From: Streptococcus ilei | GTDB taxonomy: Bacteria > Bacillota > Bacilli > Lactobacillales > Streptococcaceae | DNA length: 64,000 nt | Reading direction: 5' to 3' | Assembly (NCBI RefSeq): GCF_000479335.1 | Contig: NC_022584.1 | Coordinates: forward strand, 1,302,001 to 1,366,000 | Part shown: positions 1-64,000 of the stretch, piece by piece | How the letters are laid out: each line of letters begins with the position of its first letter | Position numbering within the stretch: position 1 is the first letter of the stretch | Notes under the pieces: generated by a model | What the model was told of the DNA's origin: nothing | Database searches by the model: none | Seen by the model: only the letters and a program-made list of their open reading frames with translations | Position numbers and translations under genes: made by a program

Positions 1-3000
1 AATCCAAAACAGACTCGGAGCTACTTACTGATACTGACTCACTAGTTGACACTGAATCAGATGCCGAAGCGGATACCAATTCAGAGGCTTGCTTACGTGA
101 AGTTGATTCAAATGTACTTGTTGAAACGGACTCGGAACTCAAGATAGATTCTGAGGCGCTTGCTGAAACCGATGTAGAATTCAAAACAGACTCTGAGCTA
201 CTTACCGATTCAGACTCACTGGTTGACACTGACTCCGAGGCTGAAGCGGACGTCAACTCAGATGCTTGCTTGTATGAAGTTGATTCAGAACTACTGATTG
301 AAACAGACTCGGAATTCAAGACTGAATCAGATGCACTTGCTGAAATCGACGCACTTGTTGATGCTGAAACGGAAACGCTGGTTGATACCGAAGTCAACTC
401 AGAGACTGAGGCTGATTGAAGTTCAGAAGATTCCATTTGAGCTACAGATGCTGAAGTACTTGTTGAGACTGATGCAATCGATTCTGACACAGACAGGGAA
501 CTACTTAATGACTCAGAAACGGTTTTCTCTGAAGTTGATAGAGAGCTGCTTACTGATTCCGAAACGGTTGCCTCTGATGCTGATACCGAAGCGCTTGTCG
601 ATGCTGAAGTAATTGACTCTGACACAGACAGGGAACTACTTAATGACTCAGAAGCGGTTTTCTCTGAAGTTGATAGAGAGCTGCTTACTGATTCCGAAAC
701 GGTTGCCTCTGATGCTGATACCGAAGCACTTGTCGATGCTGAAGTAATTGACTCTGACACAGACAGGGAACTACTTAATGACTCAGAAGCGGTTTTCTCT
801 GAAGCTGATAGAGAGCTACTTGATGACGCTGAAGTGATTGACTCCGATACAGACAGGGAGCCACTCACTGATTCAGAAGCGGTTTTCTCTGAAGCTGATA
901 AAGAGCTACTTGCCGATGCTGAAGCGATTGACTCTGATACAGATAAGGAACCACTTAATGATTCAGAAGCTGACTTCTCTGAGGCTGATAGAGAGCTACT
1001 TAATGATTCAGAAACGGCTACCTCTGATGCTGATAGAGAAGCACTTGCCGATGCTGAAGTGATGGACTCCGATACAGACAGAGATCCACTCACTGATTCA
1101 GAAACTAACTTCTCTGAGCCTGACAAGGAGCTACTTACCGATTCGGAAGCTAATGCCTCTGATGCCGATACCGAAGCACTTGTTGATGCTGAAGAAATCG
1201 ATTCTGATACAGACAACGATCCACTCTCTGATTCAGAAACTAACTTCTCTGAGGCTGACAAGGAGCTACTTACCGATGCTGAGGCAGAGACCTCTGAATC
1301 ATTCTGCAAATCAGACTGAGAAGAAGATAGCGATTGAGATTCGAGCACCTGTGAAATGGATAGGCTATCTGATGCTGAATCACTATTTGACATCGACTCA
1401 GATAAGGAGGTTGATTGACGAGCCGACAGAGAAACAGCTGCAGATAGAGATTGAGACTCTGAAGCAACTACTTGTGAGCTGCTTTCTGAGTAGGAAAGAC
1501 TATCTTGTGCTGACATCGAATGAGAAGCTGAATAACTGAGTGATTGAGATCGCAATTCAGAAGGAGTCATTCTTCGGTAATAGTAATTCACACTCTTCGA
1601 TGGCGAGTAACTCACCCCGGTCGAAACTGTATGATAAAACTTAGAAAATCCGTCAGCGCCTTGCAGTGATGCATCATCACCCACAATATGGCTACCACTC
1701 AGCTGTGCCTGCTTTTCTGGAGCGGAAGTATATGGTTTACGAAAAGAATATTCCTTACCCGTTTTTTCATCCGTATAGCTTACCTTCTCTGTCAAGGAGA
1801 ACCAACCTGAGATTTTTAACTTAAAGTTTTTTCCATCTGAAAAATCAGGAGTAACTGTAAGAGAATAATCTTCTTTCTTGCTTTTTACCTCTCGCGTCTC
1901 AAGATGTTCAAAGGTTTCATTCCAATGATCGTTTCTAAAGGCCTTTTCATACACTAAGGTATAATTTGCAAGATCAAATACTGTACCGTTATCTCCTTTG
2001 CGGTAATTCCATAGTTTAGAAGGATCCAAGACATAGTATTTTAAGGTATAATCACCATTTGGACTCGTTACTTCTCGGACAAGCTTAATATAGTGGTCTC
2101 TTGCCCCTCCTCGATAGGTTTCGACAGTCTGTTTCCCGACTTCACTAAGATCAAAGACACCAGACATCTTATTCTGATGATAGTCTACCAGTGGAACTTG
2201 CACAAATCCGTCCAATTGTCGAGCAGCTGAAGCTGTGTACTCCTGACCTTCAATACCAACCTGGGCATAAGAGGCCAAAACAGTTTCTCTACCATTCGGA
2301 ACGTAAGCTCCTTGCCGGAATTCTCCCTTGTCGTCAACGAGCTTGTAATAAGTGACGTGTTCAGCACTTCGTGATGGGACAATTGATGCTACGGTCGATG
2401 GTGCATAAATACCTACATTCTTAGGTTCTACCACATCATAAAGCTGATGGATCATAAACTTAGGAGTCTGGTAATCCACACTTTGCATCCGTATAACTCC
2501 AGGTTTCCCATCATCATAAATTGAGTAAGAAACCCTATATTGGCGGTTTGTATCTGAACCTGTTAATTCCTTTGGTAAATCAAATTCAACCACACTATTT
2601 GCTTTAACTGTTTGAGCAAAAACCTCCGTACCACTAGATTTTTTAACCAGACGGAAGTATACATCGAGACCTTTAGGAGTAGTTGAACCAATCGAGCTAC
2701 GGTCGACGGATAAGGTTGCATAATAATCCAGAGGGTCCGGCTTCACTCGATTAACGAAATCCCAAATAGCAAAGGTATAGCGCGTCACATCATGTTTCTC
2801 AGACAGAGACTTAAGAGTCACAGGATCGAGATTTATTACCGATTTATCTAAATTCGGATCCTTTTCTATGTCTTCATATTTCAAAGCAACGTCTTCTATG
2901 CTAGCCCCGTTTCGATCATCCAAATTAGGAGTGATATTGGACAACTCTTTAGAGTCTGTTACGATTTCATAAATCGGTGCCAACTGAGCTGCAATAGCAG

Positions 3001-3811
3001 GTTTGCCGTTTACACTGCTATTCCCCACAAAACCTGTCGCTTTCAGTACAAGCATCATTTCATCAACAGACTTATTTAACCGTTGACGTTGATCCACATA
3101 GGCTTGCATCGCCACATGTTCATTAAGCAACTGAGTACCAGTTGACAATTCTGTTTGTACCTTAGCAATCGCAACTGAGAGAGCTGTTTTCTGATCCGCA
3201 TCTGCAAGGTTTGAGGCATGATTTTCAGCCATCTGGGTCAATAAGGTAGCCTCTGACATATTCTGTTCCAGGATAGCCTTATCCGTTGCTCCTAGAACCG
3301 TTTCGGTCGTTTCCTCGTTTGACTCTGATGTCGTCAATGTTTCTGAAGTAGATTCACTCTGAGACACAGAAAGACTCTCAGATGTTTGCTCGCCTAAAGA
3401 GGCAGAAGAACTTGTCGATTCTAGACTTTCTTCTGACATTGATCTAGCATCAGATACAGAACCAATCACCAAGCTATTCGCTTCTGCTAAGGTTTCTTTC
3501 TGTAATTCAGAAGTTGTAGCCACATCAACACCTGCTTCATCCGCATAAGCCGTATTGATAATGGCGGTGGCACCAACAGTTGCTCCCGTCGCCAATAAGC
3601 CTTTCAGTACGAATTGACTTGTAGAACGGATCACATACCGCTCCTTATCTGACTTCGTTCCGACTGTTGTTTTCACTTCTCCACGAACAATTTTAAATAA
3701 ACCTAAGGTAGAATTTTCAGATCGAACCCAATGCTTCCCAGACTTGATTAACTTGAAACGAGTCGTTCGATCCAGCTCCCTAACTTTTCCATTCAAACGT
3801 TTAAATAACAT
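1..3811 (-). CDS. Serine-rich repeat glycoprotein adhesin, C-terminus beyond window
   Basis: The frame is open without interruption from an ATG at 3811 to the left edge, so about 1270 residues are visible and the C-terminus is missing. An AGGGGAT ribosome binding site lies 5 nt upstream of the ATG. The N-terminus has the long KxYKxGKxW-type signal (FKLIKSGKHW at about residues 20-29) used by substrates of the accessory SecA2/SecY2 system. Next come a short Ser-rich stretch (about residues 95-130), a non-repeat region (about 130-750) that should hold the ligand-binding folds, and then a Ser-x repeat domain (from about 755 to the edge). Fap1 and GspB have the same layout. Family knowledge: the repeats are O-glycosylated in the cytoplasm before export, and the protein mediates adhesion or fimbria formation. 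The export and glycosylation genes are not in the window. The part near residues 520-640 resembles a module of the giant adhesin at 15191-25027. Confidence 0.9.
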   Translation of the reverse strand, partial: MLFKRLNGKVRELDRTTRFKLIKSGKHWVRSENSTLGLFKIVRGEVKTTVGTKSDKERYVIRSTSQFVLKGLLATGATVGATAIINTAYADEAGVDVATTSELQKETLAEANSLVIGSVSDARSMSEESLESTSSSASLGEQTSESLSVSQSESTSETLTTSESNEETTETVLGATDKAILEQNMSEATLLTQMAENHASNLADADQKTALSVAIAKVQTELSTGTQLLNEHVAMQAYVDQRQRLNKSVDEMMLVLKATGFVGNSSVNGKPAIAAQLAPIYEIVTDSKELSNITPNLDDRNGASIEDVALKYEDIEKDPNLDKSVINLDPVTLKSLSEKHDVTRYTFAIWDFVNRVKPDPLDYYATLSVDRSSIGSTTPKGLDVYFRLVKKSSGTEVFAQTVKANSVVEFDLPKELTGSDTNRQYRVSYSIYDDGKPGVIRMQSVDYQTPKFMIHQLYDVVEPKNVGIYAPSTVASIVPSRSAEHVTYYKLVDDKGEFRQGAYVPNGRETVLASYAQVGIEGQEYTASAARQLDGFVQVPLVDYHQNKMSGVFDLSEVGKQTVETYRGGARDHYIKLVREVTSPNGDYTLKYYVLDPSKLWNYRKGDNGTVFDLANYTLVYEKAFRNDHWNETFEHLETREVKSKKEDYSLTVTPDFSDGKNFKLKISGWFSLTEKVSYTDEKTGKEYSFRKPYTSAPEKQAQLSGSHIVGDDASLQGADGFSKFYHTVSTGVSYSPSKSVNYYYRRMTPSELRSQSLSYSASHSMSAQDSLSYSESSSQVVASESQSLSAAVSLSARQSTSLSESMSNSDSASDSLSISQVLESQSLSSSQSDLQNDSEVSASASVSSSLSASEKLVSESESGSLSVSESISSASTSASVSASEALASESVSSSLSGSEKLVSESVSGSLSVSESITSASASASLSASEVAVSESLSSSLSASEKSASESLSGSLSVSESIASASASSSLSASEKTASESVSGSLSVSESITSASSSSSLSASEKTASESLSSSLSVSESITSASTSASVSASEATVSESVSSSLSTSEKTASESLSSSLSVSESITSASTSASVSASEATVSESVSSSLSTSEKTVSESLSSSLSVSESIASVSTSTSASVAQMESSELQSASVSELTSVSTSVSVSASTSASISASASDSVLNSESVSISSSESTSYKQASELTSASASESVSTSESESVSSSESVLNSTSVSASASESILSSESVSTSTFESTSRKQASELVSASASDSVSTSESVSVSSSESVLD

Positions 3812-3841
3812 GAATATCCCCTAAACATTATAGTCATTAAT

Positions 3842-3869
3842 ATTATACATCATTACTATACATATTCAA
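3842..3869 (-). promoter_or_regulatory. Promoter of the first serine-rich adhesin
   Basis: On the minus strand TATAAT (3847-3842) is preceded by TTGAAT (3869-3864) with a 16-bp spacer. Transcription would start about 24 nt before the ATG. Spacing and the ATGTATAAT core match the promoter of the neighbouring adhesin. Confidence 0.6.
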
Positions 3870-3969
3870 GTAATTTGAGGTAGATAACCATTCAATTTTC
3901 AAAAAATTTCCTTCCCAAAAGTAATTCCGTTTTCTTTTACTAAAATCCGTGAAATCTACTAGGGTAAAA

Positions 3970-4004
3970 TAGAAAAAAAGAACCTCAAAATGAGATTCTT
4001 TTGC
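3970..4004 (-). terminator. Rho-independent terminator after the second serine-rich adhesin
   Basis: On the minus strand AAGAATCTCA pairs imperfectly with TGAGGTTCTT around a short T loop and is followed by a T run. It separates the two adhesin genes into independent transcripts. Confidence 0.7.
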
Positions 4005-4050
4005 AGACACTTTGAATACTAGACGGATATTTTCCTATAAAGAAATGCCG

Positions 4051-7000
4051 TTATTCTTCCTCTTCTTTTTTACGGCGTCCCAATAGAGTTAGTCCAATGA
4101 AAGATGCAAGAGTAGCAAATAAGGTTGATGCTGTAGATTTCTTTTCACCAGTTACTGGAAGAACGGCTTTCGATGAGCTTTCTTTATTGGATAGGATCAC
4201 TGGGGTAGAAGAGGATAGGGACTGAATGAGCACTCCCGAAGTCCCACCAGAATGAGCTTCACTTGCTGAATCTAGCATTGAAACGGACTGAGAATGACTG
4301 ATTGACTCTGATTGTCTATGCGAGTTAAATGAGGACTCTAAAAGGGTTTCGCTTCTTGAGATCGAACCACTCAAGGATTCTGATGACGACTCGGTTAGAC
4401 TGAGTGAATCAGACTGACTGTTAGACCTAGACTCCGGTGTCGAAACAGACTCACTTGATGGAGCAGATTGACTCGAAGAACTCGAAATAGATTCTGAACT
4501 CCTTACAAACTCGGATTGAGAAGCCGACATAGATTCACTGGCGAAAATTGAGGTACTCATGAATTTAGAGACTGACTCTGATAACATAGCTGATGTCAGC
4601 TGGCTTGTCGACTCGGACTGGGAAGTTGAATCCGACTCTCTTGTAGAATCCAAGGTACTCAAAGAAATGGATTCTGATTCAGAACTACTTTCCGATTGAC
4701 TATCAAAGACAACTTGAGAAGCTGAAACACTTTGAGAGTCTAAAAGGGATTCTAAGATACTTGCCGACGCAGACTGACTGATCGACTCTGACTCAAAGGT
4801 CGAAACTGACTCACTTGCCGAAACCGAAGCACTCAAGGAGTCGGAGAATGATTCTGAGCTACTTGCCGATACCGACTGACTGATTGACTCAGATTGAGAA
4901 GTCGAGATAGACTCACTTGTGGAAGCAGAGGTACTCAAAGAGCCTGAGACTGAATCGGAACTACTTGCGGATATAGATTGACTGACTGACTCTGACTCAA
5001 AGGTCGAAATAGACTCACTGGCGGAAATCGAGGTGCTCAACGAGTCCGAGACTATTTCTGAGACACTTGCCGACGCAGACTGGCTTACCGACTCTGACTC
5101 AGAGGTCGAAACTGAATCACTGGCGGAAACAGAGGTACTTAAAGATTTCGAGACTGATTCGGAAACAATTGCCGATACCGACTGGCTGACCGACTCAGAT
5201 TGAGAAGTCGAGATATAATCACTTGTGGAAACAGAGGTACTCAACGAGTACGAGACTGAGTCTGAAAAACTTTCCGAGACTGACTGACTGATCGACTCTA
5301 ACTCAGAGGTCGAAACTGAATCACTGGTGGAAAGCGAGGTACTCAACGAGTACGAGACTAAGTCTGAAAAACTTTCCGAGACTGACTGACTGATCGACTC
5401 TGACTCAGAGATCAAAACTGAATCACTCGCGGAGACTGAGTTGGAGACACTTGCCGACGCAGACTGGCTGATCAACTCTGACTCAGAGGCCGAAACTGAC
5501 TCACTCGTGGAAACAGAGGTACTCATGGATTCGGTGACTGAGTCGGAGATACTTGCCGAGACTGACTGACTGATTGACTCGGACTCAGAGGTCGAAACTG
5601 AATCACTGGCGGAAATCGAGGTACTTAAAGATTCCGAGACTGATTCTGAAAAACTTGCCGATACCGACTGACTAATCGACTCGGACTCAGAGGTCGAAAC
5701 TGAATCACTTGCGGAAACAGAGGTACTCAACGAGTCTAAGACTGACCCTGAAACACTTACCGACGCAGACTGACTGATCGACTCTGACTCAGAGGTCGAA
5801 ACTGAATCACTCGTGGAAACAGAGGTACTTAAAGATTCTGAGACTGAGTTGGAGACACTTGCCGACGCAGACTGGCTGGTCGATTCTGATTGAGAAGTCG
5901 AAATTGACTCCCTGACAGAAACCGAGGTACTCAAGGAGTCCGAGACTGAGTCGGAAACACTTGCCGATAGCGACTGGCTTACCGACTCGGATTGAGAAGT
6001 CGAGATAGAATCACTTGTGGAAACAGAGGTACTTAAAGATTCTGAGACTGAGTCGGAGACACTTGCCGACGCAGACTGGCTTACCGACTCGGATTCTGAG
6101 GTCGAAACTGAAGCACTCGTGGAAACAGAGGTGCTCACGGATTCGGAGACTGACTCTGAAATACTTGCCGACGCAGACTGACTGATCGACTCTGACTCAG
6201 AGGTCGAAATTGACTCACTCGTGGAAACAGAGGTACTCAAAGATTTTGAACCACTTACAGATGTTGACTGACTCTCAGATACCACCACACTGACTGATGT
6301 AGACTCACTCTCTGAGGCCACAGCAGATTCTGAAAGTCTTTCTGATTCTAAAACACTCAAAGATTGAGATGCCGCTTTTGATACCGAGAGACTTGTAGAA
6401 AGCGAGGTGCTTTGAGAAGCGACGATTGATGTTGAAGCACTCTCCGATTCTGAATAGTTCTCAGACAAAGACTCTGATAACTTAGCCGATTGTGACCGCA
6501 TTTGAGAAGTACTTTGCGCTTCAGATACGCTCTGTGAATAACTCACCGAGAGCGACTGCGTTCGAGGATCCTCTGTCAAAGGCACCTTCACAGTATTAGA
6601 CGTATTATCCTTGAAGACAACCGTAATTTCTCCAGTTGCAGAGACTGAGTAGCTCTTAAAATCTTTAGACGCCAGTAGACGTGGATTTGCCTCCTTAAAT
6701 TTTTCCCAAACCTGCGCTTTTTCTGATTCTGTCAGATTGGTCAAATCGGTCACTTGAGTATTAGAAGTCACCGGAGTAATCGGATTTCGGATGCCATCAT
6801 TTTGAGGTAAGACTTTAATGCGGAAAGAACGGTCGAGGAACTGATTTCTAGAATTGGTAAAACGAACCGTGATTGTATAAGTTTTCCCAGGTTCGACAAC
6901 CTCTGTACCTCCGACTTTCCCTTCGATCAACATGGGAGCAAAAGGCGATTTCAAGGTTGCGTTGGGAACGAGAACCCCATCAACCCGTTCACTGTTGGGA

Positions 7001-7890
7001 GCATAGCCCATATAGGTGAGAATAACGCCACCATTCTGCTCTCTCACAATATATTGCAACTTAATCGAATCAGAATTATAAGCTGTGATCAGATGATTAT
7101 TTGCCGGACCACTCATGACAAATGGAGTACGAAATGCACTGTCCACTTCTAAGGCACTACCTGTACGCGGATCTCTCTTCCCTGATTGCTCTCTTAACAC
7201 AGCATTGACCAAGCGATTCCGAGCAGATTTCGCCTGAAGAAGAGTCACCTTTCCATCTTGATTCGGATCGGCTAATTGGTTACGGATCGTCTCTAGAGCT
7301 CCTTCCGCTTCCAACACAAGTCCTTCTCCATCCTTCAATTCTTTCGCTTGCTCTATATACGAATAAAGATCCCGGGCAATACTTTGAAGCTGTTTTTCCC
7401 GAGCAGGATCTGAGACGGCTACAGCCTTTTGATTCCCATTTGAAAGGACGCTAGCTTCCGTCATTGAAGTAGAGCGTACTTCTGAATGCGTCATGGACAA
7501 AGTAGTAGAAAGAGAGCCACTCTGTGAGTCTAATGGAGACCACTCGCTCGTAGACAGACTCGTCGTTGACGACTGTCCCACACTGCTCAGCACTAAGCTA
7601 TCTTTACCTACTACTCCCACTTCCGAAGCTATTTCTGACTGTAAAGTTGGACCTGCTAGCTCATCAGCATCCGTCGGATGCACGATTGACGTAGCACCCA
7701 TAATAGAACCAGTAGCAATCAAACCTTTTAAGGCTATAGATCTTGGCGCATCCATACTAGAATGATTGGAAACATCTCTTCCTTTTTTAGAGCGCAAAAA
7801 AGAAGCATTCGAACAGGCTACTCGAATCCAATGTTTTCCCGATTTCACTAATTTAAATCTCGTCACTCTATTCCATGTTTTTTTTAGCAA
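4051..7890 (-). CDS. Serine-rich repeat glycoprotein adhesin with LPVTG anchor
   Basis: 1279 residues. The start is a TTG at 7890 preceded by a purine-rich GAGGAG/AGAGGGG region; no ATG lies in frame nearby. [10 protein letters not shown] (about residues 12-21) marks the accessory-Sec signal. A non-repeat binding region (about 90-435) ends with a segment of the DLxNLTExEKAxVxExxKxANP type common as a spacer in wall proteins. A Ser-rich repeat domain (SxSxS, about 440-1215) follows, then LPVTGE (about 1244-1249), a hydrophobic segment and a charged tail for sortase anchoring. Family knowledge: such proteins are glycosylated on Ser/Thr and exported by SecA2/SecY2. It is a paralogue of the gene at 1-3811, but the non-repeat regions differ, which suggests different ligands. 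Confidence 0.92.
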
Positions 7891-7931
7891 GGTAAGGGTG
7901 CCCCTCTCTCCTCAAAAATTATTCTCTCTTG

Positions 7932-7959
7932 ATTATACATGATTGAATCCTATTTTCAA
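7932..7959 (-). promoter_or_regulatory. Promoter of the second serine-rich adhesin
   Basis: TTGAAA (7959-7954), 16-bp spacer and TATAAT (7937-7932) on the minus strand, about 40 nt upstream of the TTG start. Confidence 0.65.
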
Positions 7960-7991
7960 TCATTTTGGCTATATCTATGCTCTATCTCAGC

Positions 7992-8019
7992 AAAAAAAGC
8001 CATCGAATTGATGACTTTT
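7992..8019 (-). terminator. Terminator downstream of gltX
   Basis: On the minus strand AAAAGTCATC pairs with GATGGCTTTT around an AATTC loop and continues into a T run. Confidence 0.75.
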
Positions 8020-8053
8020 TAGAAATGAACAGCATATTTTCAAAAGTTGAATC

Positions 8054-9514
8054 CTATTTTGCAATTTCTTCCAACATTTTTTCAATGTGCTGGATAGATT
8101 TTTCACGACCAAGTAAGTAAATGGTATCTGGTAGTTCTGGTCCATGCATCTCCCCTGAAACAGCGATACGGATCGGCATGAAGAGATTTTTCCCTTTGAT
8201 ACCTGTTTCCTTTTGAACCGCTTTGATTTGTGGGAAGATATTTTCTACCACAAACTCTTCGTCTGACATAGCTTCAAGTTTTGCTTTAAAGGCTTCAAGT
8301 ACAGTCGGAACCGTTTCACCAGCCATGACTTCTCGCTCTGCTTCTGTCAATTCTGGGAAGTCTGAGAAGAAAAGGTCTGTCAATGGAACGATTTCGTCCA
8401 CTGACTTCATTTGTGGTTTATAGAGTTCTACCAATTTCTCAGCCTTGTCTGTCAAACGACCTGCTTCTTCAAGGAATGGTTTGGCCATTTCAAAGATAGT
8501 TGCCAAGTCAGCTCTCTTAATGTAGTCGTTGCTCATCCAGTCTAGTTTCTTCTGGTCGAAGGCTGCTGGAGACTTGCTAAGGCGATTTTCATCAAAGAGT
8601 TTGATCAGTTCTTCGCGAGAGAAAATCTCGTCCTCTCCACCAGGGTTCCAACCAAGAAGAGCAATAAAATTAAAGACTGCTTCTGGAAGGTAACCTTTCT
8701 TACGGTAATCTTCGATAAATTGAAGGGTATTGGTGTCACGTTTAGACAACTTCTTACCCGTTTCAGAGTTGATGATCAAAGTCATGTGACCAAACTCAGG
8801 TGCTTCCCATCCAAGCGCTTCATAAACCATGAGCTGTTTTGGTGTATTGGCAATGTGGTCATCTCCACGGATAACGTGAGAGATTTGCATATCGTGGTCA
8901 TCGATGACAACGGCAAAGTTGTAAGTTGGGTAGCCATCTTTCTTTTGGATAACCCAGTCACCACCAATATTGCCACCTTCAAACTCGATATCGCCTTTGA
9001 CCATATCATGCCACTTGTAGATACCTGACTCATTAACAGCTAAACGAACTGTAGGAACAATACCCGCCGCTTCACGTTCAGCGATATAAGCTGCTTTTTC
9101 TTCTTCGCTCATACCAAGGTATTCGTTGATGTAACGAGGTGTTTCACCTGCAGCTTCTTGACGTTCACGTTCCGCTGCCAACTCTTCTTCTGTTACATAA
9201 GACTTGTAGGCTTTTCCTTCAGCCAAGAGTTGGTCGATGTATTTTTGATAGAGTTCCAAACGCTCAGACTGGCGGTAGTTCTCATGCGTCTCAGGACTTT
9301 CATCCCAGTCCATGCCCAACCAACGAAGGTTTTCAAGTTGGGAACGTTCGCCGTCTTCCACATGGCGTTTACGGTCCGTATCTTCGATGCGGATGATAAA
9401 GGTTCCACCATGGTGGCGCGCATATAAGTAGTTAAACAATGCAGTACGGGCATTACCGATGTGTAGTAGTCCAGTTGGACTTGGTGCATAACGCACACGA
9501 ATATCTTTAGTCAC
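8054..9514 (-). CDS. gltX: Glutamyl-tRNA synthetase
   Basis: 486 residues, the usual length for bacterial GluRS. It charges tRNA-Glu, and in Gram-positives usually also tRNA-Gln, which is then amidated by GatCAB. The class I signatures are present: HIGN at residues 18-21, and KLSKR at 255-259 in place of KMSKS. The start is a GTG at 9514 with AGGAG 8 nt upstream. The C-terminal part is the helical anticodon-binding domain. The gene is monocistronic: its own extended -10 promoter lies upstream and a terminator downstream. Confidence 0.97.
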
Positions 9515-9582
9515 GTATATTTCTCCTAATTGTTCATTGATTCTGGGCTTCTCATCTAACTGGCCCAGGCACTTTTCACTCT

Positions 9583-9591
9583 ATTATAGCA
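9583..9591 (-). promoter_or_regulatory. Extended -10 promoter of gltX
   Basis: TGCTATAAT on the minus strand (9591-9583), about 70 nt upstream of the GTG start; no good -35 element is visible. Confidence 0.55.
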
Positions 9592-9612
9592 TATCTCCGA
9601 AGGAGTAGCTTC

Positions 9613-10395
9613 CTAATCGAGTCGTTCTTCTAGTTCAAAATCGATCGGCAGGGTTGCTAAGAAATGCTCCAACTCCCGCTCCCAATAAAACCATTCATGT
9701 TTTCCTGGCCCATGGCTATAGGTGATATCAAATCCGAGGTCCTTCAGATGATCCACAGCTGTATTGTTGGCCTCATACAGAGCATCTTGCTCTCCACACC
9801 AAGCCCATAAGACCGTCTTTTTATCTGAATACTTGTCCGCAATACTTTCCAAGGAGTAAGGACTCGTCGTCCAATCTTCTAGCTCTCCAAAGACCCCTTT
9901 CCAGTAAGCTGCACTTCCAAGGTCGGTGTCTGCCAGTTGACGCCCCTCAAAGCTAAGAGCACCAGAAAAGCTAGCAGCATGCGAGAAGCGATTGGTTTGA
10001 AGGGCCAGTTTGAAAGATCCATAGCCCCCCATCGATAGACCAGCGATAAAGGTCTTCTCTCGTTTCTTGGTCATATTGGGGAAGAAGCGTGCCAAGGTCT
10101 TAGGCAGTTCCTCTGCAATGGCTGTGTAGTAGGGATAACCATACTGAGTATCCGTATACCAACCATTATTGGTATTAGGCAAGACGACAATCAAATTGGT
10201 CGAACGTAGAATCCGTTCTACATTGGTCCGTTTCAACCAGGAGTACTGATTACCATTCATCCCATGAAGGAGATAGAGGACCGGGATATCTTGATCATCC
10301 GGATTTTTCACTCGAGACGCATCTGGATAGAGGACGTTGATCCCCCACTCCATTGCGAGCGCTTCTGAATAGTATTCAATCTGCATTACTGCCAT
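9613..10395 (-). CDS. estA: Tributyrin-type esterase (esterase D family)
   Basis: 260 residues, alpha/beta-hydrolase of the esterase D family. The nucleophile elbow is GLSMGG (residues 119-124, Ser121). HGMNG (44-48) fits the oxyanion region, and GKHEW near residue 234 supplies the likely catalytic His. It is predicted to hydrolyse short-chain acyl esters. The protein has no signal peptide. It lies 73 nt downstream of rnjB with a terminator-like hairpin between them; I recall the same pairing in S. pneumoniae. An ATG three codons into the gene is an alternative start. Confidence 0.88.
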
Positions 10396-10431
10396 CTATC
10401 TTTCCTCACCATTTCTTTCTTCCTTGACAAG

Positions 10432-10453
10432 AAAAAGCCGACGATCGACTTTT
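10432..10453 (-). terminator. Terminator-like hairpin between rnjB and estA
   Basis: On the minus strand AAAAGTCGA pairs with TCGGCTTTT around a 3-nt loop, followed by T-rich sequence. It could lower estA expression relative to rnjB. Confidence 0.55.
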
Positions 10454-10468
10454 CCTCTTATGTTCATC

Positions 10469-12130
10469 CTAGCGTACTTCCATGATTACTGGCAAGATAG
10501 CTGGTCGACGTTTGGTCTGGTCAAAGAGGTACTTAGCCAAACTATCACGAACAGCACCCTTGAGCTCACCCCAGTCGAAGCTGTCCTGAGCTAAGTATTC
10601 TTCCACACTTTGGTTGACAATCTCTGCACTTTCGCGCAAGATATCGCGACTCTTCTTCACATAGATAAAGCCACGGGTGTGAACTTTTGCCTTCGAGATG
10701 ATGCGTTTCTCACGACGGTTAACCGTAATAGCCACAATAAAGATCCCATCTTCTGAAAGGACTTTCCGGTCACGGAGAACGACATTCCCAACATCTCCAA
10801 TGGCATTCCCATCGATGAGGACATCTCCAGCAGAGACACTACCGGCAGGAACGAAGTCATCATTGTCATATTCCATGATGGTGCCTTTCTTCGGAATGAA
10901 GATATTTTCAGGCAAAATCCCCACTTCCATAGCAAGCCGTGCATGGGCATCCAATTCGCGGTATTCCCCTTGGATTGGGAACAGATAGTTGGGACGAAGG
11001 AGGTTGATCATCAACTGTAAATCACGCGCATTTCCATGTCCTGATACACGCAAGCTTTGAGTAATTTGTTTCACTACTCCGCCTGCTTGGTAGACCATGT
11101 TTTCTACACGTGCCATAACCGCTTCTTTGGCGATAGATGGAGTCGTTACGATATAGACCAAGTCACCATCCTTGATTTCGACATAACGGTGACGGCCAAT
11201 GGACATCTTACGAAGTCCGTTGATCGGCTCACCCATACGTCCAGTTTCAAGAATAATCAATTCATGATCCTCAAAACGAGACATTTCTTTTGGCTTGATC
11301 AACAATTTTTCGTTGGCCAAAGAAAGCTTATTTAAACGAATCCCTGTCCGGACGATATTTTCTACGTCAAATCCAGTCAAAACAACCCGACGCCCTGTCT
11401 CTGCAGCTGCGTCAAAGACCTGCTGGATCCGTGATAGGTTACTAGCAACAGCAGCAACAATGACACGGCCATCCCAGTCCCCAATGGTATCTAGGATTTC
11501 ATCTCCAACTTCTTGCTCACTAGCAACTTGAATCTTGCTATCTGCATTGGCAGAATCACTCAGGAGCGCCAACACCCCTTCACGACCAATCTCTGCTAAA
11601 CGACCAAAATCTGTCGCATAAGACTCACTCGCTGTTTGGTCAAACTTGAAGTCTCCTGTATAGACGATATTTCCCTCAGGAGTCTTGATGACAATTCCTA
11701 AACTTTCTGGAATGGAGTGGGTGGTCTGGAAGAAGGAAACAACGGTTCCTCCAAAATCAATTTCTGAATTGGCATCGATCACATGGAAGTCATTGAACTT
11801 CTTGACACTGTCATTGCTCTTGACAAAGAGCTTGGCCAACTCGACGGTCAACTCCGACCCAAATACAGGAACTTTAGCTTCCGCTAAAAGATAGGGAAGA
11901 GCTCCGATGGCATCCGCATGCCCGTGCGTTAAAAAGACTCCTGCGATACGATCGCTATTCTCAAAGAGGTAGTCCATGTTGGGAATAACAACATCGACCC
12001 CTAGTTGCTCATTTTCTGGATACTTGAGTCCAGCATCCAAAACAAAAATAGAGTCATTTACTTCAGCTATGTAGAGGTTTTTCCCGTTTTCACGGACTCC
12101 ACCTAAAGTAATCAACTTAATGTTACTCAT
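10469..12130 (-). CDS. rnjB: Ribonuclease J2
   Basis: 553 residues, metallo-beta-lactamase/beta-CASP ribonuclease. The metal-binding motif reads HGHADA at residues 69-74, where catalytically strong RNase J1 has HxHxDH; the final His is Ala. This degenerate motif is characteristic of RNase J2, which forms a complex with J1 and has weak activity of its own. Its role is 5'-3' exonucleolytic and endonucleolytic mRNA turnover and rRNA maturation. The gene starts at an ATG with an AAAGGAG site and has a consensus promoter upstream. Confidence 0.92.
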   Translation of the reverse strand: MSNIKLITLGGVRENGKNLYIAEVNDSIFVLDAGLKYPENEQLGVDVVIPNMDYLFENSDRIAGVFLTHGHADAIGALPYLLAEAKVPVFGSELTVELAKLFVKSNDSVKKFNDFHVIDANSEIDFGGTVVSFFQTTHSIPESLGIVIKTPEGNIVYTGDFKFDQTASESYATDFGRLAEIGREGVLALLSDSANADSKIQVASEQEVGDEILDTIGDWDGRVIVAAVASNLSRIQQVFDAAAETGRRVVLTGFDVENIVRTGIRLNKLSLANEKLLIKPKEMSRFEDHELIILETGRMGEPINGLRKMSIGRHRYVEIKDGDLVYIVTTPSIAKEAVMARVENMVYQAGGVVKQITQSLRVSGHGNARDLQLMINLLRPNYLFPIQGEYRELDAHARLAMEVGILPENIFIPKKGTIMEYDNDDFVPAGSVSAGDVLIDGNAIGDVGNVVLRDRKVLSEDGIFIVAITVNRREKRIISKAKVHTRGFIYVKKSRDILRESAEIVNQSVEEYLAQDSFDWGELKGAVRDSLAKYLFDQTKRRPAILPVIMEVR

Positions 12131-12219
12131 GTTTTCTCCTTTATGTGATGGTTCATACTTACGGTCCTTGGCTCACCAAGTCGAATTACAGTTTTGCAAA
12201 TTTCTTGCATATCTAGAAC

Positions 12220-12248
12220 ATTATACTATTTTTTCACGATTTTTTCAA
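12220..12248 (-). promoter_or_regulatory. Promoter of rnjB
   Basis: TTGAAA (12248-12243), 17-bp spacer and TATAAT (12225-12220) on the minus strand. The 5' leader is about 85 nt. Confidence 0.75.
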
Positions 12249-12262
12249 AAATCAGATCAAAC

Positions 12263-12296
12263 AAAAGCCCTCCATCATCTGATAGAGGACCCTTTA
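12263..12296 (-). terminator. Probable terminator after the 184-residue gene
   Basis: On the minus strand AAAGGGTCCTC pairs imperfectly with GAGGGCTTT around an 11-14 nt loop, followed by TTGTTTG. Confidence 0.45.
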
Positions 12297-12343
12297 TTAA
12301 GACGAAGATCAAGAGCCTAGATTGTCAGCTTGGTAAAGAAACA

Positions 12344-12898
12344 CTAGTCCGTATGATAATCATTTTTCTTATTCTCAATCACCCGTATCGCCGCCTTGAT
12401 CACGTGAAACTCATTTAGCAGTTCTTCCAAATGCTGGTAATTCCGATCGCTGAGAGCCCCCTTCTTAAGGGTTTGAGACAAGCTATAAAATCGATCCAGA
12501 TGCTCTTCAATATTGGCTAGTAACTCTTTGGCTTCTTTCAAGCGATAGCGATTCAGGAGCTTGCTTTGACTATGTTTATAGGCTAGCACATTCTCACGAT
12601 GAATATCTTGACAGGCCTCCTTCTGCTCTTCATCCACCGTCAAATTGACAGCTTGGAAGCAGGTAATAAATTCCCGATTCTTCAGATCACACACAAAGAC
12701 GACACCGTCCTCTGCTACATAGGCTTCCGTATCGGGCCGTTGATCAAAACTGCTATCAAAATGATGAAGCGAGGGCACGTGTTGATTGACCCAGCGTCTC
12801 AACTGATCTTCATCGACTCCAAATCGTTCCATTGCTCTTTCTTTAAAGTGAGCTCGACAGCTATATTCATGTGCATACGGCAATCCCACTGCCCTCAC
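12344..12898 (-). CDS. Conserved hypothetical protein, 184 residues
   Basis: I do not recognise the family. The protein is soluble, with no signal peptide or membrane segment. Residues 1-95 look like a small alpha/beta domain (a HFKERAMERFG segment near 17-27, then alternating strands including VVFVCDLKNREF). Residues 95-184 are charged and helical, probably coiled coil. The start appears to be a GTG at 12898. It lies only 25 nt after the terminator hairpin of the structured RNA at 12922-13335, and no separate promoter is visible in the gap. It may therefore be expressed by read-through, making that RNA its leader. Confidence 0.6.
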   Translation of the reverse strand: MRAVGLPYAHEYSCRAHFKERAMERFGVDEDQLRRWVNQHVPSLHHFDSSFDQRPDTEAYVAEDGVVFVCDLKNREFITCFQAVNLTVDEEQKEACQDIHRENVLAYKHSQSKLLNRYRLKEAKELLANIEEHLDRFYSLSQTLKKGALSDRNYQHLEELLNEFHVIKAAIRVIENKKNDYHTD

Positions 12899-12921
12899 CT
12901 CGACTTTCTACCATGACAGAC

Positions 12922-12955
12922 AAAAAGACCTCCAGTCTTACGGGACTAGAGGTCT
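12922..12955 (-). terminator. Strong terminator at the 3' end of the structured RNA
   Basis: On the minus strand AGACCTC-T-AGTC pairs with GACT-G-GAGGTCT around CCGTAA, followed by TTTT. It ends just before the GTG start of the 184-residue gene, so it could also work as an attenuator. Confidence 0.8.
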
Positions 12956-13283
12956 GGTCTGCTTCACTGACAAGAGGCGATTAACCATTTAGGCTAACGA
13001 AAACAACAGTTATGATTTTCATTTCTATTCATGGTACGTTTTTACATACCAGTGGTTTTCTTTGCAATTTCTCTTTCAGTTTTGTTACAAAGCACTCAGT
13101 TGAGCATACCGAAGTTCGAAAACCATCTAAAGCTTCCACTACTATTTCCACGTATTTCAATGTCATTTAGTAAGTTAAGCAGACTTACTTGACGGCTCAA
13201 CCGATTTAACATTTCCGACGTTCTAGCTTTTTTATAAAAAGCACAATCAAGTGTCAGCGAAGACAGACCTAAAGCGAAGTAAC

Positions 13284-13307
13284 CTAATGTATGAATCTAT
13301 AAGGCAT
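13284..13307 (-). CDS. Possible seven-residue leader peptide
   Basis: ATG at 13307 opens a short frame (MPYRFIH) with AAGGGG 9 nt upstream, near the 5' end of the candidate RNA. The spacing suits translation, but the frame is too short to exclude chance. Confidence 0.25.
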   Translation of the reverse strand: MPYRFIH

Positions 13308-13341
13308 TGGTATCAACCCCTTCTCCCTTATCTTCACCTAT

Positions 13342-13370
13342 AGTATACTCCTTTAATATCGGTATTGCAA
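13342..13370 (-). promoter_or_regulatory. Promoter of the structured RNA
   Basis: TTGCAA (13370-13365), 17-bp spacer and TATACT (13347-13342) on the minus strand. Predicted transcription start is near 13335. Confidence 0.72.
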
Positions 13371-13379
13371 GCGATTACA
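13365..13379. promoter_or_regulatory. Consensus cre (CcpA) site over the -35 box
   Basis: TTGCAAGCGATTACA fits the cre consensus WTGNAANCGNWWNCA at every fixed position and overlaps the -35 element of the RNA promoter. In streptococci CcpA bound at such a position normally represses, so the RNA should respond to carbon source. Confidence 0.65.
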
Positions 13380-13400
13380 CACTGAAACTAGTTTCTAAAT

Positions 13401-14159
13401 TTACTCAAAGAAACGGTAGTAATCAGACAAGGCCATCTTAGCCTTTTCCTCTTGATTCAAGTCCTGGATAATCTTTCCATCCTGCATAACAATCAAGCGA
13501 TTTCCGTACTTGAGCGCATCCTCCATATGGTGGGTAATCATCAAGGCAGTCAGTCGATCTGTTTTGACAAAATGATCCGTCAGCTCCATCAAGGATTGAC
13601 TCGTCTTGGGATCGAGCGCAGCTGTATGTTCGTCCAAGAGTAAGAGTTCAGGTCGTTTCAGGGTAGCCATCAAAAGGCTCAGAGCTTGCCGTTGCCCGCC
13701 AGATAAGAATTCTACCGCCGTATCGACATGCCTCTCTAAACCATTGCCAATCTGGCTCAAAACCTCTTTAAATTCGTCTTTGTACTGGGCAAGGCGACGA
13801 GGAACCAAACCCCGCTTTTCTCCTCGGAATTTTGCAATCAGGAGATTTTCAGCCACTGTCATACGAGGCGCTGTCCCCATCTTTGGATCTTGGAAGACAC
13901 GGGATAGGTATTTTGCTCGTTTTTCTGGACCATAGTGAGTCACATCCTCTCCCTTGATCAAGATTTGACCACTCGTCAGCGGAAGGGTCCCAGCCAAGGT
14001 ATTGAAGAGAGTTGACTTCCCAGCACCATTGCCCCCAAGAATGGTGATAAAGTCATGCTCATGAATCTCCAAAGAGACATTATCCAAAATGACTTTTTCT
14101 TCATTCAAGCCATTATTCACCACTATGGTGGCATTTTTTAATTCTATAATTGCGGTCAT
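13401..14159 (-). CDS. ABC transporter ATP-binding protein (TrpZ-like)
   Basis: 252 residues. Walker A is GGNGAGKST (42-50), the ABC signature LSGGQRQ lies near 151, and Walker B LLLLDEHT near 171-178. Its ATG overlaps the permease stop in ATGA, so the two are translationally coupled. The permease partner belongs to the group that includes the streptococcal tryptophan importer TrpXYZ; the assignment to tryptophan is by family resemblance. The gene lacks an obvious terminator and could be read through into the structured RNA. Confidence 0.85.
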   Translation of the reverse strand: MTAIIELKNATIVVNNGLNEEKVILDNVSLEIHEHDFITILGGNGAGKSTLFNTLAGTLPLTSGQILIKGEDVTHYGPEKRAKYLSRVFQDPKMGTAPRMTVAENLLIAKFRGEKRGLVPRRLAQYKDEFKEVLSQIGNGLERHVDTAVEFLSGGQRQALSLLMATLKRPELLLLDEHTAALDPKTSQSLMELTDHFVKTDRLTALMITHHMEDALKYGNRLIVMQDGKIIQDLNQEEKAKMALSDYYRFFE

Positions 14160-15022
14160 TTGCTGAGTTTGACTCCTTTCAGCAGTTTCTCTTTAAAGGT
14201 TGGAATCATGAGACAGATAGCCAAGATGATAGCACTAAAGATACGGATGTAGCTGGTATTGACCCCAATAGCAATCACAGCCCAAATCAAGAATTGATAA
14301 ATAATCGATCCAATGACGATACTGAGTAAACGTTCTGCTAAGGTCAGTTTTGAGAAAAGGACCTCTCCGATAATCAAGCTAGCCAAGCCAACGACGATAA
14401 CCCCGATCCCTCGAGATGCATCTGCATAGCCTTCTTGCTGGGCCATCAAGGCACCCGACAAGGCAATAATCCCATTAGAAACCACTAGCCCCATCAACTC
14501 CATCCGGCTGGTATGGATCCCAAAGCTCTTAGCCATCTCAGGATTGTCTCCTGTTGCGATATAGGCCTGCCCCAATTTGGTATCCAAGAAGAAGAGCATA
14601 GAGGCAATCACTAAGGTCACAAAGATGATCCCAATGATAATCTCGTTTACGCCACTGGCGATAGGAATCATATCTTGGATTTTTGAGTATCCTAATAAGC
14701 CTAGGTTGGCCCGTTGCATCACAAAGAGAATGACTGAGTTACAGGAAGTCATCACCAAAATCCCCGATAAGAGCGTCGGAATCTTCCCTTTGGTATAAAG
14801 TAGACCTGTAGCCAATCCAGCCAAACACCCCGCGCCTACGGCCACTAGAGTGGCTAATAAAGGATGAACCCCTTTGGTGATCAAGGTTACCGCGACTGCT
14901 CCCCCTAGTGGAAAGGAGCCCTCTGTGGTCATATCTGGGAAATCCAAGATACGGAAGGTCATAAAGATTCCTAGCCCTAAAATAGCCCAGATCAAGCCTT
15001 GTGAAATAATCGAAATAAGCAT
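14156..15022 (-). CDS. ABC transporter permease (TrpY-like, branched-chain permease fold)
   Basis: 288 residues with about eight hydrophobic segments. The N-terminal RILDFPDMTTEGSFPLGG segment is typical of the permease family paired with COG1101-type ATPases and COG2984-type binding lipoproteins, as in TrpXYZ. It should form the membrane channel with the ATPase encoded next. The expected substrate-binding lipoprotein gene is not upstream; the giant adhesin gene lies there instead. Its own promoter is present. Substrate is uncertain. Confidence 0.82.
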   Translation of the reverse strand: MLISIISQGLIWAILGLGIFMTFRILDFPDMTTEGSFPLGGAVAVTLITKGVHPLLATLVAVGAGCLAGLATGLLYTKGKIPTLLSGILVMTSCNSVILFVMQRANLGLLGYSKIQDMIPIASGVNEIIIGIIFVTLVIASMLFFLDTKLGQAYIATGDNPEMAKSFGIHTSRMELMGLVVSNGIIALSGALMAQQEGYADASRGIGVIVVGLASLIIGEVLFSKLTLAERLLSIVIGSIIYQFLIWAVIAIGVNTSYIRIFSAIILAICLMIPTFKEKLLKGVKLSK

Positions 15023-15053
15023 ACCTTTGTCCTAACTATTGTAAATATCCTCT

Positions 15054-15083
15054 ATTGTATCATATTGCCAGACGTGATTTCAA
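15054..15083 (-). promoter_or_regulatory. Promoter of the ABC operon
   Basis: TTGAAA (15083-15078), 18-bp spacer and extended -10 TGATACAAT (TACAAT at 15059-15054) on the minus strand. Confidence 0.65.
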
Positions 15084-15099
15084 TGCTTTCAAGAAATAA

Positions 15100-15130
15100 C
15101 AAAAAGGCCCCACTCCTTAGAGCGAGGCCT
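15100..15130 (-). terminator. Terminator of the giant adhesin gene
   Basis: On the minus strand AGGCCTCGCTC pairs with GAGTGGGGCCT (two G-U pairs) and is followed by TTTTTG. Confidence 0.78.
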
Positions 15131-15190
15131 CCTTGTGGAAAACTAAACCATTTACGATCTTAGTGTGAATCGTTGGTTTCTACCACTTGT

Positions 15191-18100
15191 TTAGTCTTCG
15201 TTTTTCTTGCGTCTTGCAAGGCCAGCCAGTCCAACCAAACCAAGAGCAGCGCCTAACAATGCAGCAGAAGCTGATTGTTCTTCACCAGTAGAAGGAAGTT
15301 CTGGTGCTGGCGGTGTTACCGGTGGTGTTGGTGGTGTCACCGGTGGTGTTGGTGGTGTTACTGGTGGTGTTGGTGGTGTCACCGGTGGTGTTGGTGGTGT
15401 TACCGGTGGTGTTGGTGGTGTCACCGGTGGTGTTGGTGGTGTTACTGGTGGTTTCGGTGGAATTACCTTGTTGTTGAACTCAGTATCTTCCGGTAATTGA
15501 GAAGTTGCTGTTAAGACTTTGCCTTCTTTAGTAACTGTTACTGTTACTGTAGCTACCATCTTATCGTATTCAACTCCTGCTTCAGTACCTTTAACCTCTT
15601 CCACAGTGTAAGTGTAAGTTTTAGTTTCTTCATCTCCACGTTTGAACTCTAATGCAGAGAACTTGATGTTTCCTGATGCATCGTTCTTAACTGTTTCGAT
15701 AACTTTTCCATCTTTATCTTTAAGTACGAAGCTAAATTCACCTTCTTTTAGCTCACGTCCTTCAAGTTTCTTAGTGAAGTTAAATTCAACTTTAGTTGGG
15801 ATGTTAACGACACGTTTTTCTGTTGGTTTCTCTGGTTTTTCAACAGATTTCTTAGTTGGATCGTATTGGTGAACAGTTTGTGAAGCAGTGTTTTCGATAT
15901 CTACACCATCTTTAGCTGTTGCTTTGATAGTTGCAGGGATCTCAAACTTGTAGTAACGTCCGAATGCCAATTTAGCAGTGTCGATTACTGGAGTGTTTTC
16001 TGCGTCTCCAAGTGACTTAGTCAAGTCTGTCTTAGAAGTTGCAGTAATCACACCATTTTCAACCTTGATATCAAATTTAGCTGTCACATCTTCTCCTGTT
16101 ACAGAGTCGTATGCTTTAATTTCTGCTACGTTGACGTCTAAGTTTTCGCTGTCATATTTATCTGTTACACCTACAGATTGAATATTGTGCGCTTCAGTGA
16201 ACTTAGTTGTATCCAACCATACTTGGTAGTATACTTTATCACCCTTCTTAAGTGTCTTCGTATTGATATTTTGAGCTTCGTTGTTATCAACCTTATCGGC
16301 ATATGGATCTTTATTAGTATCCGCTACCTTGTCTGCTAACTCTTTATCGTCGTCAACAAGTTTGTCACCTGTAATATCGAATTTAGATTCATTCAGGATA
16401 TACTTCTCTGGGTTGAACTCTGGAGTTTCTGGAGGAGTTACACGGTTGTTAAATTCTTTATCCGCAATGTCGCCTACAGTAGCTACAAGAACTTTAGCTG
16501 TTCCATCGTGAGAAACAGTTACTGTTACATTCGCTTTCATGGTGTCGTATGTAACGGTTGCGTCGCTTCCTTTAACTTCTTCTACTGTGTAGTTGTGAAC
16601 GCCTTCTTGTCCTTTCTTGAATTCAAGTGCTGAGAACTTAACGTTTCCTGCCGCATCATTGCTTACAGTTTCAAGAGTCTTACCTTCTGAATCTTTAAGC
16701 ACGAAGCTGAATTCGTTGGCTTGAAGTTCGCGTCCTTCCAACTTCTTAGTAAAGTTGAACTCAATTGAAACCGGTACGTTGTTTACACGTTTTTCAGTTG
16801 GTTTGCTTGGTTTTTCAACCTTCTTAGTAGTTGGGTTGTAGTAGTTAACTACTTGAGCCGCAGTATTTTCGATGTCTACACCACCAGGAACATCAGCTTT
16901 CACTGTTGTTGGGATGTCGAACTTGTAGTAACGTCCGAATGCGAATTTAGTTGTGTCAATGATTTGAGTGTTTTCTGCGTCGCCAAGTGACTTAGTGAAG
17001 CCAGCTTTAAGAGTTGCAGTAATCACACCATTGTTCACAGCGATATCGAATTTATCTGTTACTTCTGCACCTGTTACTGAGTCGTAGGCTTTGATCTTAG
17101 TAGAATCAAGATCCAACTTAGTTTCATCGTAGTCATCTGAGATTCCTACTGATTGGATGTTGTCCTTGTTCTTGGCATCAAACTTAGTTGTATCCAACCA
17201 TACTTGGTAAACCAACTTGTCGCCACGTTTCACAGTCTTGGTGTTCAAGTTTTGTTTTTCGTTGTTTGATGCATCATCCGCATATGGGTTCGCATTGGTA
17301 TCTGCGACCTTATCTGCCAACTCTTTGTCATCATCAACGAGCTTGTCGCCTGTGATATCGAATTTCTCTTCAGAAACAACGTATTTCTCTGGTTGGAACT
17401 TAGGTTCTTCTGGAGGACGAACAATATTGTTGAACTCTTTATCAGCAGGATCTGTCACGTTTGTGATCAAGGCTTTCGCTGTACCATCATGACGAACTTC
17501 AACTGTAACAACAGCTTTCATTGTATCGTATGTAACGGTTGCGTCTGTTCCTTTAACTTCTTCTACTGTGTACTTGTAGGTACCTTCTTGACCCTTCTTG
17601 TATTTAAGGGCAGTGACAGTTTCACCAGCTTTATTTGTGTACTCTACTGGAGAGAATTTAATCTTACCAGCTGCATCGTTGGTTGCAGTTGCGATCACAA
17701 CATTGTCGCTGTCTTTCAACTCGAATGTAAATTCGCCAGCTTTAAGCTCACGACCTTCCAATTTCTTAGTGAAGTTGAATTCTACTGAGATTGGAACACT
17801 GTTGACACGTTTTTCAGTTGGTTTGTTTGGTTTTTCAACAGTCTTACTTACTGGGTTGTAGTAGTTCACAACTTGTGCTGCCTTGTTTTCAATATCTGCA
17901 CCAGCTACAACATCGTCTTTCACTGTTGCTGGGATATCAAATTTATAGTAGCGTCCAAATTCGAATTTAGTTGTGTCAATGATTTGAGTGTTTTCTGCGT
18001 CGCCAAGTGACTTAGTGAAGCCATCTTTAAGAGTTGCAGTGATCACACCGTTGTCCACAGCGATATCGAATTTATCTGTTACTTCTGCACCTGTTACTGA

Positions 18101-21100
18101 GTCGTAGGCTTTGATCTTAGTAGAATCAAGATCCAACTTAGTTTCATCGTAGTTATCAGAGATTCCTACTGATTGGATGTTGTCCTTGTTAGCTGCGTCA
18201 AATTTAGTTGTATCCAACCATACTTGGTAAACCAACTTGTCGCCACGTTTCACAGTCTTAGTGTTCAAGTTTTCTTTTTCGTTGTTTGATGCATCGTCCG
18301 CATATGGGTTCGCATTTGTATCTGCGTACTTGTCTGCCAATTCTTTGTCATCATCAACGAGCTTGTCGCCTGTGATATCGAATTTCTCTTCAGAAACAAC
18401 GTATTTCTCTGGTTGGAACTTAGGTTCTTCCGGAGGAGTTACACGGTTGTTGAACTCTTTGTCTTCAGCGTCTGTTACGTTTGTAACTAATGCTTTAGCT
18501 GTTCCATCGTGAGATACTACAACTTTAACTGTAGCGACCATTGGGTCGTATGTTACAGTTGCATCACTTCCTACTACCTCTTCAACTGTGTAGTTGTAAG
18601 TTCCTTCTTGACCTTTCTTGAACTCAATAGCTGAGAATTTAACTTTTCCGTCAGCGTCGTTCTTAACTGTTTCAAGAACTTTACCGTCAGCATCTTTAAG
18701 TGTGAAGCTGAATTCTTGATCTTTAAGTTCACGACCTTCTAATTTCTTAGTGAAGTTGAATTCTACTGGTACTGGTACGTTGTTAACACGTTTTTGAGTA
18801 GGTTTTTCTGGAGTTTCAACCTTCTTAGTTGTTGGGTTGTAGTAGTTGACTACTTGTGCAGCAGTGTTTTCGATATCTACACCAGCTTTAACTGTTTGTT
18901 TAACTGTTGTTGGGATATCAAACTTGTAGTAACGTCCAAATTCGAATTTAGTTGTGTCGATCACTTGAGTGTTTTCTGCATCGCCAAGTGACTTAGTGAA
19001 GCCAGCTTTAAGAGTTGCAGTGATCACACCGTTGTTTTCAACGATATCAAATTTATCTGTTACATCATTACCAGATACTGAATCATAAGCTTTGATCTTA
19101 GTAACATCAAGTTCTAATTTAGCCTCATCGTAGTTATCAGAGATTCCTACAGATTGGATATTTTCTTTGTTGTCAGCTGAGAATTTAGTTGTATCTAACC
19201 ATACTTGGTAAACTAATTTATCTCCGCGGTTAACAGTCTTCGTATTGATGTTTTCTGCTTCGTTGTTGTTAGCTTTGTCAACATATGGATCAGTATTTGT
19301 ATCTCCGTACTTATCTGCCAACTCAGCATCATCATCAAGAAGCTTGTTATCAGTGATAGAGTATTTCTCTGTATTCAATACATACTTCTCTGGTTGGAAC
19401 TTAGGTTCTGTTGGAGGAGTTACTGTATTGTTGAACTCTTTATCTGCAATATCTCCAAGATTTGCCACAAGAGCTTTAGCTGTACCATCGTGTGAAACTG
19501 TGATGGTTACATTTGCTTTCATAGTATCGTAGGTAACGGTTGCGTCGTTTCCTTTAACTTCTTCTACTGTGTAGTTATGAACGCCTTCTTGACCCTTCTT
19601 GAATGTAAGAGTTGAGAACTTAACGTTTCCTGCCGCATCGTTGCTTACTGTTTCAACAACTTTACCAGTTGAATCTTTAAGAACGAAGCTGAATTCGTTA
19701 GCTTTCAACTCACGGCCTTCCAATTTCTTAGTGAAGTTGAATTCAACTGAGATTGGTACGTTGTTTACACGTTTTTCAGTTGGTTTGTTTGGTTTTTCAA
19801 CAGTCTTGCTTATTGGGTTGTAGTAGTTCACTACTTGAGCTGCAGTATTTTCGATGTCTGCTCCACCTGGTACATCAGCTTTAACTGTTGCTGGGATATC
19901 GAATTTGTAGTAACGTTCAAATGCAAACTTAGTTGTGTCAATGATTTGAGTATTTTCTGCATCACCCAATGACTTAGTGAAGCCAGCTTTAAGGGTTGCA
20001 GTCATTACACCATTTTCAACTTTAATATCGAATTTGTTTGTTACATCGTCACCAGTTACTGAGTCGTAAGCTTTGATCTTAGTAGAATTTACATCAACTT
20101 TTGTTTCATCGAAGTCATCAGTGATTCCTACTGATTGAACGTTTTCTTTGTTGTTAGCTGAGAATTTAGTTGTATCCAACCATACTTGGTAGTAGATCTT
20201 GTCTCCGCGGTTAACAGTCTTGGTATTGATGTTTTCTGCTTCGTTGTTGTTAGCTTTGTCAACATATGGATCAGTATTTGTATCTCCGTACTTATCTGCC
20301 AACTCAGCATCATCATCAAGAAGCTTGTTATCAGTGATAGAGTATTTCTCTGTATTCAATACATACTTCTCTGGTTGGAACTTAGGTTCTGTTGGAGGAG
20401 TTACTGTATTGTTGAACTCTTTATCTGCAATATCTCCAAGATTTGCCACAAGAGCTTTAGCTGTACCATCGTGTGAAACTGTGATGGTTACATTTGCTTT
20501 CATAGTATCGTAGGTAACGGTTGCGTCGTTTCCTTTAACTTCTTCTACTGTGTAGTTATGAACGCCTTCTTGACCCTTCTTGAATGTAAGAGTTGAGAAC
20601 TTAACGTTTCCTGCCGCATCGTTGCTTACTGTTTCAACAACTTTACCAGTTGAATCTTTAAGAACGAAGCTGAATTCGTTAGCTTTCAACTCACGGCCTT
20701 CCAATTTCTTAGTGAAGTTGAATTCAACTGAGATTGGTACGTTGTTTACACGTTTTTCAGTTGGTTTGTTTGGTTTTTCAACAGTCTTGCTTATTGGGTT
20801 GTAGTAGTTCACTACTTGAGCTGCAGTATTTTCGATGTCTGCTCCACCTGGTACATCAGCTTTAACTGTTGCTGGGATATCGAATTTGTAGTAACGTTCA
20901 AATGCAAACTTAGTTGTGTCAATGATTTGAGTATTTTCTGCATCACCCAATGACTTAGTGAAGCCAGCTTTAAGGGTTGCAGTCATTACACCATTTTCAA
21001 CTTTAATATCGAATTTGTTTGTTACATCGTCACCAGTTACTGAGTCGTAAGCTTTGATCTTAGTAGAATTTACATCAACTTTTGTTTCATCGAAGTCATC

Positions 21101-24100
21101 AGTGATTCCTACTGATTGAACGTTTTCTTTGTTGTTAGCTGAGAATTTAGTTGTATCCAACCATACTTGGTAGTAGATCTTGTCTCCGCGGTTAACAGTC
21201 TTGGTATTGATGTTTTCTGCTTCGTTGTTTGAAGTTCCATCAACATATGGATCAGTATTTGTTTCACCATATTTATCAGTCAACTCAGCATCATCATCAA
21301 GAAGTTTGTTATCAGTGATTGAGTATTTAGCTGTATTCAATACATACTTCTCTGGTTGGAACTTAGGTTCTGTTGGAGGAGTTACTGTATTGTTAAACTC
21401 TTTGTCAGCTGGTTCAGTTACGTCAGCAACCAATGCTTTAGCTGTACCGTCGTGAGATACTGTTACAGTTACTTCTGCCTTCATAGTATCGTAAGTGACA
21501 GTAGCGTCTGCACCTTTAACCTCTGTTACAGAGTAAGTGTAAGTACCTTCTTGACCCTTCTTGTATTTAAGGGCAGTGACTTTTTCACCAGCTTTATTTG
21601 TGTACTCTACTGGAGAGAATTTAATCTTACCATCTGCATCGTTGGTTACAGTCGCAATCACAACATTGTCGCTGTCTTTCAACTCAAATGTAAATTCGCC
21701 AGCTTTAAGCGCACGACCTTCCAAACGTTTTGTGAAGTTGAATTCTGCAGTGATTGGTACACTGTTCACACGTTTTTGAGTTGGTTTTTCTGGAGTTTCT
21801 ACAGATTTGCTTACTGGGTTGTATACGTGAACGATTTGGTTGGCTTTGTTTTCGATGTCTACTCCACCTGCTACTGATTCTTTAACAGTTGCTGGGATAT
21901 CGAATTTGTAGTAGCGACCAAATGCAAATTTAGTGGTGTCGATAACTTGAGTGTTATCAGCATCACCTAAAGATTTGTTCATAGAAGATTTAGATGTAGC
22001 TGTAATGACTCCGTTAGATACTGTAATATCAAATTTAGATGTTACATCAACTCCTGTTTCGCTGTCATAAGCCTTGATATCAGCACTGTTAACAGTCAAT
22101 TTATCTGCATCGTATGTATCAGAGATACCTACAGATTGGATGTTGTTCTTGTCAGTGAAGTTCTTAGTATCCAACCATACTTGGTAAACTAATTTATCAC
22201 CGCGGTTAACAGTCTTGGTATTGATGTTTTCTGCTTCGTTGTTCTTGGTTTGATCAGCATATGGATTTGCATTTGTTTCTGTGTACTCATCCTGAAGCTC
22301 ATCGTCATCGTCCATTAATTTTGTACCTGTTAGGTCAAATTTTTCTTTGTTAAGGACGAATTTTTCTGGTTGGAACTCAGGTGTTTCCGGAGGAGTGATT
22401 TTGTTGTTGAATACTTTATCTTCCTTACCATCAGTTGATGCTCCGTTATCATCTACACCACCAGTTGATGATACGCTTGTTACTGTAGTAAGTGTATGAC
22501 CGTTCTTAGCAACCTTAACTGTAATAGTTGCCTTCATCGTATCGTAAGTCATACCAACTTCTTTCGTTGCTGGAATAACTTCTTCTACAGTATAGGTATG
22601 TGTGCCAATTTTCGTATTGTCAAATGACAATTCAGTAAATGTCACTGTACCATCTTTTTTGTTGGCAACAGTTTCAACTTCTTGACCTCTTGAATCTTTA
22701 AGAACAAAGTTGAATTCTCCGTCTTTAAGTTCACGTCCAGCCAATTTCTTACTGAAGTCAAACTTAGTCTTAACTGGTGCTACAACATAGTTGTTGAAGA
22801 TTTTATCTTCATCACCTGACTTGAATCCACCTTCAGCACTGTATTTAACAGTAGCTTGTAAATCACCTTGAGCATTTTCAGTTACCTTAACAGTCATGGT
22901 AACAGTCATTGCATCGTATTCAACGTTTGCATCTGAACCTGGAGTCTCAGTGATTGTGTAAGTGTAAGTACCAACTTTGTTAAAGGTAAGTTTGCTAAAT
23001 GTAGCTTTACCATCTTTATTGGTAACTGTTTCTTCATGTTTATCAGGGCTGCTGCTCTTTTCTGTTAACTTGAAAGTAAACTCACCGTCAACAAGTACAC
23101 GTCCTTCCAATTGTTTTTCAACTTCTGGAGTAACTTCGACTGGCTCTTGTTTTACATAGTAGTAAACAGTCGGTTTATATGGTGTTAACGAGTTTAATAA
23201 GTCAACGTTTGTACCAATTTGTACATATGCACCATTTGTTAATTGACTATTTGGTGAAAGGTGACCAATGTTATCTCCCAAGAATGGAACGAAGACAGTC
23301 TTCTTCGGTGTGTATCCAGCAGCTGTTTGGAAGTCAAATGAAACTTCTTTCCCGTCTGGATAGTTTACACCTTTACTATCTGTGAAAGGAATGGTGTGAA
23401 GTGGTGATTTCTTAACTGCTAATTCTTGTTTGTTATAATCACCTGGTTTAATCGGCTTGGTTTCTGCTAACAACATGTAGCCATCTGTTTCCAATGTGCC
23501 ATCAGAACGTTTACTTTGTTGTTTTGGATCAAGAAGATAAACACGAACTACTACTGATCCATCTTCACCTACGATTTCTTTAATCCGTTTAATTCCTGCA
23601 CGCTCAGCGTCCATGAATTTAGTACCAACTACGTAAGGACGACTTACAAAGCCAGTTGTCGAATCTGGATTTGCTGTTTGGTAAAGTTTGTATCCATCAA
23701 ATTGACGCTCACCAGACGCTGTGAAATGTTGTCCTTCCATAGCTTTAGTTGCATATTTAGCTAAATCAACTTCATTACCATTTGGTACGTAGTCTTGAAC
23801 TGTTACATCAGTTTTATTTGCATTGAATGTAGCATTATTTTTATCGACTACTCTATAGTAAGTCGGTTTTTCGACAAATTTTGGAATTTTAGCGTTTGAA
23901 TCAGTAATTGTACGACCGTTATAAGCTGGTTCCACAACGTTAATAATATCAGTTGATGTACGAGCGTTATAAACATCTTGATATAATTTTTGTTCAGCTT
24001 CATTTTTTGGATTTACTAAAGCTTGAATACTAGCACCAACTTCATAACCAAATTGAATAAATGGTTCGTCAGTTTTACCAGCTCCTGCTCCTAAACCTTT

Positions 24101-25027
24101 GTCGTAATCATATTTCACAGTTAATTGACCATTAGAGGCCGCAGTTGTAGTTGTGAATTTTTGAATACCGCTTGACGCAGAAAGAGTTCTAGTTTCTACT
24201 ACATTACCAGTAGTTTTATCAATTAATTCAACAGTTGTTTCTGTAGAATCATCAAATCTTTTATACGCACGGGTATAATAATTTGTATTATATCTCTCAT
24301 TGAAGCGAGTAAGGTCTATGATACTGTAAGTATACACATCTCCTTCTTTTCTTGCGTACCCAGCTGGTACAGGTTGAGAGCTTACAGTTGCCCCATTAGC
24401 ATCTTTAATTTCTGGAGTTACTTTTTCCCCATCTTTTAAGTAAGTGCTTACTGCTACTGGGTTAGAGTTGTGGTCTCCAGTAACAGCTTCGTTAGTAACA
24501 GCACGACGATTACGTACTCTTGGTTTGTTTGATTCATGTGAAGCTGGTTTTGCTTCAGCTGCTGGTTTTACTTCAGGTGCAGCTGGTTTTGCTTCTTCAG
24601 CTTTTTCTGCTGGTTTGGCAGTTTCTTCTGCAGTAACACCTGCTTCAGCAACTGCTGGTTTTGCAACCACTTCTGCTTTTGGAGTTGCTTCTACAGCTGG
24701 TTTTGCTTCAGGTGCGGCTGGAGTTTCAGTCGCAGCTTTTGCCTCAGCTGCTAAAGCAGGGTTTGGAAGCTCCACTTTAGGTGCAGGTGCTCCCTGAGCG
24801 TAAGTCTCACCTGGAGCTGTAGTAGCAGTATCTTGAGGCGCTTGGTCAGCCTCGGGTTGAACGCTTTCTACAGTTTCCTTGCTTGTGTCAGTAGACGCAC
24901 TAACTCCATCCGCAGCTACTGTCGGAGCTCCGACAGCAAAAAGCGCTGTCCCTAGTAATACAGAACAAACGCCAACGCTATACTTTCGCAAAGAAAAGCG
25001 CTGACGTCTATTAAACATTTCCTTCAT
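15191..25027 (-). CDS. Giant YSIRK/LPxTG adhesin with alternating isopeptide domains
   Basis: 3278 residues. The N-terminus has a YSIRK-type signal (FSLRKYSVGVCSVLLG near residues 11-26). Then follow an Ala/Pro/Lys/Glu-rich stalk (about 75-185), a unique likely binding region (about 190-630), and a long repeat region. That region alternates two modules: nine pilin-type domains with the motif LEGRxLKxxEFxFxLKD, and seven domains like the AgI/II (SspB) C2 isopeptide domain, opening with PEKYVLN or similar. Lys in the TKKLEGR segment and Asn in EFNN are placed as in Spy0128-type intramolecular Lys-Asn bonds. A Pro/Thr/Val spacer of PPTPPVT units (about 3189-3240) precedes LPSTGE (about 3243-3248), a membrane segment and basic tail. 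Predicted role: an extended, protease-resistant, sortase-anchored adhesin. Start ATG at 25027 has AAGGAG 10 nt upstream; a second in-frame ATG three codons later is also plausible. Confidence 0.93.
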   Translation of the reverse strand: MKEMFNRRQRFSLRKYSVGVCSVLLGTALFAVGAPTVAADGVSASTDTSKETVESVQPEADQAPQDTATTAPGETYAQGAPAPKVELPNPALAAEAKAATETPAAPEAKPAVEATPKAEVVAKPAVAEAGVTAEETAKPAEKAEEAKPAAPEVKPAAEAKPASHESNKPRVRNRRAVTNEAVTGDHNSNPVAVSTYLKDGEKVTPEIKDANGATVSSQPVPAGYARKEGDVYTYSIIDLTRFNERYNTNYYTRAYKRFDDSTETTVELIDKTTGNVVETRTLSASSGIQKFTTTTAASNGQLTVKYDYDKGLGAGAGKTDEPFIQFGYEVGASIQALVNPKNEAEQKLYQDVYNARTSTDIINVVEPAYNGRTITDSNAKIPKFVEKPTYYRVVDKNNATFNANKTDVTVQDYVPNGNEVDLAKYATKAMEGQHFTASGERQFDGYKLYQTANPDSTTGFVSRPYVVGTKFMDAERAGIKRIKEIVGEDGSVVVRVYLLDPKQQSKRSDGTLETDGYMLLAETKPIKPGDYNKQELAVKKSPLHTIPFTDSKGVNYPDGKEVSFDFQTAAGYTPKKTVFVPFLGDNIGHLSPNSQLTNGAYVQIGTNVDLLNSLTPYKPTVYYYVKQEPVEVTPEVEKQLEGRVLVDGEFTFKLTEKSSSPDKHEETVTNKDGKATFSKLTFNKVGTYTYTITETPGSDANVEYDAMTVTMTVKVTENAQGDLQATVKYSAEGGFKSGDEDKIFNNYVVAPVKTKFDFSKKLAGRELKDGEFNFVLKDSRGQEVETVANKKDGTVTFTELSFDNTKIGTHTYTVEEVIPATKEVGMTYDTMKATITVKVAKNGHTLTTVTSVSSTGGVDDNGASTDGKEDKVFNNKITPPETPEFQPEKFVLNKEKFDLTGTKLMDDDDELQDEYTETNANPYADQTKNNEAENINTKTVNRGDKLVYQVWLDTKNFTDKNNIQSVGISDTYDADKLTVNSADIKAYDSETGVDVTSKFDITVSNGVITATSKSSMNKSLGDADNTQVIDTTKFAFGRYYKFDIPATVKESVAGGVDIENKANQIVHVYNPVSKSVETPEKPTQKRVNSVPITAEFNFTKRLEGRALKAGEFTFELKDSDNVVIATVTNDADGKIKFSPVEYTNKAGEKVTALKYKKGQEGTYTYSVTEVKGADATVTYDTMKAEVTVTVSHDGTAKALVADVTEPADKEFNNTVTPPTEPKFQPEKYVLNTAKYSITDNKLLDDDAELTDKYGETNTDPYVDGTSNNEAENINTKTVNRGDKIYYQVWLDTTKFSANNKENVQSVGITDDFDETKVDVNSTKIKAYDSVTGDDVTNKFDIKVENGVMTATLKAGFTKSLGDAENTQIIDTTKFAFERYYKFDIPATVKADVPGGADIENTAAQVVNYYNPISKTVEKPNKPTEKRVNNVPISVEFNFTKKLEGRELKANEFSFVLKDSTGKVVETVSNDAAGNVKFSTLTFKKGQEGVHNYTVEEVKGNDATVTYDTMKANVTITVSHDGTAKALVANLGDIADKEFNNTVTPPTEPKFQPEKYVLNTEKYSITDNKLLDDDAELADKYGDTNTDPYVDKANNNEAENINTKTVNRGDKIYYQVWLDTTKFSANNKENVQSVGITDDFDETKVDVNSTKIKAYDSVTGDDVTNKFDIKVENGVMTATLKAGFTKSLGDAENTQIIDTTKFAFERYYKFDIPATVKADVPGGADIENTAAQVVNYYNPISKTVEKPNKPTEKRVNNVPISVEFNFTKKLEGRELKANEFSFVLKDSTGKVVETVSNDAAGNVKFSTLTFKKGQEGVHNYTVEEVKGNDATVTYDTMKANVTITVSHDGTAKALVANLGDIADKEFNNTVTPPTEPKFQPEKYVLNTEKYSITDNKLLDDDAELADKYGDTNTDPYVDKANNNEAENINTKTVNRGDKLVYQVWLDTTKFSADNKENIQSVGISDNYDEAKLELDVTKIKAYDSVSGNDVTDKFDIVENNGVITATLKAGFTKSLGDAENTQVIDTTKFEFGRYYKFDIPTTVKQTVKAGVDIENTAAQVVNYYNPTTKKVETPEKPTQKRVNNVPVPVEFNFTKKLEGRELKDQEFSFTLKDADGKVLETVKNDADGKVKFSAIEFKKGQEGTYNYTVEEVVGSDATVTYDPMVATVKVVVSHDGTAKALVTNVTDAEDKEFNNRVTPPEEPKFQPEKYVVSEEKFDITGDKLVDDDKELADKYADTNANPYADDASNNEKENLNTKTVKRGDKLVYQVWLDTTKFDAANKDNIQSVGISDNYDETKLDLDSTKIKAYDSVTGAEVTDKFDIAVDNGVITATLKDGFTKSLGDAENTQIIDTTKFEFGRYYKFDIPATVKDDVVAGADIENKAAQVVNYYNPVSKTVEKPNKPTEKRVNSVPISVEFNFTKKLEGRELKAGEFTFELKDSDNVVIATATNDAAGKIKFSPVEYTNKAGETVTALKYKKGQEGTYKYTVEEVKGTDATVTYDTMKAVVTVEVRHDGTAKALITNVTDPADKEFNNIVRPPEEPKFQPEKYVVSEEKFDITGDKLVDDDKELADKVADTNANPYADDASNNEKQNLNTKTVKRGDKLVYQVWLDTTKFDAKNKDNIQSVGISDDYDETKLDLDSTKIKAYDSVTGAEVTDKFDIAVNNGVITATLKAGFTKSLGDAENTQIIDTTKFAFGRYYKFDIPTTVKADVPGGVDIENTAAQVVNYYNPTTKKVEKPSKPTEKRVNNVPVSIEFNFTKKLEGRELQANEFSFVLKDSEGKTLETVSNDAAGNVKFSALEFKKGQEGVHNYTVEEVKGSDATVTYDTMKANVTVTVSHDGTAKVLVATVGDIADKEFNNRVTPPETPEFNPEKYILNESKFDITGDKLVDDDKELADKVADTNKDPYADKVDNNEAQNINTKTLKKGDKVYYQVWLDTTKFTEAHNIQSVGVTDKYDSENLDVNVAEIKAYDSVTGEDVTAKFDIKVENGVITATSKTDLTKSLGDAENTPVIDTAKLAFGRYYKFEIPATIKATAKDGVDIENTASQTVHQYDPTKKSVEKPEKPTEKRVVNIPTKVEFNFTKKLEGRELKEGEFSFVLKDKDGKVIETVKNDASGNIKFSALEFKRGDEETKTYTYTVEEVKGTEAGVEYDKMVATVTVTVTKEGKVLTATSQLPEDTEFNNKVIPPKPPVTPPTPPVTPPTPPVTPPTPPVTPPTPPVTPPTPPVTPPTPPVTPPAPELPSTGEEQSASAALLGAALGLVGLAGLARRKKNED
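19237..21233. repeat. Tandem 981-bp duplication inside the giant adhesin
   Basis: The sequence from about 19237 reappears 981 bp later with essentially no differences until about 20252/21233. It covers one SspB-like plus one pilin-like module (327 residues). Other module copies in the gene have clearly diverged, so this one is recent. Confidence 0.85.
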
Positions 25028-25058
25028 TTATTTGTATCTCCTTTTTCATATTTTTATT

Positions 25059-25086
25059 GTTTGATACATAACAAATGTTATCAAAC
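25059..25086. promoter_or_regulatory. Palindrome over the promoter-proximal region of the giant adhesin
   Basis: A 28-bp inverted repeat with arms GTTTGATA and TATCAAAC and partly paired interior overlaps the downstream -10 box. It resembles an operator, but I cannot name the regulator. Confidence 0.45.
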
Positions 25087-25103
25087 TTGTTCATCTCCGT
25101 CAA
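25075..25103 (-). promoter_or_regulatory. Downstream promoter (P2) of the giant adhesin
   Basis: TTGACG (25103-25098), 17-bp spacer and extended -10 TGATAACAT (TAACAT at 25080-25075) on the minus strand. Confidence 0.6.
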
Positions 25104-25106
25104 CTA

Positions 25107-25135
25107 ATTATATCAAAGTTGTTACTTATCGTAAA
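25107..25135 (-). promoter_or_regulatory. Upstream promoter (P1) of the giant adhesin
   Basis: TTTACG (25135-25130), 17-bp spacer and TGATATAAT (TATAAT at 25112-25107) on the minus strand. P1 and P2 share the repeated core AACAA-TTTGATA. Confidence 0.55.
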
Positions 25136-25255
25136 ACTTTCTGAATATTCAGACGAAGTTTCCCTCTATTTTTTAACATTTTTTTACTTTTTTTCCCATT
25201 TAGTCCATTTTTTTATTATTCATTTTTTTGACACATTTTCATCCTTTATATAGAA

Positions 25256-25437
25256 AAGAGAGTGGGACAGAAATCGGTAATTCGTTAGAATTCGATTTCG
25301 TCGTCCCACCTCCGCACAGTTGAGTAGGGCTGTAAAAGCTGATGAAATCAGCGTATTAGAGCCCACTCAACCACTGCGTCTTGCTCGACAATCCAAAGAC
25401 AATTGAGAGGCTAGGACTTTTGTCCTAGCCTCTTTTA
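25256..25437 (+). repeat. Dispersed structured intergenic repeat, copy A
   Basis: 182 bp. Three nested hairpins: GTGGGAC/GTCCCAC (25262-25268 with 25303-25309), a long CGCA..GTTGAGT/ACTCAAC..TGCG stem enclosing GCTGAT/ATCAGC, and a perfect terminator-like stem GAGGCTAGGAC/GTCCTAGCCTC followed by TTTT. Near-identical copies are at 34158 and 55647, with a diverged one at 58758. With the promoters above it fills the gap between the giant adhesin and the yfhO-like gene. Confidence 0.9.
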
Positions 25438-25463
25438 AGAAATCTATTCCTCACTGAGGAAAC

Positions 25464-28388
25464 TTAAGCATGCTCCTCTTCCCATCTTTTTCTAATGACG
25501 ACGAGACTCACAACTGAGACAATAGACAATAGGGCACCGATCAAGCTACCTCTGGTTTTGAAGACAAACTCGACCTTATGTTTCCCTTTGGTGATTGGGA
25601 AAGATAGAAAGCTATTCCAGGCTCTTTCGGTTGGGACGGATTGACCATCCACTTTCACCTGCCAGCCGGCACTGTATGGGATGGAGGTCATCATGACATC
25701 ACTATCATCCGTAATGGTGACATCGCCCTCGATATGAGTATTACTGAACTTGGTCACCTTCAGACCCTGCTGCTTGCGCTTCTCAAGTACTTCTTGGATC
25801 TGATCCAGCTCTGCCCGATAGACACCCGCCTGACTCATGTCGATGGTATCCGCTCTAAAGCGGAACTCAATCACCGACTCTTGATTTTCGGCCATGTCCG
25901 TCAACTGCCATATTTGCCTTTGGGTAAAGGTCTTACTATTTGGTAGCCATTTATTGTTGACCAGGACAGAATAATCTTGCTTAGGAATCAAGGACGCCGG
26001 CACAAAGAAGTAATAGGTATTGTTGGAACGTGGAATGATCTTATAACGGATAATGCCTTCTTTAGAAGAATCTGCCCGTCGATAGATGGCCTCTCCTGTC
26101 TCCTTGTTGACCTTTTCTTCTATTAAATTCTCCGTTTCAATCCCAGTAAAGGCCAAGGGTTTGAAATACTCTACATAATCGCCTGTATTCTTTTGATGTC
26201 CTTCCATAGAGTTCAAGATAATGTTTTGATTGGCAAAAGCATTGTTGGCCCCAAACTGAATGTTCTTCACAAGGGAATTCGTCCCATAGGCCAAAGGGAA
26301 GGAATGAGGGTTTTTATAGACGACAAAGCGATTGTCTTCATAGACCGTCTCTGTGTAGTAACGCCCCATGTCAAAGCGGTTGGTAAAGCGATAGAAATAC
26401 ATCTTTTCCGGATGAGCTTCCATCTCTTTTGGATCGAACTCCTTGACATGCATGTAATAGCGAACACCGTACAAGGCATCCGTCAGGGGCGTCCCATTGG
26501 TATACTCTGTGGCTGCATTGACCCCCAAATCGCCCATGTAAGCAAAGTGATCCATAGTCGACCGTTCTAAGCTCGAGCTGAAGGTACTCAATCCTGGATA
26601 AGATACCAAGGATGGGACCGTTCGAGAATAGGCAAAGTCGGTCGCAATCCGGTAAAACTTCTCATCCGCATCAGCTTGGACTTTGTCCGTCACACGCTTG
26701 ACCGATACAGCAGCGTCTGCAAATTTATGGACACTGTCATAACCTAAGGTCACCTGAGAGAGATAGGCATTGTAGCCAAGCTCAAAGACGGTCAAGACGG
26801 ATAAGATCATGACTGACAAGCGGGACCATTTTTGGTTCAAGAGCAGAAGGACAAGCAAGTACATCAGAACAGTGATTCCAACTTGGGACAACAAATAGCC
26901 TGCTTTTAAAAGGATGAGGGCAAGGACAAGGAAGCCGGCCGTCCAGCCAATTCGAACAAGCTTTTCTTTCTGGCTCTTCTTGGACTTGTCCCAATAGCTG
27001 TAAAAGCCATAGGAGGCAACGACCAGGAACCCCAACAAATGAAGGGTGGTAAATCGGGTGATGTAACGGGAGACACCAGACGGTTGAAGCTTGGCAATGA
27101 AGCTATAGTTCTGCGAATAGACGTAGACAACTGCCAAGGCTAATACCAGACCAATCACTAGGTTGGCGATGCGTGAAAGCACAATTTTTTCTTTCATCGC
27201 TTGGTAGGCCAGAATGAGCATAAAGAAAGAGAATAGCCAAGAGAAGCGGAAAAAGAAACCAGCTGGATTTTGTCCCATATGCCAAATCTTGCTGACAAAT
27301 TCATTGACAAAGGAAATAAAGAAGACGAAGGTGACCAGACCGGCAGCCCATTTCTTGACTGTGACAACTTTTTTCGACAAGAAATAGGATACAAAGCCTA
27401 GTAACCCCAAGGCTCCGATATAGATATTGGGGAGGTTTGGCCCCGCGGACCAGCCTGAGGTGTTATCAAAGCCACCCACAACTAGCTTGGCAAAAATATC
27501 CAAGGGATTTATTTGAAAGGCCAATGAGAAGGTCATCCCTCCTCCGACCTGACCCTTACTTTCGATAAGGTTGAAGAAGACCGGCAAGAGGATGACTGAG
27601 GCTAGTGCAATCCCGATAATCGAATAGATCACTGCCTGCAAGAGGGGGAGAGTCACGTTTCTTATTTTCTTCTTCCAATCTCCTTCGACCATCAGTCTTG
27701 GTGATACATAGTAGCAAGCATACAAGGCGATGAAAATGGAAATCATATAGCCCATATAAAATTGAAGCAAGACCGTCAAGCCTAAGGCAAAGGCATAGCG
27801 ATAGGGAGCGCCTCCATCCAATAATTCTTCTAGGTAGACAATGACGATGGGAAGCATGATCATGGCATCGTAGAAAATGACATTCATCTGATAGGACACT
27901 AGCATCCCAGACAGGGCATAAGCCGTCGCAAAGAGGGGCACCAGCCACTTCCTAGACTCCAAGCCCTTATACCGCTTGACCAAGAGGAAGGCAAAGGCCA
28001 TCCCAATAGCCCCATAACGGAGCCAAATGGTCAAGAAGACCGCAAACCCAAAGTACTTGAGGGGCGTCAAAATATAGATGATATTAAAAGGACTCATCAA
28101 ATAGTAGCCGAGCACCCCTATCATATCTCCCCCCAGAGACTTGGTAAAGGAATAGCTCAAACTAGATAAATCTCCGGAGAGCACGGCATGTTTCAACAAG
28201 CCAAAGAAGCTGATGTATTGTTGACCAAAATCAACAGCCATCAAGCTTTTGTCTCCAAATGGAAAAGTCCCCATAAAAGCCCAAACGACCAGCATGATAG
28301 CCATTGGGAGCATGGCACTAAAAGCATACAGCAAGCCCTTGGGATTTCTCTTCCAAAGCTCTTGCCAAGGCTTGGTCCAAACAAACAT
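25464..28388 (-). CDS. YfhO-family membrane glycosyltransferase
   Basis: 974 residues. About a dozen transmembrane segments occupy the first 540 residues; a large extracytoplasmic domain follows (about 540-940), then a final membrane segment and basic tail. This is the YfhO family. In Bacillus subtilis YfhO is thought to use the undecaprenyl-phosphate sugar made by CsbB to decorate lipoteichoic acid. The upstream gene here is a CsbB-like enzyme 20 nt away in the same direction, so the same two-step system is likely. The acceptor and sugar cannot be read from the sequence. Confidence 0.85.
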   Translation of the reverse strand: MFVWTKPWQELWKRNPKGLLYAFSAMLPMAIMLVVWAFMGTFPFGDKSLMAVDFGQQYISFFGLLKHAVLSGDLSSLSYSFTKSLGGDMIGVLGYYLMSPFNIIYILTPLKYFGFAVFLTIWLRYGAIGMAFAFLLVKRYKGLESRKWLVPLFATAYALSGMLVSYQMNVIFYDAMIMLPIVIVYLEELLDGGAPYRYAFALGLTVLLQFYMGYMISIFIALYACYYVSPRLMVEGDWKKKIRNVTLPLLQAVIYSIIGIALASVILLPVFFNLIESKGQVGGGMTFSLAFQINPLDIFAKLVVGGFDNTSGWSAGPNLPNIYIGALGLLGFVSYFLSKKVVTVKKWAAGLVTFVFFISFVNEFVSKIWHMGQNPAGFFFRFSWLFSFFMLILAYQAMKEKIVLSRIANLVIGLVLALAVVYVYSQNYSFIAKLQPSGVSRYITRFTTLHLLGFLVVASYGFYSYWDKSKKSQKEKLVRIGWTAGFLVLALILLKAGYLLSQVGITVLMYLLVLLLLNQKWSRLSVMILSVLTVFELGYNAYLSQVTLGYDSVHKFADAAVSVKRVTDKVQADADEKFYRIATDFAYSRTVPSLVSYPGLSTFSSSLERSTMDHFAYMGDLGVNAATEYTNGTPLTDALYGVRYYMHVKEFDPKEMEAHPEKMYFYRFTNRFDMGRYYTETVYEDNRFVVYKNPHSFPLAYGTNSLVKNIQFGANNAFANQNIILNSMEGHQKNTGDYVEYFKPLAFTGIETENLIEEKVNKETGEAIYRRADSSKEGIIRYKIIPRSNNTYYFFVPASLIPKQDYSVLVNNKWLPNSKTFTQRQIWQLTDMAENQESVIEFRFRADTIDMSQAGVYRAELDQIQEVLEKRKQQGLKVTKFSNTHIEGDVTITDDSDVMMTSIPYSAGWQVKVDGQSVPTERAWNSFLSFPITKGKHKVEFVFKTRGSLIGALLSIVSVVSLVVIRKRWEEEHA

Positions 28389-28408
28389 TCTTCTATCTCC
28401 TATCTTCC

Positions 28409-29368
28409 TTATCCGATACTATCTTCTTTCGCCTTCTCAATATTGGTGTCTTCAATAATGAAGTGAGGGCGACGCTTCACTTCGTAATAAATCTTCCCGA
28501 TATATTCTCCAAGAATTCCGATAAAGATCAGCTGCACTCCACTAAAGAGAATGATGGCCGCAATGGTGGTGAAATACCCACTCACATAATTCCCCGGAGC
28601 AAAGATATACTTCATCAACTCAAAAGCCAAGTAAAGAATAGCCAAGCCCAGACAGATAAAGCCAAACTGGATACAAACCCGAAGGGGACGGTCATTAAAA
28701 GAAATAATCCCTTGTATGGCATAGTTCATGGATTTCTTAAAGCCAAACTTACTCTTTCCAGCCTTGCGAAGTTCATTTTTATAAGGGATGACTTTCTCCT
28801 TGAAACCAATCCATTCATACAAACCTTTATTAAATCGATTGTATTCTGGCATGGAAACAAAAGCGTTGATAGCTTTGCGACTGAGAAGTCTGAGCTCAGA
28901 TTTCCCATCCGTCAAATGGACATCCATCGAGCGGTTGGATAGGAAGTAAAAGAGACGAGCAAAACTGCTCCCCACAAAGGACTCACCATCACGAGTCCGC
29001 TGGCCACTGACGATATCGTAGCCTTCCTTGTAAGCCTCTAGAAAGAGAGGTATGAGATAGGGCGGATGTTGCAAATCACCATCCATGACCATGACCGCAT
29101 CTCCCGTCGCATACTTAAAACCAGCCAAGATGCCGCTCTCCCGGCCAAAGTTTCGACTAAAGCGAATATATTTGACCCGATTATTGTCTCTGGCAATTCC
29201 TGCAATCAGCTCAAAGGTCCTGTCATTGCTCCCATCATCAATATAAAGGATTTCATAATCCGAAAGATCTTTCCCAAGCATGTCTTCCAACTGGGCCGAA
29301 ATAGCTGCATGCGTCTGAGCTAGTACTAATTCCTCATTGAGTAGTGTAATGAGTATTGATAATTTCAT
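28409..29368 (-). CDS. GtrB/CsbB-type polyprenyl-phosphate glycosyltransferase
   Basis: 319 residues. The N-terminal GT-A domain (GT2 family) has IDDGS near residue 45 and a DGDLQHP metal-binding motif near 96. Two C-terminal membrane segments (about 232-255 and 268-295) are typical of GtrB, CsbB and ArnC. It should transfer a sugar from a nucleotide donor to undecaprenyl phosphate on the cytoplasmic face. The flipped product would serve the YfhO-like protein encoded 20 nt downstream. GGAG lies 7 nt before the ATG. No separate promoter is visible, and the preceding adhesin gene ends at a terminator just upstream. Confidence 0.88.
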   Translation of the reverse strand: MKLSILITLLNEELVLAQTHAAISAQLEDMLGKDLSDYEILYIDDGSNDRTFELIAGIARDNNRVKYIRFSRNFGRESGILAGFKYATGDAVMVMDGDLQHPPYLIPLFLEAYKEGYDIVSGQRTRDGESFVGSSFARLFYFLSNRSMDVHLTDGKSELRLLSRKAINAFVSMPEYNRFNKGLYEWIGFKEKVIPYKNELRKAGKSKFGFKKSMNYAIQGIISFNDRPLRVCIQFGFICLGLAILYLAFELMKYIFAPGNYVSGYFTTIAAIILFSGVQLIFIGILGEYIGKIYYEVKRRPHFIIEDTNIEKAKEDSIG

Positions 29369-29394
29369 CCTTTTTCTCCATCTATCGTTCTCCC

Positions 29395-29420
29395 AAAAAA
29401 GAGAGAGCTTTCGCTCTCTC
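29395..29420 (-). terminator. Terminator of the Thr-rich adhesin
   Basis: On the minus strand GAGAGAGC pairs perfectly with GCTCTCTC around AAA, followed by six T. Confidence 0.85.
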
Positions 29421-29441
29421 CATCATACGGAAACTCTTTGT

Positions 29442-30971
29442 TTATTTATTAGAAATTTTACGTTTTAACACGATCGCACCGATGAGGACAATGACTCCTG
29501 AAATTACAAGACCAGTTGCCACGACTTCACCTGTACTTGGAAGAAGTTTCTTACGACCTCCACCCGTACCGCCGCCTGGCGCTGGCTCAGTCGTGTCACC
29601 AGTAGTTGACCCACCTGGAGTCGTTGTAGTGGTTGTTGGTCGTCTTTCACCAGTCGTAGTGGTTGGTTCCTCAGTTGTCGTGGTTGACGTAGTGGTTGGT
29701 CCCTCAGTTGTCGTTGTGGTTGAGGTGGTTGTTGAATCCTCTGTTGTCGTTGTGGTCGACGTTGTTGAAGGCTCCTCGGTTGTCGTGGTTGACGTTGTTG
29801 AAGGCTCCTCAGTCATCGTGGTTGACGTGGTCGTTGGTGCCACAGTTGTCGTGGTCGACGTAGTTGAAGGCTCCTCAGTTGTCGTAGTTGACGTTGTTGA
29901 AGGCTCCTCGGTTGTTGTCGTTGTAGTGGTTGTGCTTGTTGTGGTAGTTGTCGTTGTAGTGGTTGTTCGATCCCCACTACCGCTACCTGAAGCAGTTTCC
30001 AAACGTGTCAAGGCGTTGACTGAGCGAGACTTTTCAAAGTTGCTAGCTGACCATTCTAGGACATTAGCTACTTTGCTTCCTTCAGGAAGCTCTGACTTCA
30101 ACTCTGTTGTGTACTCAATGTACATAGCCCAGTTCCAGTTATCCCCAAAATTAATCGTGAATCCTGTGATGCCACCATCAGCATTTCGTGTAAATTCAGC
30201 TTTATTGCTAAAGTTATCAATTGGATCCAATTTAAGAAGAGCCGCCTCATTCGGAATCTTCTCTGGTTGAGTCGCATAACGAACTGCACGGAAGGAACTT
30301 TCTACCAAGACTTGTCCGCTGTCGCTGAAGTCATCCTTGATGACCATGTTGTTCAACTTGTCTTGAACCGCATTCAAGACAATACGCCATTTTATCCGCT
30401 TAGGATTTTCTGGATCTTGGTAACCATACTTCATTTCATAGTCACCAGCTTCACCATCGTCCTTGTTGTAGTTCAATGTGAAGTCAGTGCTACCAAATGT
30501 AAAGTAGTAAGTTCCCGTCTTTGGCAAGTTCGCTGCATTTGGACGAACATTGTACCTCAAGGTCATTACCTTATCTTTGTAATTCTCAGAGAAATAGTTT
30601 GTAAAAGTAATGGTCACCTTTTGCGTACTTGGATCGGTCACTGCATTGGCAATTACTTCACCATTTTCGTGTACAATTGGAAACTCTAGCTTGGTCACCA
30701 GGCCTAGTTCTTTTGGAAGATCTAGAACCAATGTGTCACCAGCATTGATCTGCTGTGAGTCAGGGAAACTAATCTCGTTTGTCGCCTCCATCGTTTGACC
30801 AGTAGTGATCTTCGTGTCGGCAGTTAACGGTTGGTTATCAACCTTAATTTCAGTTTTTATCGTATAACTGGTTACTTCAGTCGCAAAGACTGTCGTAAAA
30901 ACTGTCAAGGATAAAACTAAAAGACTCATAAATGCTAAAACTCGCTTCACGCGTGCTTTTGTGGTCTGCAT
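29442..30971 (-). CDS. LPxTG surface protein with Thr-rich mucin-like stalk
   Basis: 509 residues. A signal peptide (about 1-31) precedes a region (about 35-320) that resembles the Ig-like collagen/fibrinogen-binding domains of Gram-positive MSCRAMM proteins. A TTT/EEPSTTSTTT-type stalk (about 330-455) follows, then LPSTGE (about 477-482), a membrane segment and basic tail. It is predicted to be a sortase-anchored adhesin whose stalk could be O-glycosylated. The ATG has AAAGGAG 6 nt upstream. Its promoter closely resembles that of the 1627-residue adhesin at 38543-43426. Confidence 0.85.
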   Translation of the reverse strand: MQTTKARVKRVLAFMSLLVLSLTVFTTVFATEVTSYTIKTEIKVDNQPLTADTKITTGQTMEATNEISFPDSQQINAGDTLVLDLPKELGLVTKLEFPIVHENGEVIANAVTDPSTQKVTITFTNYFSENYKDKVMTLRYNVRPNAANLPKTGTYYFTFGSTDFTLNYNKDDGEAGDYEMKYGYQDPENPKRIKWRIVLNAVQDKLNNMVIKDDFSDSGQVLVESSFRAVRYATQPEKIPNEAALLKLDPIDNFSNKAEFTRNADGGITGFTINFGDNWNWAMYIEYTTELKSELPEGSKVANVLEWSASNFEKSRSVNALTRLETASGSGSGDRTTTTTTTTTTSTTTTTTTTEEPSTTSTTTTEEPSTTSTTTTVAPTTTSTTMTEEPSTTSTTTTEEPSTTSTTTTTEDSTTTSTTTTTEGPTTTSTTTTEEPTTTTGERRPTTTTTTPGGSTTGDTTEPAPGGGTGGGRKKLLPSTGEVVATGLVISGVIVLIGAIVLKRKISNK

Positions 30972-31002
30972 ATTATGCTCCTTTATAAATTATTTGATTA
31001 TT

Positions 31003-31030
31003 ATTGTAACATATCTGTTTATAAATGCAA
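31003..31030 (-). promoter_or_regulatory. Promoter of the Thr-rich adhesin
   Basis: TTGCAT (31030-31025), 16-bp spacer and extended -10 TGTTACAAT (TACAAT at 31008-31003) on the minus strand. The rest of the 30972-31365 gap holds no gene; only the terminator near 31254 is recognisable. Confidence 0.6.
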
Positions 31031-31253
31031 GATTTTTTAATTATTTTTCACTAATTGTTCAGTTTTTTGTCAATCCGATTTTACAGGAGAGTCAAAGCCT
31101 CTCAAACACCGAAACAAAGCCCATCGACAGCCTTTCAATTCACAACGAAAACCATCTTGATCTTCATCTTTTTCATTAAATTTTCACAAGCTTTTCCTAG
31201 TTTTTTCAGATGTTGCTTTCATCGCTCCGAGAATAAAAGTAAGCAACCTATAT

Positions 31254-31285
31254 AAAAAGGCAGTAGCTACTATGTACTACTGCCT
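31254..31285 (-). terminator. Terminator of the DUF2079 gene
   Basis: On the minus strand AGGCAGTAG pairs perfectly with CTACTGCCT, followed by TTTTTATA. Confidence 0.8.
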
Positions 31286-31365
31286 CTATAATTGTTCATT
31301 ATGAAAAAATATCGCACAGCATATGTTTATTGCTTCTGATCAAATAGACAAGGTAGCCACCTTTT

Positions 31366-33381
31366 TTACTTCGCCTTCTCTAAAATATAAACATGAGCGG
31401 ACGAATACTGACTCTCCCGGTATCCTAAAGCTTCATAACTCGCTAATAATTGATTGTATTCTTCGTTTTGATCCTTTTGAGATTGAGGGATCACAATATA
31501 ATCAATTGTTGGATCCGCCTTCTTATCATTGTGATAGAAAATATCATAGAGTTTTTTATGACCTCTAAGTGATGGTGTATAGGCTCCCTCAGCTAAGACT
31601 GAAGCATCCTTTGGCAAACTTCCTAAAGTCTTTTGGATTTCATCAAACATGTCTTTATTTTGACGGTAATAGCCGATATTAAAGGACCAATTATTAGTAA
31701 AGTGGTGTAGAAGACTACCAGAAAAAATAATTCCTACTATCACGATAGCTACCGCTATTTTTTCCTGTAGGATGTTAGTTTCCTTAAGATCCTCTAATGC
31801 TAGAAGCGTCATGATGAAAACTAAAGCACCACTTCCATAGCTATATTGGAAACCAATATCATACTGATAGGGCCAATTAGGCAGTAGGTTAATCACTATC
31901 AGTGGAAGCACAAGAAAATAAGTCGACCAACGCCGTTGGAGTAGTCCTAAGAAACATAACGGAGCAAACATTAAGAATAAATACCCTAATCTTTTGGCAG
32001 TCAGTAGCGTACTAATGACATAGCCTGGATGGAAGAATAGATTCTTAATCACCATTAACATCCCGCTTTCCCCATTGAGCAAGAATCCGTCATACCGTGA
32101 AACCATTCCTCCCTCACCATAGGCACTCAAAAGGTACATGGCAAAAACGAAATAGACTATTGGCAAGACAATCTCTGTAAAGAAAAGCCATCTTTTTGTC
32201 TGTTTGGATAAATCAAATCGTTTTTGAAAAAGGAAGAACAAACCCATACTAAGTACATAGATAAAGGCATCTTCTTTCACGAACAATAGTAACATGGTCG
32301 CTAGTAGAATCTTCCATTTTTGTTCCGAAATAATAAAATAGAATACCCAAAACACTAATGGGACTAAAAAGCAATTTTCATGCAGATGAAATCCCCCTGC
32401 CGTTGTCATCACTGGCAACAACACAAACCATAAGACGGCCAAGGTATTTGTGAGATTAGAAAACTTTAATTTACGAAGGATTAATCTCAATGGGATAATC
32501 CCCGAAAAGACTACGAGCAACTGTAAAACTTCTAAAGTCTCTACATATGGGAAGAGCTTATAGAATGGCAACATTACATAAAAGATCGGTGAAATATGGA
32601 CAGAAAAATGAGAGAGTACTCTATCTCTTTCCAAGGTCGTTATCGGAGTCAAATCGTGATTCATCCGTTCAAACATTTGAGAAAAGATCCCAATATCAAA
32701 CGATGACAACTCATTCGTCTTCACTTTGTAAACCACTACAACAGAAAGATAAAGGACGTAAACTAGAACTAGCGAAAACACGATTATTTGAACTATTTTT
32801 TTATGTCGCTCTAAATAGTTAAAGATTGGAAATTTGAGATAGAGGATCATAAACACAATTGAGATAATGGAGGCAATAACAACTGGCCAGATGATTGAAA
32901 GAAATCGGGTACTGGAAAGATCAACAGCATGGAAGCCAAGTACTTGATCTTGAAAATTCGAGCTTCCCAAGGTTAGTAAACGCGGTATGGCTAGCAAGAT
33001 GACCGATAAATACAAATAGGAAGACTTTTCTTCATTAAACATCCCTCCTATAAACAAAATCAGAGCTAAAAGAATTAAACCCAACGATAAAAAGAAGGAC
33101 ATACTCTTATAAATAGCTACGAGGAGAGTCACACAAGAAAGAATCATCGTGATACTACCTATATCTGAGTTCGTCAACTTGTCATGTAAACAAATTAAGG
33201 CACCTCCCACAATAAAAAAGATTCCCATTTTTAATACGGACAAGGGGGCGAGTGTCAAAAACAGATCCTGTGAGGTCGCACTCAACAAGTCTACCAATAA
33301 CATTGTCAAATAGGCACTGATACCGCACATGATAGCATAATCCGTTTTCGAAAACAAATCGCTAAAAACTTTTTTCATCAT
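31366..33381 (-). CDS. DUF2079-family polytopic membrane protein
   Basis: 671 residues with about 14 hydrophobic segments. A FDIGIFSQMFERM segment near residue 225 and a loop following it match the DUF2079 group, which is distantly related to membrane glycosyltransferases of the GT-C type. Function is not established. The C-terminal soluble part (about 560-671) is probably outside the membrane. GGAGG lies 6 nt before the first of two adjacent ATGs. Its position close to csbB/yfhO and adhesins suggests a role in surface glycans, by inference only. Confidence 0.75.
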   Translation of the reverse strand: MMKKVFSDLFSKTDYAIMCGISAYLTMLLVDLLSATSQDLFLTLAPLSVLKMGIFFIVGGALICLHDKLTNSDIGSITMILSCVTLLVAIYKSMSFFLSLGLILLALILFIGGMFNEEKSSYLYLSVILLAIPRLLTLGSSNFQDQVLGFHAVDLSSTRFLSIIWPVVIASIISIVFMILYLKFPIFNYLERHKKIVQIIVFSLVLVYVLYLSVVVVYKVKTNELSSFDIGIFSQMFERMNHDLTPITTLERDRVLSHFSVHISPIFYVMLPFYKLFPYVETLEVLQLLVVFSGIIPLRLILRKLKFSNLTNTLAVLWFVLLPVMTTAGGFHLHENCFLVPLVFWVFYFIISEQKWKILLATMLLLFVKEDAFIYVLSMGLFFLFQKRFDLSKQTKRWLFFTEIVLPIVYFVFAMYLLSAYGEGGMVSRYDGFLLNGESGMLMVIKNLFFHPGYVISTLLTAKRLGYLFLMFAPLCFLGLLQRRWSTYFLVLPLIVINLLPNWPYQYDIGFQYSYGSGALVFIMTLLALEDLKETNILQEKIAVAIVIVGIIFSGSLLHHFTNNWSFNIGYYRQNKDMFDEIQKTLGSLPKDASVLAEGAYTPSLRGHKKLYDIFYHNDKKADPTIDYIVIPQSQKDQNEEYNQLLASYEALGYRESQYSSAHVYILEKAK

Positions 33382-33516
33382 AAAATTCCTCCAAATGATA
33401 TTTTATCATAATTTTATACTTCAAACCTAGTTTGGACTAATATTTTTGTAACCTCTCTAACCATTTGATGCCTTATGTTTTCAACCCCTATCAATTTTCA
33501 GTTTCGTATTTGCATA

Positions 33517-33545
33517 CAAAAACCGTTAGCCAAAAAGCTAACGGT
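33517..33545 (-). terminator. Terminator of the carbonic anhydrase gene
   Basis: ACCGTTAGC pairs perfectly with GCTAACGGT; on the minus strand it is followed by TTTTTG. Confidence 0.85.
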
Positions 33546-33556
33546 ATAAGTTTAAG

Positions 33557-34054
33557 TCAATCTATCACCTCAGTGATCAATCCTGTATCGACATCATAGA
33601 CAGCTCCTGAGATAATGACGTCGTCTGGAATCAGTGGCGATGCTTTTAAGAGAGCAACATCCTCCCGGACGCTCTCGTAGATATCTTGAAAGGGTAGGAA
33701 GTCTTGGTCTCCAACATCAACTCCCAGTTCCTTCTTCAGATGCTGACGGAAGCCTTCATTCTCAAAGGTTTGTGCTCCACAGTCTGTGTGGTGCAAGACC
33801 ACGATTTCTCGAGTCCCCATCTGTTGCTGTGAGATGACCAAGGAACGAATCATGTCCTCTGTCACGCGCCCACCTGCATTCCGCAAAATATGGGCATCTC
33901 CCAAAGCAAGCCCCAGTGCTGGTGCCACGTGAAGACGAGAGTCCATACAGGTCACAATGGCCACTTGCGTTTTCGGTTTGATCGGAAGATGGAGGTCTCC
34001 GTGCAATTCAACATAGGCTTGATTGGCTTTTAAAAAATTCTCAAAATAGGACAT
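33557..34054 (-). CDS. Beta-class carbonic anhydrase
   Basis: 165 residues from the ATG at 34054, preceded by AAGGAAG; an upstream in-frame start at 34096 lacks such a site. It interconverts CO2 and bicarbonate, supplying bicarbonate for biosynthesis. Zinc ligands of the family are visible: Cys36 in CMDSR (with Asp38), and His89 and Cys92 in HHTDCG. The protein is cytoplasmic. I recall a homologue close to radA in S. pneumoniae; here repeat copy B and an AIM24-family gene lie between. Confidence 0.92.
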   Translation of the reverse strand: MSYFENFLKANQAYVELHGDLHLPIKPKTQVAIVTCMDSRLHVAPALGLALGDAHILRNAGGRVTEDMIRSLVISQQQMGTREIVVLHHTDCGAQTFENEGFRQHLKKELGVDVGDQDFLPFQDIYESVREDVALLKASPLIPDDVIISGAVYDVDTGLITEVID

Positions 34055-34110
34055 TAGGAACTTCCTTTCTGGTTGGTAAAATAGTTTGAACACCAAATTA
34101 TTTACACTCT

Positions 34111-34139
34111 ATCTTACCATCTTTTTCCCAGATTGTCAG
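34111..34139 (-). promoter_or_regulatory. Promoter of the carbonic anhydrase gene
   Basis: CTGACA (34139-34134), 17-bp spacer and extended -10 TGGTAAGAT (TAAGAT at 34116-34111) on the minus strand. Confidence 0.6.
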
Positions 34140-34157
34140 TTGTCAGCCTACATGAAA

Positions 34158-34339
34158 AAGAGAGTGGGACAGAAATCGGTAATTCGTTAGAATTCGATTT
34201 CGTCGTCCCACCTCCGCACAGTTGAGTAGGGCTGTAAAAGCTGATGAAATCAGCGTAGTAGAGCCCACTCAACCACTGCGTCTTGCTCGATAATCCAAAT
34301 ACAATTGAGAGGCTAGGACTTTTGTCCCAGCCTCTTTTA
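34158..34339 (+). repeat. Dispersed structured intergenic repeat, copy B
   Basis: 182 bp, only a few differences from copy A. It fills the space between the AIM24-family stop and the carbonic anhydrase promoter, with no coding capacity. Confidence 0.9.
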
Positions 34340-34343
34340 TGCA

Positions 34344-35039
34344 TTATGATCGTCTTGGTAAATAACGATTCAGCAAGCCAGCAAAGGTCTGAAGGTTGAG
34401 ACTTTGAACATAGACCTCACCAGTCCCTCTAAAGGTATTGACAACACCTTCACCCGTTCCGATGGATTGCCAGAAACCATTTTCCAAATGGATATTGTAA
34501 TCCAAAGACTGGCTCCAAGCAACGACATGGGCATTATCGATGGTGATTTCTTGATTGTTTAGCTCAATTTTTTTAATTGAGCCGTAGGCATTCACCAAGA
34601 GGGTCCCTTGACCTTGGGTCGTCATGACGAAGAATCCACCCTGACCACCAAAGAGAGCCTTACCAATCGATTGGGTTTCCATTGTATAGAAAGCTGAACC
34701 ATCCAGTGCAAGGAAGGCACCATCGTTCAATCGATACTGCTTTTCGCCCAAGTAGAGTGGCACCACCTGACCTGGTGAGTCGGGTGCTAATGCTAGGTAA
34801 GCATTATTAGACTGGGCAAATACCTGAGTGATAAAGGTACTTTCACCCGAAACCATTGACCGTCCAACTGCTTTCACAAAGCGTCCCACACCAGAGCCAC
34901 TCGCATTTAATTTGGTGTTGAGGGTCACATTAGGCGTATGGTAGACCATACTCCCCCGTTGAATATAGACAGTTTCACCTTGATTGAGAGACAGCTCGAC
35001 CAAAGGGAACTGCACATTGTTATCTGTAAAAAATTGCAA
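34344..35039 (-). CDS. AIM24 / TIGR00266 family protein
   Basis: 231 residues, all-beta, soluble. The protein has the repeated Gly-rich strands of the AIM24 family (e.g. GKALFGGQGGFFV near residues 127-139). The bacterial family has no settled biochemical function. The start is a TTG at 35039 with a strong AGGGGG 8 nt upstream and no ATG nearby. A consensus promoter lies directly upstream, so it is probably transcribed apart from radA. Confidence 0.8.
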   Translation of the reverse strand: MQFFTDNNVQFPLVELSLNQGETVYIQRGSMVYHTPNVTLNTKLNASGSGVGRFVKAVGRSMVSGESTFITQVFAQSNNAYLALAPDSPGQVVPLYLGEKQYRLNDGAFLALDGSAFYTMETQSIGKALFGGQGGFFVMTTQGQGTLLVNAYGSIKKIELNNQEITIDNAHVVAWSQSLDYNIHLENGFWQSIGTGEGVVNTFRGTGEVYVQSLNLQTFAGLLNRYLPRRS

Positions 35040-35074
35040 AATAAGTACCCCCTATGTTTAGTAAGTATAGAAAA

Positions 35075-35103
35075 AGTATAGCACAGGAAAAACCTTTTTG
35101 CAA
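35075..35103 (-). promoter_or_regulatory. Promoter of the AIM24-family gene
   Basis: TTGCAA (35103-35098), 17-bp spacer and extended -10 TGCTATACT (TATACT at 35080-35075) on the minus strand. Confidence 0.7.
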
Positions 35104-35120
35104 ACGATTCCAAGATCTAG

Positions 35121-36482
35121 TTAAGAAAAGACTTTTTTCAAAACTTCCCCTACCGTGGAGACTGCTATTACTTGAATACCGTCTGGGATCGCGATCCCTT
35201 GGAGAGAATTTTTAGGTGCATAAATCTTAGTGAAACCAAGTTTCGCCGCTTCATTGATCCGTTGCTCGATCCGAGTCACTCGGCGAATCTCGCCAGTCAA
35301 GCCAATCTCACCGATAAAGGCCTCTTGCGGATTGGTTGGAAGCTCCTTGTAGCTGGAAGCAATAGCCACCGCTACAGATAGGTCAATGGCTGGTTCGTCC
35401 AGTTTGACACCACCGGCCGACTTGAGATAGGCATCCTGATTTTGAAGAAGGAGCCCGCAACGTTTCTCTAACACAGCCATAATGAGGCTGACCCGATTAA
35501 AGTCAAGACCCGTTGTCGTCCGCTTGGCATTTCCAAATACAGTCGGTGTCACCAAGGCCTGAACTTCCGCCAAGATTGGTCTGCTTCCTTCCATGGTGAC
35601 GACAATGGCAGAGCCAGTCGCCCCATCCAGGCGTTCTTCTAGAAAGACCTGACTGGGATTGAGGACCTCAACCAGGCCGCCTGACTGCATCTCGAAAATC
35701 CCAATCTCATTGGTGGAGCCAAAGCGGTTCTTGACCGCTCTCAGGATCCGGAAGGTGTGGTGGCGTTCACCCTCAAAGTAGAGCACCGTATCCACCATGT
35801 GTTCCAACATCCGAGGTCCTGCCAAGGTCCCTTCCTTGGTCACATGCCCTACGATAAAGATGGCAATGTTATTAGTCTTAGCCAGCTGCATGAGTTCAGC
35901 TGTCACCTCACGCACCTGAGAAACAGACCCCTGCACCCCTGAGATCTCAGGAGACATAATGGTCTGAATAGAGTCAATGATGAGGAAGTTAGGCTGGATG
36001 CGCTCCACTTCTGCTCGCACGCTTTGCATATTGGTCTCGGCATAAAGATAAAACTCACTGTCGATATCTCCCAAGCGCTCTGCTCGCAGTTTAATCTGCT
36101 GGGCTGATTCCTCTCCGCTGACATAGAGTACCGTTCCCACTTGAGACAACTGGGTCGACACTTGGAGGAGCAGGGTTGATTTCCCGATCCCTGGATCCCC
36201 ACCGATGAGGACTAGACTTCCTGGCACCACTCCTCCTCCAAGCACACGGTTGAATTCCTCCATCTCCGTCTTGGTCCGGTGAACATTGATAGAGGTCACG
36301 TCCGCCAATTTCATGGGTTTGGTCTTTTCACCCGTCAAGGATACCCGTGCATTCTTGACCTCTGCAACCTCGACCTCCTCAACAAAAGAAGACCAGGCCC
36401 CACAGTTAGGACAGCGCCCTAGGTATTTGGGTGAATTATAAGCACAATTTTGACACACAAATGTCGTTTTTTTCTTTGCGAT
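35121..36482 (-). CDS. radA: DNA repair/recombination protein RadA, apparent ATC start
   Basis: RadA is a DnaB-like helicase that promotes branch migration in recombination, repair and, in streptococci, transformation. Visible: an N-terminal zinc finger of two CxxC pairs, Walker [11 protein letters not shown], the RadA signature KNRFG, and a C-terminal Lon-protease-like domain. The first canonical start in the frame is a GTG at 36458, but it sits directly on the zinc finger and has no ribosome binding site. Eight codons upstream an ATC at 36482 begins a frame reading [13 protein letters not shown], matching the usual RadA N-terminus. AGAGG lies 6 nt before this ATC. No ATG, GTG or TTG occurs between the in-frame stop and the GTG. 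I take ATC as the likely start, giving 453 residues. Confidence 0.9.
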
Positions 36483-36495
36483 GATAAACCTCTTT

Positions 36496-37011
36496 CTAAA
36501 TCTCTATCTCACACTCAATCACTTGGCAAAAATCAATGGTTTCATTCGGTACAAATTGACGCATGAGCATGCGATGGGTAACCACTACAATCTTCTGATA
36601 GTCTCGGTACTTGGCCAACGATTCAATAAAGCGAACTCTCATATCCTCAGCGGTTTCATATTGTATCGGGCTATCCGGAAGGAGCTTCCCATTATTTTCT
36701 AGAAACAGAGTCCGAGCTGTTTCAAAATTCTTTCTTCCACTTTCGTAGACCTGCCATTCGTGCAATAAGGGTTCCACTTTCAAAGGTAGGCCCGTAGCAC
36801 AAGCCAGATAAGAAGCCGTTTCTAAAGCTCGCGTTACTGCTGAAGCTACTAGCAGATCAGCTGATTGGAACAAAGGATTTTGACAAAGTTCCTGAGCTTG
36901 TTGTCTTCCTTTCTCAGATAAGGGTGCCAAATCCATTCCGAATCCAGTATAGAAGCGTTCCTCTAACTCGCGATAATCTGGCTCCCCGTGACGCACAAAG
37001 ATAATCTTCAT
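36496..37011 (-). CDS. Histidine phosphatase family protein
   Basis: 171 residues from the ATG at 37011, one nucleotide after the dut stop; an upstream in-frame extension would overlap dut. The phosphohistidine motif RHGEPD is at residues 7-12, and a second His lies in VVVTHRML near residue 146. This is the phosphoglycerate mutase-like fold; the substrate is unknown. It sits between dut and radA, an order I recall from S. pneumoniae, in an apparent dut-phosphatase-radA operon. Confidence 0.85.
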
Positions 37012-37012
37012 C

Positions 37013-37462
37013 TTAGTGCCCTGTCGACCCAAATCCACCAGTACGAACTCCGTCTGCCTCATCTCCATCTGCGATTAAAAATGGTGCAAAGACAGCCTGA
37101 ACCACACGTTCGCCGACTTCAAGAACCACTTCCTGGTCGGTAATGTTTTTCATCTGAGCAAAGATATGGCCTTCATTTCCAGGGTTTCCATAGTAATCAC
37201 CATCAATGACACCAACAGAGTTAATCAAGACTAGACCTTTTTTGCGAGGATTAGAGGAACGGTCATAGAGGTAGAGAACCTCTGTCGGTTGCATATAAGC
37301 CTTGACTCCTGTTGGCACAAGGACGATCTCTCCTGGCGCAATCACCGTGCGTTCTGCTACCTTTAAGTCGTATCCAGCCGCATGGGCTGTCTCCCGTTTT
37401 GGAAGCAAGTCTTGATTGGTATAGGTTGATACAAGTTCAAATCCACGAATTTTTGTCATCAT
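37013..37462 (-). CDS. dut: Deoxyuridine 5'-triphosphate nucleotidohydrolase
   Basis: 149 residues. It hydrolyses dUTP to dUMP, keeping uracil out of DNA and supplying thymidylate synthesis. All five trimeric dUTPase motifs are present in order: AGYDL, DRSS, GVIDGDY, EVGERVVQAVF and the C-terminal RTGGFGSTG. It is the first gene of the operon with the phosphatase and radA, and AGAGG precedes the tandem ATG-ATG start. Confidence 0.95.
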   Translation of the reverse strand: MMTKIRGFELVSTYTNQDLLPKRETAHAAGYDLKVAERTVIAPGEIVLVPTGVKAYMQPTEVLYLYDRSSNPRKKGLVLINSVGVIDGDYYGNPGNEGHIFAQMKNITDQEVVLEVGERVVQAVFAPFLIADGDEADGVRTGGFGSTGH

Positions 37463-37499
37463 GATTCCTCTTTCATTCTAAATAGTTTCTATCTCTTCT

Positions 37500-37508
37500 A
37501 TTATACCA
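37500..37508 (-). promoter_or_regulatory. Extended -10 promoter of the dut operon
   Basis: TGGTATAAT on the minus strand (TATAAT at 37505-37500), about 38 nt upstream of dut; the -35 region is poor. Confidence 0.6.
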
Positions 37509-37567
37509 TCACTTTGGCCTAGCGTCTCCCCTATACTACTATTCGTATTTTTCCTGACAAACACACA

Positions 37568-37597
37568 AAAGCCCCCTCAAAGGAGGAGACTTTTGCA
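37568..37597 (-). terminator. Terminator of the amidotransferase gene
   Basis: On the minus strand AAAAGTCTCCTCC pairs with GAGGGGGCTTTT (imperfect) around TTT. It is largely palindromic, so it may work in both directions. Confidence 0.55.
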
Positions 37598-37605
37598 GGA
37601 GATTA

Positions 37606-37638
37606 TATGAAAAAAGTAAACTGTATCAAACAAAGCTA
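37606..37638 (+). CDS. Possible 10-residue micro-ORF
   Basis: ATG at 37606 with AGGAG 5 nt upstream encodes MKKVNCIKQS. It has no visible promoter. Listed because a second micro-ORF with a perfect Shine-Dalgarno follows at once. Confidence 0.2.
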
Positions 37639-37651
37639 GGAGGTCTTTGTT

Positions 37652-37690
37652 GATGAGACTAGTTTACCTCTTTCTCCTTAAAAAATCCTA
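37652..37690 (+). CDS. Possible 12-residue micro-ORF
   Basis: ATG at 37652 follows a perfect AGGAGG (37637-37642) with a 9-nt spacer and encodes MRLVYLFLLKKS, a small hydrophobic peptide ending in lysines. It converges with the amidotransferase gene. Confidence 0.22.
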
Positions 37691-37696
37691 AAGAGT

Positions 37697-38386
37697 TTAC
37701 AATTCTTGTAACAGATAGCGGAAGAGTTCGAGATTGCCTTTTTCTTCTTTGACTAGGAACTCTGGATGCCATTGCAAGCCGATGATGCGATGACCGTCCA
37801 CTGCTTCGATGGCTTCAATGGTCTGATCTCGTGGGTCAATGGCTGTCACTCGAAAGTTAGGTGCCAAGTCCTTGATGCTTTGGCGATGAACAGAATTGAT
37901 CTGGCTGGCTTTCCCAAAGAGTCGCTCCACCACACTGCCTTTTTTGGTCTCAATTGAATGAGAAGTCCCAAAAGGGAGGCCCTGCCAGTGCCCTTCTACT
38001 TCTTGATGGAGAGTCCCACCAAAGGCAACATTGACCAACTGAACGCCACGACAGATAGCTAGGACGGGCTTGTTTTGACGGACCGCTTCTTTTAGCAAGG
38101 CCAATTCAAACTGATCGCGCTCGAGATTGTAGTCATCACTTTCGACGGTGATCTCTTCGCCATAAAAGCTAGGATGGACATTTTGCCCTCCACTGAGGAT
38201 GAGCTTGTCCACTGTTTCGATATAATCCTTGGCAAAAGATGGGTCTCCCACTGGGATGACCATAGGAAGGCCACCTACTTGCTTAATGGTTTCCGCAAAT
38301 TTACAAGATACAGACGAATGGATATTTTTCCCATCTGGATCCACTGCACATAGATTGGCAGAGACTCCAACAATCGTTCTACACAT
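37697..38386 (-). CDS. Class I glutamine amidotransferase, gamma-glutamyl hydrolase (PuuD-like) family
   Basis: 229 residues of the peptidase C26 family, which includes gamma-glutamyl-GABA hydrolase PuuD. The nucleophile is the Cys in AICRG (near residue 112), and the partner His lies in QWHPEF near residue 206. It should cleave a gamma-glutamyl amide bond; the actual substrate is unknown since no putrescine-degradation genes are nearby. AAAGGAGG precedes the ATG, and an extended -10 TGATAAAAT (38426-38418) lies upstream. Confidence 0.82.
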   Translation of the reverse strand: MCRTIVGVSANLCAVDPDGKNIHSSVSCKFAETIKQVGGLPMVIPVGDPSFAKDYIETVDKLILSGGQNVHPSFYGEEITVESDDYNLERDQFELALLKEAVRQNKPVLAICRGVQLVNVAFGGTLHQEVEGHWQGLPFGTSHSIETKKGSVVERLFGKASQINSVHRQSIKDLAPNFRVTAIDPRDQTIEAIEAVDGHRIIGLQWHPEFLVKEEKGNLELFRYLLQEL

Positions 38387-38417
38387 GGCCTTCCCTCCTT
38401 TGATATTTCTATTCCCT

Positions 38418-38426
38418 ATTTTATCA
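38418..38426 (-). promoter_or_regulatory. Extended -10 promoter of the amidotransferase gene
   Basis: TGATAAAAT on the minus strand with TAGACG 17 bp upstream as a weak -35. Confidence 0.45.
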
Positions 38427-38492
38427 TCCCACCCTTAGAGCGTCTAATATGTATTTTTTAAGGACCTGATAAATATTTTTTATCACCCAAAT

Positions 38493-38537
38493 CAAAAAAA
38501 CAGGCTTGTCTAGCAAGGCTAGAACAAAACCTGTTTT
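38493..38537 (-). terminator. Terminator of the 1627-residue adhesin
   Basis: On the minus strand an outer stem AAAACAGG/CCTGTTTT encloses TCTAGC/GCTAGA, followed by seven T. Confidence 0.8.
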
Positions 38538-38542
38538 AGAGA

Positions 38543-41500
38543 TTAATTCTCACGTTTTTTGTAAACCAAGGCACTTCCAGCAACCGCCAATGCGAGTCCT
38601 GTAGCCACTAGTCCCTCGCTCACTGTTTCACCTGTAGAAGGAAGAGTATGTTCCTTCTCTTCTTTTGGTTGACTTCCAGAAGGCTTATCACCTTTTGGTT
38701 TATCTGTTGATGGGGTAGTTGGTGGAGTAGTTGGTGGAGTCGGAGGTGTCGGAGGAGTTAGTTCATTAACTACATTTCCTTTATCTACAACCAAGTCTGT
38801 AGCTTGTACATAGTCTTCCGCTGTGACAGTGATTGGATTCGTTGATAGTTGGTAACCAGCTGGAGCAGTCAATTCTTTCACTACATAATCCTTAGCCTCA
38901 AAGCCTACAAAGCTTACAAGACCATTGGCATCAGATGTCGCTGTCGCTTGACCTTCGCCATATGGGTTGGCAACTGGAGTGCTACCATCCGCTTCAAAGA
39001 GTCCAAAGACAGCTCCCGCTAAAGCTCGACCTTCACCATTCACCTTGTGAAGCTGAATGGTATAAAGCTTCAATTCTGGTTTCTCAACTACCGGTGGAGT
39101 TGGTGGAATAGCAGTGAATGGTTTATTGACAACTTTACCTTGATCAAGTACTTGATTGGTTGAGGCAATCAATTGATTAGATGAAACAGTAATCGCTTCT
39201 TCAGAAAGTTGGTATCCTTCTGGAGCAGTGATTTCTTTCACTACATAATCCTTGGCTTCAAGCCCTGTAAAGGTAACGAGACCATTGGCATCTGATGTCG
39301 CTGTCGCTTGACCTTCACCATATGGATTAGCTACTGGTGTCACACCATCTGCTTCAAAGAGTCCAAAGACTGCTCCTGCCAAGGCTTTGCCTTCATTGTT
39401 AACTTTGTGCAATTGAATGCTGTAGAGAGTCAATTCTGGTTTCTCAACAACTGGCGGAGTTGGTGGGATTTCAGTAAACGGTTGGTTCACCACATTTCCT
39501 TTATCCACTACCAAATCTGACGCAGCGCTCAATTCTGTTGCAGAGACAGCTATTGAAGCTGTTGAAAGTTGGTAACCTTCTGGTGCTGTCAATTCTTTCA
39601 CTACATAATCCTTAGCCTCAAAGCCTACAAAGCTTACAAGACCATTAGCATCGGATGTCGCTGTCGCTTGACCTTCGCCATATGGGTTGGCAACTGGAGT
39701 GCTACCATCCGCTTCAAAGAGTCCAAAGACAGCTCCCGCTAAAGCTCGACCTTCACCATTGACCTTGTGAAGCTGAATCGTATAAAGCTTAGCTTCTGGT
39801 TTTTCAACGACTGGTGGAGTTGGTGGGATTTCACTTGTGACAAAGGTATTGGTGAAGGATGTCTTCGCACCATATGCCACTGTAGCCTTGATCGTATTGC
39901 TTGCGTCATCTTTCGTAACTGTTACTGTCACTTCGATGCTCGCTTGATCGTAGGTCATTCCTTTTTCTTGAGATTGTGGGATTACTTCCTTAATTGTGTA
40001 GTGGAAAGTTTTCCCTGCATCTTCTTGTGAATAAGAAATTTCGTCAAATGCTACAGAACCATCTGCTGCATTTTGTTTTGTTTGAAGAACTTCTCCAGCT
40101 TCATCCAACAAGTTAAAGCTGAATTCGCCATCTTTTAGGTCACGACCTTCTAAAATCTTGCTAGCTGAAATCTGAGCTTTTGCTGGACTTGGAGCTGAGT
40201 AAGTATTTGCAAAGACCTTGTTTTCTGGATAGACAACTGTTGCTTTTAGGTTGTCTCCATCTTTTGTTACCTGAACGGTTACTTGTTTTTCTGCTGTATC
40301 GTATGTGATACCTGGTACGTTCCCCTTCACTTCCTTCACAGTGTAAGTGTGTTCACCTTCTGCTGTGTAAGAGATAGCATTAAAGGTTACTTTGCCAGAT
40401 TTGTTAGTAACAGTTTGAAGTTTGTTAGTACCTTCGTACAATTCAAAACTAAACTCACCGTCTACCAAGTCACGACCTGTCAACTCTTTAGACAACTCAA
40501 TTGTTGCAGTCGTTGCGTTTGGTGTGAAGGCGTTAGTAAATGTTTTGTTTTCTGGATAGACGACTTCTGCCTTCAAGGCATCTCCATCACGAGTAACTTT
40601 AACAGTCACTTGTTTTTCAGAAGCATCGTAAGCAATCGTAGCATTGTCCCCTTTGACCTCTTTCACAGTGTAAGTGTGTTCACCTTCTGCTGTGTAAGAG
40701 ATAGCATCAAAGGTCACTTTGCCAGATTTGTTAGTAACAGTTTGAAGTTTGTTTGCACCTTCGTACAACTCAAAGCTAAACTCACCATCTACCAAATCAC
40801 GACCTGTCAACTCTTTAGACAACTCAATTGTTGCAGTCGTTGCATTTGGTGTAAAGGCATTGGTAAATGTTTTGTTTTCTGGATAGACAACTTCTGCCTT
40901 CAAGGCACCTCCATCACGAGTGACTTTAACAGTCACTTGTTTTTCAGAGGCATCGTAAGTAATGGTAGCATTATTACCTTTGACTTCTTTTACAGTGTAT
41001 GTATGTTCACCTTCTGCTGTGTAAGAGATTGATTCAAAGGTTACTTTGCCAGATTTGTTGGTGACAGTTTGAAGTTTGTTTGCACCTTCGTACAATTCAA
41101 AGCTAAACTCACCGTCTACCAAGTCACGACCTGTCGAACTCTTTGTCAACTCAATTGTTGCAGTCGTTGCGTTTGGTGTGAAGGCATTGGTAAATGTTTT
41201 GCTTTCTGGATAGACAACTTCTGCCTTCAAGGCACCTCCATCACGAGTGACTTTAACAGTCACTTGTTTTTCAGAGGCATCGTAAGTAATGGTAGCATTA
41301 TTACCTTTGACTTCTTTTACAGTGTATGTATGTTCACCTTCTGCTGTGTAAGAGATTGATTCAAAGGTTACTTTGCCAGATTTGTTGGTAACAGTTTGAA
41401 GCTTGTTCGCACCTTCGTACAATTCAAAGCTAAACTCACCGTCTACCAAGTCACGACCTGTCAACTCTTTTGTCAACTCAATTGTTGCAGTCGTTGCGTT

Positions 41501-43426
41501 TGGTGTGAAGGCATTGGTAAATGTTTTGCTTTCTGGATAGACAACTTCTGCCTTCAAGGCATCTCCATCACGAGTGACTTTAACAGTCACTTGTTTTTCA
41601 GAGGCATCGTAAGTAATGGTAGCATTATTACCTTTGACTTCTTTTACAGTGTATGTATGTTCACCTTCTGCTGTGTAAGAGATTGATTCAAAGGTTACTT
41701 TGCCAGATTTGTTGGTAACAGTTTGAAGCTTGTTCGCACTTTCGTACAATTCAAAGCTAAACTCACCGTCTACCAAGTCACGACCTGTCAACTCTTTTGT
41801 CAACTCAATTGTTGCAGTCGTTGCGTTTGGTGTGAAGGCATTGGTAAATGTTTTGCTTTCTGGATAGACAACTTCTGCCTTCAAGGCATCTCCATCACGA
41901 GTGACTTTAACAGTCACTTGTTTTTCAGAAGCATCGTAAGCAATCGTAGCATTATCCCCTTTGACCTCTTTCACAGTATAAGTGTGTTCACCTTCTGCTG
42001 TGTAAGAAATAGATTCAAAGGTTACTTTGCCAGATTTGTTGGTAACAGTTTGAAGCTTGTTCGCACCTTCGTACAATTCAAAGCTAAACTCACCGTCTAC
42101 CAAGTCACGACCTGTAAGGGCCTTATCTAATTCAATCACCGCACTGGTTGGTGTCGGTTCTTTGACAATTTTCTTATTTGTAACTGTTTTAAGGGCTGTT
42201 TTTGTTGTTCCAAAATCTTCTGATTTGACATCAATTGGAGTGGCATCCAATTCATATCCTTCTGGAGCTTTTGTTTCAACTAATTGGTAGGCTGTGTTCA
42301 ACAAACCACCAATACTTGCTTCTCCTTTTGCATTGGTTGTCAACTTACCGACAACGGCACCTGTTGCAACACGGATCACATTAAATTCAGCACCTGCTAA
42401 AGCAGTGTTTTCATCCTGGCCATCAACTTTCTTGAGGTTAATGGAGAAGGTATAACCTTGGGCCTTCCCACCTTCAGTTTGATAAACGAAGGGATTGCTC
42501 TTTGTTTCAACAACTTTTTTTGCATTCAAGGTTACATTGTTGAAGAACTTTTCATCATTTGCAGGGGTATAAGGAATCTTCACCTTATAGACAATCGAGT
42601 AACCTTCGCCTTGAGCTACATTTCCCAAGCTGACTTTGAAACTCTTCTTATCTGCTCCAAACTCAACTGGCAAAGAGACAACTTGCCCATTTTTCAAATC
42701 TAATTTATGCGAACTGTTAACGGCCCAATTCCCTTTTTTAATCACAAAGGAATCTTCCACATAGCTCATTCCTTCTGTTTGCAATTGGTCAGTCACAACT
42801 GCTTCTGTTAACGGCTCTTTCGTTGCATTGACACGTACTTCATATTGACGTGTAATGCCGCCATCTGCTAAGTGTTTTGTGTCCCAGCTAACCTTGTCCA
42901 AGACCTTTTCAGCATTCCCTGGGTCAACTACAAAGTCAACTTCTCCTACAGGGACTGGATTGTTGTCCACATTCAAGGTGATGGGGACCTTGCTTGGAGA
43001 TGCAGTTGCAGGCTCTACCCGAACTGCAAAGAACATGCTTCCTGAAATATTTGATTTACCTTTCACATAATCTTGATAGGTCAAGGTGATGGTTTTATTT
43101 GCAGCATTAATGACTGCTTCTGATACTAATTCACCATTAGGACTTCGTACCTCAAATTCTGCATCCTTGATAAATTTTAGATTCGGAGGGAGGGTAATAA
43201 CCGCTTGATCTCCAGGTTTGACCCCGTTCGGAACATTGAAAGTTAAATCAACTTTAATGTCCGTGTACTGGTCCACGGGTGACTTAGTAGGTGTGATCGT
43301 TTTACTTGTAATTTGGATCTTTCCTGTTGCGCCATCTGCATGGGCCGACCGAATTTTGGACAAACCAAAGACACTAGCTAAAACTAATACTAAGGTCAGT
43401 ATTATTTTTAAGCTCTTTTTCATCAT
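38543..43426 (-). CDS. LPxTG adhesin with pilin-type isopeptide and SpaA domains
   Basis: 1627 residues. Signal peptide (about 1-30), then an N-terminal region (about 31-325) resembling MSCRAMM/collagen-binding Ig-like folds, and one SpaA/Cna-B-like domain (about 330-415, ending in the APEGYxL motif). Seven pilin-type domains of about 109 residues follow (about 430-1195), each opening with a TGRDLVDGEFSFELYE-type motif and containing a Lys and a terminal Asn for an intramolecular isopeptide bond. Three more SpaA-like domains with LHKVNxEGxALAGAVFGLFE precede a Pro/Thr spacer, LPSTGE (about 1594-1599), a membrane segment and basic tail. It is predicted to be a long sortase-anchored surface rod. 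The pilin domains are encoded by 327-bp units that are nearly identical between about 40.6 and 42.1 kb. AAGGAG precedes the tandem ATG-ATG. Confidence 0.93.
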   Translation of the reverse strand: MMKKSLKIILTLVLVLASVFGLSKIRSAHADGATGKIQITSKTITPTKSPVDQYTDIKVDLTFNVPNGVKPGDQAVITLPPNLKFIKDAEFEVRSPNGELVSEAVINAANKTITLTYQDYVKGKSNISGSMFFAVRVEPATASPSKVPITLNVDNNPVPVGEVDFVVDPGNAEKVLDKVSWDTKHLADGGITRQYEVRVNATKEPLTEAVVTDQLQTEGMSYVEDSFVIKKGNWAVNSSHKLDLKNGQVVSLPVEFGADKKSFKVSLGNVAQGEGYSIVYKVKIPYTPANDEKFFNNVTLNAKKVVETKSNPFVYQTEGGKAQGYTFSINLKKVDGQDENTALAGAEFNVIRVATGAVVGKLTTNAKGEASIGGLLNTAYQLVETKAPEGYELDATPIDVKSEDFGTTKTALKTVTNKKIVKEPTPTSAVIELDKALTGRDLVDGEFSFELYEGANKLQTVTNKSGKVTFESISYTAEGEHTYTVKEVKGDNATIAYDASEKQVTVKVTRDGDALKAEVVYPESKTFTNAFTPNATTATIELTKELTGRDLVDGEFSFELYESANKLQTVTNKSGKVTFESISYTAEGEHTYTVKEVKGNNATITYDASEKQVTVKVTRDGDALKAEVVYPESKTFTNAFTPNATTATIELTKELTGRDLVDGEFSFELYEGANKLQTVTNKSGKVTFESISYTAEGEHTYTVKEVKGNNATITYDASEKQVTVKVTRDGGALKAEVVYPESKTFTNAFTPNATTATIELTKSSTGRDLVDGEFSFELYEGANKLQTVTNKSGKVTFESISYTAEGEHTYTVKEVKGNNATITYDASEKQVTVKVTRDGGALKAEVVYPENKTFTNAFTPNATTATIELSKELTGRDLVDGEFSFELYEGANKLQTVTNKSGKVTFDAISYTAEGEHTYTVKEVKGDNATIAYDASEKQVTVKVTRDGDALKAEVVYPENKTFTNAFTPNATTATIELSKELTGRDLVDGEFSFELYEGTNKLQTVTNKSGKVTFNAISYTAEGEHTYTVKEVKGNVPGITYDTAEKQVTVQVTKDGDNLKATVVYPENKVFANTYSAPSPAKAQISASKILEGRDLKDGEFSFNLLDEAGEVLQTKQNAADGSVAFDEISYSQEDAGKTFHYTIKEVIPQSQEKGMTYDQASIEVTVTVTKDDASNTIKATVAYGAKTSFTNTFVTSEIPPTPPVVEKPEAKLYTIQLHKVNGEGRALAGAVFGLFEADGSTPVANPYGEGQATATSDANGLVSFVGFEAKDYVVKELTAPEGYQLSTASIAVSATELSAASDLVVDKGNVVNQPFTEIPPTPPVVEKPELTLYSIQLHKVNNEGKALAGAVFGLFEADGVTPVANPYGEGQATATSDANGLVTFTGLEAKDYVVKEITAPEGYQLSEEAITVSSNQLIASTNQVLDQGKVVNKPFTAIPPTPPVVEKPELKLYTIQLHKVNGEGRALAGAVFGLFEADGSTPVANPYGEGQATATSDANGLVSFVGFEAKDYVVKELTAPAGYQLSTNPITVTAEDYVQATDLVVDKGNVVNELTPPTPPTPPTTPPTTPSTDKPKGDKPSGSQPKEEKEHTLPSTGETVSEGLVATGLALAVAGSALVYKKREN

Positions 43427-43487
43427 AAACTCCTTTTTCTTTTTTGTTTCTCCTATATATCACTAGCTAGAGTAATATACGAAGGCA

Positions 43488-43516
43488 ATATTACCATATT
43501 CAGAATATAAATGCAA
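43488..43516 (-). promoter_or_regulatory. Promoter of the 1627-residue adhesin
   Basis: TTGCAT (43516-43511), 17-bp spacer and extended -10 TGGTAATAT (TAATAT at 43493-43488) on the minus strand. The TTGCATTTATA start of this promoter is shared with the Thr-rich adhesin. Confidence 0.6.
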
Positions 43517-43614
43517 GAATAATTTACTAAAATTACCAACATTTTTTCAGTTATCATATTATTTGCTTTTCCTATGAAATTCAGCTAGATTCCAAAGCTT
43601 TTTTCTCTATAGTA

Positions 43615-43623
43615 TGGTAAAAT
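43615..43623 (+). promoter_or_regulatory. Extended -10 promoter of gpsA
   Basis: TGGTAAAAT on the plus strand about 30 nt before the gpsA ATG; no clear -35. Confidence 0.5.
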
Positions 43624-43653
43624 AGAAATGAAATCTTCACAAAGGAGAATGCT

Positions 43654-44670
43654 ATGGATAAACAAACCGTTGCGGTCATCGGTCCAGGTTCTTGGGGAAC
43701 TGCCCTTTCTCAAGTCCTCCACGATAATGGCCATGAAGTACGGATCTGGGGAAATGTCCCAGAACAAATCGACGAAATCAATCAAGAACATACCAACAAA
43801 CGCTACTTTAAGGATGTCCTTCTAGATCCAGGGATCAAAGCCTACCACGATCTGAATGAAGCCCTTTCTGGTGTGGATGCGGTCCTCTTTGTCGTTCCAA
43901 CCAAGGTAACACGACTCGTTGCCAAGCAAGTAGCTGAACTCTTGGACCATCCTATCAAGGTCATGCACGCTTCCAAAGGATTAGAACCAAATAGTCACAA
44001 ACGGATTTCTCAAATCTTAGAAGAGGAAATCCCTGCTTCTCTCCGTAGCGAGATTGTGGTCGTGTCTGGGCCAAGTCACGCTGAAGAAACCATCGTTCGC
44101 GATATCACTCTGATCACAGCGGCTTCTAAAGATTTAGAAACAGCTCGTTATGTTCAAGAACTCTTCAGCAACCACTACTTCCGCCTCTATACCAATACAG
44201 ATGTGATTGGGGTAGAGACAGCCGGTGCCCTTAAAAACATCATCGCAGTCGGAGCTGGAGCCCTCCACGGACTTGGATTCGGAGACAACGCTAAGGCTGC
44301 CATCATCACGCGTGGACTAGCTGAAATTACCCGTCTAGGTGTCAAACTAGGCGCTAGCCCCTTAACCTATAGTGGACTATCCGGAGTTGGAGACCTGATC
44401 GTGACAGGGACTTCCATCCACTCTCGGAACTGGCGTGCTGGGGATGCCCTTGGTCGCGGTGAAAAACTGGAAGATATCGAAGCCAACATGGGCATGATCA
44501 TCGAAGGGATTTCAACCACTAAGGCTGCCTACGAACTGGCTCAAGAGCTAGACGTCTACATGCCAATCACACAAGCCATCTACCAAGTAATTTATGAAGG
44601 GCAAGATATTCGTGAAGCCATCAACTTCATGATGAGCAACGAATTTAAAGAAGAAAATGAGTGGAACTAA
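43654..44670 (+). CDS. gpsA: Glycerol-3-phosphate dehydrogenase (NAD(P)+)
   Basis: 338 residues. It reduces dihydroxyacetone phosphate to sn-glycerol 3-phosphate for phospholipid and lipoteichoic acid synthesis. The N-terminal dinucleotide-binding motif GPGSWG (residues 11-16) keeps GxGxx[13 protein letters not shown] near residues 190-201 contains the catalytic Lys. AAAGGAG precedes the ATG. It is followed 61 nt later by galU in the same direction, likely one operon; these are the only convincing plus-strand genes of the window. Confidence 0.96.
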
Positions 44671-44731
44671 GGAATTCTTCCTTCCCAATCAGATCAACAA
44701 CCAATTATTCTTCAGTTAGAAAGGAATTATT

Positions 44732-45643
44732 ATGACAAAAGTTAGAAAAGCAGTCATTCCTGCGGCTGGACTTGGAACTCGTTTCCTACCTGCTACTAAA
44801 GCCCTGGCCAAAGAAATGCTGCCAATCGTGGATAAGCCAACCATCCAATTCATCGTTGAGGAAGCCCTTAAGGCTGGCATCGAGGATATTCTCGTTGTCA
44901 CTGGTAAATCAAAACGTTCGATCGAAGACCACTTTGACTCAAACTTCGAACTTGAGTACAACCTCAAGGAAAAAGGGAAAAATGATCTGTTGAAACTGGT
45001 CGATGAAACTACCGGGATGCGCCTCCACTTCATTCGTCAAAAACATCCGAACGGCCTTGGAGATGCTGTCCTTCAGGCGAAGGCCTTCGTTGGGAATGAG
45101 CCTTTCGTCGTGATGCTGGGTGATGACCTCATGGATATCACAGATGATACAGCGACTACGCTCACCAAGCAATTGATGAATGACTACGATGAGACACATG
45201 CTTCAACCATTGCTGTCATGAAAGTTCCCCATGAAGAGGTTTCTGCCTACGGAGTCATTGCTCCTCAAGGGGAAGGCATCAACGGACTCTATAGCGTTGA
45301 AACCTTTGTCGAAAAACCGGCACCTGAAGAGGCACCAAGTGACCTTGCCATTATCGGTCGTTATTTGCTAACTCCAGAAATCTTCCAAATCTTGGAAAAC
45401 CAAAAACCAGGCGCTGGAAATGAAATCCAATTGACTGATGCCATTGATACCTTGAACAAGACCCAACGAGTATTTGCCCGCGAATTTAAGGGCAAACGCT
45501 ACGATGTAGGGGACAAGTTTGGTTTCATGAAAACATCTATTGATTATGCCTTGAAACACCCACAGGTTAAAGATGATCTCAAACAATACATCATCAACCT
45601 TGGAAAACAATTAGAAGAAAGTGGGAAAGTGACTGAGAAGTAA
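44732..45643 (+). CDS. galU: UTP-glucose-1-phosphate uridylyltransferase
   Basis: 303 residues. It makes UDP-glucose from UTP and glucose 1-phosphate for capsule, glycolipid and wall polymer synthesis. The nucleotide-binding start [20 protein letters not shown] (residues 11-30) is typical, and VEKP near residue 192 is the sugar-phosphate motif. GAAAGG lies upstream of the ATG. It has a shared bidirectional terminator downstream. Confidence 0.96.
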
Positions 45644-45678
45644 AAAATCCTCACCCTGACTTTTCGATTATAAAGCAA

Positions 45679-45709
45679 AGAGACCGGACTAAACGTCCGG
45701 CCTCTTTTT
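45679..45709. terminator. Bidirectional terminator between galU and the C69 peptidase gene
   Basis: AGAG-A-CCGGAC pairs with GTCCGG-C-CTCT around TAAAC; T-rich on the plus side (TTTTTC) and moderately T-rich on the minus side. The two genes converge here. Confidence 0.82.
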
Positions 45710-45733
45710 CTTTCTTAAAAACAGGTTGGTTCT

Positions 45734-48589
45734 TTAGGCTTTATTCTGTTTGCGTTTTTCTACATAGAAGGCAAATCCAAGTGCACTAATCAAGACACCA
45801 CCGATGATACCAACCATTGAAATGGTTTGTCCAGTAGATGGCAATTTTTTGCTTTCTGTTTTTTCTTCTACCTTAGCTGCTGTTTTGTAAACAACTCCAT
45901 AAGATGAGAAATGATTGGTTGTGAAGGTTACCTTGCTCTTGTCTTCATTCAAGCTGAACTGGTAGGTCTCAACCTTGCCATCTTCTCCAATCCCTACAAC
46001 AGATTCTACTTCTTTCTTAGGATCCACTGGCATGGTCACCACAGTTGGGCTGAATTGATGAACAGGGCCATTTTGATTTGACAACTGAATGTCGTAAATC
46101 TGATAGTCTTTACCTTTGAGGGCTTGGACATCCTTCAATACAGAAGCTACCAAATTAAAGCCACCTTGGGCAAAGTCTGGGTTTTGTAGGGTGATTCCAG
46201 TAACAGGATCTACTAAAATGTAGGAATTCGTAGGAAGAACTGGACGATTGTTTGTAGTTGGAGCAGGGACAATCGTAGTTGATGTGTTTACATCCTTGTT
46301 TGGCTCAGTACTTGGTTGAGTTGGCTTGGTTTCGTTCTTGCTTGGCTCAGTACTTGGCTCAGTTGGTTGAGTTGCATCCGTGCTTGGTTCAGTCGTTGTA
46401 GTTGTGGTTTCATCCTTGCTTGGCTCGGTACTTGGTTGAGTTGGCTTGGTTTCATTCTTGCTTGGCTCAGTACTTGGAGCTGTTGTTGTAGTTGCATCTG
46501 TGCTTGGCTCGGTACTTGAAGCTGTTGTTGTAGTTGCGTCAGTGCTTGGCTCGGTACTTGGAGCTGTTGTTGTAGTTGCGTCAGTGCTTGGCTCGGTACT
46601 TGAAGCTGTTGTTGTAGTTGCGTCAGTGCTTGGCTCGGTACTTGGAGCTGTTGTTGTAGTTGCGTCAGTGCTTGGCTCAGTACTTGGAGCTGTTGTCGTA
46701 GTTACGTCAGTGCTTGGCTCAGTACTTGGAGCTGTTGTCGTAGTTACGTCAGTGCTTGGCTCAGTACTTGGAGCTGTTGTCGTAGTTGCGTCAGTGCTTG
46801 GCTCAGTACTTGGAGCTGTTGTTGTAGTTGCGTCAGTGCTTGGTTCAGTACTTGGAGCTGTTGTCGTAGTTGCGTCAGTGCTTGGCTCAGTACTTGGAGC
46901 TGTTGTCGTAGTTACGTCAGTGCTTGGTTCAGTACTTGGAGCTGTTGTCGTAGTTGCGTCAGTGCTTGGCTCAGTACTTGGAGCTGTTGTTGTAGTTGCG
47001 TCAGTTGGTTCCTTGTAATCATCTGGAAGAGATGCCCGATACGGATCATCTGTTCTCCCCGCTTCTTTCAAGGTCGCTGAAAGCTCTGCTTCGTATTGTT
47101 TAAATTGTTTGAAAAGACGTTCAGAACGCGCAATTGATTCAGCAGTTACTTGATCCTCTGCCCCTTTTGCAGCTGCTTCATCAGCTTTCAAGGCAGCGTA
47201 TTTTGCATCGCTCACTTTTTGTTCGATAATGAGCTGTTCTTCCAGTGCTTTCCAGTGATTTTGGATAGATTTTCCGAAGAGATCTTGGTTATGGATGGCC
47301 ATTTGGTCGATGTGCCAAACTGTCCAATACCATGAATTTGGATCATAAGTAGCTGTTTGAGGTTTAAAGGCTTCGTAAGTATCTTTTACATTTCCATAGA
47401 ATGGAACATAAGGGGTATTCCGTGAAGGTCCCATGCCAAGCCATACAGTTCCACCAAATGATTTTGGAAGGTTTGGATTGATTTGATAGACATGGGCATC
47501 AATTACATTTTCGTTCCCTAAAGCATACTTGTATTGGTCTTTACGAACAGTATCGTTGCTACCATCATCACCTTGTTTCTTAACACCAATTTGATCATCT
47601 GGTACAAAACGTCCATTCAAGTGTTCAAAACGGTTCCGTTGCAATGCAAAAGCATCTTCTAAGGTGTATTTTTTGTTTGGATCGGTTGGTGAACGGAAGA
47701 GCTCATACTCATCATCCTCATAAGTGACTTTAGAATCTGGATCTAGTAAGGTAATTCCTGCATAGGTCCGTGAGCGGTCACCTTCAGCATATTTCTCTGG
47801 TCCATAAGATTTAGCAATATGGAAGTTACCATCTTTATCAGTCTTATAGTTGCCAGATTCCTTGGCTACTTTTTCTACGTCTTTAGAGGCAATGACATTT
47901 TCAGTGTCATTCAAATCAACATGACCTAGATAGTAGGTATTTGCAAAAACTGCGTATTTATCTTCTGGCACCTTCACCGCTACATATTGGTGACCAGAAA
48001 GAATTTCCATATACCAAGTTTCATTTTGGTCTGCAAAGACAACCACATTCCCTTCAGCTGAACCTTTTTCTTCGATGACTTTAGCCAGTAATTCAACTCC
48101 TTCACGGGCAGTTTTGACACGGGGCAAAATCACATCTAGCATAGCTGCTTCTGGTAGGCCATTCTCTTTCAAGGGATCCGTTGTCAAGACTTTCTTATTT
48201 GGGATAGCTGTTACTGTCGCAGTCATGGATACACCGGCTTCATTAAAACCATGTTCCCCGAAAGCGCCGTTGCTACCGTCACCACGAGCAGAGTCATAAG
48301 TAGCTGTATATTTCATTTCGTTGGCAGCATGAGGGTAGGTAAATCCATTAGATTCATCCTCGATTTGATCTCCCTCATTATAAGTCTTGGCATCGACAAC
48401 AACATAGTTTTTGTTGTGTTTTCCACCATTTGGATAATAAGGATAGTCCTCAGTCCGACCAAACAGGGTGGTACCATCCTTGGTCAACTGGCGACCAATG
48501 ATAAATCCACAGCAGGCCTGAACGGCTTGAATTGGTAGGAGTAAGAACGTCATCGCTATCAAAGCTAGTTTAAACAACCATTTCTTCAT
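45734..48589 (-). CDS. Cell wall-anchored C69-family dipeptidase
   Basis: 951 residues. The signal peptide ends at about VQA; the next residue, Cys26, aligns with the N-terminal nucleophile of C69 (PepD-type) Ntn hydrolases, six residues before Gly32. The catalytic domain covers about 26-530, with GRTEDYP near residue 44 also typical. A Thr-rich stalk (about 535-785) contains twelve 14-residue units of TEPSTDATTTTAPS, followed by variant units. A further small domain, LPSTGQ (about 916-921), a membrane segment and basic tail complete it. It is predicted to cleave short peptides at the cell surface. C69 enzymes are usually cytoplasmic or simply secreted, so the wall anchor and stalk are notable. 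Confidence 0.87.
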   Translation of the reverse strand: MKKWLFKLALIAMTFLLLPIQAVQACCGFIIGRQLTKDGTTLFGRTEDYPYYPNGGKHNKNYVVVDAKTYNEGDQIEDESNGFTYPHAANEMKYTATYDSARGDGSNGAFGEHGFNEAGVSMTATVTAIPNKKVLTTDPLKENGLPEAAMLDVILPRVKTAREGVELLAKVIEEKGSAEGNVVVFADQNETWYMEILSGHQYVAVKVPEDKYAVFANTYYLGHVDLNDTENVIASKDVEKVAKESGNYKTDKDGNFHIAKSYGPEKYAEGDRSRTYAGITLLDPDSKVTYEDDEYELFRSPTDPNKKYTLEDAFALQRNRFEHLNGRFVPDDQIGVKKQGDDGSNDTVRKDQYKYALGNENVIDAHVYQINPNLPKSFGGTVWLGMGPSRNTPYVPFYGNVKDTYEAFKPQTATYDPNSWYWTVWHIDQMAIHNQDLFGKSIQNHWKALEEQLIIEQKVSDAKYAALKADEAAAKGAEDQVTAESIARSERLFKQFKQYEAELSATLKEAGRTDDPYRASLPDDYKEPTDATTTTAPSTEPSTDATTTTAPSTEPSTDVTTTTAPSTEPSTDATTTTAPSTEPSTDATTTTAPSTEPSTDATTTTAPSTEPSTDVTTTTAPSTEPSTDVTTTTAPSTEPSTDATTTTAPSTEPSTDATTTTASSTEPSTDATTTTAPSTEPSTDATTTTASSTEPSTDATTTTAPSTEPSKNETKPTQPSTEPSKDETTTTTTEPSTDATQPTEPSTEPSKNETKPTQPSTEPNKDVNTSTTIVPAPTTNNRPVLPTNSYILVDPVTGITLQNPDFAQGGFNLVASVLKDVQALKGKDYQIYDIQLSNQNGPVHQFSPTVVTMPVDPKKEVESVVGIGEDGKVETYQFSLNEDKSKVTFTTNHFSSYGVVYKTAAKVEEKTESKKLPSTGQTISMVGIIGGVLISALGFAFYVEKRKQNKA
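46484..47000. repeat. 42-bp tandem repeats in the C69 peptidase stalk
   Basis: About twelve copies of a 42-bp unit, each encoding 14 residues, differ mainly at synonymous sites and at an Ala/Val and a Pro/Ser position. Copy number is likely to vary between strains. Confidence 0.85.
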
Positions 48590-48647
48590 CGCAAATCTCC
48601 TTTTTGCTTATTTTTGTCCTCAAGCGATTTTGGACACAAGTAGGTTT

Positions 48648-48675
48648 TATATACTACCAGTCTACTCCTTTTCAA
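48648..48675 (-). promoter_or_regulatory. Promoter of the C69 peptidase gene
   Basis: TTGAAA (48675-48670), 16-bp spacer and TATATA (48653-48648) on the minus strand. Confidence 0.6.
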
Positions 48676-48682
48676 CCAGTTT

Positions 48683-48696
48683 TGCAAGCGCTTTCT
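48683..48696. promoter_or_regulatory. cre-like (CcpA) site upstream of the C69 peptidase promoter
   Basis: TGCAAGCGCTTTCT differs from the consensus TGNAANCGNNNNCA only at the last base. It lies 7 bp upstream of the -35 box. Confidence 0.45.
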
Positions 48697-48763
48697 TTTT
48701 ACAATTTTATTCATTTATTTGTGATATTTTTAGCTTTCTCTATCGTTTTTAAGAAATATATAC

Positions 48764-48790
48764 AAAAAAACTGAGACTTCACTCAGTTTT
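48764..48790 (-). terminator. Terminator after the rhomboid gene
   Basis: On the minus strand AAAACTGAG pairs perfectly with CTCAGTTTT around TGAAGT and runs into further T. Confidence 0.88.
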
Positions 48791-48828
48791 CAGATAGTTT
48801 ACAAATGTGCTACAAATCCTTGGAAAGA

Positions 48829-49503
48829 CTAAGACATAAGAGCCCATGCATAAAGAAGGGTGGCTCCAGCTATATAAAGGAGCAGAGCTCCCAAGCGCCA
48901 AGTTTTTTTCACGCTATCTCGCTCACCATAGACTGGAAAGACAAAGGCTAGAATCCCTCCTCCTACCAAGCCTCCTAAGTGACCTGCCAGACTAATCCCC
49001 GGCATAAAGCTAAAGAGGATATTGACCAGGATCAATGAAGTATAACTTTGGCTCAGATACTGAATGTAGGGACTCCGAGCAATGAAGCGCAAACTGGCAA
49101 TGGCCCCAAAGATGCCGAACAAGGCGGTAGAAGCCCCAGCTGCGACGACTTCTGGAGAAAAGGTCATCACAAAAAGATTGCCCATTAAACCTGATAAGAT
49201 GTAAAGGACTAGAAAAGCTTTGGAGCCAAATAAATCCTCTGCGATTCTTCCGAGAAAATAGAGGGTAACCATGTTTAAAACAAAATGTTGCAAGCCAATA
49301 TGAACAAACATGGCAGCAAGCAAACGCCAGCTCTGACTCGGGTCTACCTGAATTTCAGCTCCTAGGACACCCCCAAAATCATAAACAGTCTGGACAGATT
49401 CATAGTTAAAGCCACGAACCAGCAACATGGATAGAAAAACGCCGGTTGTTAATAGAAGCAAGCTACTGGTCACTGGGTATTTCTTATCAAATAGTTGATT
49501 CAT
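48829..49503 (-). CDS. Rhomboid family intramembrane serine protease
   Basis: 224 residues, six or seven membrane segments. The catalytic Ser lies in GASTALFG (about 124-131), and the His in LAGHLGG near residue 173. HFVLNMVTLYFLG (His-x3-Asn) near residue 73 is the third signature. It should cleave membrane proteins within the bilayer; the substrate is unknown. The start overlaps the 5-FCL gene by 17 bp, so the two are coupled. Confidence 0.9.
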   Translation of the reverse strand: MNQLFDKKYPVTSSLLLLTTGVFLSMLLVRGFNYESVQTVYDFGGVLGAEIQVDPSQSWRLLAAMFVHIGLQHFVLNMVTLYFLGRIAEDLFGSKAFLVLYILSGLMGNLFVMTFSPEVVAAGASTALFGIFGAIASLRFIARSPYIQYLSQSYTSLILVNILFSFMPGISLAGHLGGLVGGGILAFVFPVYGERDSVKKTWRLGALLLYIAGATLLYAWALMS

Positions 49504-50032
49504 CCACTAGAACCTCCTTAACAGGGATATCATGGGGAGCAGGTGAAAAGTCTGCTTCTTGGCAAGCATAGATGGTGCTGACGGTCGCTCCGTCGAAATC
49601 TACCAAATAGCGATCGTAATAGCCTCCTCCATAACCCAGCCGATAGCCATCCTTTTGAAAGGCTACTCCGGGAACATGGATTAGGTCAATCTCCGACTTA
49701 TCTATTGCTTGAGTCCCATCCTCTGGTTCCATGAGGCCAAAGGATGTTTGTTTCAACTTCTGAGGATCATAGGCCACAAATTCCATGCGTCCTTTTGGAT
49801 AGGTTTTCGGAATGACGACCTGCTTGCCATCTGCTTGAGCTGCGTCAATCAGAATACTCGTATCCACCTCATGCGGGAAGGACAAATAGGACGCTATAAC
49901 ACTTGCTTCTTGGTAAGCTGACAAAGAGCGTAAACGCTGGATCAAGGCTTGATCGGCCCTTCGCTTGGTCTCCGACTCCAAACCTTTCATCTTCTTCAAT
50001 ACACTTTTTCGAATACTTGCTTTCATTTCCAT
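49487..50032 (-). CDS. 5-formyltetrahydrofolate cyclo-ligase
   Basis: 181 residues. It converts 5-formyl-THF to 5,10-methenyl-THF with ATP. The family motif RLGYGGGYYDRYL (about 128-140) is intact. A second ATG two codons in (MKASIRK) may be the true start. The gene follows the deacetylase stop by 6 nt and overlaps rhomboid, so dapH, dapL, 5-FCL and rhomboid probably form one transcription unit. Confidence 0.9.
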   Translation of the reverse strand: MEMKASIRKSVLKKMKGLESETKRRADQALIQRLRSLSAYQEASVIASYLSFPHEVDTSILIDAAQADGKQVVIPKTYPKGRMEFVAYDPQKLKQTSFGLMEPEDGTQAIDKSEIDLIHVPGVAFQKDGYRLGYGGGYYDRYLVDFDGATVSTIYACQEADFSPAPHDIPVKEVLVDESTI

Positions 50033-50038
50033 CTTTCT

Positions 50039-51172
50039 TTATTGATTAGCTTTCATTTGTAAGAAAGGACTAATGGCCTTTACACCGAAGGACAAGGCCT
50101 CTTCCTTGGGACTCATCTGAGGATGATGAAGGGCATAAGGACTGTCCACTCCCAACCAGAACATGACCCCATCCACTTTTGACAAGAGATAACCAAAATC
50201 CTCTCCGGTCATCGCGGGCAGGATATCAATCAAGGTGACATCTTCTGCTTGATTAAAGAAGGTCATCAGTTCATCTGCCAAGTCTGGATTGTTTTCCACT
50301 GGCAAATAGCCCCCCTGCTTGAGTTCCAAATCTATGTCCATATCAAAAGTCGCTGCAACTCCTCTCGCAATTGTCTCAAGCCGCTTCTGGGTCAAGAGGT
50401 TCATTTCCATGGTCAGGGTCCGAATCGTCCCATGCAGAAAGGCCGTCTCCGCAATGACATTATTGGTCGTGCCCGCATGCATGGAACCAAAGGTCACAAC
50501 TGCTCCCTCGATAGGATCGACATTACGGCTGACAATGGTTTGAACCTGGGTGACAAAATAGCTGGCAGCAACCAAGGCATCCTTAGCTTCATGCGGAAAA
50601 GCGGCGTGTCCACCTTTTCCTTTAAAGGTCAGCTTCACTTCACAGGTCCCTGCAAAGAGGGTCCCCCGATTGGTCGCAATCTCACCTACCTTTAAGTCTG
50701 GTCGGACATGGAGACCGTAGAATTGATCAGGCAGCCAGTCTCCAAAGGCACCATCTTCATACATGAGCATGCCTCCGGCTTCATTTTCCTCGGCTGGTTG
50801 AAAAAGGAACAAGAGATTGTTCTTAGGCTGTTCTTGGACCAGTTGCTCCAACAAGCCCAAGGCTAGGGTCATATGAACATCATGGCCACAGGCATGCATC
50901 CGACCTTCGTGACGGGACGCAAAGTCAAGACCAGTCTGCTCAACAATGGGCAGTCCATCAATATCCGTCCGCCAGCCAATGGTCTTTTCGGGATTGGAAC
51001 CCTTCAGAAAAACCAGGATCCCCGTCCGCCAGGTCCGTTGCTCGACAAACCCTTTTCCCTCGGTGATTTCTGCAATGCGCTCCAAAAGATAGGCTTGTGT
51101 TTTAAATTCTTCTAGTCCAATTTCTGGGATTTGATGCAGGTCCCGTCGAATCTTTACTAAATCAAGTATCAT
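50039..51172 (-). CDS. dapL: N-acetyldiaminopimelate deacetylase (M20 family)
   Basis: 377 residues, M20D amidohydrolase with the metal-binding motif ACGHDVHM near residue 95 and PAEE near 131. Placed 60 nt after dapH, it is best read as the enzyme that deacetylates N-acetyl-LL-diaminopimelate in the acetylase branch of lysine biosynthesis. Related hippurate hydrolases look alike, so the context carries the assignment. Confidence 0.88.
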
Positions 51173-51232
51173 ATTCGTCTTTCTCTTTTGAGAAGAAGCC
51201 GAGGTATCCCCCAGCTTCCTACTTCTATACTC

Positions 51233-51931
51233 TTAAAGGTTACGCAAAGCATCCTCAAGTGCTGTTTTTTGTTGCGTCTGCTCGTCAATGGTCTTGATCA
51301 CGCGCGCAGGTACACCGGCTACCACTACATTTTCAGGCACATCCTGGGTAACAATCGCACCTGCCGCTACGACGGAGCCATTACCAACTTGAACCCCTTC
51401 GATGACGACGGCGTTGGCACCCACCAAGACGTTATCCCCGATACGAACTGGTTCTGCAGAGGCTGGCTCAATGACACCTGCAAGGACTGCTCCTGCTCCG
51501 ATATGGCTATTTTTACCAACCGTTGCACGGCCACCAAGAATAGCCCCCATATCGATCATGGTCCCCGCACCGATTTCAGCACCGATATTGATGACCGCTC
51601 CCATCATGATCACCGCATTGTCTTCAATGGTCACCTGGTCTCGAATGATCGCACCCGGTTCAATCCGGGCATTCAAATAACGCTTGTCCAGCAAAGGTAC
51701 CGCTGAATTGCGACCATCTTGCTCTACGATATAGTCTTTGTTTTCTGTTAAGTTGGCAAGAAGGGGCTCAATCTCTTTCCAGTCTCCAAATAGGACATTG
51801 CCTAGCTTTACAACGGATGCTGGAAGCTCTCCTGCCAATTCCCCTTCAAAGGTCACTTTTACGTTGGTTTTCTTTTCTGCATTGCCGATAAAGGCGATAA
51901 TTTCTTGTGCAGTCATTTTTTGTGCAGTCAT
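51233..51931 (-). CDS. dapH: Tetrahydrodipicolinate N-acetyltransferase
   Basis: 232 residues. It acetylates 2,3,4,5-tetrahydrodipicolinate using acetyl-CoA, in lysine synthesis. An N-terminal alpha/beta domain (about 1-80) is followed by left-handed beta-helix hexapeptide repeats (about 85-205). Streptococcal peptidoglycan uses lysine. The first codons contain a duplicated ATGACTGCACAA, so the second ATG (residue 6) is an alternative start. AGAGG lies upstream of the first. Confidence 0.95.
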
Positions 51932-52002
51932 GGCGATACCTCTTGTTCTATGTAGTCAGTCCTCTAGGAAGATAGGCTACTTTTGAACTCTTTGATTTTA
52001 CT

Positions 52003-52011
52003 ATTATAGCA
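52003..52011 (-). promoter_or_regulatory. Extended -10 promoter of the dapH operon
   Basis: TGCTATAAT on the minus strand (TATAAT at 52008-52003), about 70 nt upstream of dapH; the -35 is weak. It overlaps the stop codon of the gene remnant beside it. Confidence 0.55.
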
Positions 52012-52120
52012 TAATTTGCAAGAATTCTTTCTCATCTAAAGATTTCATCAAAGCAACACGTTCTGGACCAATAGAGACAAGTAGAGAGGCCAGAATTTTT
52101 TGACAACCCCTAAATAGGAA
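52004..52120 (-). pseudogene. Possible 3' remnant of an unidentified gene
   Basis: A frame of about 38 codons, open from a TGA at its upstream end to a TAA at 52004, reads like the C-terminus of a soluble protein (it includes VSIGPERVALMKSLDEKEF). It has no start codon in a sensible place and lies directly beside the end of the paralogous cluster. I cannot identify the parent gene. Confidence 0.35.
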
Positions 52121-52140
52121 TTCTCAGATGATCTTATCGA

Positions 52141-53055
52141 TTATGATTTATCCTCAACACTCCTTATACTTTTCAAACGGAATCTTCCCCCAGTTTCATC
52201 AAAAGACATAAAGACACTCATCTTATCCCTTGTAGTATAGACGATTGTAATTCGTTTGACTCCCCCAATAGCATAATTATTATGCATAAAGTCAGGAGTT
52301 CCTAATTCTTTTACAGCTTCTGTCAACTCTAGACCTTCTTCAGATGAAGCTTGCAAAGCCTTATAGTCTTTACTTGTTTTCGTGACTTCTCCTCTAAAAC
52401 TTTTCCTAGTATAATAGGTCACACTACTGAGTTCCATAGAATCTTGTTCTTTCAGAAAATTAAGAGACAAGCGCCCTGTATCCCCGACGAGCTCATATTC
52501 TAATCCGATTCTCTGGCTACCGTCGGAGCTAGAGGACAGGTGACCAGAGACCGCTTTCCCAATCTGATCGACAATCTGCTCTGGCGTTACATTAGGTTCA
52601 TTCGCTTTTCTCACTAAAGAAATGAAATCCTCTATGGACAATTCAATTCTGTGGTCCTTGTCAATATAAGGAGAATCTTCTCCAAAAAATGTAAATTCAG
52701 TTTTTACGGATGAATCTGTTGGGAGCTTCTCAGTCTTTTTAGTGGTTGAATAGGAATCTCTTTGATGGGAAAGGTATCTTACATAGTGGAGAGCCCCACA
52801 AAAGAGACACACAATGACGACAAGACCTATCCCTAGCTTCAGGAGACCACTGCGACGAGAAAACCAGGATGCTTTGAACTGGCCCATTTGGGATGCGTAT
52901 ACTCGATCTGATCTCGAATATTTGTCTTCCTCAAATTGATCTTTGGATTCAAATACCTCTCCTTGTGGTTGACCTTCTGAAAACACCTCCGGTACTTTTT
53001 TATTCCCCCCTGGCACTTTTGACCATTCTCGTTGAATTTTTCTACCTTTTTGCAT
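52141..53055 (-). CDS. Paralogous single-pass membrane protein (cluster member 1)
   Basis: 304 residues, family not recognised. A charged cytoplasmic N-terminus starts with GRKIQREWSKVPGGNK (4-19). One membrane segment lies at about 71-92, and an extracellular part at about 93-304. The outer part holds two copies of a roughly 75-residue pattern in which a helix of the type VTPEQIVDQIGKA or ELTEAVKELGTPD is followed by amphipathic strands. This resembles BLIP/SmpA-type folds (inference). The N-terminus is almost the same as that of the next gene upstream. It is the last gene of a four-gene run with the genes at 53125, 54054 and 54811. A good AGGGAG site precedes the ATG. Confidence 0.7.
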   Translation of the reverse strand: MQKGRKIQREWSKVPGGNKKVPEVFSEGQPQGEVFESKDQFEEDKYSRSDRVYASQMGQFKASWFSRRSGLLKLGIGLVVIVCLFCGALHYVRYLSHQRDSYSTTKKTEKLPTDSSVKTEFTFFGEDSPYIDKDHRIELSIEDFISLVRKANEPNVTPEQIVDQIGKAVSGHLSSSSDGSQRIGLEYELVGDTGRLSLNFLKEQDSMELSSVTYYTRKSFRGEVTKTSKDYKALQASSEEGLELTEAVKELGTPDFMHNNYAIGGVKRITIVYTTRDKMSVFMSFDETGGRFRLKSIRSVEDKS

Positions 53056-53124
53056 TTCACTCTCCCTTATTCTCGTTTCTCAGGATGGAAGAAAACGGAA
53101 TGAGACTCCTCCTTCTCACTTTAG

Positions 53125-54036
53125 TTATTCTTTTTTATCCTTTAATTTCGTCATACTTCCCAAACGGAAAAAATCTCCATCTTGATCAAAATACAAGGTA
53201 ACTCGCATCTCATCACTTGCTTTATAGGAGATAGCAATTTGAGCCTCCGTCCCAGGTAAAAAACTGGAATAGAGCCAATCTGGTACTCCCAATTCTTTGA
53301 TAGCTTCCATCAACTCCACCCCCTCTTGACCTGGCTGAGGAATAAGAGCACTATAATCATCACTTGTTCTTTCAGTTGATTCTCTCTGGCTTTCTAGGGT
53401 AAAATACTGAATCGAATGCAGAAGGAGGCGATTCTCCTTTTCACTAAAATCAAAGTCCAGTGCTGCTTTATTATCGGTAAGGAGATACGTCAATACACTT
53501 CCTCGACTACCATCAGAGTCTATACTCACATATCCATCTCTTGCTTTTCCTAATTGGTTGAAAATATCATCCATAGTAAGGTTGGCATCATTAATTTTTC
53601 TAATGTATGCGACAACCTCCTCTATATTGATATCAATTTTATGATTTGGGTCTGTATAGCGAGAGTTTTTATTAAAAAGATTTTTAAATTCCTTATCTGA
53701 TAAACGAGCCTCTGTCCCCTTGCTTAATTTTACAGAGTGAGAATCATGCGCAGGTGATTTCACATATCGAGACACAATGTTAAAAAGGAACAAGAGGAAC
53801 AGACCTCCTAGCACTAGCTTGAAGAAAATAGAGAAATGAGCTAAGTAAGACTTCTTAAGCACACTTTTTTGAAGATTCTCTCCACCATTTCGCTTCCCTG
53901 TTTTTGCTTCTTTGACCCTGCTTGGTAGTTCCATCCTATCATTCTGCAGATTACTTTTTGAAGAGAGCTCTGAAGAGATTTTATTTCCACCTGGGACCTT
54001 AGTCCATTCTCTCTGAATCTTTCTACCTTTTTCCAT
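53125..54036 (-). CDS. Paralogous single-pass membrane protein (cluster member 2)
   Basis: 303 residues, function unknown. N-terminal GRKIQREWTKVPGGNK (4-19) matches cluster member 1 except at one position. Membrane segment at about 69-90. The outer region carries the same two-module pattern (LTMDDIFNQLGKA and ELMEAIKELGVPD as helix signatures). Both proteins end in a similar strand carrying FRL near the C-terminus. The relationship to member 1 is clear from the N-terminus and domain order, while the outer domains have diverged. GAGGGGAG lies upstream of the ATG. Confidence 0.7.
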   Translation of the reverse strand: MEKGRKIQREWTKVPGGNKISSELSSKSNLQNDRMELPSRVKEAKTGKRNGGENLQKSVLKKSYLAHFSIFFKLVLGGLFLLFLFNIVSRYVKSPAHDSHSVKLSKGTEARLSDKEFKNLFNKNSRYTDPNHKIDINIEEVVAYIRKINDANLTMDDIFNQLGKARDGYVSIDSDGSRGSVLTYLLTDNKAALDFDFSEKENRLLLHSIQYFTLESQRESTERTSDDYSALIPQPGQEGVELMEAIKELGVPDWLYSSFLPGTEAQIAISYKASDEMRVTLYFDQDGDFFRLGSMTKLKDKKE

Positions 54037-54053
54037 TCAATTTCTCCCCTCTA

Positions 54054-54800
54054 TCAGGTAAGACTTGTAATCCCTTGAGAGTCCACCTGGCTCTTTCGCA
54101 ACAAATAGCAAGAACCATCCATTATTTTAATCTCTAATAAATAAGATTTCCCCTTCTCATCCTGAAAGGATAGTTGAAATCCTTCCTGATCAGGGCTGAT
54201 TTGGCGTCGGACGAAGGATTGTAGGCCCTGATAGCTACCTAGAAGTGCTTTAAGATCCATCTTTTCTCCAGGTTCTAAGCTCTGGTAAACTTTTTCTGAA
54301 AAAGCTTTGTTCCCCTCCCGGTCTAGATTGGCTAGACTGGCGTCGATCTCTTCTAGCAGATAGCTCCCATCAGCCCCCTTGCTAAAAAGCAAACGGATGG
54401 AGGCTCCCTTTCCCCTATCGTCCCATCGATAGAGCAGGGAGAGACTGGGTTGCTTGCTTGCTGTAGATTGAAAGAGAACTTTCTCTTGGGGGTGCCCCAT
54501 CTCCTTCAGAAGGGTCTCCAGGCGACTTCCAGTCTGCTTCAGACTACCGTTTTGGTTCTTTATCGATAGAGGGAAGCGCTCGATCTGTTCCAAGGTCCAT
54601 GGCGAATCCTTTTTTTCATTCGTTTCTTTTAAGAGTCGCTCCCCTTGAAATTCTTTCGCTTTAAAAGTTGATAAGTTCTTTATTTCACTTATCGCTGTAG
54701 AACTTTTGGGTGGATGACTAAGGACCTCTAGACCCATCCCTAAGAGGAACGCTAGCAGCAGGAGACCAGGAATTTTTAGCTTCTTGATGACTGTATCCAT
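54054..54800 (-). CDS. Paralogous membrane-anchored protein (cluster member 3)
   Basis: 248 residues, function unknown. The cytoplasmic N-terminus is short; the membrane segment is at about 9-27. The outer region has the two-module layout of the cluster (RLETLLKEMGHPQ and DLKALLGSYQGL as the helix signatures), each followed by strands. There is no lipobox Cys, so it is anchored by the uncleaved segment. AAGGAGGAG precedes the ATG, 10 nt after the upstream stop, so it is coupled to member 4. Confidence 0.68.
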   Translation of the reverse strand: MDTVIKKLKIPGLLLLAFLLGMGLEVLSHPPKSSTAISEIKNLSTFKAKEFQGERLLKETNEKKDSPWTLEQIERFPLSIKNQNGSLKQTGSRLETLLKEMGHPQEKVLFQSTASKQPSLSLLYRWDDRGKGASIRLLFSKGADGSYLLEEIDASLANLDREGNKAFSEKVYQSLEPGEKMDLKALLGSYQGLQSFVRRQISPDQEGFQLSFQDEKGKSYLLEIKIMDGSCYLLRKSQVDSQGITSLT

Positions 54801-54810
54801 TTACTCCTCC

Positions 54811-55542
54811 TTATTCGACCTTAACTAGATGATAGTGAGCATCTTTTTGGGCTTGCAAAGTGAGAAAGACGAGCCCCTCTTGTGCACGGTAGGTTAGGAC
54901 CAAAACTGTCTTTCCATCCTTACGATTCAAAAGCAATGATTGTGGCAAGCCAACCTTTTGTAAAATGTCTTCTAGTTTCATGCCAGTTTTCTCTTTCCCA
55001 CTAGCAAGACTGGTCAAGGCTGCCTTTTTCAGCTGTTTACTTTCTAAATTGTGCTTAGAGCTTGGTTGATAGCCCTGAATAGCTGTTAGATAGTAGCCAT
55101 CCTTCATATGGGTAAATTCAAATTGGTATCTATCTCGACCATCTTGTGTCGTTCCATAGCTGAGACGAAGGAGCTGCGTTCTAGCTTTTGACTCCAGCCG
55201 AGCTTGCTTGGCTCCCCCTAATTTTTTGACCAGGGTCTCCGGTGTCGTCCCCTTGGTGCTTAGCTCACCAGTCCCATCTCCTATTTTAAATTCTAGCAAT
55301 TCCTCCAAATGCACCCCAACTTCTGGTCGATCTGATTTCGCCAGGAAGTCCTGCAGATAGGCTTCTTCCTTGCTGAAGGTCACTTGCTGGTCTGAACTTA
55401 GCTGGTCTTGTGGTCTCCCAGAAGTAGCAAGCCCATATCCTATTCCCAGCATTGCGAGGATCCCTAAAATAATTCCTCTTTTTTGGATGAAAGCTAAGAG
55501 GGTCTTCAGATGTTTTCTTATGGTTTCCTTTACATTATCCAT
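54811..55542 (-). CDS. Paralogous membrane-anchored protein (cluster member 4)
   Basis: 243 residues from the ATG at 55542; a TTG eleven codons upstream is an alternative, and neither has a strong ribosome binding site. The membrane segment lies at about 22-40. The outer part repeats the cluster pattern (TPETLVKKLGGAK and KLEDILQKVGLPQ helices, each followed by strands). It is the first gene of a four-gene operon that runs to 52141, behind an extended -10 promoter and downstream of repeat copy C. Confidence 0.66.
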   Translation of the reverse strand: MDNVKETIRKHLKTLLAFIQKRGIILGILAMLGIGYGLATSGRPQDQLSSDQQVTFSKEEAYLQDFLAKSDRPEVGVHLEELLEFKIGDGTGELSTKGTTPETLVKKLGGAKQARLESKARTQLLRLSYGTTQDGRDRYQFEFTHMKDGYYLTAIQGYQPSSKHNLESKQLKKAALTSLASGKEKTGMKLEDILQKVGLPQSLLLNRKDGKTVLVLTYRAQEGLVFLTLQAQKDAHYHLVKVE

Positions 55543-55609
55543 TCTGCGATCGTATCTGTATCCCTTTCCGTCCAACTGTTCACACCTGTTTCCTTTGGCA
55601 ACATATCCT

Positions 55610-55618
55610 ACTATACCA
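55610..55618 (-). promoter_or_regulatory. Extended -10 promoter of the four-gene paralogue operon
   Basis: TGGTATAGT on the minus strand (TATAGT at 55615-55610). The promoter at 57979 has the similar core TGATATAGT. Together with repeat copy C this explains the gap between 55543 and 55899. Confidence 0.5.
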
Positions 55619-55646
55619 TAAATATCCTGTCCCCGCTAGAACAGAG

Positions 55647-55828
55647 AAGAGAGTGGGACAGAAATCGGTCATTCGTTAGAATTCGATTTCGCGGTCCCAC
55701 CTCCGCACAGTTGAGTAGGGCTGTAAAAGCTGATGAAATCAGCGTAGTAGAGCCCACTCAACCACTGCGTCTTGCTCGACAATCCAAAGACAATTAAGAG
55801 GCTAGGACTTTTGTCCCAGCCTCTTTTC
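55647..55828 (+). repeat. Dispersed structured intergenic repeat, copy C
   Basis: 182 bp, a few differences from copies A and B, same orientation. It splits the paralogous cluster into a four-gene and a two-gene block. Confidence 0.9.
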
Positions 55829-55899
55829 TTGTTTTTAGGTGAATGGATTTTTCTTCCTTCACATCTTTCAAAGAGAATGAATGAAGAGCCCCTTCTTCA

Positions 55900-56697
55900 T
55901 CATAATTTTTTTTCAGATAAAAGGAAATCTCCATCAGATTGTCTCACAAAAGTCAACCTATATTCAGAAGAACTTGAGGATTTTATATTTACTGTCATTG
56001 TAGTAACAATATCTTTAGTTTTATAGTCTTCATCTGCAGACATTGAAAGACTAGAAATAGTATGATCCTTAATCACTTCCTTGTAGGACACTCCATCCTT
56101 ACCAGTTTTAGCATCTCCCACTTTCAGTTTATCATAGTAAGATGAGGTCATAAAATCGTCCTCAGCTTCTTTATGATTCCCTAAATAATAGAGGTTTTTT
56201 AAATAGTAATTGTCCCCTTTCTTCTGAAACGTAAGGCGCATTTCACGAACAGTACGATAACTAGTCAGTGTATCATCCTGATCTTCTTGTAACTCGCCCC
56301 ATTCTAAATCAATTTTATCTTTTCTAAACGTGCCTTTCAAAGCTTTGCCATGTACATCCACAACATCTTCAATGCTTGTGCCTAAATCTGGAGTTTCGTA
56401 TGTACCAAACTCCAAATCAGCTAAATCATCAATGTTCCAAGAAAATTCTGCTTCTTCCGGATCAATATACTTACCAGCCTGATCTCGTTTTGATTCTCCT
56501 GCGTTAGCTGTTGGGTGAAGGGCTGGTTCGCTACTTTTAGCATTTGCTGCACCAAAAGAACGACCAAGAAATAGACCTGCAATGACTCCTAAGACTGCAA
56601 AAACACTAACACAAGCGATTAACAGACCTTTCCCTGGCTTCTTTTGATTACCAGTTTCTGGCACACCAAATGGTGCCTGTGATTGATTCATATTCAT
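55900..56697 (-). CDS. Paralogous single-pass membrane protein (cluster member 5)
   Basis: 265 residues, function unknown. N-terminal QAPFGVPETG (8-17) recalls the PFG repeat of the next gene. Membrane segment at about 24-45. The outer region has two modules opening with SIEDVVDVHGKAL and VSYKEVIKDHTIS. Each ends in a strand pattern like DNYYLKNLYYLG or DGDFLLSEKKL, close to DGNYYLKTVEAF and DGDFLYIGPERY in the gene at 56719. This makes the two clear paralogues. It follows that gene by 20 nt. Confidence 0.7.
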   Translation of the reverse strand: MNMNQSQAPFGVPETGNQKKPGKGLLIACVSVFAVLGVIAGLFLGRSFGAANAKSSEPALHPTANAGESKRDQAGKYIDPEEAEFSWNIDDLADLEFGTYETPDLGTSIEDVVDVHGKALKGTFRKDKIDLEWGELQEDQDDTLTSYRTVREMRLTFQKKGDNYYLKNLYYLGNHKEAEDDFMTSSYYDKLKVGDAKTGKDGVSYKEVIKDHTISSLSMSADEDYKTKDIVTTMTVNIKSSSSSEYRLTFVRQSDGDFLLSEKKL

Positions 56698-56718
56698 CTT
56701 TCATCTATCTCCTCTATA

Positions 56719-57888
56719 TTAATAACGTTCTGGACCAATGTATAAGAAATCTCCATCTGGTTGTGCTAAGAAGCGCAATGTCTTATAATCGTCACCGACC
56801 TTAAAGTTTACGGTTGCAATAACACGAGTAGAGTCATACTTTTCTCCGTCCTCAGTCATTTTTGTTTCTGTTCCAATTCGGACAACATTTGATTTATGCT
56901 TTTTCAAAACTTCTGATAGGGAAGTTCCACCTTCACCAGTTTTCTTATCTCCTGTTTTCAGATTTTTGAATTCTTTTGTACTCAACTCACGATCTGCAGA
57001 AGTATCTTCATCTTCATCGTCTGCATAGAATTCTTCTAAGTCAAAAGCTTCTACAGTTTTCAAATAATAATTGCCATCAACTTTTTCAAATCGGAAATAA
57101 ACATTCTGATGTTCAGCATTCTTTGCGCGATCCCAATAAAGAGTAAGGCTATTCTTATCATACTCTACACTGGAAGCCAATCCATAGGTTTCAACAATCT
57201 GATCAGCAGTCAACCCATAACCATCCTTGTTGGTATAACTCAAGGTAGCAAGGTCTTTAAGAGTCCAGGTGAAAACAGTCTCCTTCTTTTCTGTAATGAA
57301 GCTGTTTTTTACCTTCTTTGCTTCTTCATTAGCGAGTTCTAAGCGTTTTGTTCGATTAGCATCTGCTTGAGGCTTAGATGAATTTCCCCAGAAATAGCCA
57401 GCTCCGCCACCAATTAATCCACCAAGAAGGAGTGCAAGAAGGGAAAAGACAACAATTTTCGTCCATCCACGCTTCGGTTTTGGCTGAACATTCCATTGCG
57501 ATTGGAAGGCTTGAGGGTTCCCTTGTTGGTAGAAAGGATTGTTTTCTACCTGAGGAGCTTGGTTTTGGAAAAATTGTCCCTGCCCACCAGCTTGTGGTCC
57601 TTCTACTGGAGAAGACTGTTGAAAGGCTTGCGCTCCTGGTGCGCCAAATGGCTCATAAGCTGTTTGACCAGTTTGTGCTCCAAAAGGTTCTTGAACGTTT
57701 TGACCAGTTTGGGCTCCAAAAGGTTCTTGAACAGTCTGCCCTCCTTGTGCTCCAAAAGGTTCTTGAACGCTTTGACCAGTTTGGGCTTCAAGAGGTGGTT
57801 GAACGGTTTGTTCGTCTTTCGCTCCCAAAGGTTCTTGGACAGTTTGTCCCTCTTGTGTTCCAAAAGGTGTCTTGTCTTCTGTTGTCAT
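56719..57888 (-). CDS. Paralogous membrane protein with 12-residue cytoplasmic repeats (cluster member 6)
   Basis: 389 residues, function unknown. The cytoplasmic N-terminus (1-140) has six 12-residue repeats of the type QTVQEPFGAQTG (about 15-86), then a Gln/Pro-rich, low-complexity stretch. The membrane segment is at about 143-165. The outer part has the same two-module layout as member 5 (TADQIVETYGLAS and SLSEVLKKHKSN helices). The repeats look like a disordered binding tail. AAAGGAG precedes the ATG. It is the first gene of a two-gene operon. Confidence 0.72.
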   Translation of the reverse strand: MTTEDKTPFGTQEGQTVQEPLGAKDEQTVQPPLEAQTGQSVQEPFGAQGGQTVQEPFGAQTGQNVQEPFGAQTGQTAYEPFGAPGAQAFQQSSPVEGPQAGGQGQFFQNQAPQVENNPFYQQGNPQAFQSQWNVQPKPKRGWTKIVVFSLLALLLGGLIGGGAGYFWGNSSKPQADANRTKRLELANEEAKKVKNSFITEKKETVFTWTLKDLATLSYTNKDGYGLTADQIVETYGLASSVEYDKNSLTLYWDRAKNAEHQNVYFRFEKVDGNYYLKTVEAFDLEEFYADDEDEDTSADRELSTKEFKNLKTGDKKTGEGGTSLSEVLKKHKSNVVRIGTETKMTEDGEKYDSTRVIATVNFKVGDDYKTLRFLAQPDGDFLYIGPERY

Positions 57889-57978
57889 AATCTCTCCTTT
57901 ACTAAGAACCTTCGCCCATCATCCTCCCCACTTTTTGTGGCCATAGTTTGACGTGCAAAGTATAAATATCGTAGTTCT

Positions 57979-57987
57979 ACTATATCA
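57979..57987 (-). promoter_or_regulatory. Extended -10 promoter of the two-gene paralogue operon
   Basis: TGATATAGT on the minus strand (TATAGT at 57984-57979), about 90 nt upstream of the ATG. Confidence 0.5.
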
Positions 57988-58023
57988 TAAAACCGTCTAC
58001 TTTTCCACCTCATTCTGAGATAT

Positions 58024-58037
58024 TGAAAGCGATTAAA
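58024..58037. promoter_or_regulatory. cre-like site upstream of the two-gene paralogue operon
   Basis: TGAAAGCGATTAAA has one mismatch to TGNAANCGNNNNCA (A for C at position 13). It lies about 40 bp upstream of the -10 box and touches the pgi terminator, so it may be inherited from the pgi region. Confidence 0.3.
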
Positions 58038-58062
58038 AAACGACCTCTTTCGAGATCGTTTT
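58035..58062 (-). terminator. Terminator after the pgi fragment
   Basis: On the minus strand AAAACGATCTC pairs with GAGGTCGTTTT around a GAAA loop, followed by more T. It is intact, so the fragment kept its native 3' end. Confidence 0.85.
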
Positions 58063-58071
58063 GTCTGTCGA

Positions 58072-58551
58072 TTAAAGACGAGCGTTCAATTCTTTGCTCA
58101 ATTCTTCAAATCCTGGTTTACCAAGAAGGGCAAACATGTTGCGTTTGTATGCTTCAACACCTGGTTGGTCAAATGGGTTGATGGCATTCAAGTAACCTGA
58201 AAGGGCGATAGCCAACTCAAAGAAGTAGATAGTGTAGCCAAGAGTGAAGGCATCTTGCTCAGGAAGAGTTACGTACATGTTTGGTACGTCACCGTCAGTG
58301 TGGGCAAGAAGAACACCGTCAGTCGCTTTTTTGTTTACGAAGTCAACGTCTTTTCCTTGGAGGTAACCAAGTCCATCAAGGTCTTCTTCCAATGTAGGGA
58401 TGATCACGTTCTTACGTGGTTTATCCACACGGACAACTGTTTCAAACATGATACGAGTTCCTTCTTGGATAAATTGACCCAATGAGTGCAAGTCTGTTGA
58501 GAAGTTAGCTGAAGTTGGGTAAATCCCTTTTTGGTCTTTCCCTTCTGTTCA
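58072..58551 (-). pseudogene. pgi: Truncated glucose-6-phosphate isomerase, C-terminal third
   Basis: The frame ends with a typical Pgi C-terminus ([20 protein letters not shown]) and is readable from about 58551 ([20 protein letters not shown]). About 158 of roughly 450 residues remain. The N-terminal substrate-binding part is absent, so it cannot be active. Upstream of 58551 the Pgi frame meets a stop and the sequence switches to the remnant at 58531-58656. A complete pgi should exist elsewhere in the genome. Confidence 0.85.
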
Positions 58552-58656
58552 GGCACCCCTTATGGATGCATCTGCTGGAAATTCCCTTGCACTGGCTGGC
58601 TAGTTTGATTGACTTCAAGCTCTTTGCGCTTGACCCTGACCGTCTTTTTCTGGCAT
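58531..58656 (-). pseudogene. Remnant 5' end of a further cluster paralogue
   Basis: ATG at 58656 has AAGGAT 6 nt upstream. The first frame (MPEKDGQGQAQRA) stops quickly, but a shifted frame continues as NQTSQPVQGNFQQMH, a stop, then [12 protein letters not shown]. This is close in character to the Gln-rich N-termini of cluster members 5 and 6 (GVPETGNQKKPGKG). It needs one frameshift and one stop to be explained and then joins pgi. The parent assignment is inference from composition and short similarity. Confidence 0.4.
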
Positions 58657-58757
58657 GTTTTTATCCTTATAAATTTTGTTGATTTGTCATATTGCGAAAA
58701 CATTGAAAAACAATGACAAATTTTACAATATTAAAACATAAATTATTTTCCCTATCA

Positions 58758-58931
58758 AAAAGGGAGTGGGAAAGAACTTCAAACAAGTTAAAAAGTTCAT
58801 CTTCCCACCCCCGCACAGTTGATCAGGCAATCTTTGGGGCTTAAAAAGCGAAGGAAGATGCCAATCAACCACTGCGTCATCTATTTTTTCTAATTTAGAC
58901 CCAGAAGCCTGGACTTTTTGTCCAAGCTCTG
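58758..58931 (+). repeat. Dispersed structured intergenic repeat, diverged copy D
   Basis: 174 bp, same orientation and hairpin order as copies A to C, with the core CGCACAGTTGA..TCAACCACTGCGTC kept. The outer first stem is GTGGGAA/TTCCCAC where the others have GTGGGAC/GTCCCAC, a paired change. Together with AT-rich sequence it fills the gap between the remnant and the sorbitol operon. Confidence 0.8.
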
Positions 58932-58988
58932 AATCAATTTTTTAGACTTTTATTTTTCTAAATTGCTTGATTTTAAATTTTGTTATGG

Positions 58989-59360
58989 TCAAGCAGTTTC
59001 GAAAATCTGAATGGTAGAGTCCTTTTCAATTACTACTGCTTGGTCTGCTGCAACATGGAGAGTGCCCGGCAGGCTGCCCTCTTTTGAACCATCAAAAGAA
59101 ATAGTGATATGGCCCAGTCCAGTTAAATTTTTTTCTACTACATTTCCTACTGCAGTAATCGAATATTCCTGACTATCTACGACCAGCTTTCCACCTTCTA
59201 GTATTGCACCTAGAAGATTTTTGTTATCGATTTTAAAACAATACTCTGCTAAGTCTTCTGGAGCTTCTTCTCCAAATAAAATGAGCATATTAGCGTCTTG
59301 AATCATATTCTGAGCTTCAGGCCCCACTTGAATTACTTTAGCTTCAAAAATTTTCTTCAT
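58989..59360 (-). CDS. srlB: PTS glucitol/sorbitol-specific IIA component
   Basis: 123 residues, the usual length of IIA-Gut. It relays phosphate from HPr to the IIB domain. The likely phosphorylated His is in LGHITISFDG near residue 83. It is the last visible gene of the sorbitol operon, 98 nt after srlE. Confidence 0.9.
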   Translation of the reverse strand: MKKIFEAKVIQVGPEAQNMIQDANMLILFGEEAPEDLAEYCFKIDNKNLLGAILEGGKLVVDSQEYSITAVGNVVEKNLTGLGHITISFDGSKEGSLPGTLHVAADQAVVIEKDSTIQIFETA

Positions 59361-59458
59361 CTAATTCCTATTCATCCTTTCTCAAATCTGTCATAAACTT
59401 ATGTTTGTAGATAAGTTTAACATAATAGTTGCTATATTTACGTGCATCTATCAAAGGT

Positions 59459-60439
59459 CTACTGATAAAGGCCAATACTAGCTATCCAAGCTACTAGCAC
59501 CCGCGGAACACCATTGAGAAAGCGTGAATAAAGCACAGAAGGGACACCAACCTCAACTGTTTCAGCCTTGGCTTCAGATAGACCGAGTGCTACAGGAATG
59601 AAATCACAACCGTTTTGAGTGTTGATAGCAAATATAGCTGGCAGAGCCATTTGGGGCGGAATATTCCCTTTGCCGATTTCAACTCCAATTAAGGTTCCAA
59701 TAATCTGACTGATAACAGCTCCGGGGCCTAACAAAGGAGATAGGAATGGCAAGGAACAGATAAAGCCAATCAAAATGAGTCCCCAGATGTTCCCAGCTAG
59801 GGGAACCATTAATTTTGCCAGCCAATTTCCAACACCTGAACCTTGAATAACCCCAATCAGCAAGGAAACAAAGGCCATGAAAGGAATGATCGTATTGAGC
59901 ATTGTTTGTATGGCTTCACGAGCAGCCTGGTTGAAAGTCGCAACGACCTTCCCAGCACCCATCCCAATTCTTGCTACAATACTTGTTTCAGCTTTTTGCT
60001 CTGTAATTTTTTTACTAGTATCGTAAGTTGGCTTTTCTGTTACCACAGTTGTCGCTTTTTCGTCTTCATTAGCAGCAGAAATTTGATTAAGACCAACTGC
60101 TGACACATAGATTTCCTCGGTTATATATTGAGCTAGAGGCCCACTTTTCCCTGTAGCGACAATATTTATTGTAGGGATCCCCTTTTTAGGATAAATACCA
60201 CAGCGAAGAGTACCGCCACAATCCACGATTGCTAAAGCAATTTCCTCATCTGGGATAGAAGTTTTAAACCCATTAACAGCTTCCATACCGGTCAAATCAG
60301 CAATTTTATCTACAATATCTGGCTTTTCTCCTCCGCCAGTGATATAGATGAATTTATGCTTAGCTTCACTAGGTGTAATGACCAAAGGTCCTCCGAAACC
60401 GCCATTTCCTTTAACAACTTTTATACTCTTATATGACAT
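59459..60439 (-). CDS. srlE: PTS glucitol/sorbitol-specific IIBC component
   Basis: 326 residues from the ATG at 60439; an upstream TTG would overlap srlA. The cytoplasmic IIB domain (about 1-150) has the phosphorylated Cys in DCGGTLRCG near residue 75. The rest (about 170-326) is membrane-embedded and completes the IIC channel with SrlA. It transports and phosphorylates sorbitol to sorbitol 6-phosphate. Confidence 0.92.
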
Positions 60440-60455
60440 AATTTCACTCTTTCTA

Positions 60456-60998
60456 TCAATCAAATGTTTTACTCAAGGTAACACCTTGCTGTTTTGCTAC
60501 ATAAGCAGTTGTAAAATCGGTCACCCAACCGCCTACAAAGTTCATGACAAGCCCAACAAGCATGTAACGAATGGCTAAGTCCATTTGACTTAAACCTAAA
60601 GTTTGAATTCCTGTTGCAATTCCCATCCATACAAACAATTCCCCAGGATTGATATGCGGAAATACACCATTTGAAGTATGGCAGAACTGCATCTGAGCTG
60701 CTACAAAACTAGGTTTATAATATTCTGGTAAGAAACGTCCCATACTGATTGCCATCGGATTCCCCAGCATAAAGGCTGAAATGAAAGGTAAAATCATATA
60801 CCGGCTAACAGGATTTTTGGCAGAAATCTTAGCCAGGGAATTGACCTTCTCTTCTCCCAAGAAAGCGATAAGGGTATTCATTGCAATCAATAGCATTAAG
60901 ACAAGCGGTACAATATTTGTCATCCAGCTAATAAAGGTTTCTCCACCTAATTGGAAGAGTTTCATAAAACTCTCTGCAAAATTTGTAATGTGATTCAT
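60456..60998 (-). CDS. srlA: PTS glucitol/sorbitol-specific IIC component
   Basis: 180 residues with four or five membrane segments. It contains the family segment [20 protein letters not shown] (about 77-96). A GGGAG site lies before the ATG. Its first 71 bp overlap the end of gutM in another frame. Confidence 0.92.
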
Positions 60999-61491
60999 AA
61001 GGAACTCCCTTTCTTATTTTTTTTAATAACTGTTTAATAGATAATTGTAAGTAATTCGCATAAAAGCCGAATCCCAGAAAAGAATCAGATGAACTTGTCT
61101 CTTTCTCAATACCTGCCTCATGCCAAAGATAGACTTTTCTAGCATCTTCTATGGCTGATTGCATCAACTTATTTTCTTTTCTCACAAGAGGATTATACTT
61201 GTCAAAATAATGGATGTCTTCTCCAACATAATCGTCCATATTTTGAAAACGTGCTAAGATTGTGACTCCTTGCATTTTGCTAGCTTTAAGAACCCGACCG
61301 TTTTCATCAACCGCGAACATGACAATCGTACCGGATTTGATTCTTCCGGACTTCCTGCCAATCGCTACGCGCCCCAGTCTTCGGAGCATCGTATAGGTCT
61401 TATTGAAGTCTTTGAGTTGCTGCCAGCCGAGGAACATTTGAAATATATAAGCTGCCATGATAAATACAGCGAAAATTATTAGCGAATTCAT
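60928..61491 (-). CDS. gutM: Glucitol operon activator (GutM family)
   Basis: 187 residues. An N-terminal membrane segment (about 3-22) is followed by a cytoplasmic domain with GRKSGRIKSGTIVMF near 45-59. GutM-family proteins assist activation of the gut/srl operon. Its ATG shares one base with the gutR stop (TAATG). The C-terminus runs 71 bp into srlA, giving about 24 extra residues that look out of place. Confidence 0.85.
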   Translation of the reverse strand: MNSLIIFAVFIMAAYIFQMFLGWQQLKDFNKTYTMLRRLGRVAIGRKSGRIKSGTIVMFAVDENGRVLKASKMQGVTILARFQNMDDYVGEDIHYFDKYNPLVRKENKLMQSAIEDARKVYLWHEAGIEKETSSSDSFLGFGFYANYLQLSIKQLLKKIRKGVPYESHYKFCREFYETLPIRWRNLY

Positions 61492-63356
61492 TAAAATACT
61501 CCTTTGCTCTTAGAAAATGATAGAAACTCTGTCTCTGTTTCTACAGCCCTCAATGCTTCTTTTAGAGAAGGCTCTCCTGCAATTCGAAAAATGTCGTCAT
61601 ACAATTCCAGCAATTCACTCTCCATTTTGCTTTCAATTTCTGAGGGAATGGCGACTAGAAAGATAAATTCAATCCAATCATCTCCTTTTTGATAGGGCTC
61701 TTCTAGCTTTCCAAACATTAAAATAGTTTTTGCATAACCCTGGTTAATTGTATGGGGGAAGGCAATTCCTCCACCAAAAATGGTTGATTGTTTTTTATCC
61801 CTATCAATTATCCGATTTCTAAAACCTTCATCAATCATCTGAAGTTTCTCTAACTCTGCAACCATATTTAGCAAGTATTGCTGATAGGTTTTTTGGGGAC
61901 TCAACCGAAGAAAACGTAAGCTGACTGTTTCTAGATTTTTTTGATGAAAAGCATTGGCCCTCTGCCATTCTTCCTGCAGCCATTGATCATCAAAAAGATG
62001 ATTAACTTGAATGACTGGAGATTTAGAATCTTTATATTTTAGAGGAACTGTCGTAAAAATCGCGAAATAGTCCTGATTCAAATCCAGATTAAAATCCTCT
62101 TCAGAATACTGAGTAATGTCTACATCATTTCCAAGTATTCGTCTGAGTTGCTGAATAATCATCGCAGCAGTTCCTCTTCCTGTTGTGCAAACTACAGCTA
62201 TCTGCTTGCGAGAACCATTTACAACAGAGTTTTGCTTTCTTAAAATCATTTCAAAATACAAAGCCAGATATCCGATTTCAGATAATTCCAATTCAGAACC
62301 AAAAATTGCAGATAGTTCTTCTCCAGCAATTTTCGCCATTTCAAAAGCAAAAGGATATTGAGTTTGAACCTCGCCATGGAATATATCATTAGCTTGCACA
62401 TGGAAAATCAGTCGATTGATTAAGGGGCCTAGATGAGACTTGATTTCTTCAAATAATTCTTCATCATCAAAGTTAACCAACATTGTTTCTTTGACTTTCT
62501 TGACAATCCCTTGAAAAATGTTTGCAAGCTGTTCAGATTGATAAGACGGCTTGCTTAAAGTGTCAATAAAACGGATATTAAACGGAAAACACAAAAAGTC
62601 TATCTCAAACTGACTGAGGGAAATCTTATAAGTCATCTCAATATGATAGATTAATTTTTCAACCAAAGGTGTCTCTGTTAAATCATTCCTATAGTAAGGA
62701 ATAGGGCAACTCAACACCCTAGATGCATGAATACGCTCCACCATAATTGAAATTGTCTTTCGAAGGAGTTCCTTTGTTTCTTTCGGGATTTTATACTCCT
62801 GGACTAGCGTCTCCAGAAAAGAAGATGTTGCCTCGGTGAGTGTCTTTCCTTCAAAGTAAGGGGCCACTTGGTGAATATAGAGCAAGCGCAAATTCAGCTC
62901 GGACCCCAAGACCTCCAGCCCACGGTTGGGCTTTCCTGAAATAGTGATAGAGTAACTCTCTGCCAAAGATTTTACTTGTTTTAAATCCTTATTAAGGGTA
63001 CTTCTACTAACACCTGCTTCCTCAGCCAAGTCGTCAATAAGAAGAGGGGAGGTTGACTTAATTAAACGTTTTAGTAAATAGGCAATTCTTTTACTGGAAG
63101 AATTGAAGTCACTCTCCCGTTTTAAACTACCAGATAAAATCCTTTCCAACTCAGTATAGTCATACACCTCTAACATTAACTTATCATCTTGTGAGATAAT
63201 CTGGATACTCGGAGCCAAAACATCATTTAATTGTTGGATACTCTTTTGCAAGGTTTGCATACTAATATCCAGCTCTGAGCGCATATCTACCAAGGAATAA
63301 GTTGGCTGTGAGACCATTTTTTCTAAAATGTTATACCATCGATTTACTATGGTCAA
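61491..63356 (-). CDS. gutR: PRD-containing transcriptional activator of the sorbitol operon
   Basis: 621 residues. N-terminal helix-turn-helix domains (about 1-150), two PTS regulation domains (about 180-400, with conserved His residues), an EIIB-like domain with a Cys in VVCTTGRG near residue 397, and a C-terminal EIIA-like domain with GGGIAFPHT near 540. This is the layout of MtlR/GutR-type activators, controlled by PTS phosphorylation so that the operon is on with sorbitol and off with preferred sugars. Confidence 0.92.
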   Translation of the reverse strand: MTIVNRWYNILEKMVSQPTYSLVDMRSELDISMQTLQKSIQQLNDVLAPSIQIISQDDKLMLEVYDYTELERILSGSLKRESDFNSSSKRIAYLLKRLIKSTSPLLIDDLAEEAGVSRSTLNKDLKQVKSLAESYSITISGKPNRGLEVLGSELNLRLLYIHQVAPYFEGKTLTEATSSFLETLVQEYKIPKETKELLRKTISIMVERIHASRVLSCPIPYYRNDLTETPLVEKLIYHIEMTYKISLSQFEIDFLCFPFNIRFIDTLSKPSYQSEQLANIFQGIVKKVKETMLVNFDDEELFEEIKSHLGPLINRLIFHVQANDIFHGEVQTQYPFAFEMAKIAGEELSAIFGSELELSEIGYLALYFEMILRKQNSVVNGSRKQIAVVCTTGRGTAAMIIQQLRRILGNDVDITQYSEEDFNLDLNQDYFAIFTTVPLKYKDSKSPVIQVNHLFDDQWLQEEWQRANAFHQKNLETVSLRFLRLSPQKTYQQYLLNMVAELEKLQMIDEGFRNRIIDRDKKQSTIFGGGIAFPHTINQGYAKTILMFGKLEEPYQKGDDWIEFIFLVAIPSEIESKMESELLELYDDIFRIAGEPSLKEALRAVETETEFLSFSKSKGVF

Positions 63357-63379
63357 CTCTCTTCCTCACCTTCATTTTT

Positions 63380-64000
63380 TTAACCGCGAGTTTTCCCTCC
63401 GGCAATATTTGTAGTGACTCCAGTTATATAGCTAGAACGGTCTGAAATATAGAATGCTACAAGGTCAGCTACTTCCCGTAGTTTACCACTTCGTCCCAAA
63501 GGAGTTGTTGAAGTTGAAGCATAACCAGCTCGAATATCTTCTACCGTCTTTCCACGGGTATAAGCAAGAGCTTCCTCATAAGAAAGAGTTCGAAGTCCCG
63601 TAGCTTCCATAATTCCTGGAGCAATTCCAACCACACGTACACCATGCTTACCCAGCTCTTTTGCCCATGAACGAGTGTAACTATAGACTGCTGCTTTTGT
63701 GGCAGCATAGGCACTTTGTCCTTCAGAACCTTCCAAGCCTGCTTCTGAAGCCATGTTCACAATTACACCTTTTCCATTTTTCACTAAAATACGTCCCACT
63801 GCCTGACTAACCAGATACAAACCTTTTTGATTAATCATCGTTACTTTTTCGAACGTCTCATCGTCCAATTCGTAAGGACCTTTAGGATTTTCTGCATCGA
63901 TTAATAATCTAGGGATATTAATCCCTGCATTATTGACCACTGCATCAATATTGCCAAATCTTTCAACTATTTTGGCAACACCCTCTTCTACTTCAGAGCG
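63380..64000 (-). CDS. srlD: Sorbitol-6-phosphate 2-dehydrogenase (SDR family), N-terminus beyond window
   Basis: The frame is open through the right edge (64000), so the N-terminal NAD-binding glycine motif is not visible. Visible: NNAG, the catalytic Ser in NMASEAG and the YAATK active site, all standard for short-chain dehydrogenases. Its place as the first visible gene of a sorbitol PTS operon supports oxidation of sorbitol 6-phosphate to fructose 6-phosphate. gutR starts 23 nt downstream. Confidence 0.88.
   Translation of the reverse strand, partial: RSEVEEGVAKIVERFGNIDAVVNNAGINIPRLLIDAENPKGPYELDDETFEKVTMINQKGLYLVSQAVGRILVKNGKGVIVNMASEAGLEGSEGQSAYAATKAAVYSYTRSWAKELGKHGVRVVGIAPGIMEATGLRTLSYEEALAYTRGKTVEDIRAGYASTSTTPLGRSGKLREVADLVAFYISDRSSYITGVTTNIAGGKTRG

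Follow-up and report, generated by a model that had tools for sequence, protein, structure and literature searches.

A large structured RNA of streptococci, probably repressed by CcpA and apparently of a new family

The locus and its transcription signals

The RNA gene described here occupies a gap on the minus strand of the 64-kb stretch of DNA that was analysed (hereafter, the window). The gap is flanked by an ABC transporter ATPase gene (13401-14159) and by a gene coding for a 184-aa protein, which has no Pfam match at E ≤ 0.001 and no NCBIfam match at E ≤ 0.01. Coordinates of all features are collected in Table 1. The first-pass annotation, made from the sequence of the window, had listed a promoter, a cre site over its -35 box, a strong terminator and a gene 25 nt downstream. 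All four were located, the start of the downstream reading frame lying 24 nt past the T run of the terminator.

Table 1. Features of the RNA locus, in window coordinates
Feature	Position	Strand	Basis or remark
Structured RNA gene, about 414 nt	12922..13335	minus	inferred ends, set by the -10 box (5') and the terminator (3'); homologues
Promoter TTGCAA-17-TATACT	13342..13370	minus	signal scan
cre site (candidate CcpA operator) across the -35 box	13365..13379		consensus match and homologues
Palindrome GAAACTAGTTTC, 12 bp, upstream of cre	13384..13395		sequence inspection
Intrinsic terminator, 12-bp stem followed by T's	12926..12955	minus	signal scan
Possible 7-codon ORF MPYRFIH behind the ribosome-site-like stretch AAGGGG	13284..13307	minus	sequence reading
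P1, 5' strand	13252..13269	minus	pairs with 12972-12956, one bulged base
P1, 3' strand	12956..12972	minus	alignment fold and covariation
P3, 5' strand	13195..13204	minus	pairs with 13105-13096
P3, 3' strand	13096..13105	minus	core-alignment prediction and covariation
P4 hairpin, 7-nt loop CTGCTTA	13166..13192	minus	alignment fold and covariation
P5 hairpin GAAGC...ACTTC, loop ATGGTTTTC (pseudoknot 5' strand)	13111..13136	minus	alignment fold
Pseudoknot 3' strand GAAAACCAC	13052..13060	minus	pairs with 13126-13118
P7 hairpin GTTAGCC...GGTTAAT	12980..12998	minus	alignment fold
184-aa protein gene	12344..12898	minus	start 24 nt past the T run; not part of the RNA gene

Taken alone, the promoter and the terminator are near chance: a simple scan of 1.5 kb found three promoter-like sites (2.4 expected) and two terminator-like sites (1.1 expected). 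The cre site of the window, TTGCAAGCGATTACA, fits the relaxed consensus WTGNAANCGNWNNCA, which is matched three times in the 64 kb against 0.55 expected; the other two matches are a single palindromic site counted on each strand. A palindromic second cre-like site is located at 35098-35113. The RNA locus stands far beyond chance because of its conservation, the coupling of cre and promoter, and the covariation across relatives.

Nowhere in the 64-kb window does an Rfam 15 family attain its gathering score, in agreement with the earlier statement that the RNA belongs to no recognised class. When positions 12700-13600 were compared with Rfam 15 at E ≤ 10, the sole match was a eukaryotic snoRNA model (E 0.66, 17.4 bits, cut-off 42). 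Matches at the gathering score were likewise absent from eight homologous loci of types A2, B, C, D, E and F and from three type G loci (types are defined below). RNase P RNA, tmRNA and 6S RNA were rejected as identities, each being located elsewhere in the same genome.

Relatives in Streptococcus and their gene neighbourhoods

Searches with an RNA model, a motif and DNA queries together found relatives of the RNA in 55 of 284 Streptococcus genomes, which is a lower bound, as not every weak match was opened. The relatives are about 400-560 nt long and fall into seven divergent types: A (the window and S. australis, with S. rubneri as A2), B (S. parasanguinis), C (S. sanguinis), D (one MAG), E (S. 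cristatus and S. sinensis), F (S. gordonii) and G (a further clade of five genomes). A DNA search of 197 genomes of the genus gave seven close relatives at 88-100% identity, the own genome included, and the same query gave nine more at 71-72% across nearly its full length, plus short matches. Six sequences served to build a covariance model of the 112-nt core, which matched 49 of the 284 genomes, all at E ≤ 4e-17, with search filters that can lose weak matches; 48 of these 49 carry one copy each. Cutting out the full-length RNA yielded 45 distinct sequences from 47 genomes and missed two of the model carriers (G249 and G133). These were opened separately, and both carry the RNA with a cre promoter.

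The motif scan of named genomes returned 43 stretches. Thirty-six are in Streptococcus (S. australis, S. rubneri, S. xiaochunlingii, S. parasanguinis, S. sanguinis, S. cristatus, S. sinensis, S. gordonii, one MAG and others), and the seven in other bacteria (L082, L083, L085, L093, L110, L116, L120) were judged by their flanks to be chance matches, a call that for L116, L120 and similar stretches rests on 190 bases only. Strains among the carriers are S. sanguinis SK355, SK49 and SK1, S. gordonii DD07 and several of S. parasanguinis. The S. gordonii form (G056), about 560 nt long and too diverged for the covariance model to report, adds one genome; used as a query, it led to the type G clade with five more. 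A fixed-spacing motif search with three mismatches allowed gave S. gordonii as the only new carrier, the pattern missing types A, B and G, which differ in spacing or letters. Motif matches in G205, G206 and G283 were discarded, having neither a pseudoknot partner nor an upstream cre. Six weak-match loci outside the carriers were also opened: three are cre promoters in front of ORFs, and the other three have no cre in the 120 bases inspected. An order-wide model search of 395 genomes from 80 genera (own genus included), run with filters that lose weak matches, gave 19 matches in Streptococcus and only one outside the genus, in another family (E 0.008), explained by chance.

Among 51 distinct homologues, 40 fit the relaxed cre WTGNAANCGNWNNCA and the other 11, including S. 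gordonii and all five type G sequences, deviate from it at one base. Of the 46 type A-F sequences, 36 carry the stricter form TGWNANCGNTNNCA. A cre site lying over a -35 box is well established to bring about repression by CcpA. A site placed as this one is would be able to block the promoter, as expected of regulation resembling that of RsaI (see below), and the RNA is probably CcpA-repressed. The palindrome GAAACTAGTTTC upstream of cre has the counterpart GGAACTAGTTTC in the displayed parasanguinis-type promoters and is absent from the displayed promoters of types other than australis and parasanguinis; perhaps it constitutes a second operator.

Gene neighbourhoods were read in 19 loci, with gene names that are mostly a reading of protein starts. 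The upstream neighbour is the transporter ATPase gene in the window, A2, B, D, part of E and F, an Asp23/CsbD-like stress cluster in C and part of E, and a U32-peptidase-like gene in G, with other genes at L070. Downstream, the 184-aa gene follows the RNA in the australis (window) and parasanguinis types, about 25-30 nt past the T run in the latter, and is itself followed by an RNase J-like gene. The RNase J-like gene comes directly next in A2, in one of the two C copies and in two of the three G loci. The downstream gene is Zn-dehydrogenase-like or fucosidase-like in E, pheS-like in F and, in D, a LacI-like regulator gene pointing towards the RNA. The S. rubneri locus (L079) keeps the RNA and lacks the 184-aa gene at that place; the 315 nt up to the next gene contain no ORF reaching 60 aa. 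The fixed association with one downstream gene or gene class that a leader or riboswitch would be expected to have is absent across these loci. Given these changing neighbours, and the retention of the RNA in S. rubneri where the 184-aa gene is missing, we regard the RNA as a free-standing gene.

Three further observations concern the neighbourhoods. The RNase J-like gene is a frequent, though not fixed, downstream neighbour (types A, A2, B, C and G; loci L071, L079, L080, L188 and L189). One genome (G048) has two identical sanguinis-type copies of the RNA (L071 and L072), separated by about 26 kb on the assumption of a circular contig; the copies share upstream sequence and each comes after the same Asp23-like gene, frame-broken in L072. 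In the window, an ORF of 3278 aa (15191-25027) with a signal-like start, long repeats and an LPSTG-type end reads as a giant surface protein.

Fold, covariation and coding potential

For the 414-nt strand, the fold energy is -122.8 kcal/mol (z -5.26), and none of 100 shuffles is as good. Single-sequence folds gave z-scores of -2.8 to -7.2 in each of the eight type A-F sequences that were folded (60 shuffles each) and of -3.3 and -4.1 in two type G sequences (40 shuffles each), again with no shuffle as good. Forty-five sequences were aligned with MAFFT, and RNAalifold was run on 17 of them, from types A-E. Unaided, it finds P1, P4, the helix that the P5 loop forms with a strand further downstream, P7 and the terminator; P3 was predicted on the core alignment A1 (six sequences). 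As the long-range helix of the P5 loop crosses P3, the two together form a pseudoknot, which is retained in all seven types. The place of P7 is taken by different hairpins in other types.

Covariation was assessed in two ways. In A1, 94.2% of the cells are paired, compared to 89.7% after shuffling and at most 50.6% when slid, and eight pairs have double changes; none of 500 shuffles reaches these two values, while the count of further pair types does not exceed that in shuffles (338 of 500 reach it). For P1, P3 and the pseudoknot, strands were placed by hand in 16 of the 51 sequences, covering all types, and pairing was compared with that after swapping strands between types. P1 is paired in 258 of 271 cells (58.6% after swapping), P3 in 162 of 176 (51.4%) and the pseudoknot in 138 of 144 (90.7%). 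Double changes were found at 15 of the 18 positions of P1 (one of the 18 is the bulge), at nine of 11 in P3 and at two of nine in the pseudoknot. The P4 count, from hand-placed helices in a set of 13 of 46 sequences, gave 93.3% of cells paired against 83.8% (12 sequences, types A-E), and P5 varies too little for a covariation test. Type F was omitted from alignment A3 and type G from A2 and A3, and F is misaligned at P3/P4 in A2.

The first-pass annotation had proposed at least three clean helices and possible pairing of the two ends. P1, P3, P4 and the pseudoknot are now backed by conservation and covariation, with compensatory changes keeping the helices in homologues. The end pairing is real, P1 having 95% of its cells paired versus 59% after swapping. 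Although paired, the pseudoknot core has many positions that never vary among types A-F, which suggests a constraint beyond pairing.

The RNAs of the window and of S. rubneri are 88% identical, compared to 40% at 222 fourfold sites of the flanking genes and 81% DNA identity for the two flanking transporter genes; judged from this pair, the RNA is under purifying selection. Between more distant types the RNA is 67-81% identical, with many gaps, and the genes 69-77%, so that the RNA is not more conserved than its flanking genes.

No reading frame is conserved across types, and homologues keep the helices. A protein-coding gene was rejected: stop-to-stop pieces shared between types measure only 10-39 aa, lie on both strands and are in differing frames (11 sequences with 76 segments gave 26 between-type matches), and in type D no sense segment exceeds 26 codons. 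Covarying helices together with no shared frame mark the product, as far as sequence comparison can tell, as a structured non-coding RNA.

A short ORF of 7-9 codons with an SD-like stretch is present near the 5' end in 24 of the 46 sequences of types A-F and in all five of type G. It is kept in types A, B, F and G, and none of the 22 type C, D and E sequences shows it. The predicted peptides are MPYRFIH in the window, MGFRNSNLF in S. gordonii, and MGIRTFIF and similar forms in type G. The same stretch can fold as a small hairpin instead.

Proposed role, alternatives and known systems

The reading we prefer is a stand-alone, structured, cre-controlled RNA, with a probability of roughly 0.8. Put most safely, it is a new family of large, structured, free-standing RNAs, probably repressed by CcpA. 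A stand-alone RNA under CcpA repression was also one of the two readings offered at the outset, and it is supported by the recurrence of cre, promoter and terminator in several gene neighbourhoods, the repression itself being a prediction from the operator. RNA polymerase would start near 13335 and stop at the terminator near 12922. With good sugars present, CcpA would occupy the cre over the -35 box and keep the promoter shut, and the RNA should rise once glucose runs out. P1 joins both ends and closes the RNA on itself, while P3 carries the P4 and P5 hairpins, with the P5 loop pairing to the downstream strand in the pseudoknot.

As the gene context varies, such an RNA would be expected to act in trans, presumably through its three-dimensional fold, with a protein or the ribosome as the most likely binding partner. 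Action by the fold rather than by simple antisense pairing is favoured because the letters that vary least belong to the paired core of the pseudoknot, not to an exposed seed; we propose it tentatively, at somewhat less than even odds. A fuller version would make it a new class of large pseudoknotted RNA, known so far from one genus, released from CcpA at sugar exhaustion, working in trans as an RNA-protein machine or a ribosome-directed factor and having a dual function through translation of the 7-9 codon ORF in four of the seven types. This version is speculative and, with all its parts, unlikely.

The RNA might instead be a base-pairing sRNA acting on mRNAs via exposed loops such as that of P4 (CUGCUUA), similar to RsaI but larger. 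CcpA control and the possession of its own promoter and terminator fit such a regulator, and the seven letters of the P4 loop are identical in the sequences of types A-E included in alignments A1 and A3. However, the loop is CCGCUUA in the sanguinis-type sequence of G133, which is outside these alignments, and a reading of the gordonii type finds no such loop; the most constant letters of types A-F sit inside the pseudoknot. A similarity search of the own genome at E ≤ 10 gave 21 matches besides the RNA itself, the best of them 18 nt long (E 0.06) and no better than chance, which is weak evidence, as the search is blind to short seeds. We consider base pairing as the main mode of action somewhat unlikely.

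The other reading offered by the first-pass annotation was a long 5' leader whose terminator serves as an attenuator for the 184-aa gene. The short distance to this gene, both in the window and in the displayed parasanguinis-type loci, speaks for it. Moreover, from the RNA promoter down to the 184-aa gene, no second promoter-like site showed up on the minus strand in the simple scan, so the gene may depend on read-through. However, S. rubneri keeps the RNA without this gene, and other genes lie downstream in the displayed sanguinis, cristatus, gordonii, MAG and type G loci, that of the MAG being directed towards the RNA. Judging from these loci, the general role cannot be that of a leader for one particular gene, and the leader reading as such finds no general support and is quite improbable. 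An extra role as a leader with an attenuator is possible in the australis and parasanguinis types, which have the 184-aa gene within about 25-30 nt of the RNA and in which leakage through the terminator may also feed this gene.

Similarly improbable is that the RNA is chiefly the mRNA of a small peptide, the product of the 5' ORF, with the remainder being a stable 3' part. The ORF with its SD-like stretch recurs in over half of the type A-F sequences and throughout type G, but types C, D and E keep the remaining RNA without it, the peptides diverge between types from the second residue on, and the ORF stretch has the hairpin as an alternative. A mobile or repeat element with a structure working at the DNA level, which the variable position and the two identical copies in G048 might recall, is hardly credible given the single copy in 48 of the 49 model carriers, the retained promoter and terminator, a core motif not found in viral contigs, a window RNA without a match in plasmids or phages, and the upstream sequence with the Asp23-like gene shared by L071 and L072, by which a segmental duplication explains the copies.

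Our preferred reading, the stand-alone cre-controlled RNA, has parallels among known regulators. RsaI of Staphylococcus aureus is reportedly a stand-alone RNA tied to CcpA and glucose limitation; it is about 144 nt long and pairs with mRNAs. The streptococcal RNA resembles it in being free-standing and, as predicted from its cre site, tied to CcpA and glucose, but is far larger, has a closing helix and a pseudoknot, and matches no Rfam family. SR1 of Bacillus subtilis also combines carbon control with a small ORF, its regulator being another one, its RNA smaller and its peptide longer; the streptococcal RNA shares the combination of predicted carbon control and small ORF and is set apart by having no Rfam match. 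6S RNA, tmRNA and RNase P RNA are large RNAs with paired ends like those of the new RNA, but occupy separate loci of the same genome. To our knowledge, few structured RNAs above 400 nt with strong covariation exist in bacteria, and several of those known still have no assigned function. Catabolite-controlled regulatory RNAs are a known kind, while the family and the architecture found here appear to be new.

The RNA resides in oral commensals amenable to laboratory work and offers a defined regulatory handle in cre, CcpA and glucose. Its helices are open to compensatory mutation, and the free-standing gene can be removed without touching its neighbours. How carbon state is translated into RNA-level control in oral streptococci becomes a directly testable question.

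A CcpA-regulated sRNA of S. aureus is cited as Bronesky 2019 in the available part of PMC8359418. Among streptococcal RNAs, the CiaR-dependent csRNAs are similarly stand-alone and variable in genome position, but in the accessible sections of PMC3091779 they measure 51-202 nt and belong to the CiaR regulon, unlike the RNA described here with its about 400-560 nt and cre promoter. The yjbJ motif of Streptococcus, described in the part seen of PMC11109978 as two hairpins upstream of a csbD/yjbJ gene, is another candidate RNA near such a gene, whereas the new RNA is found on the downstream side of a csbD-like gene in some of its types and at other places in the remaining ones. The RNA is not described in the literature searched, limited to open-licence papers, including the available portions of PMC11109978, PMC8632094, PMC4960207, PMC3091779, PMC3610829, PMC8359418, PMC3329508, PMC7160235 and PMC13219514. 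According to the part of PMC3329508 that was available, 87 putative sRNAs were reported in S. parasanguinis FW213; the transcript may be among these candidates and would then have been seen previously without being recognised.
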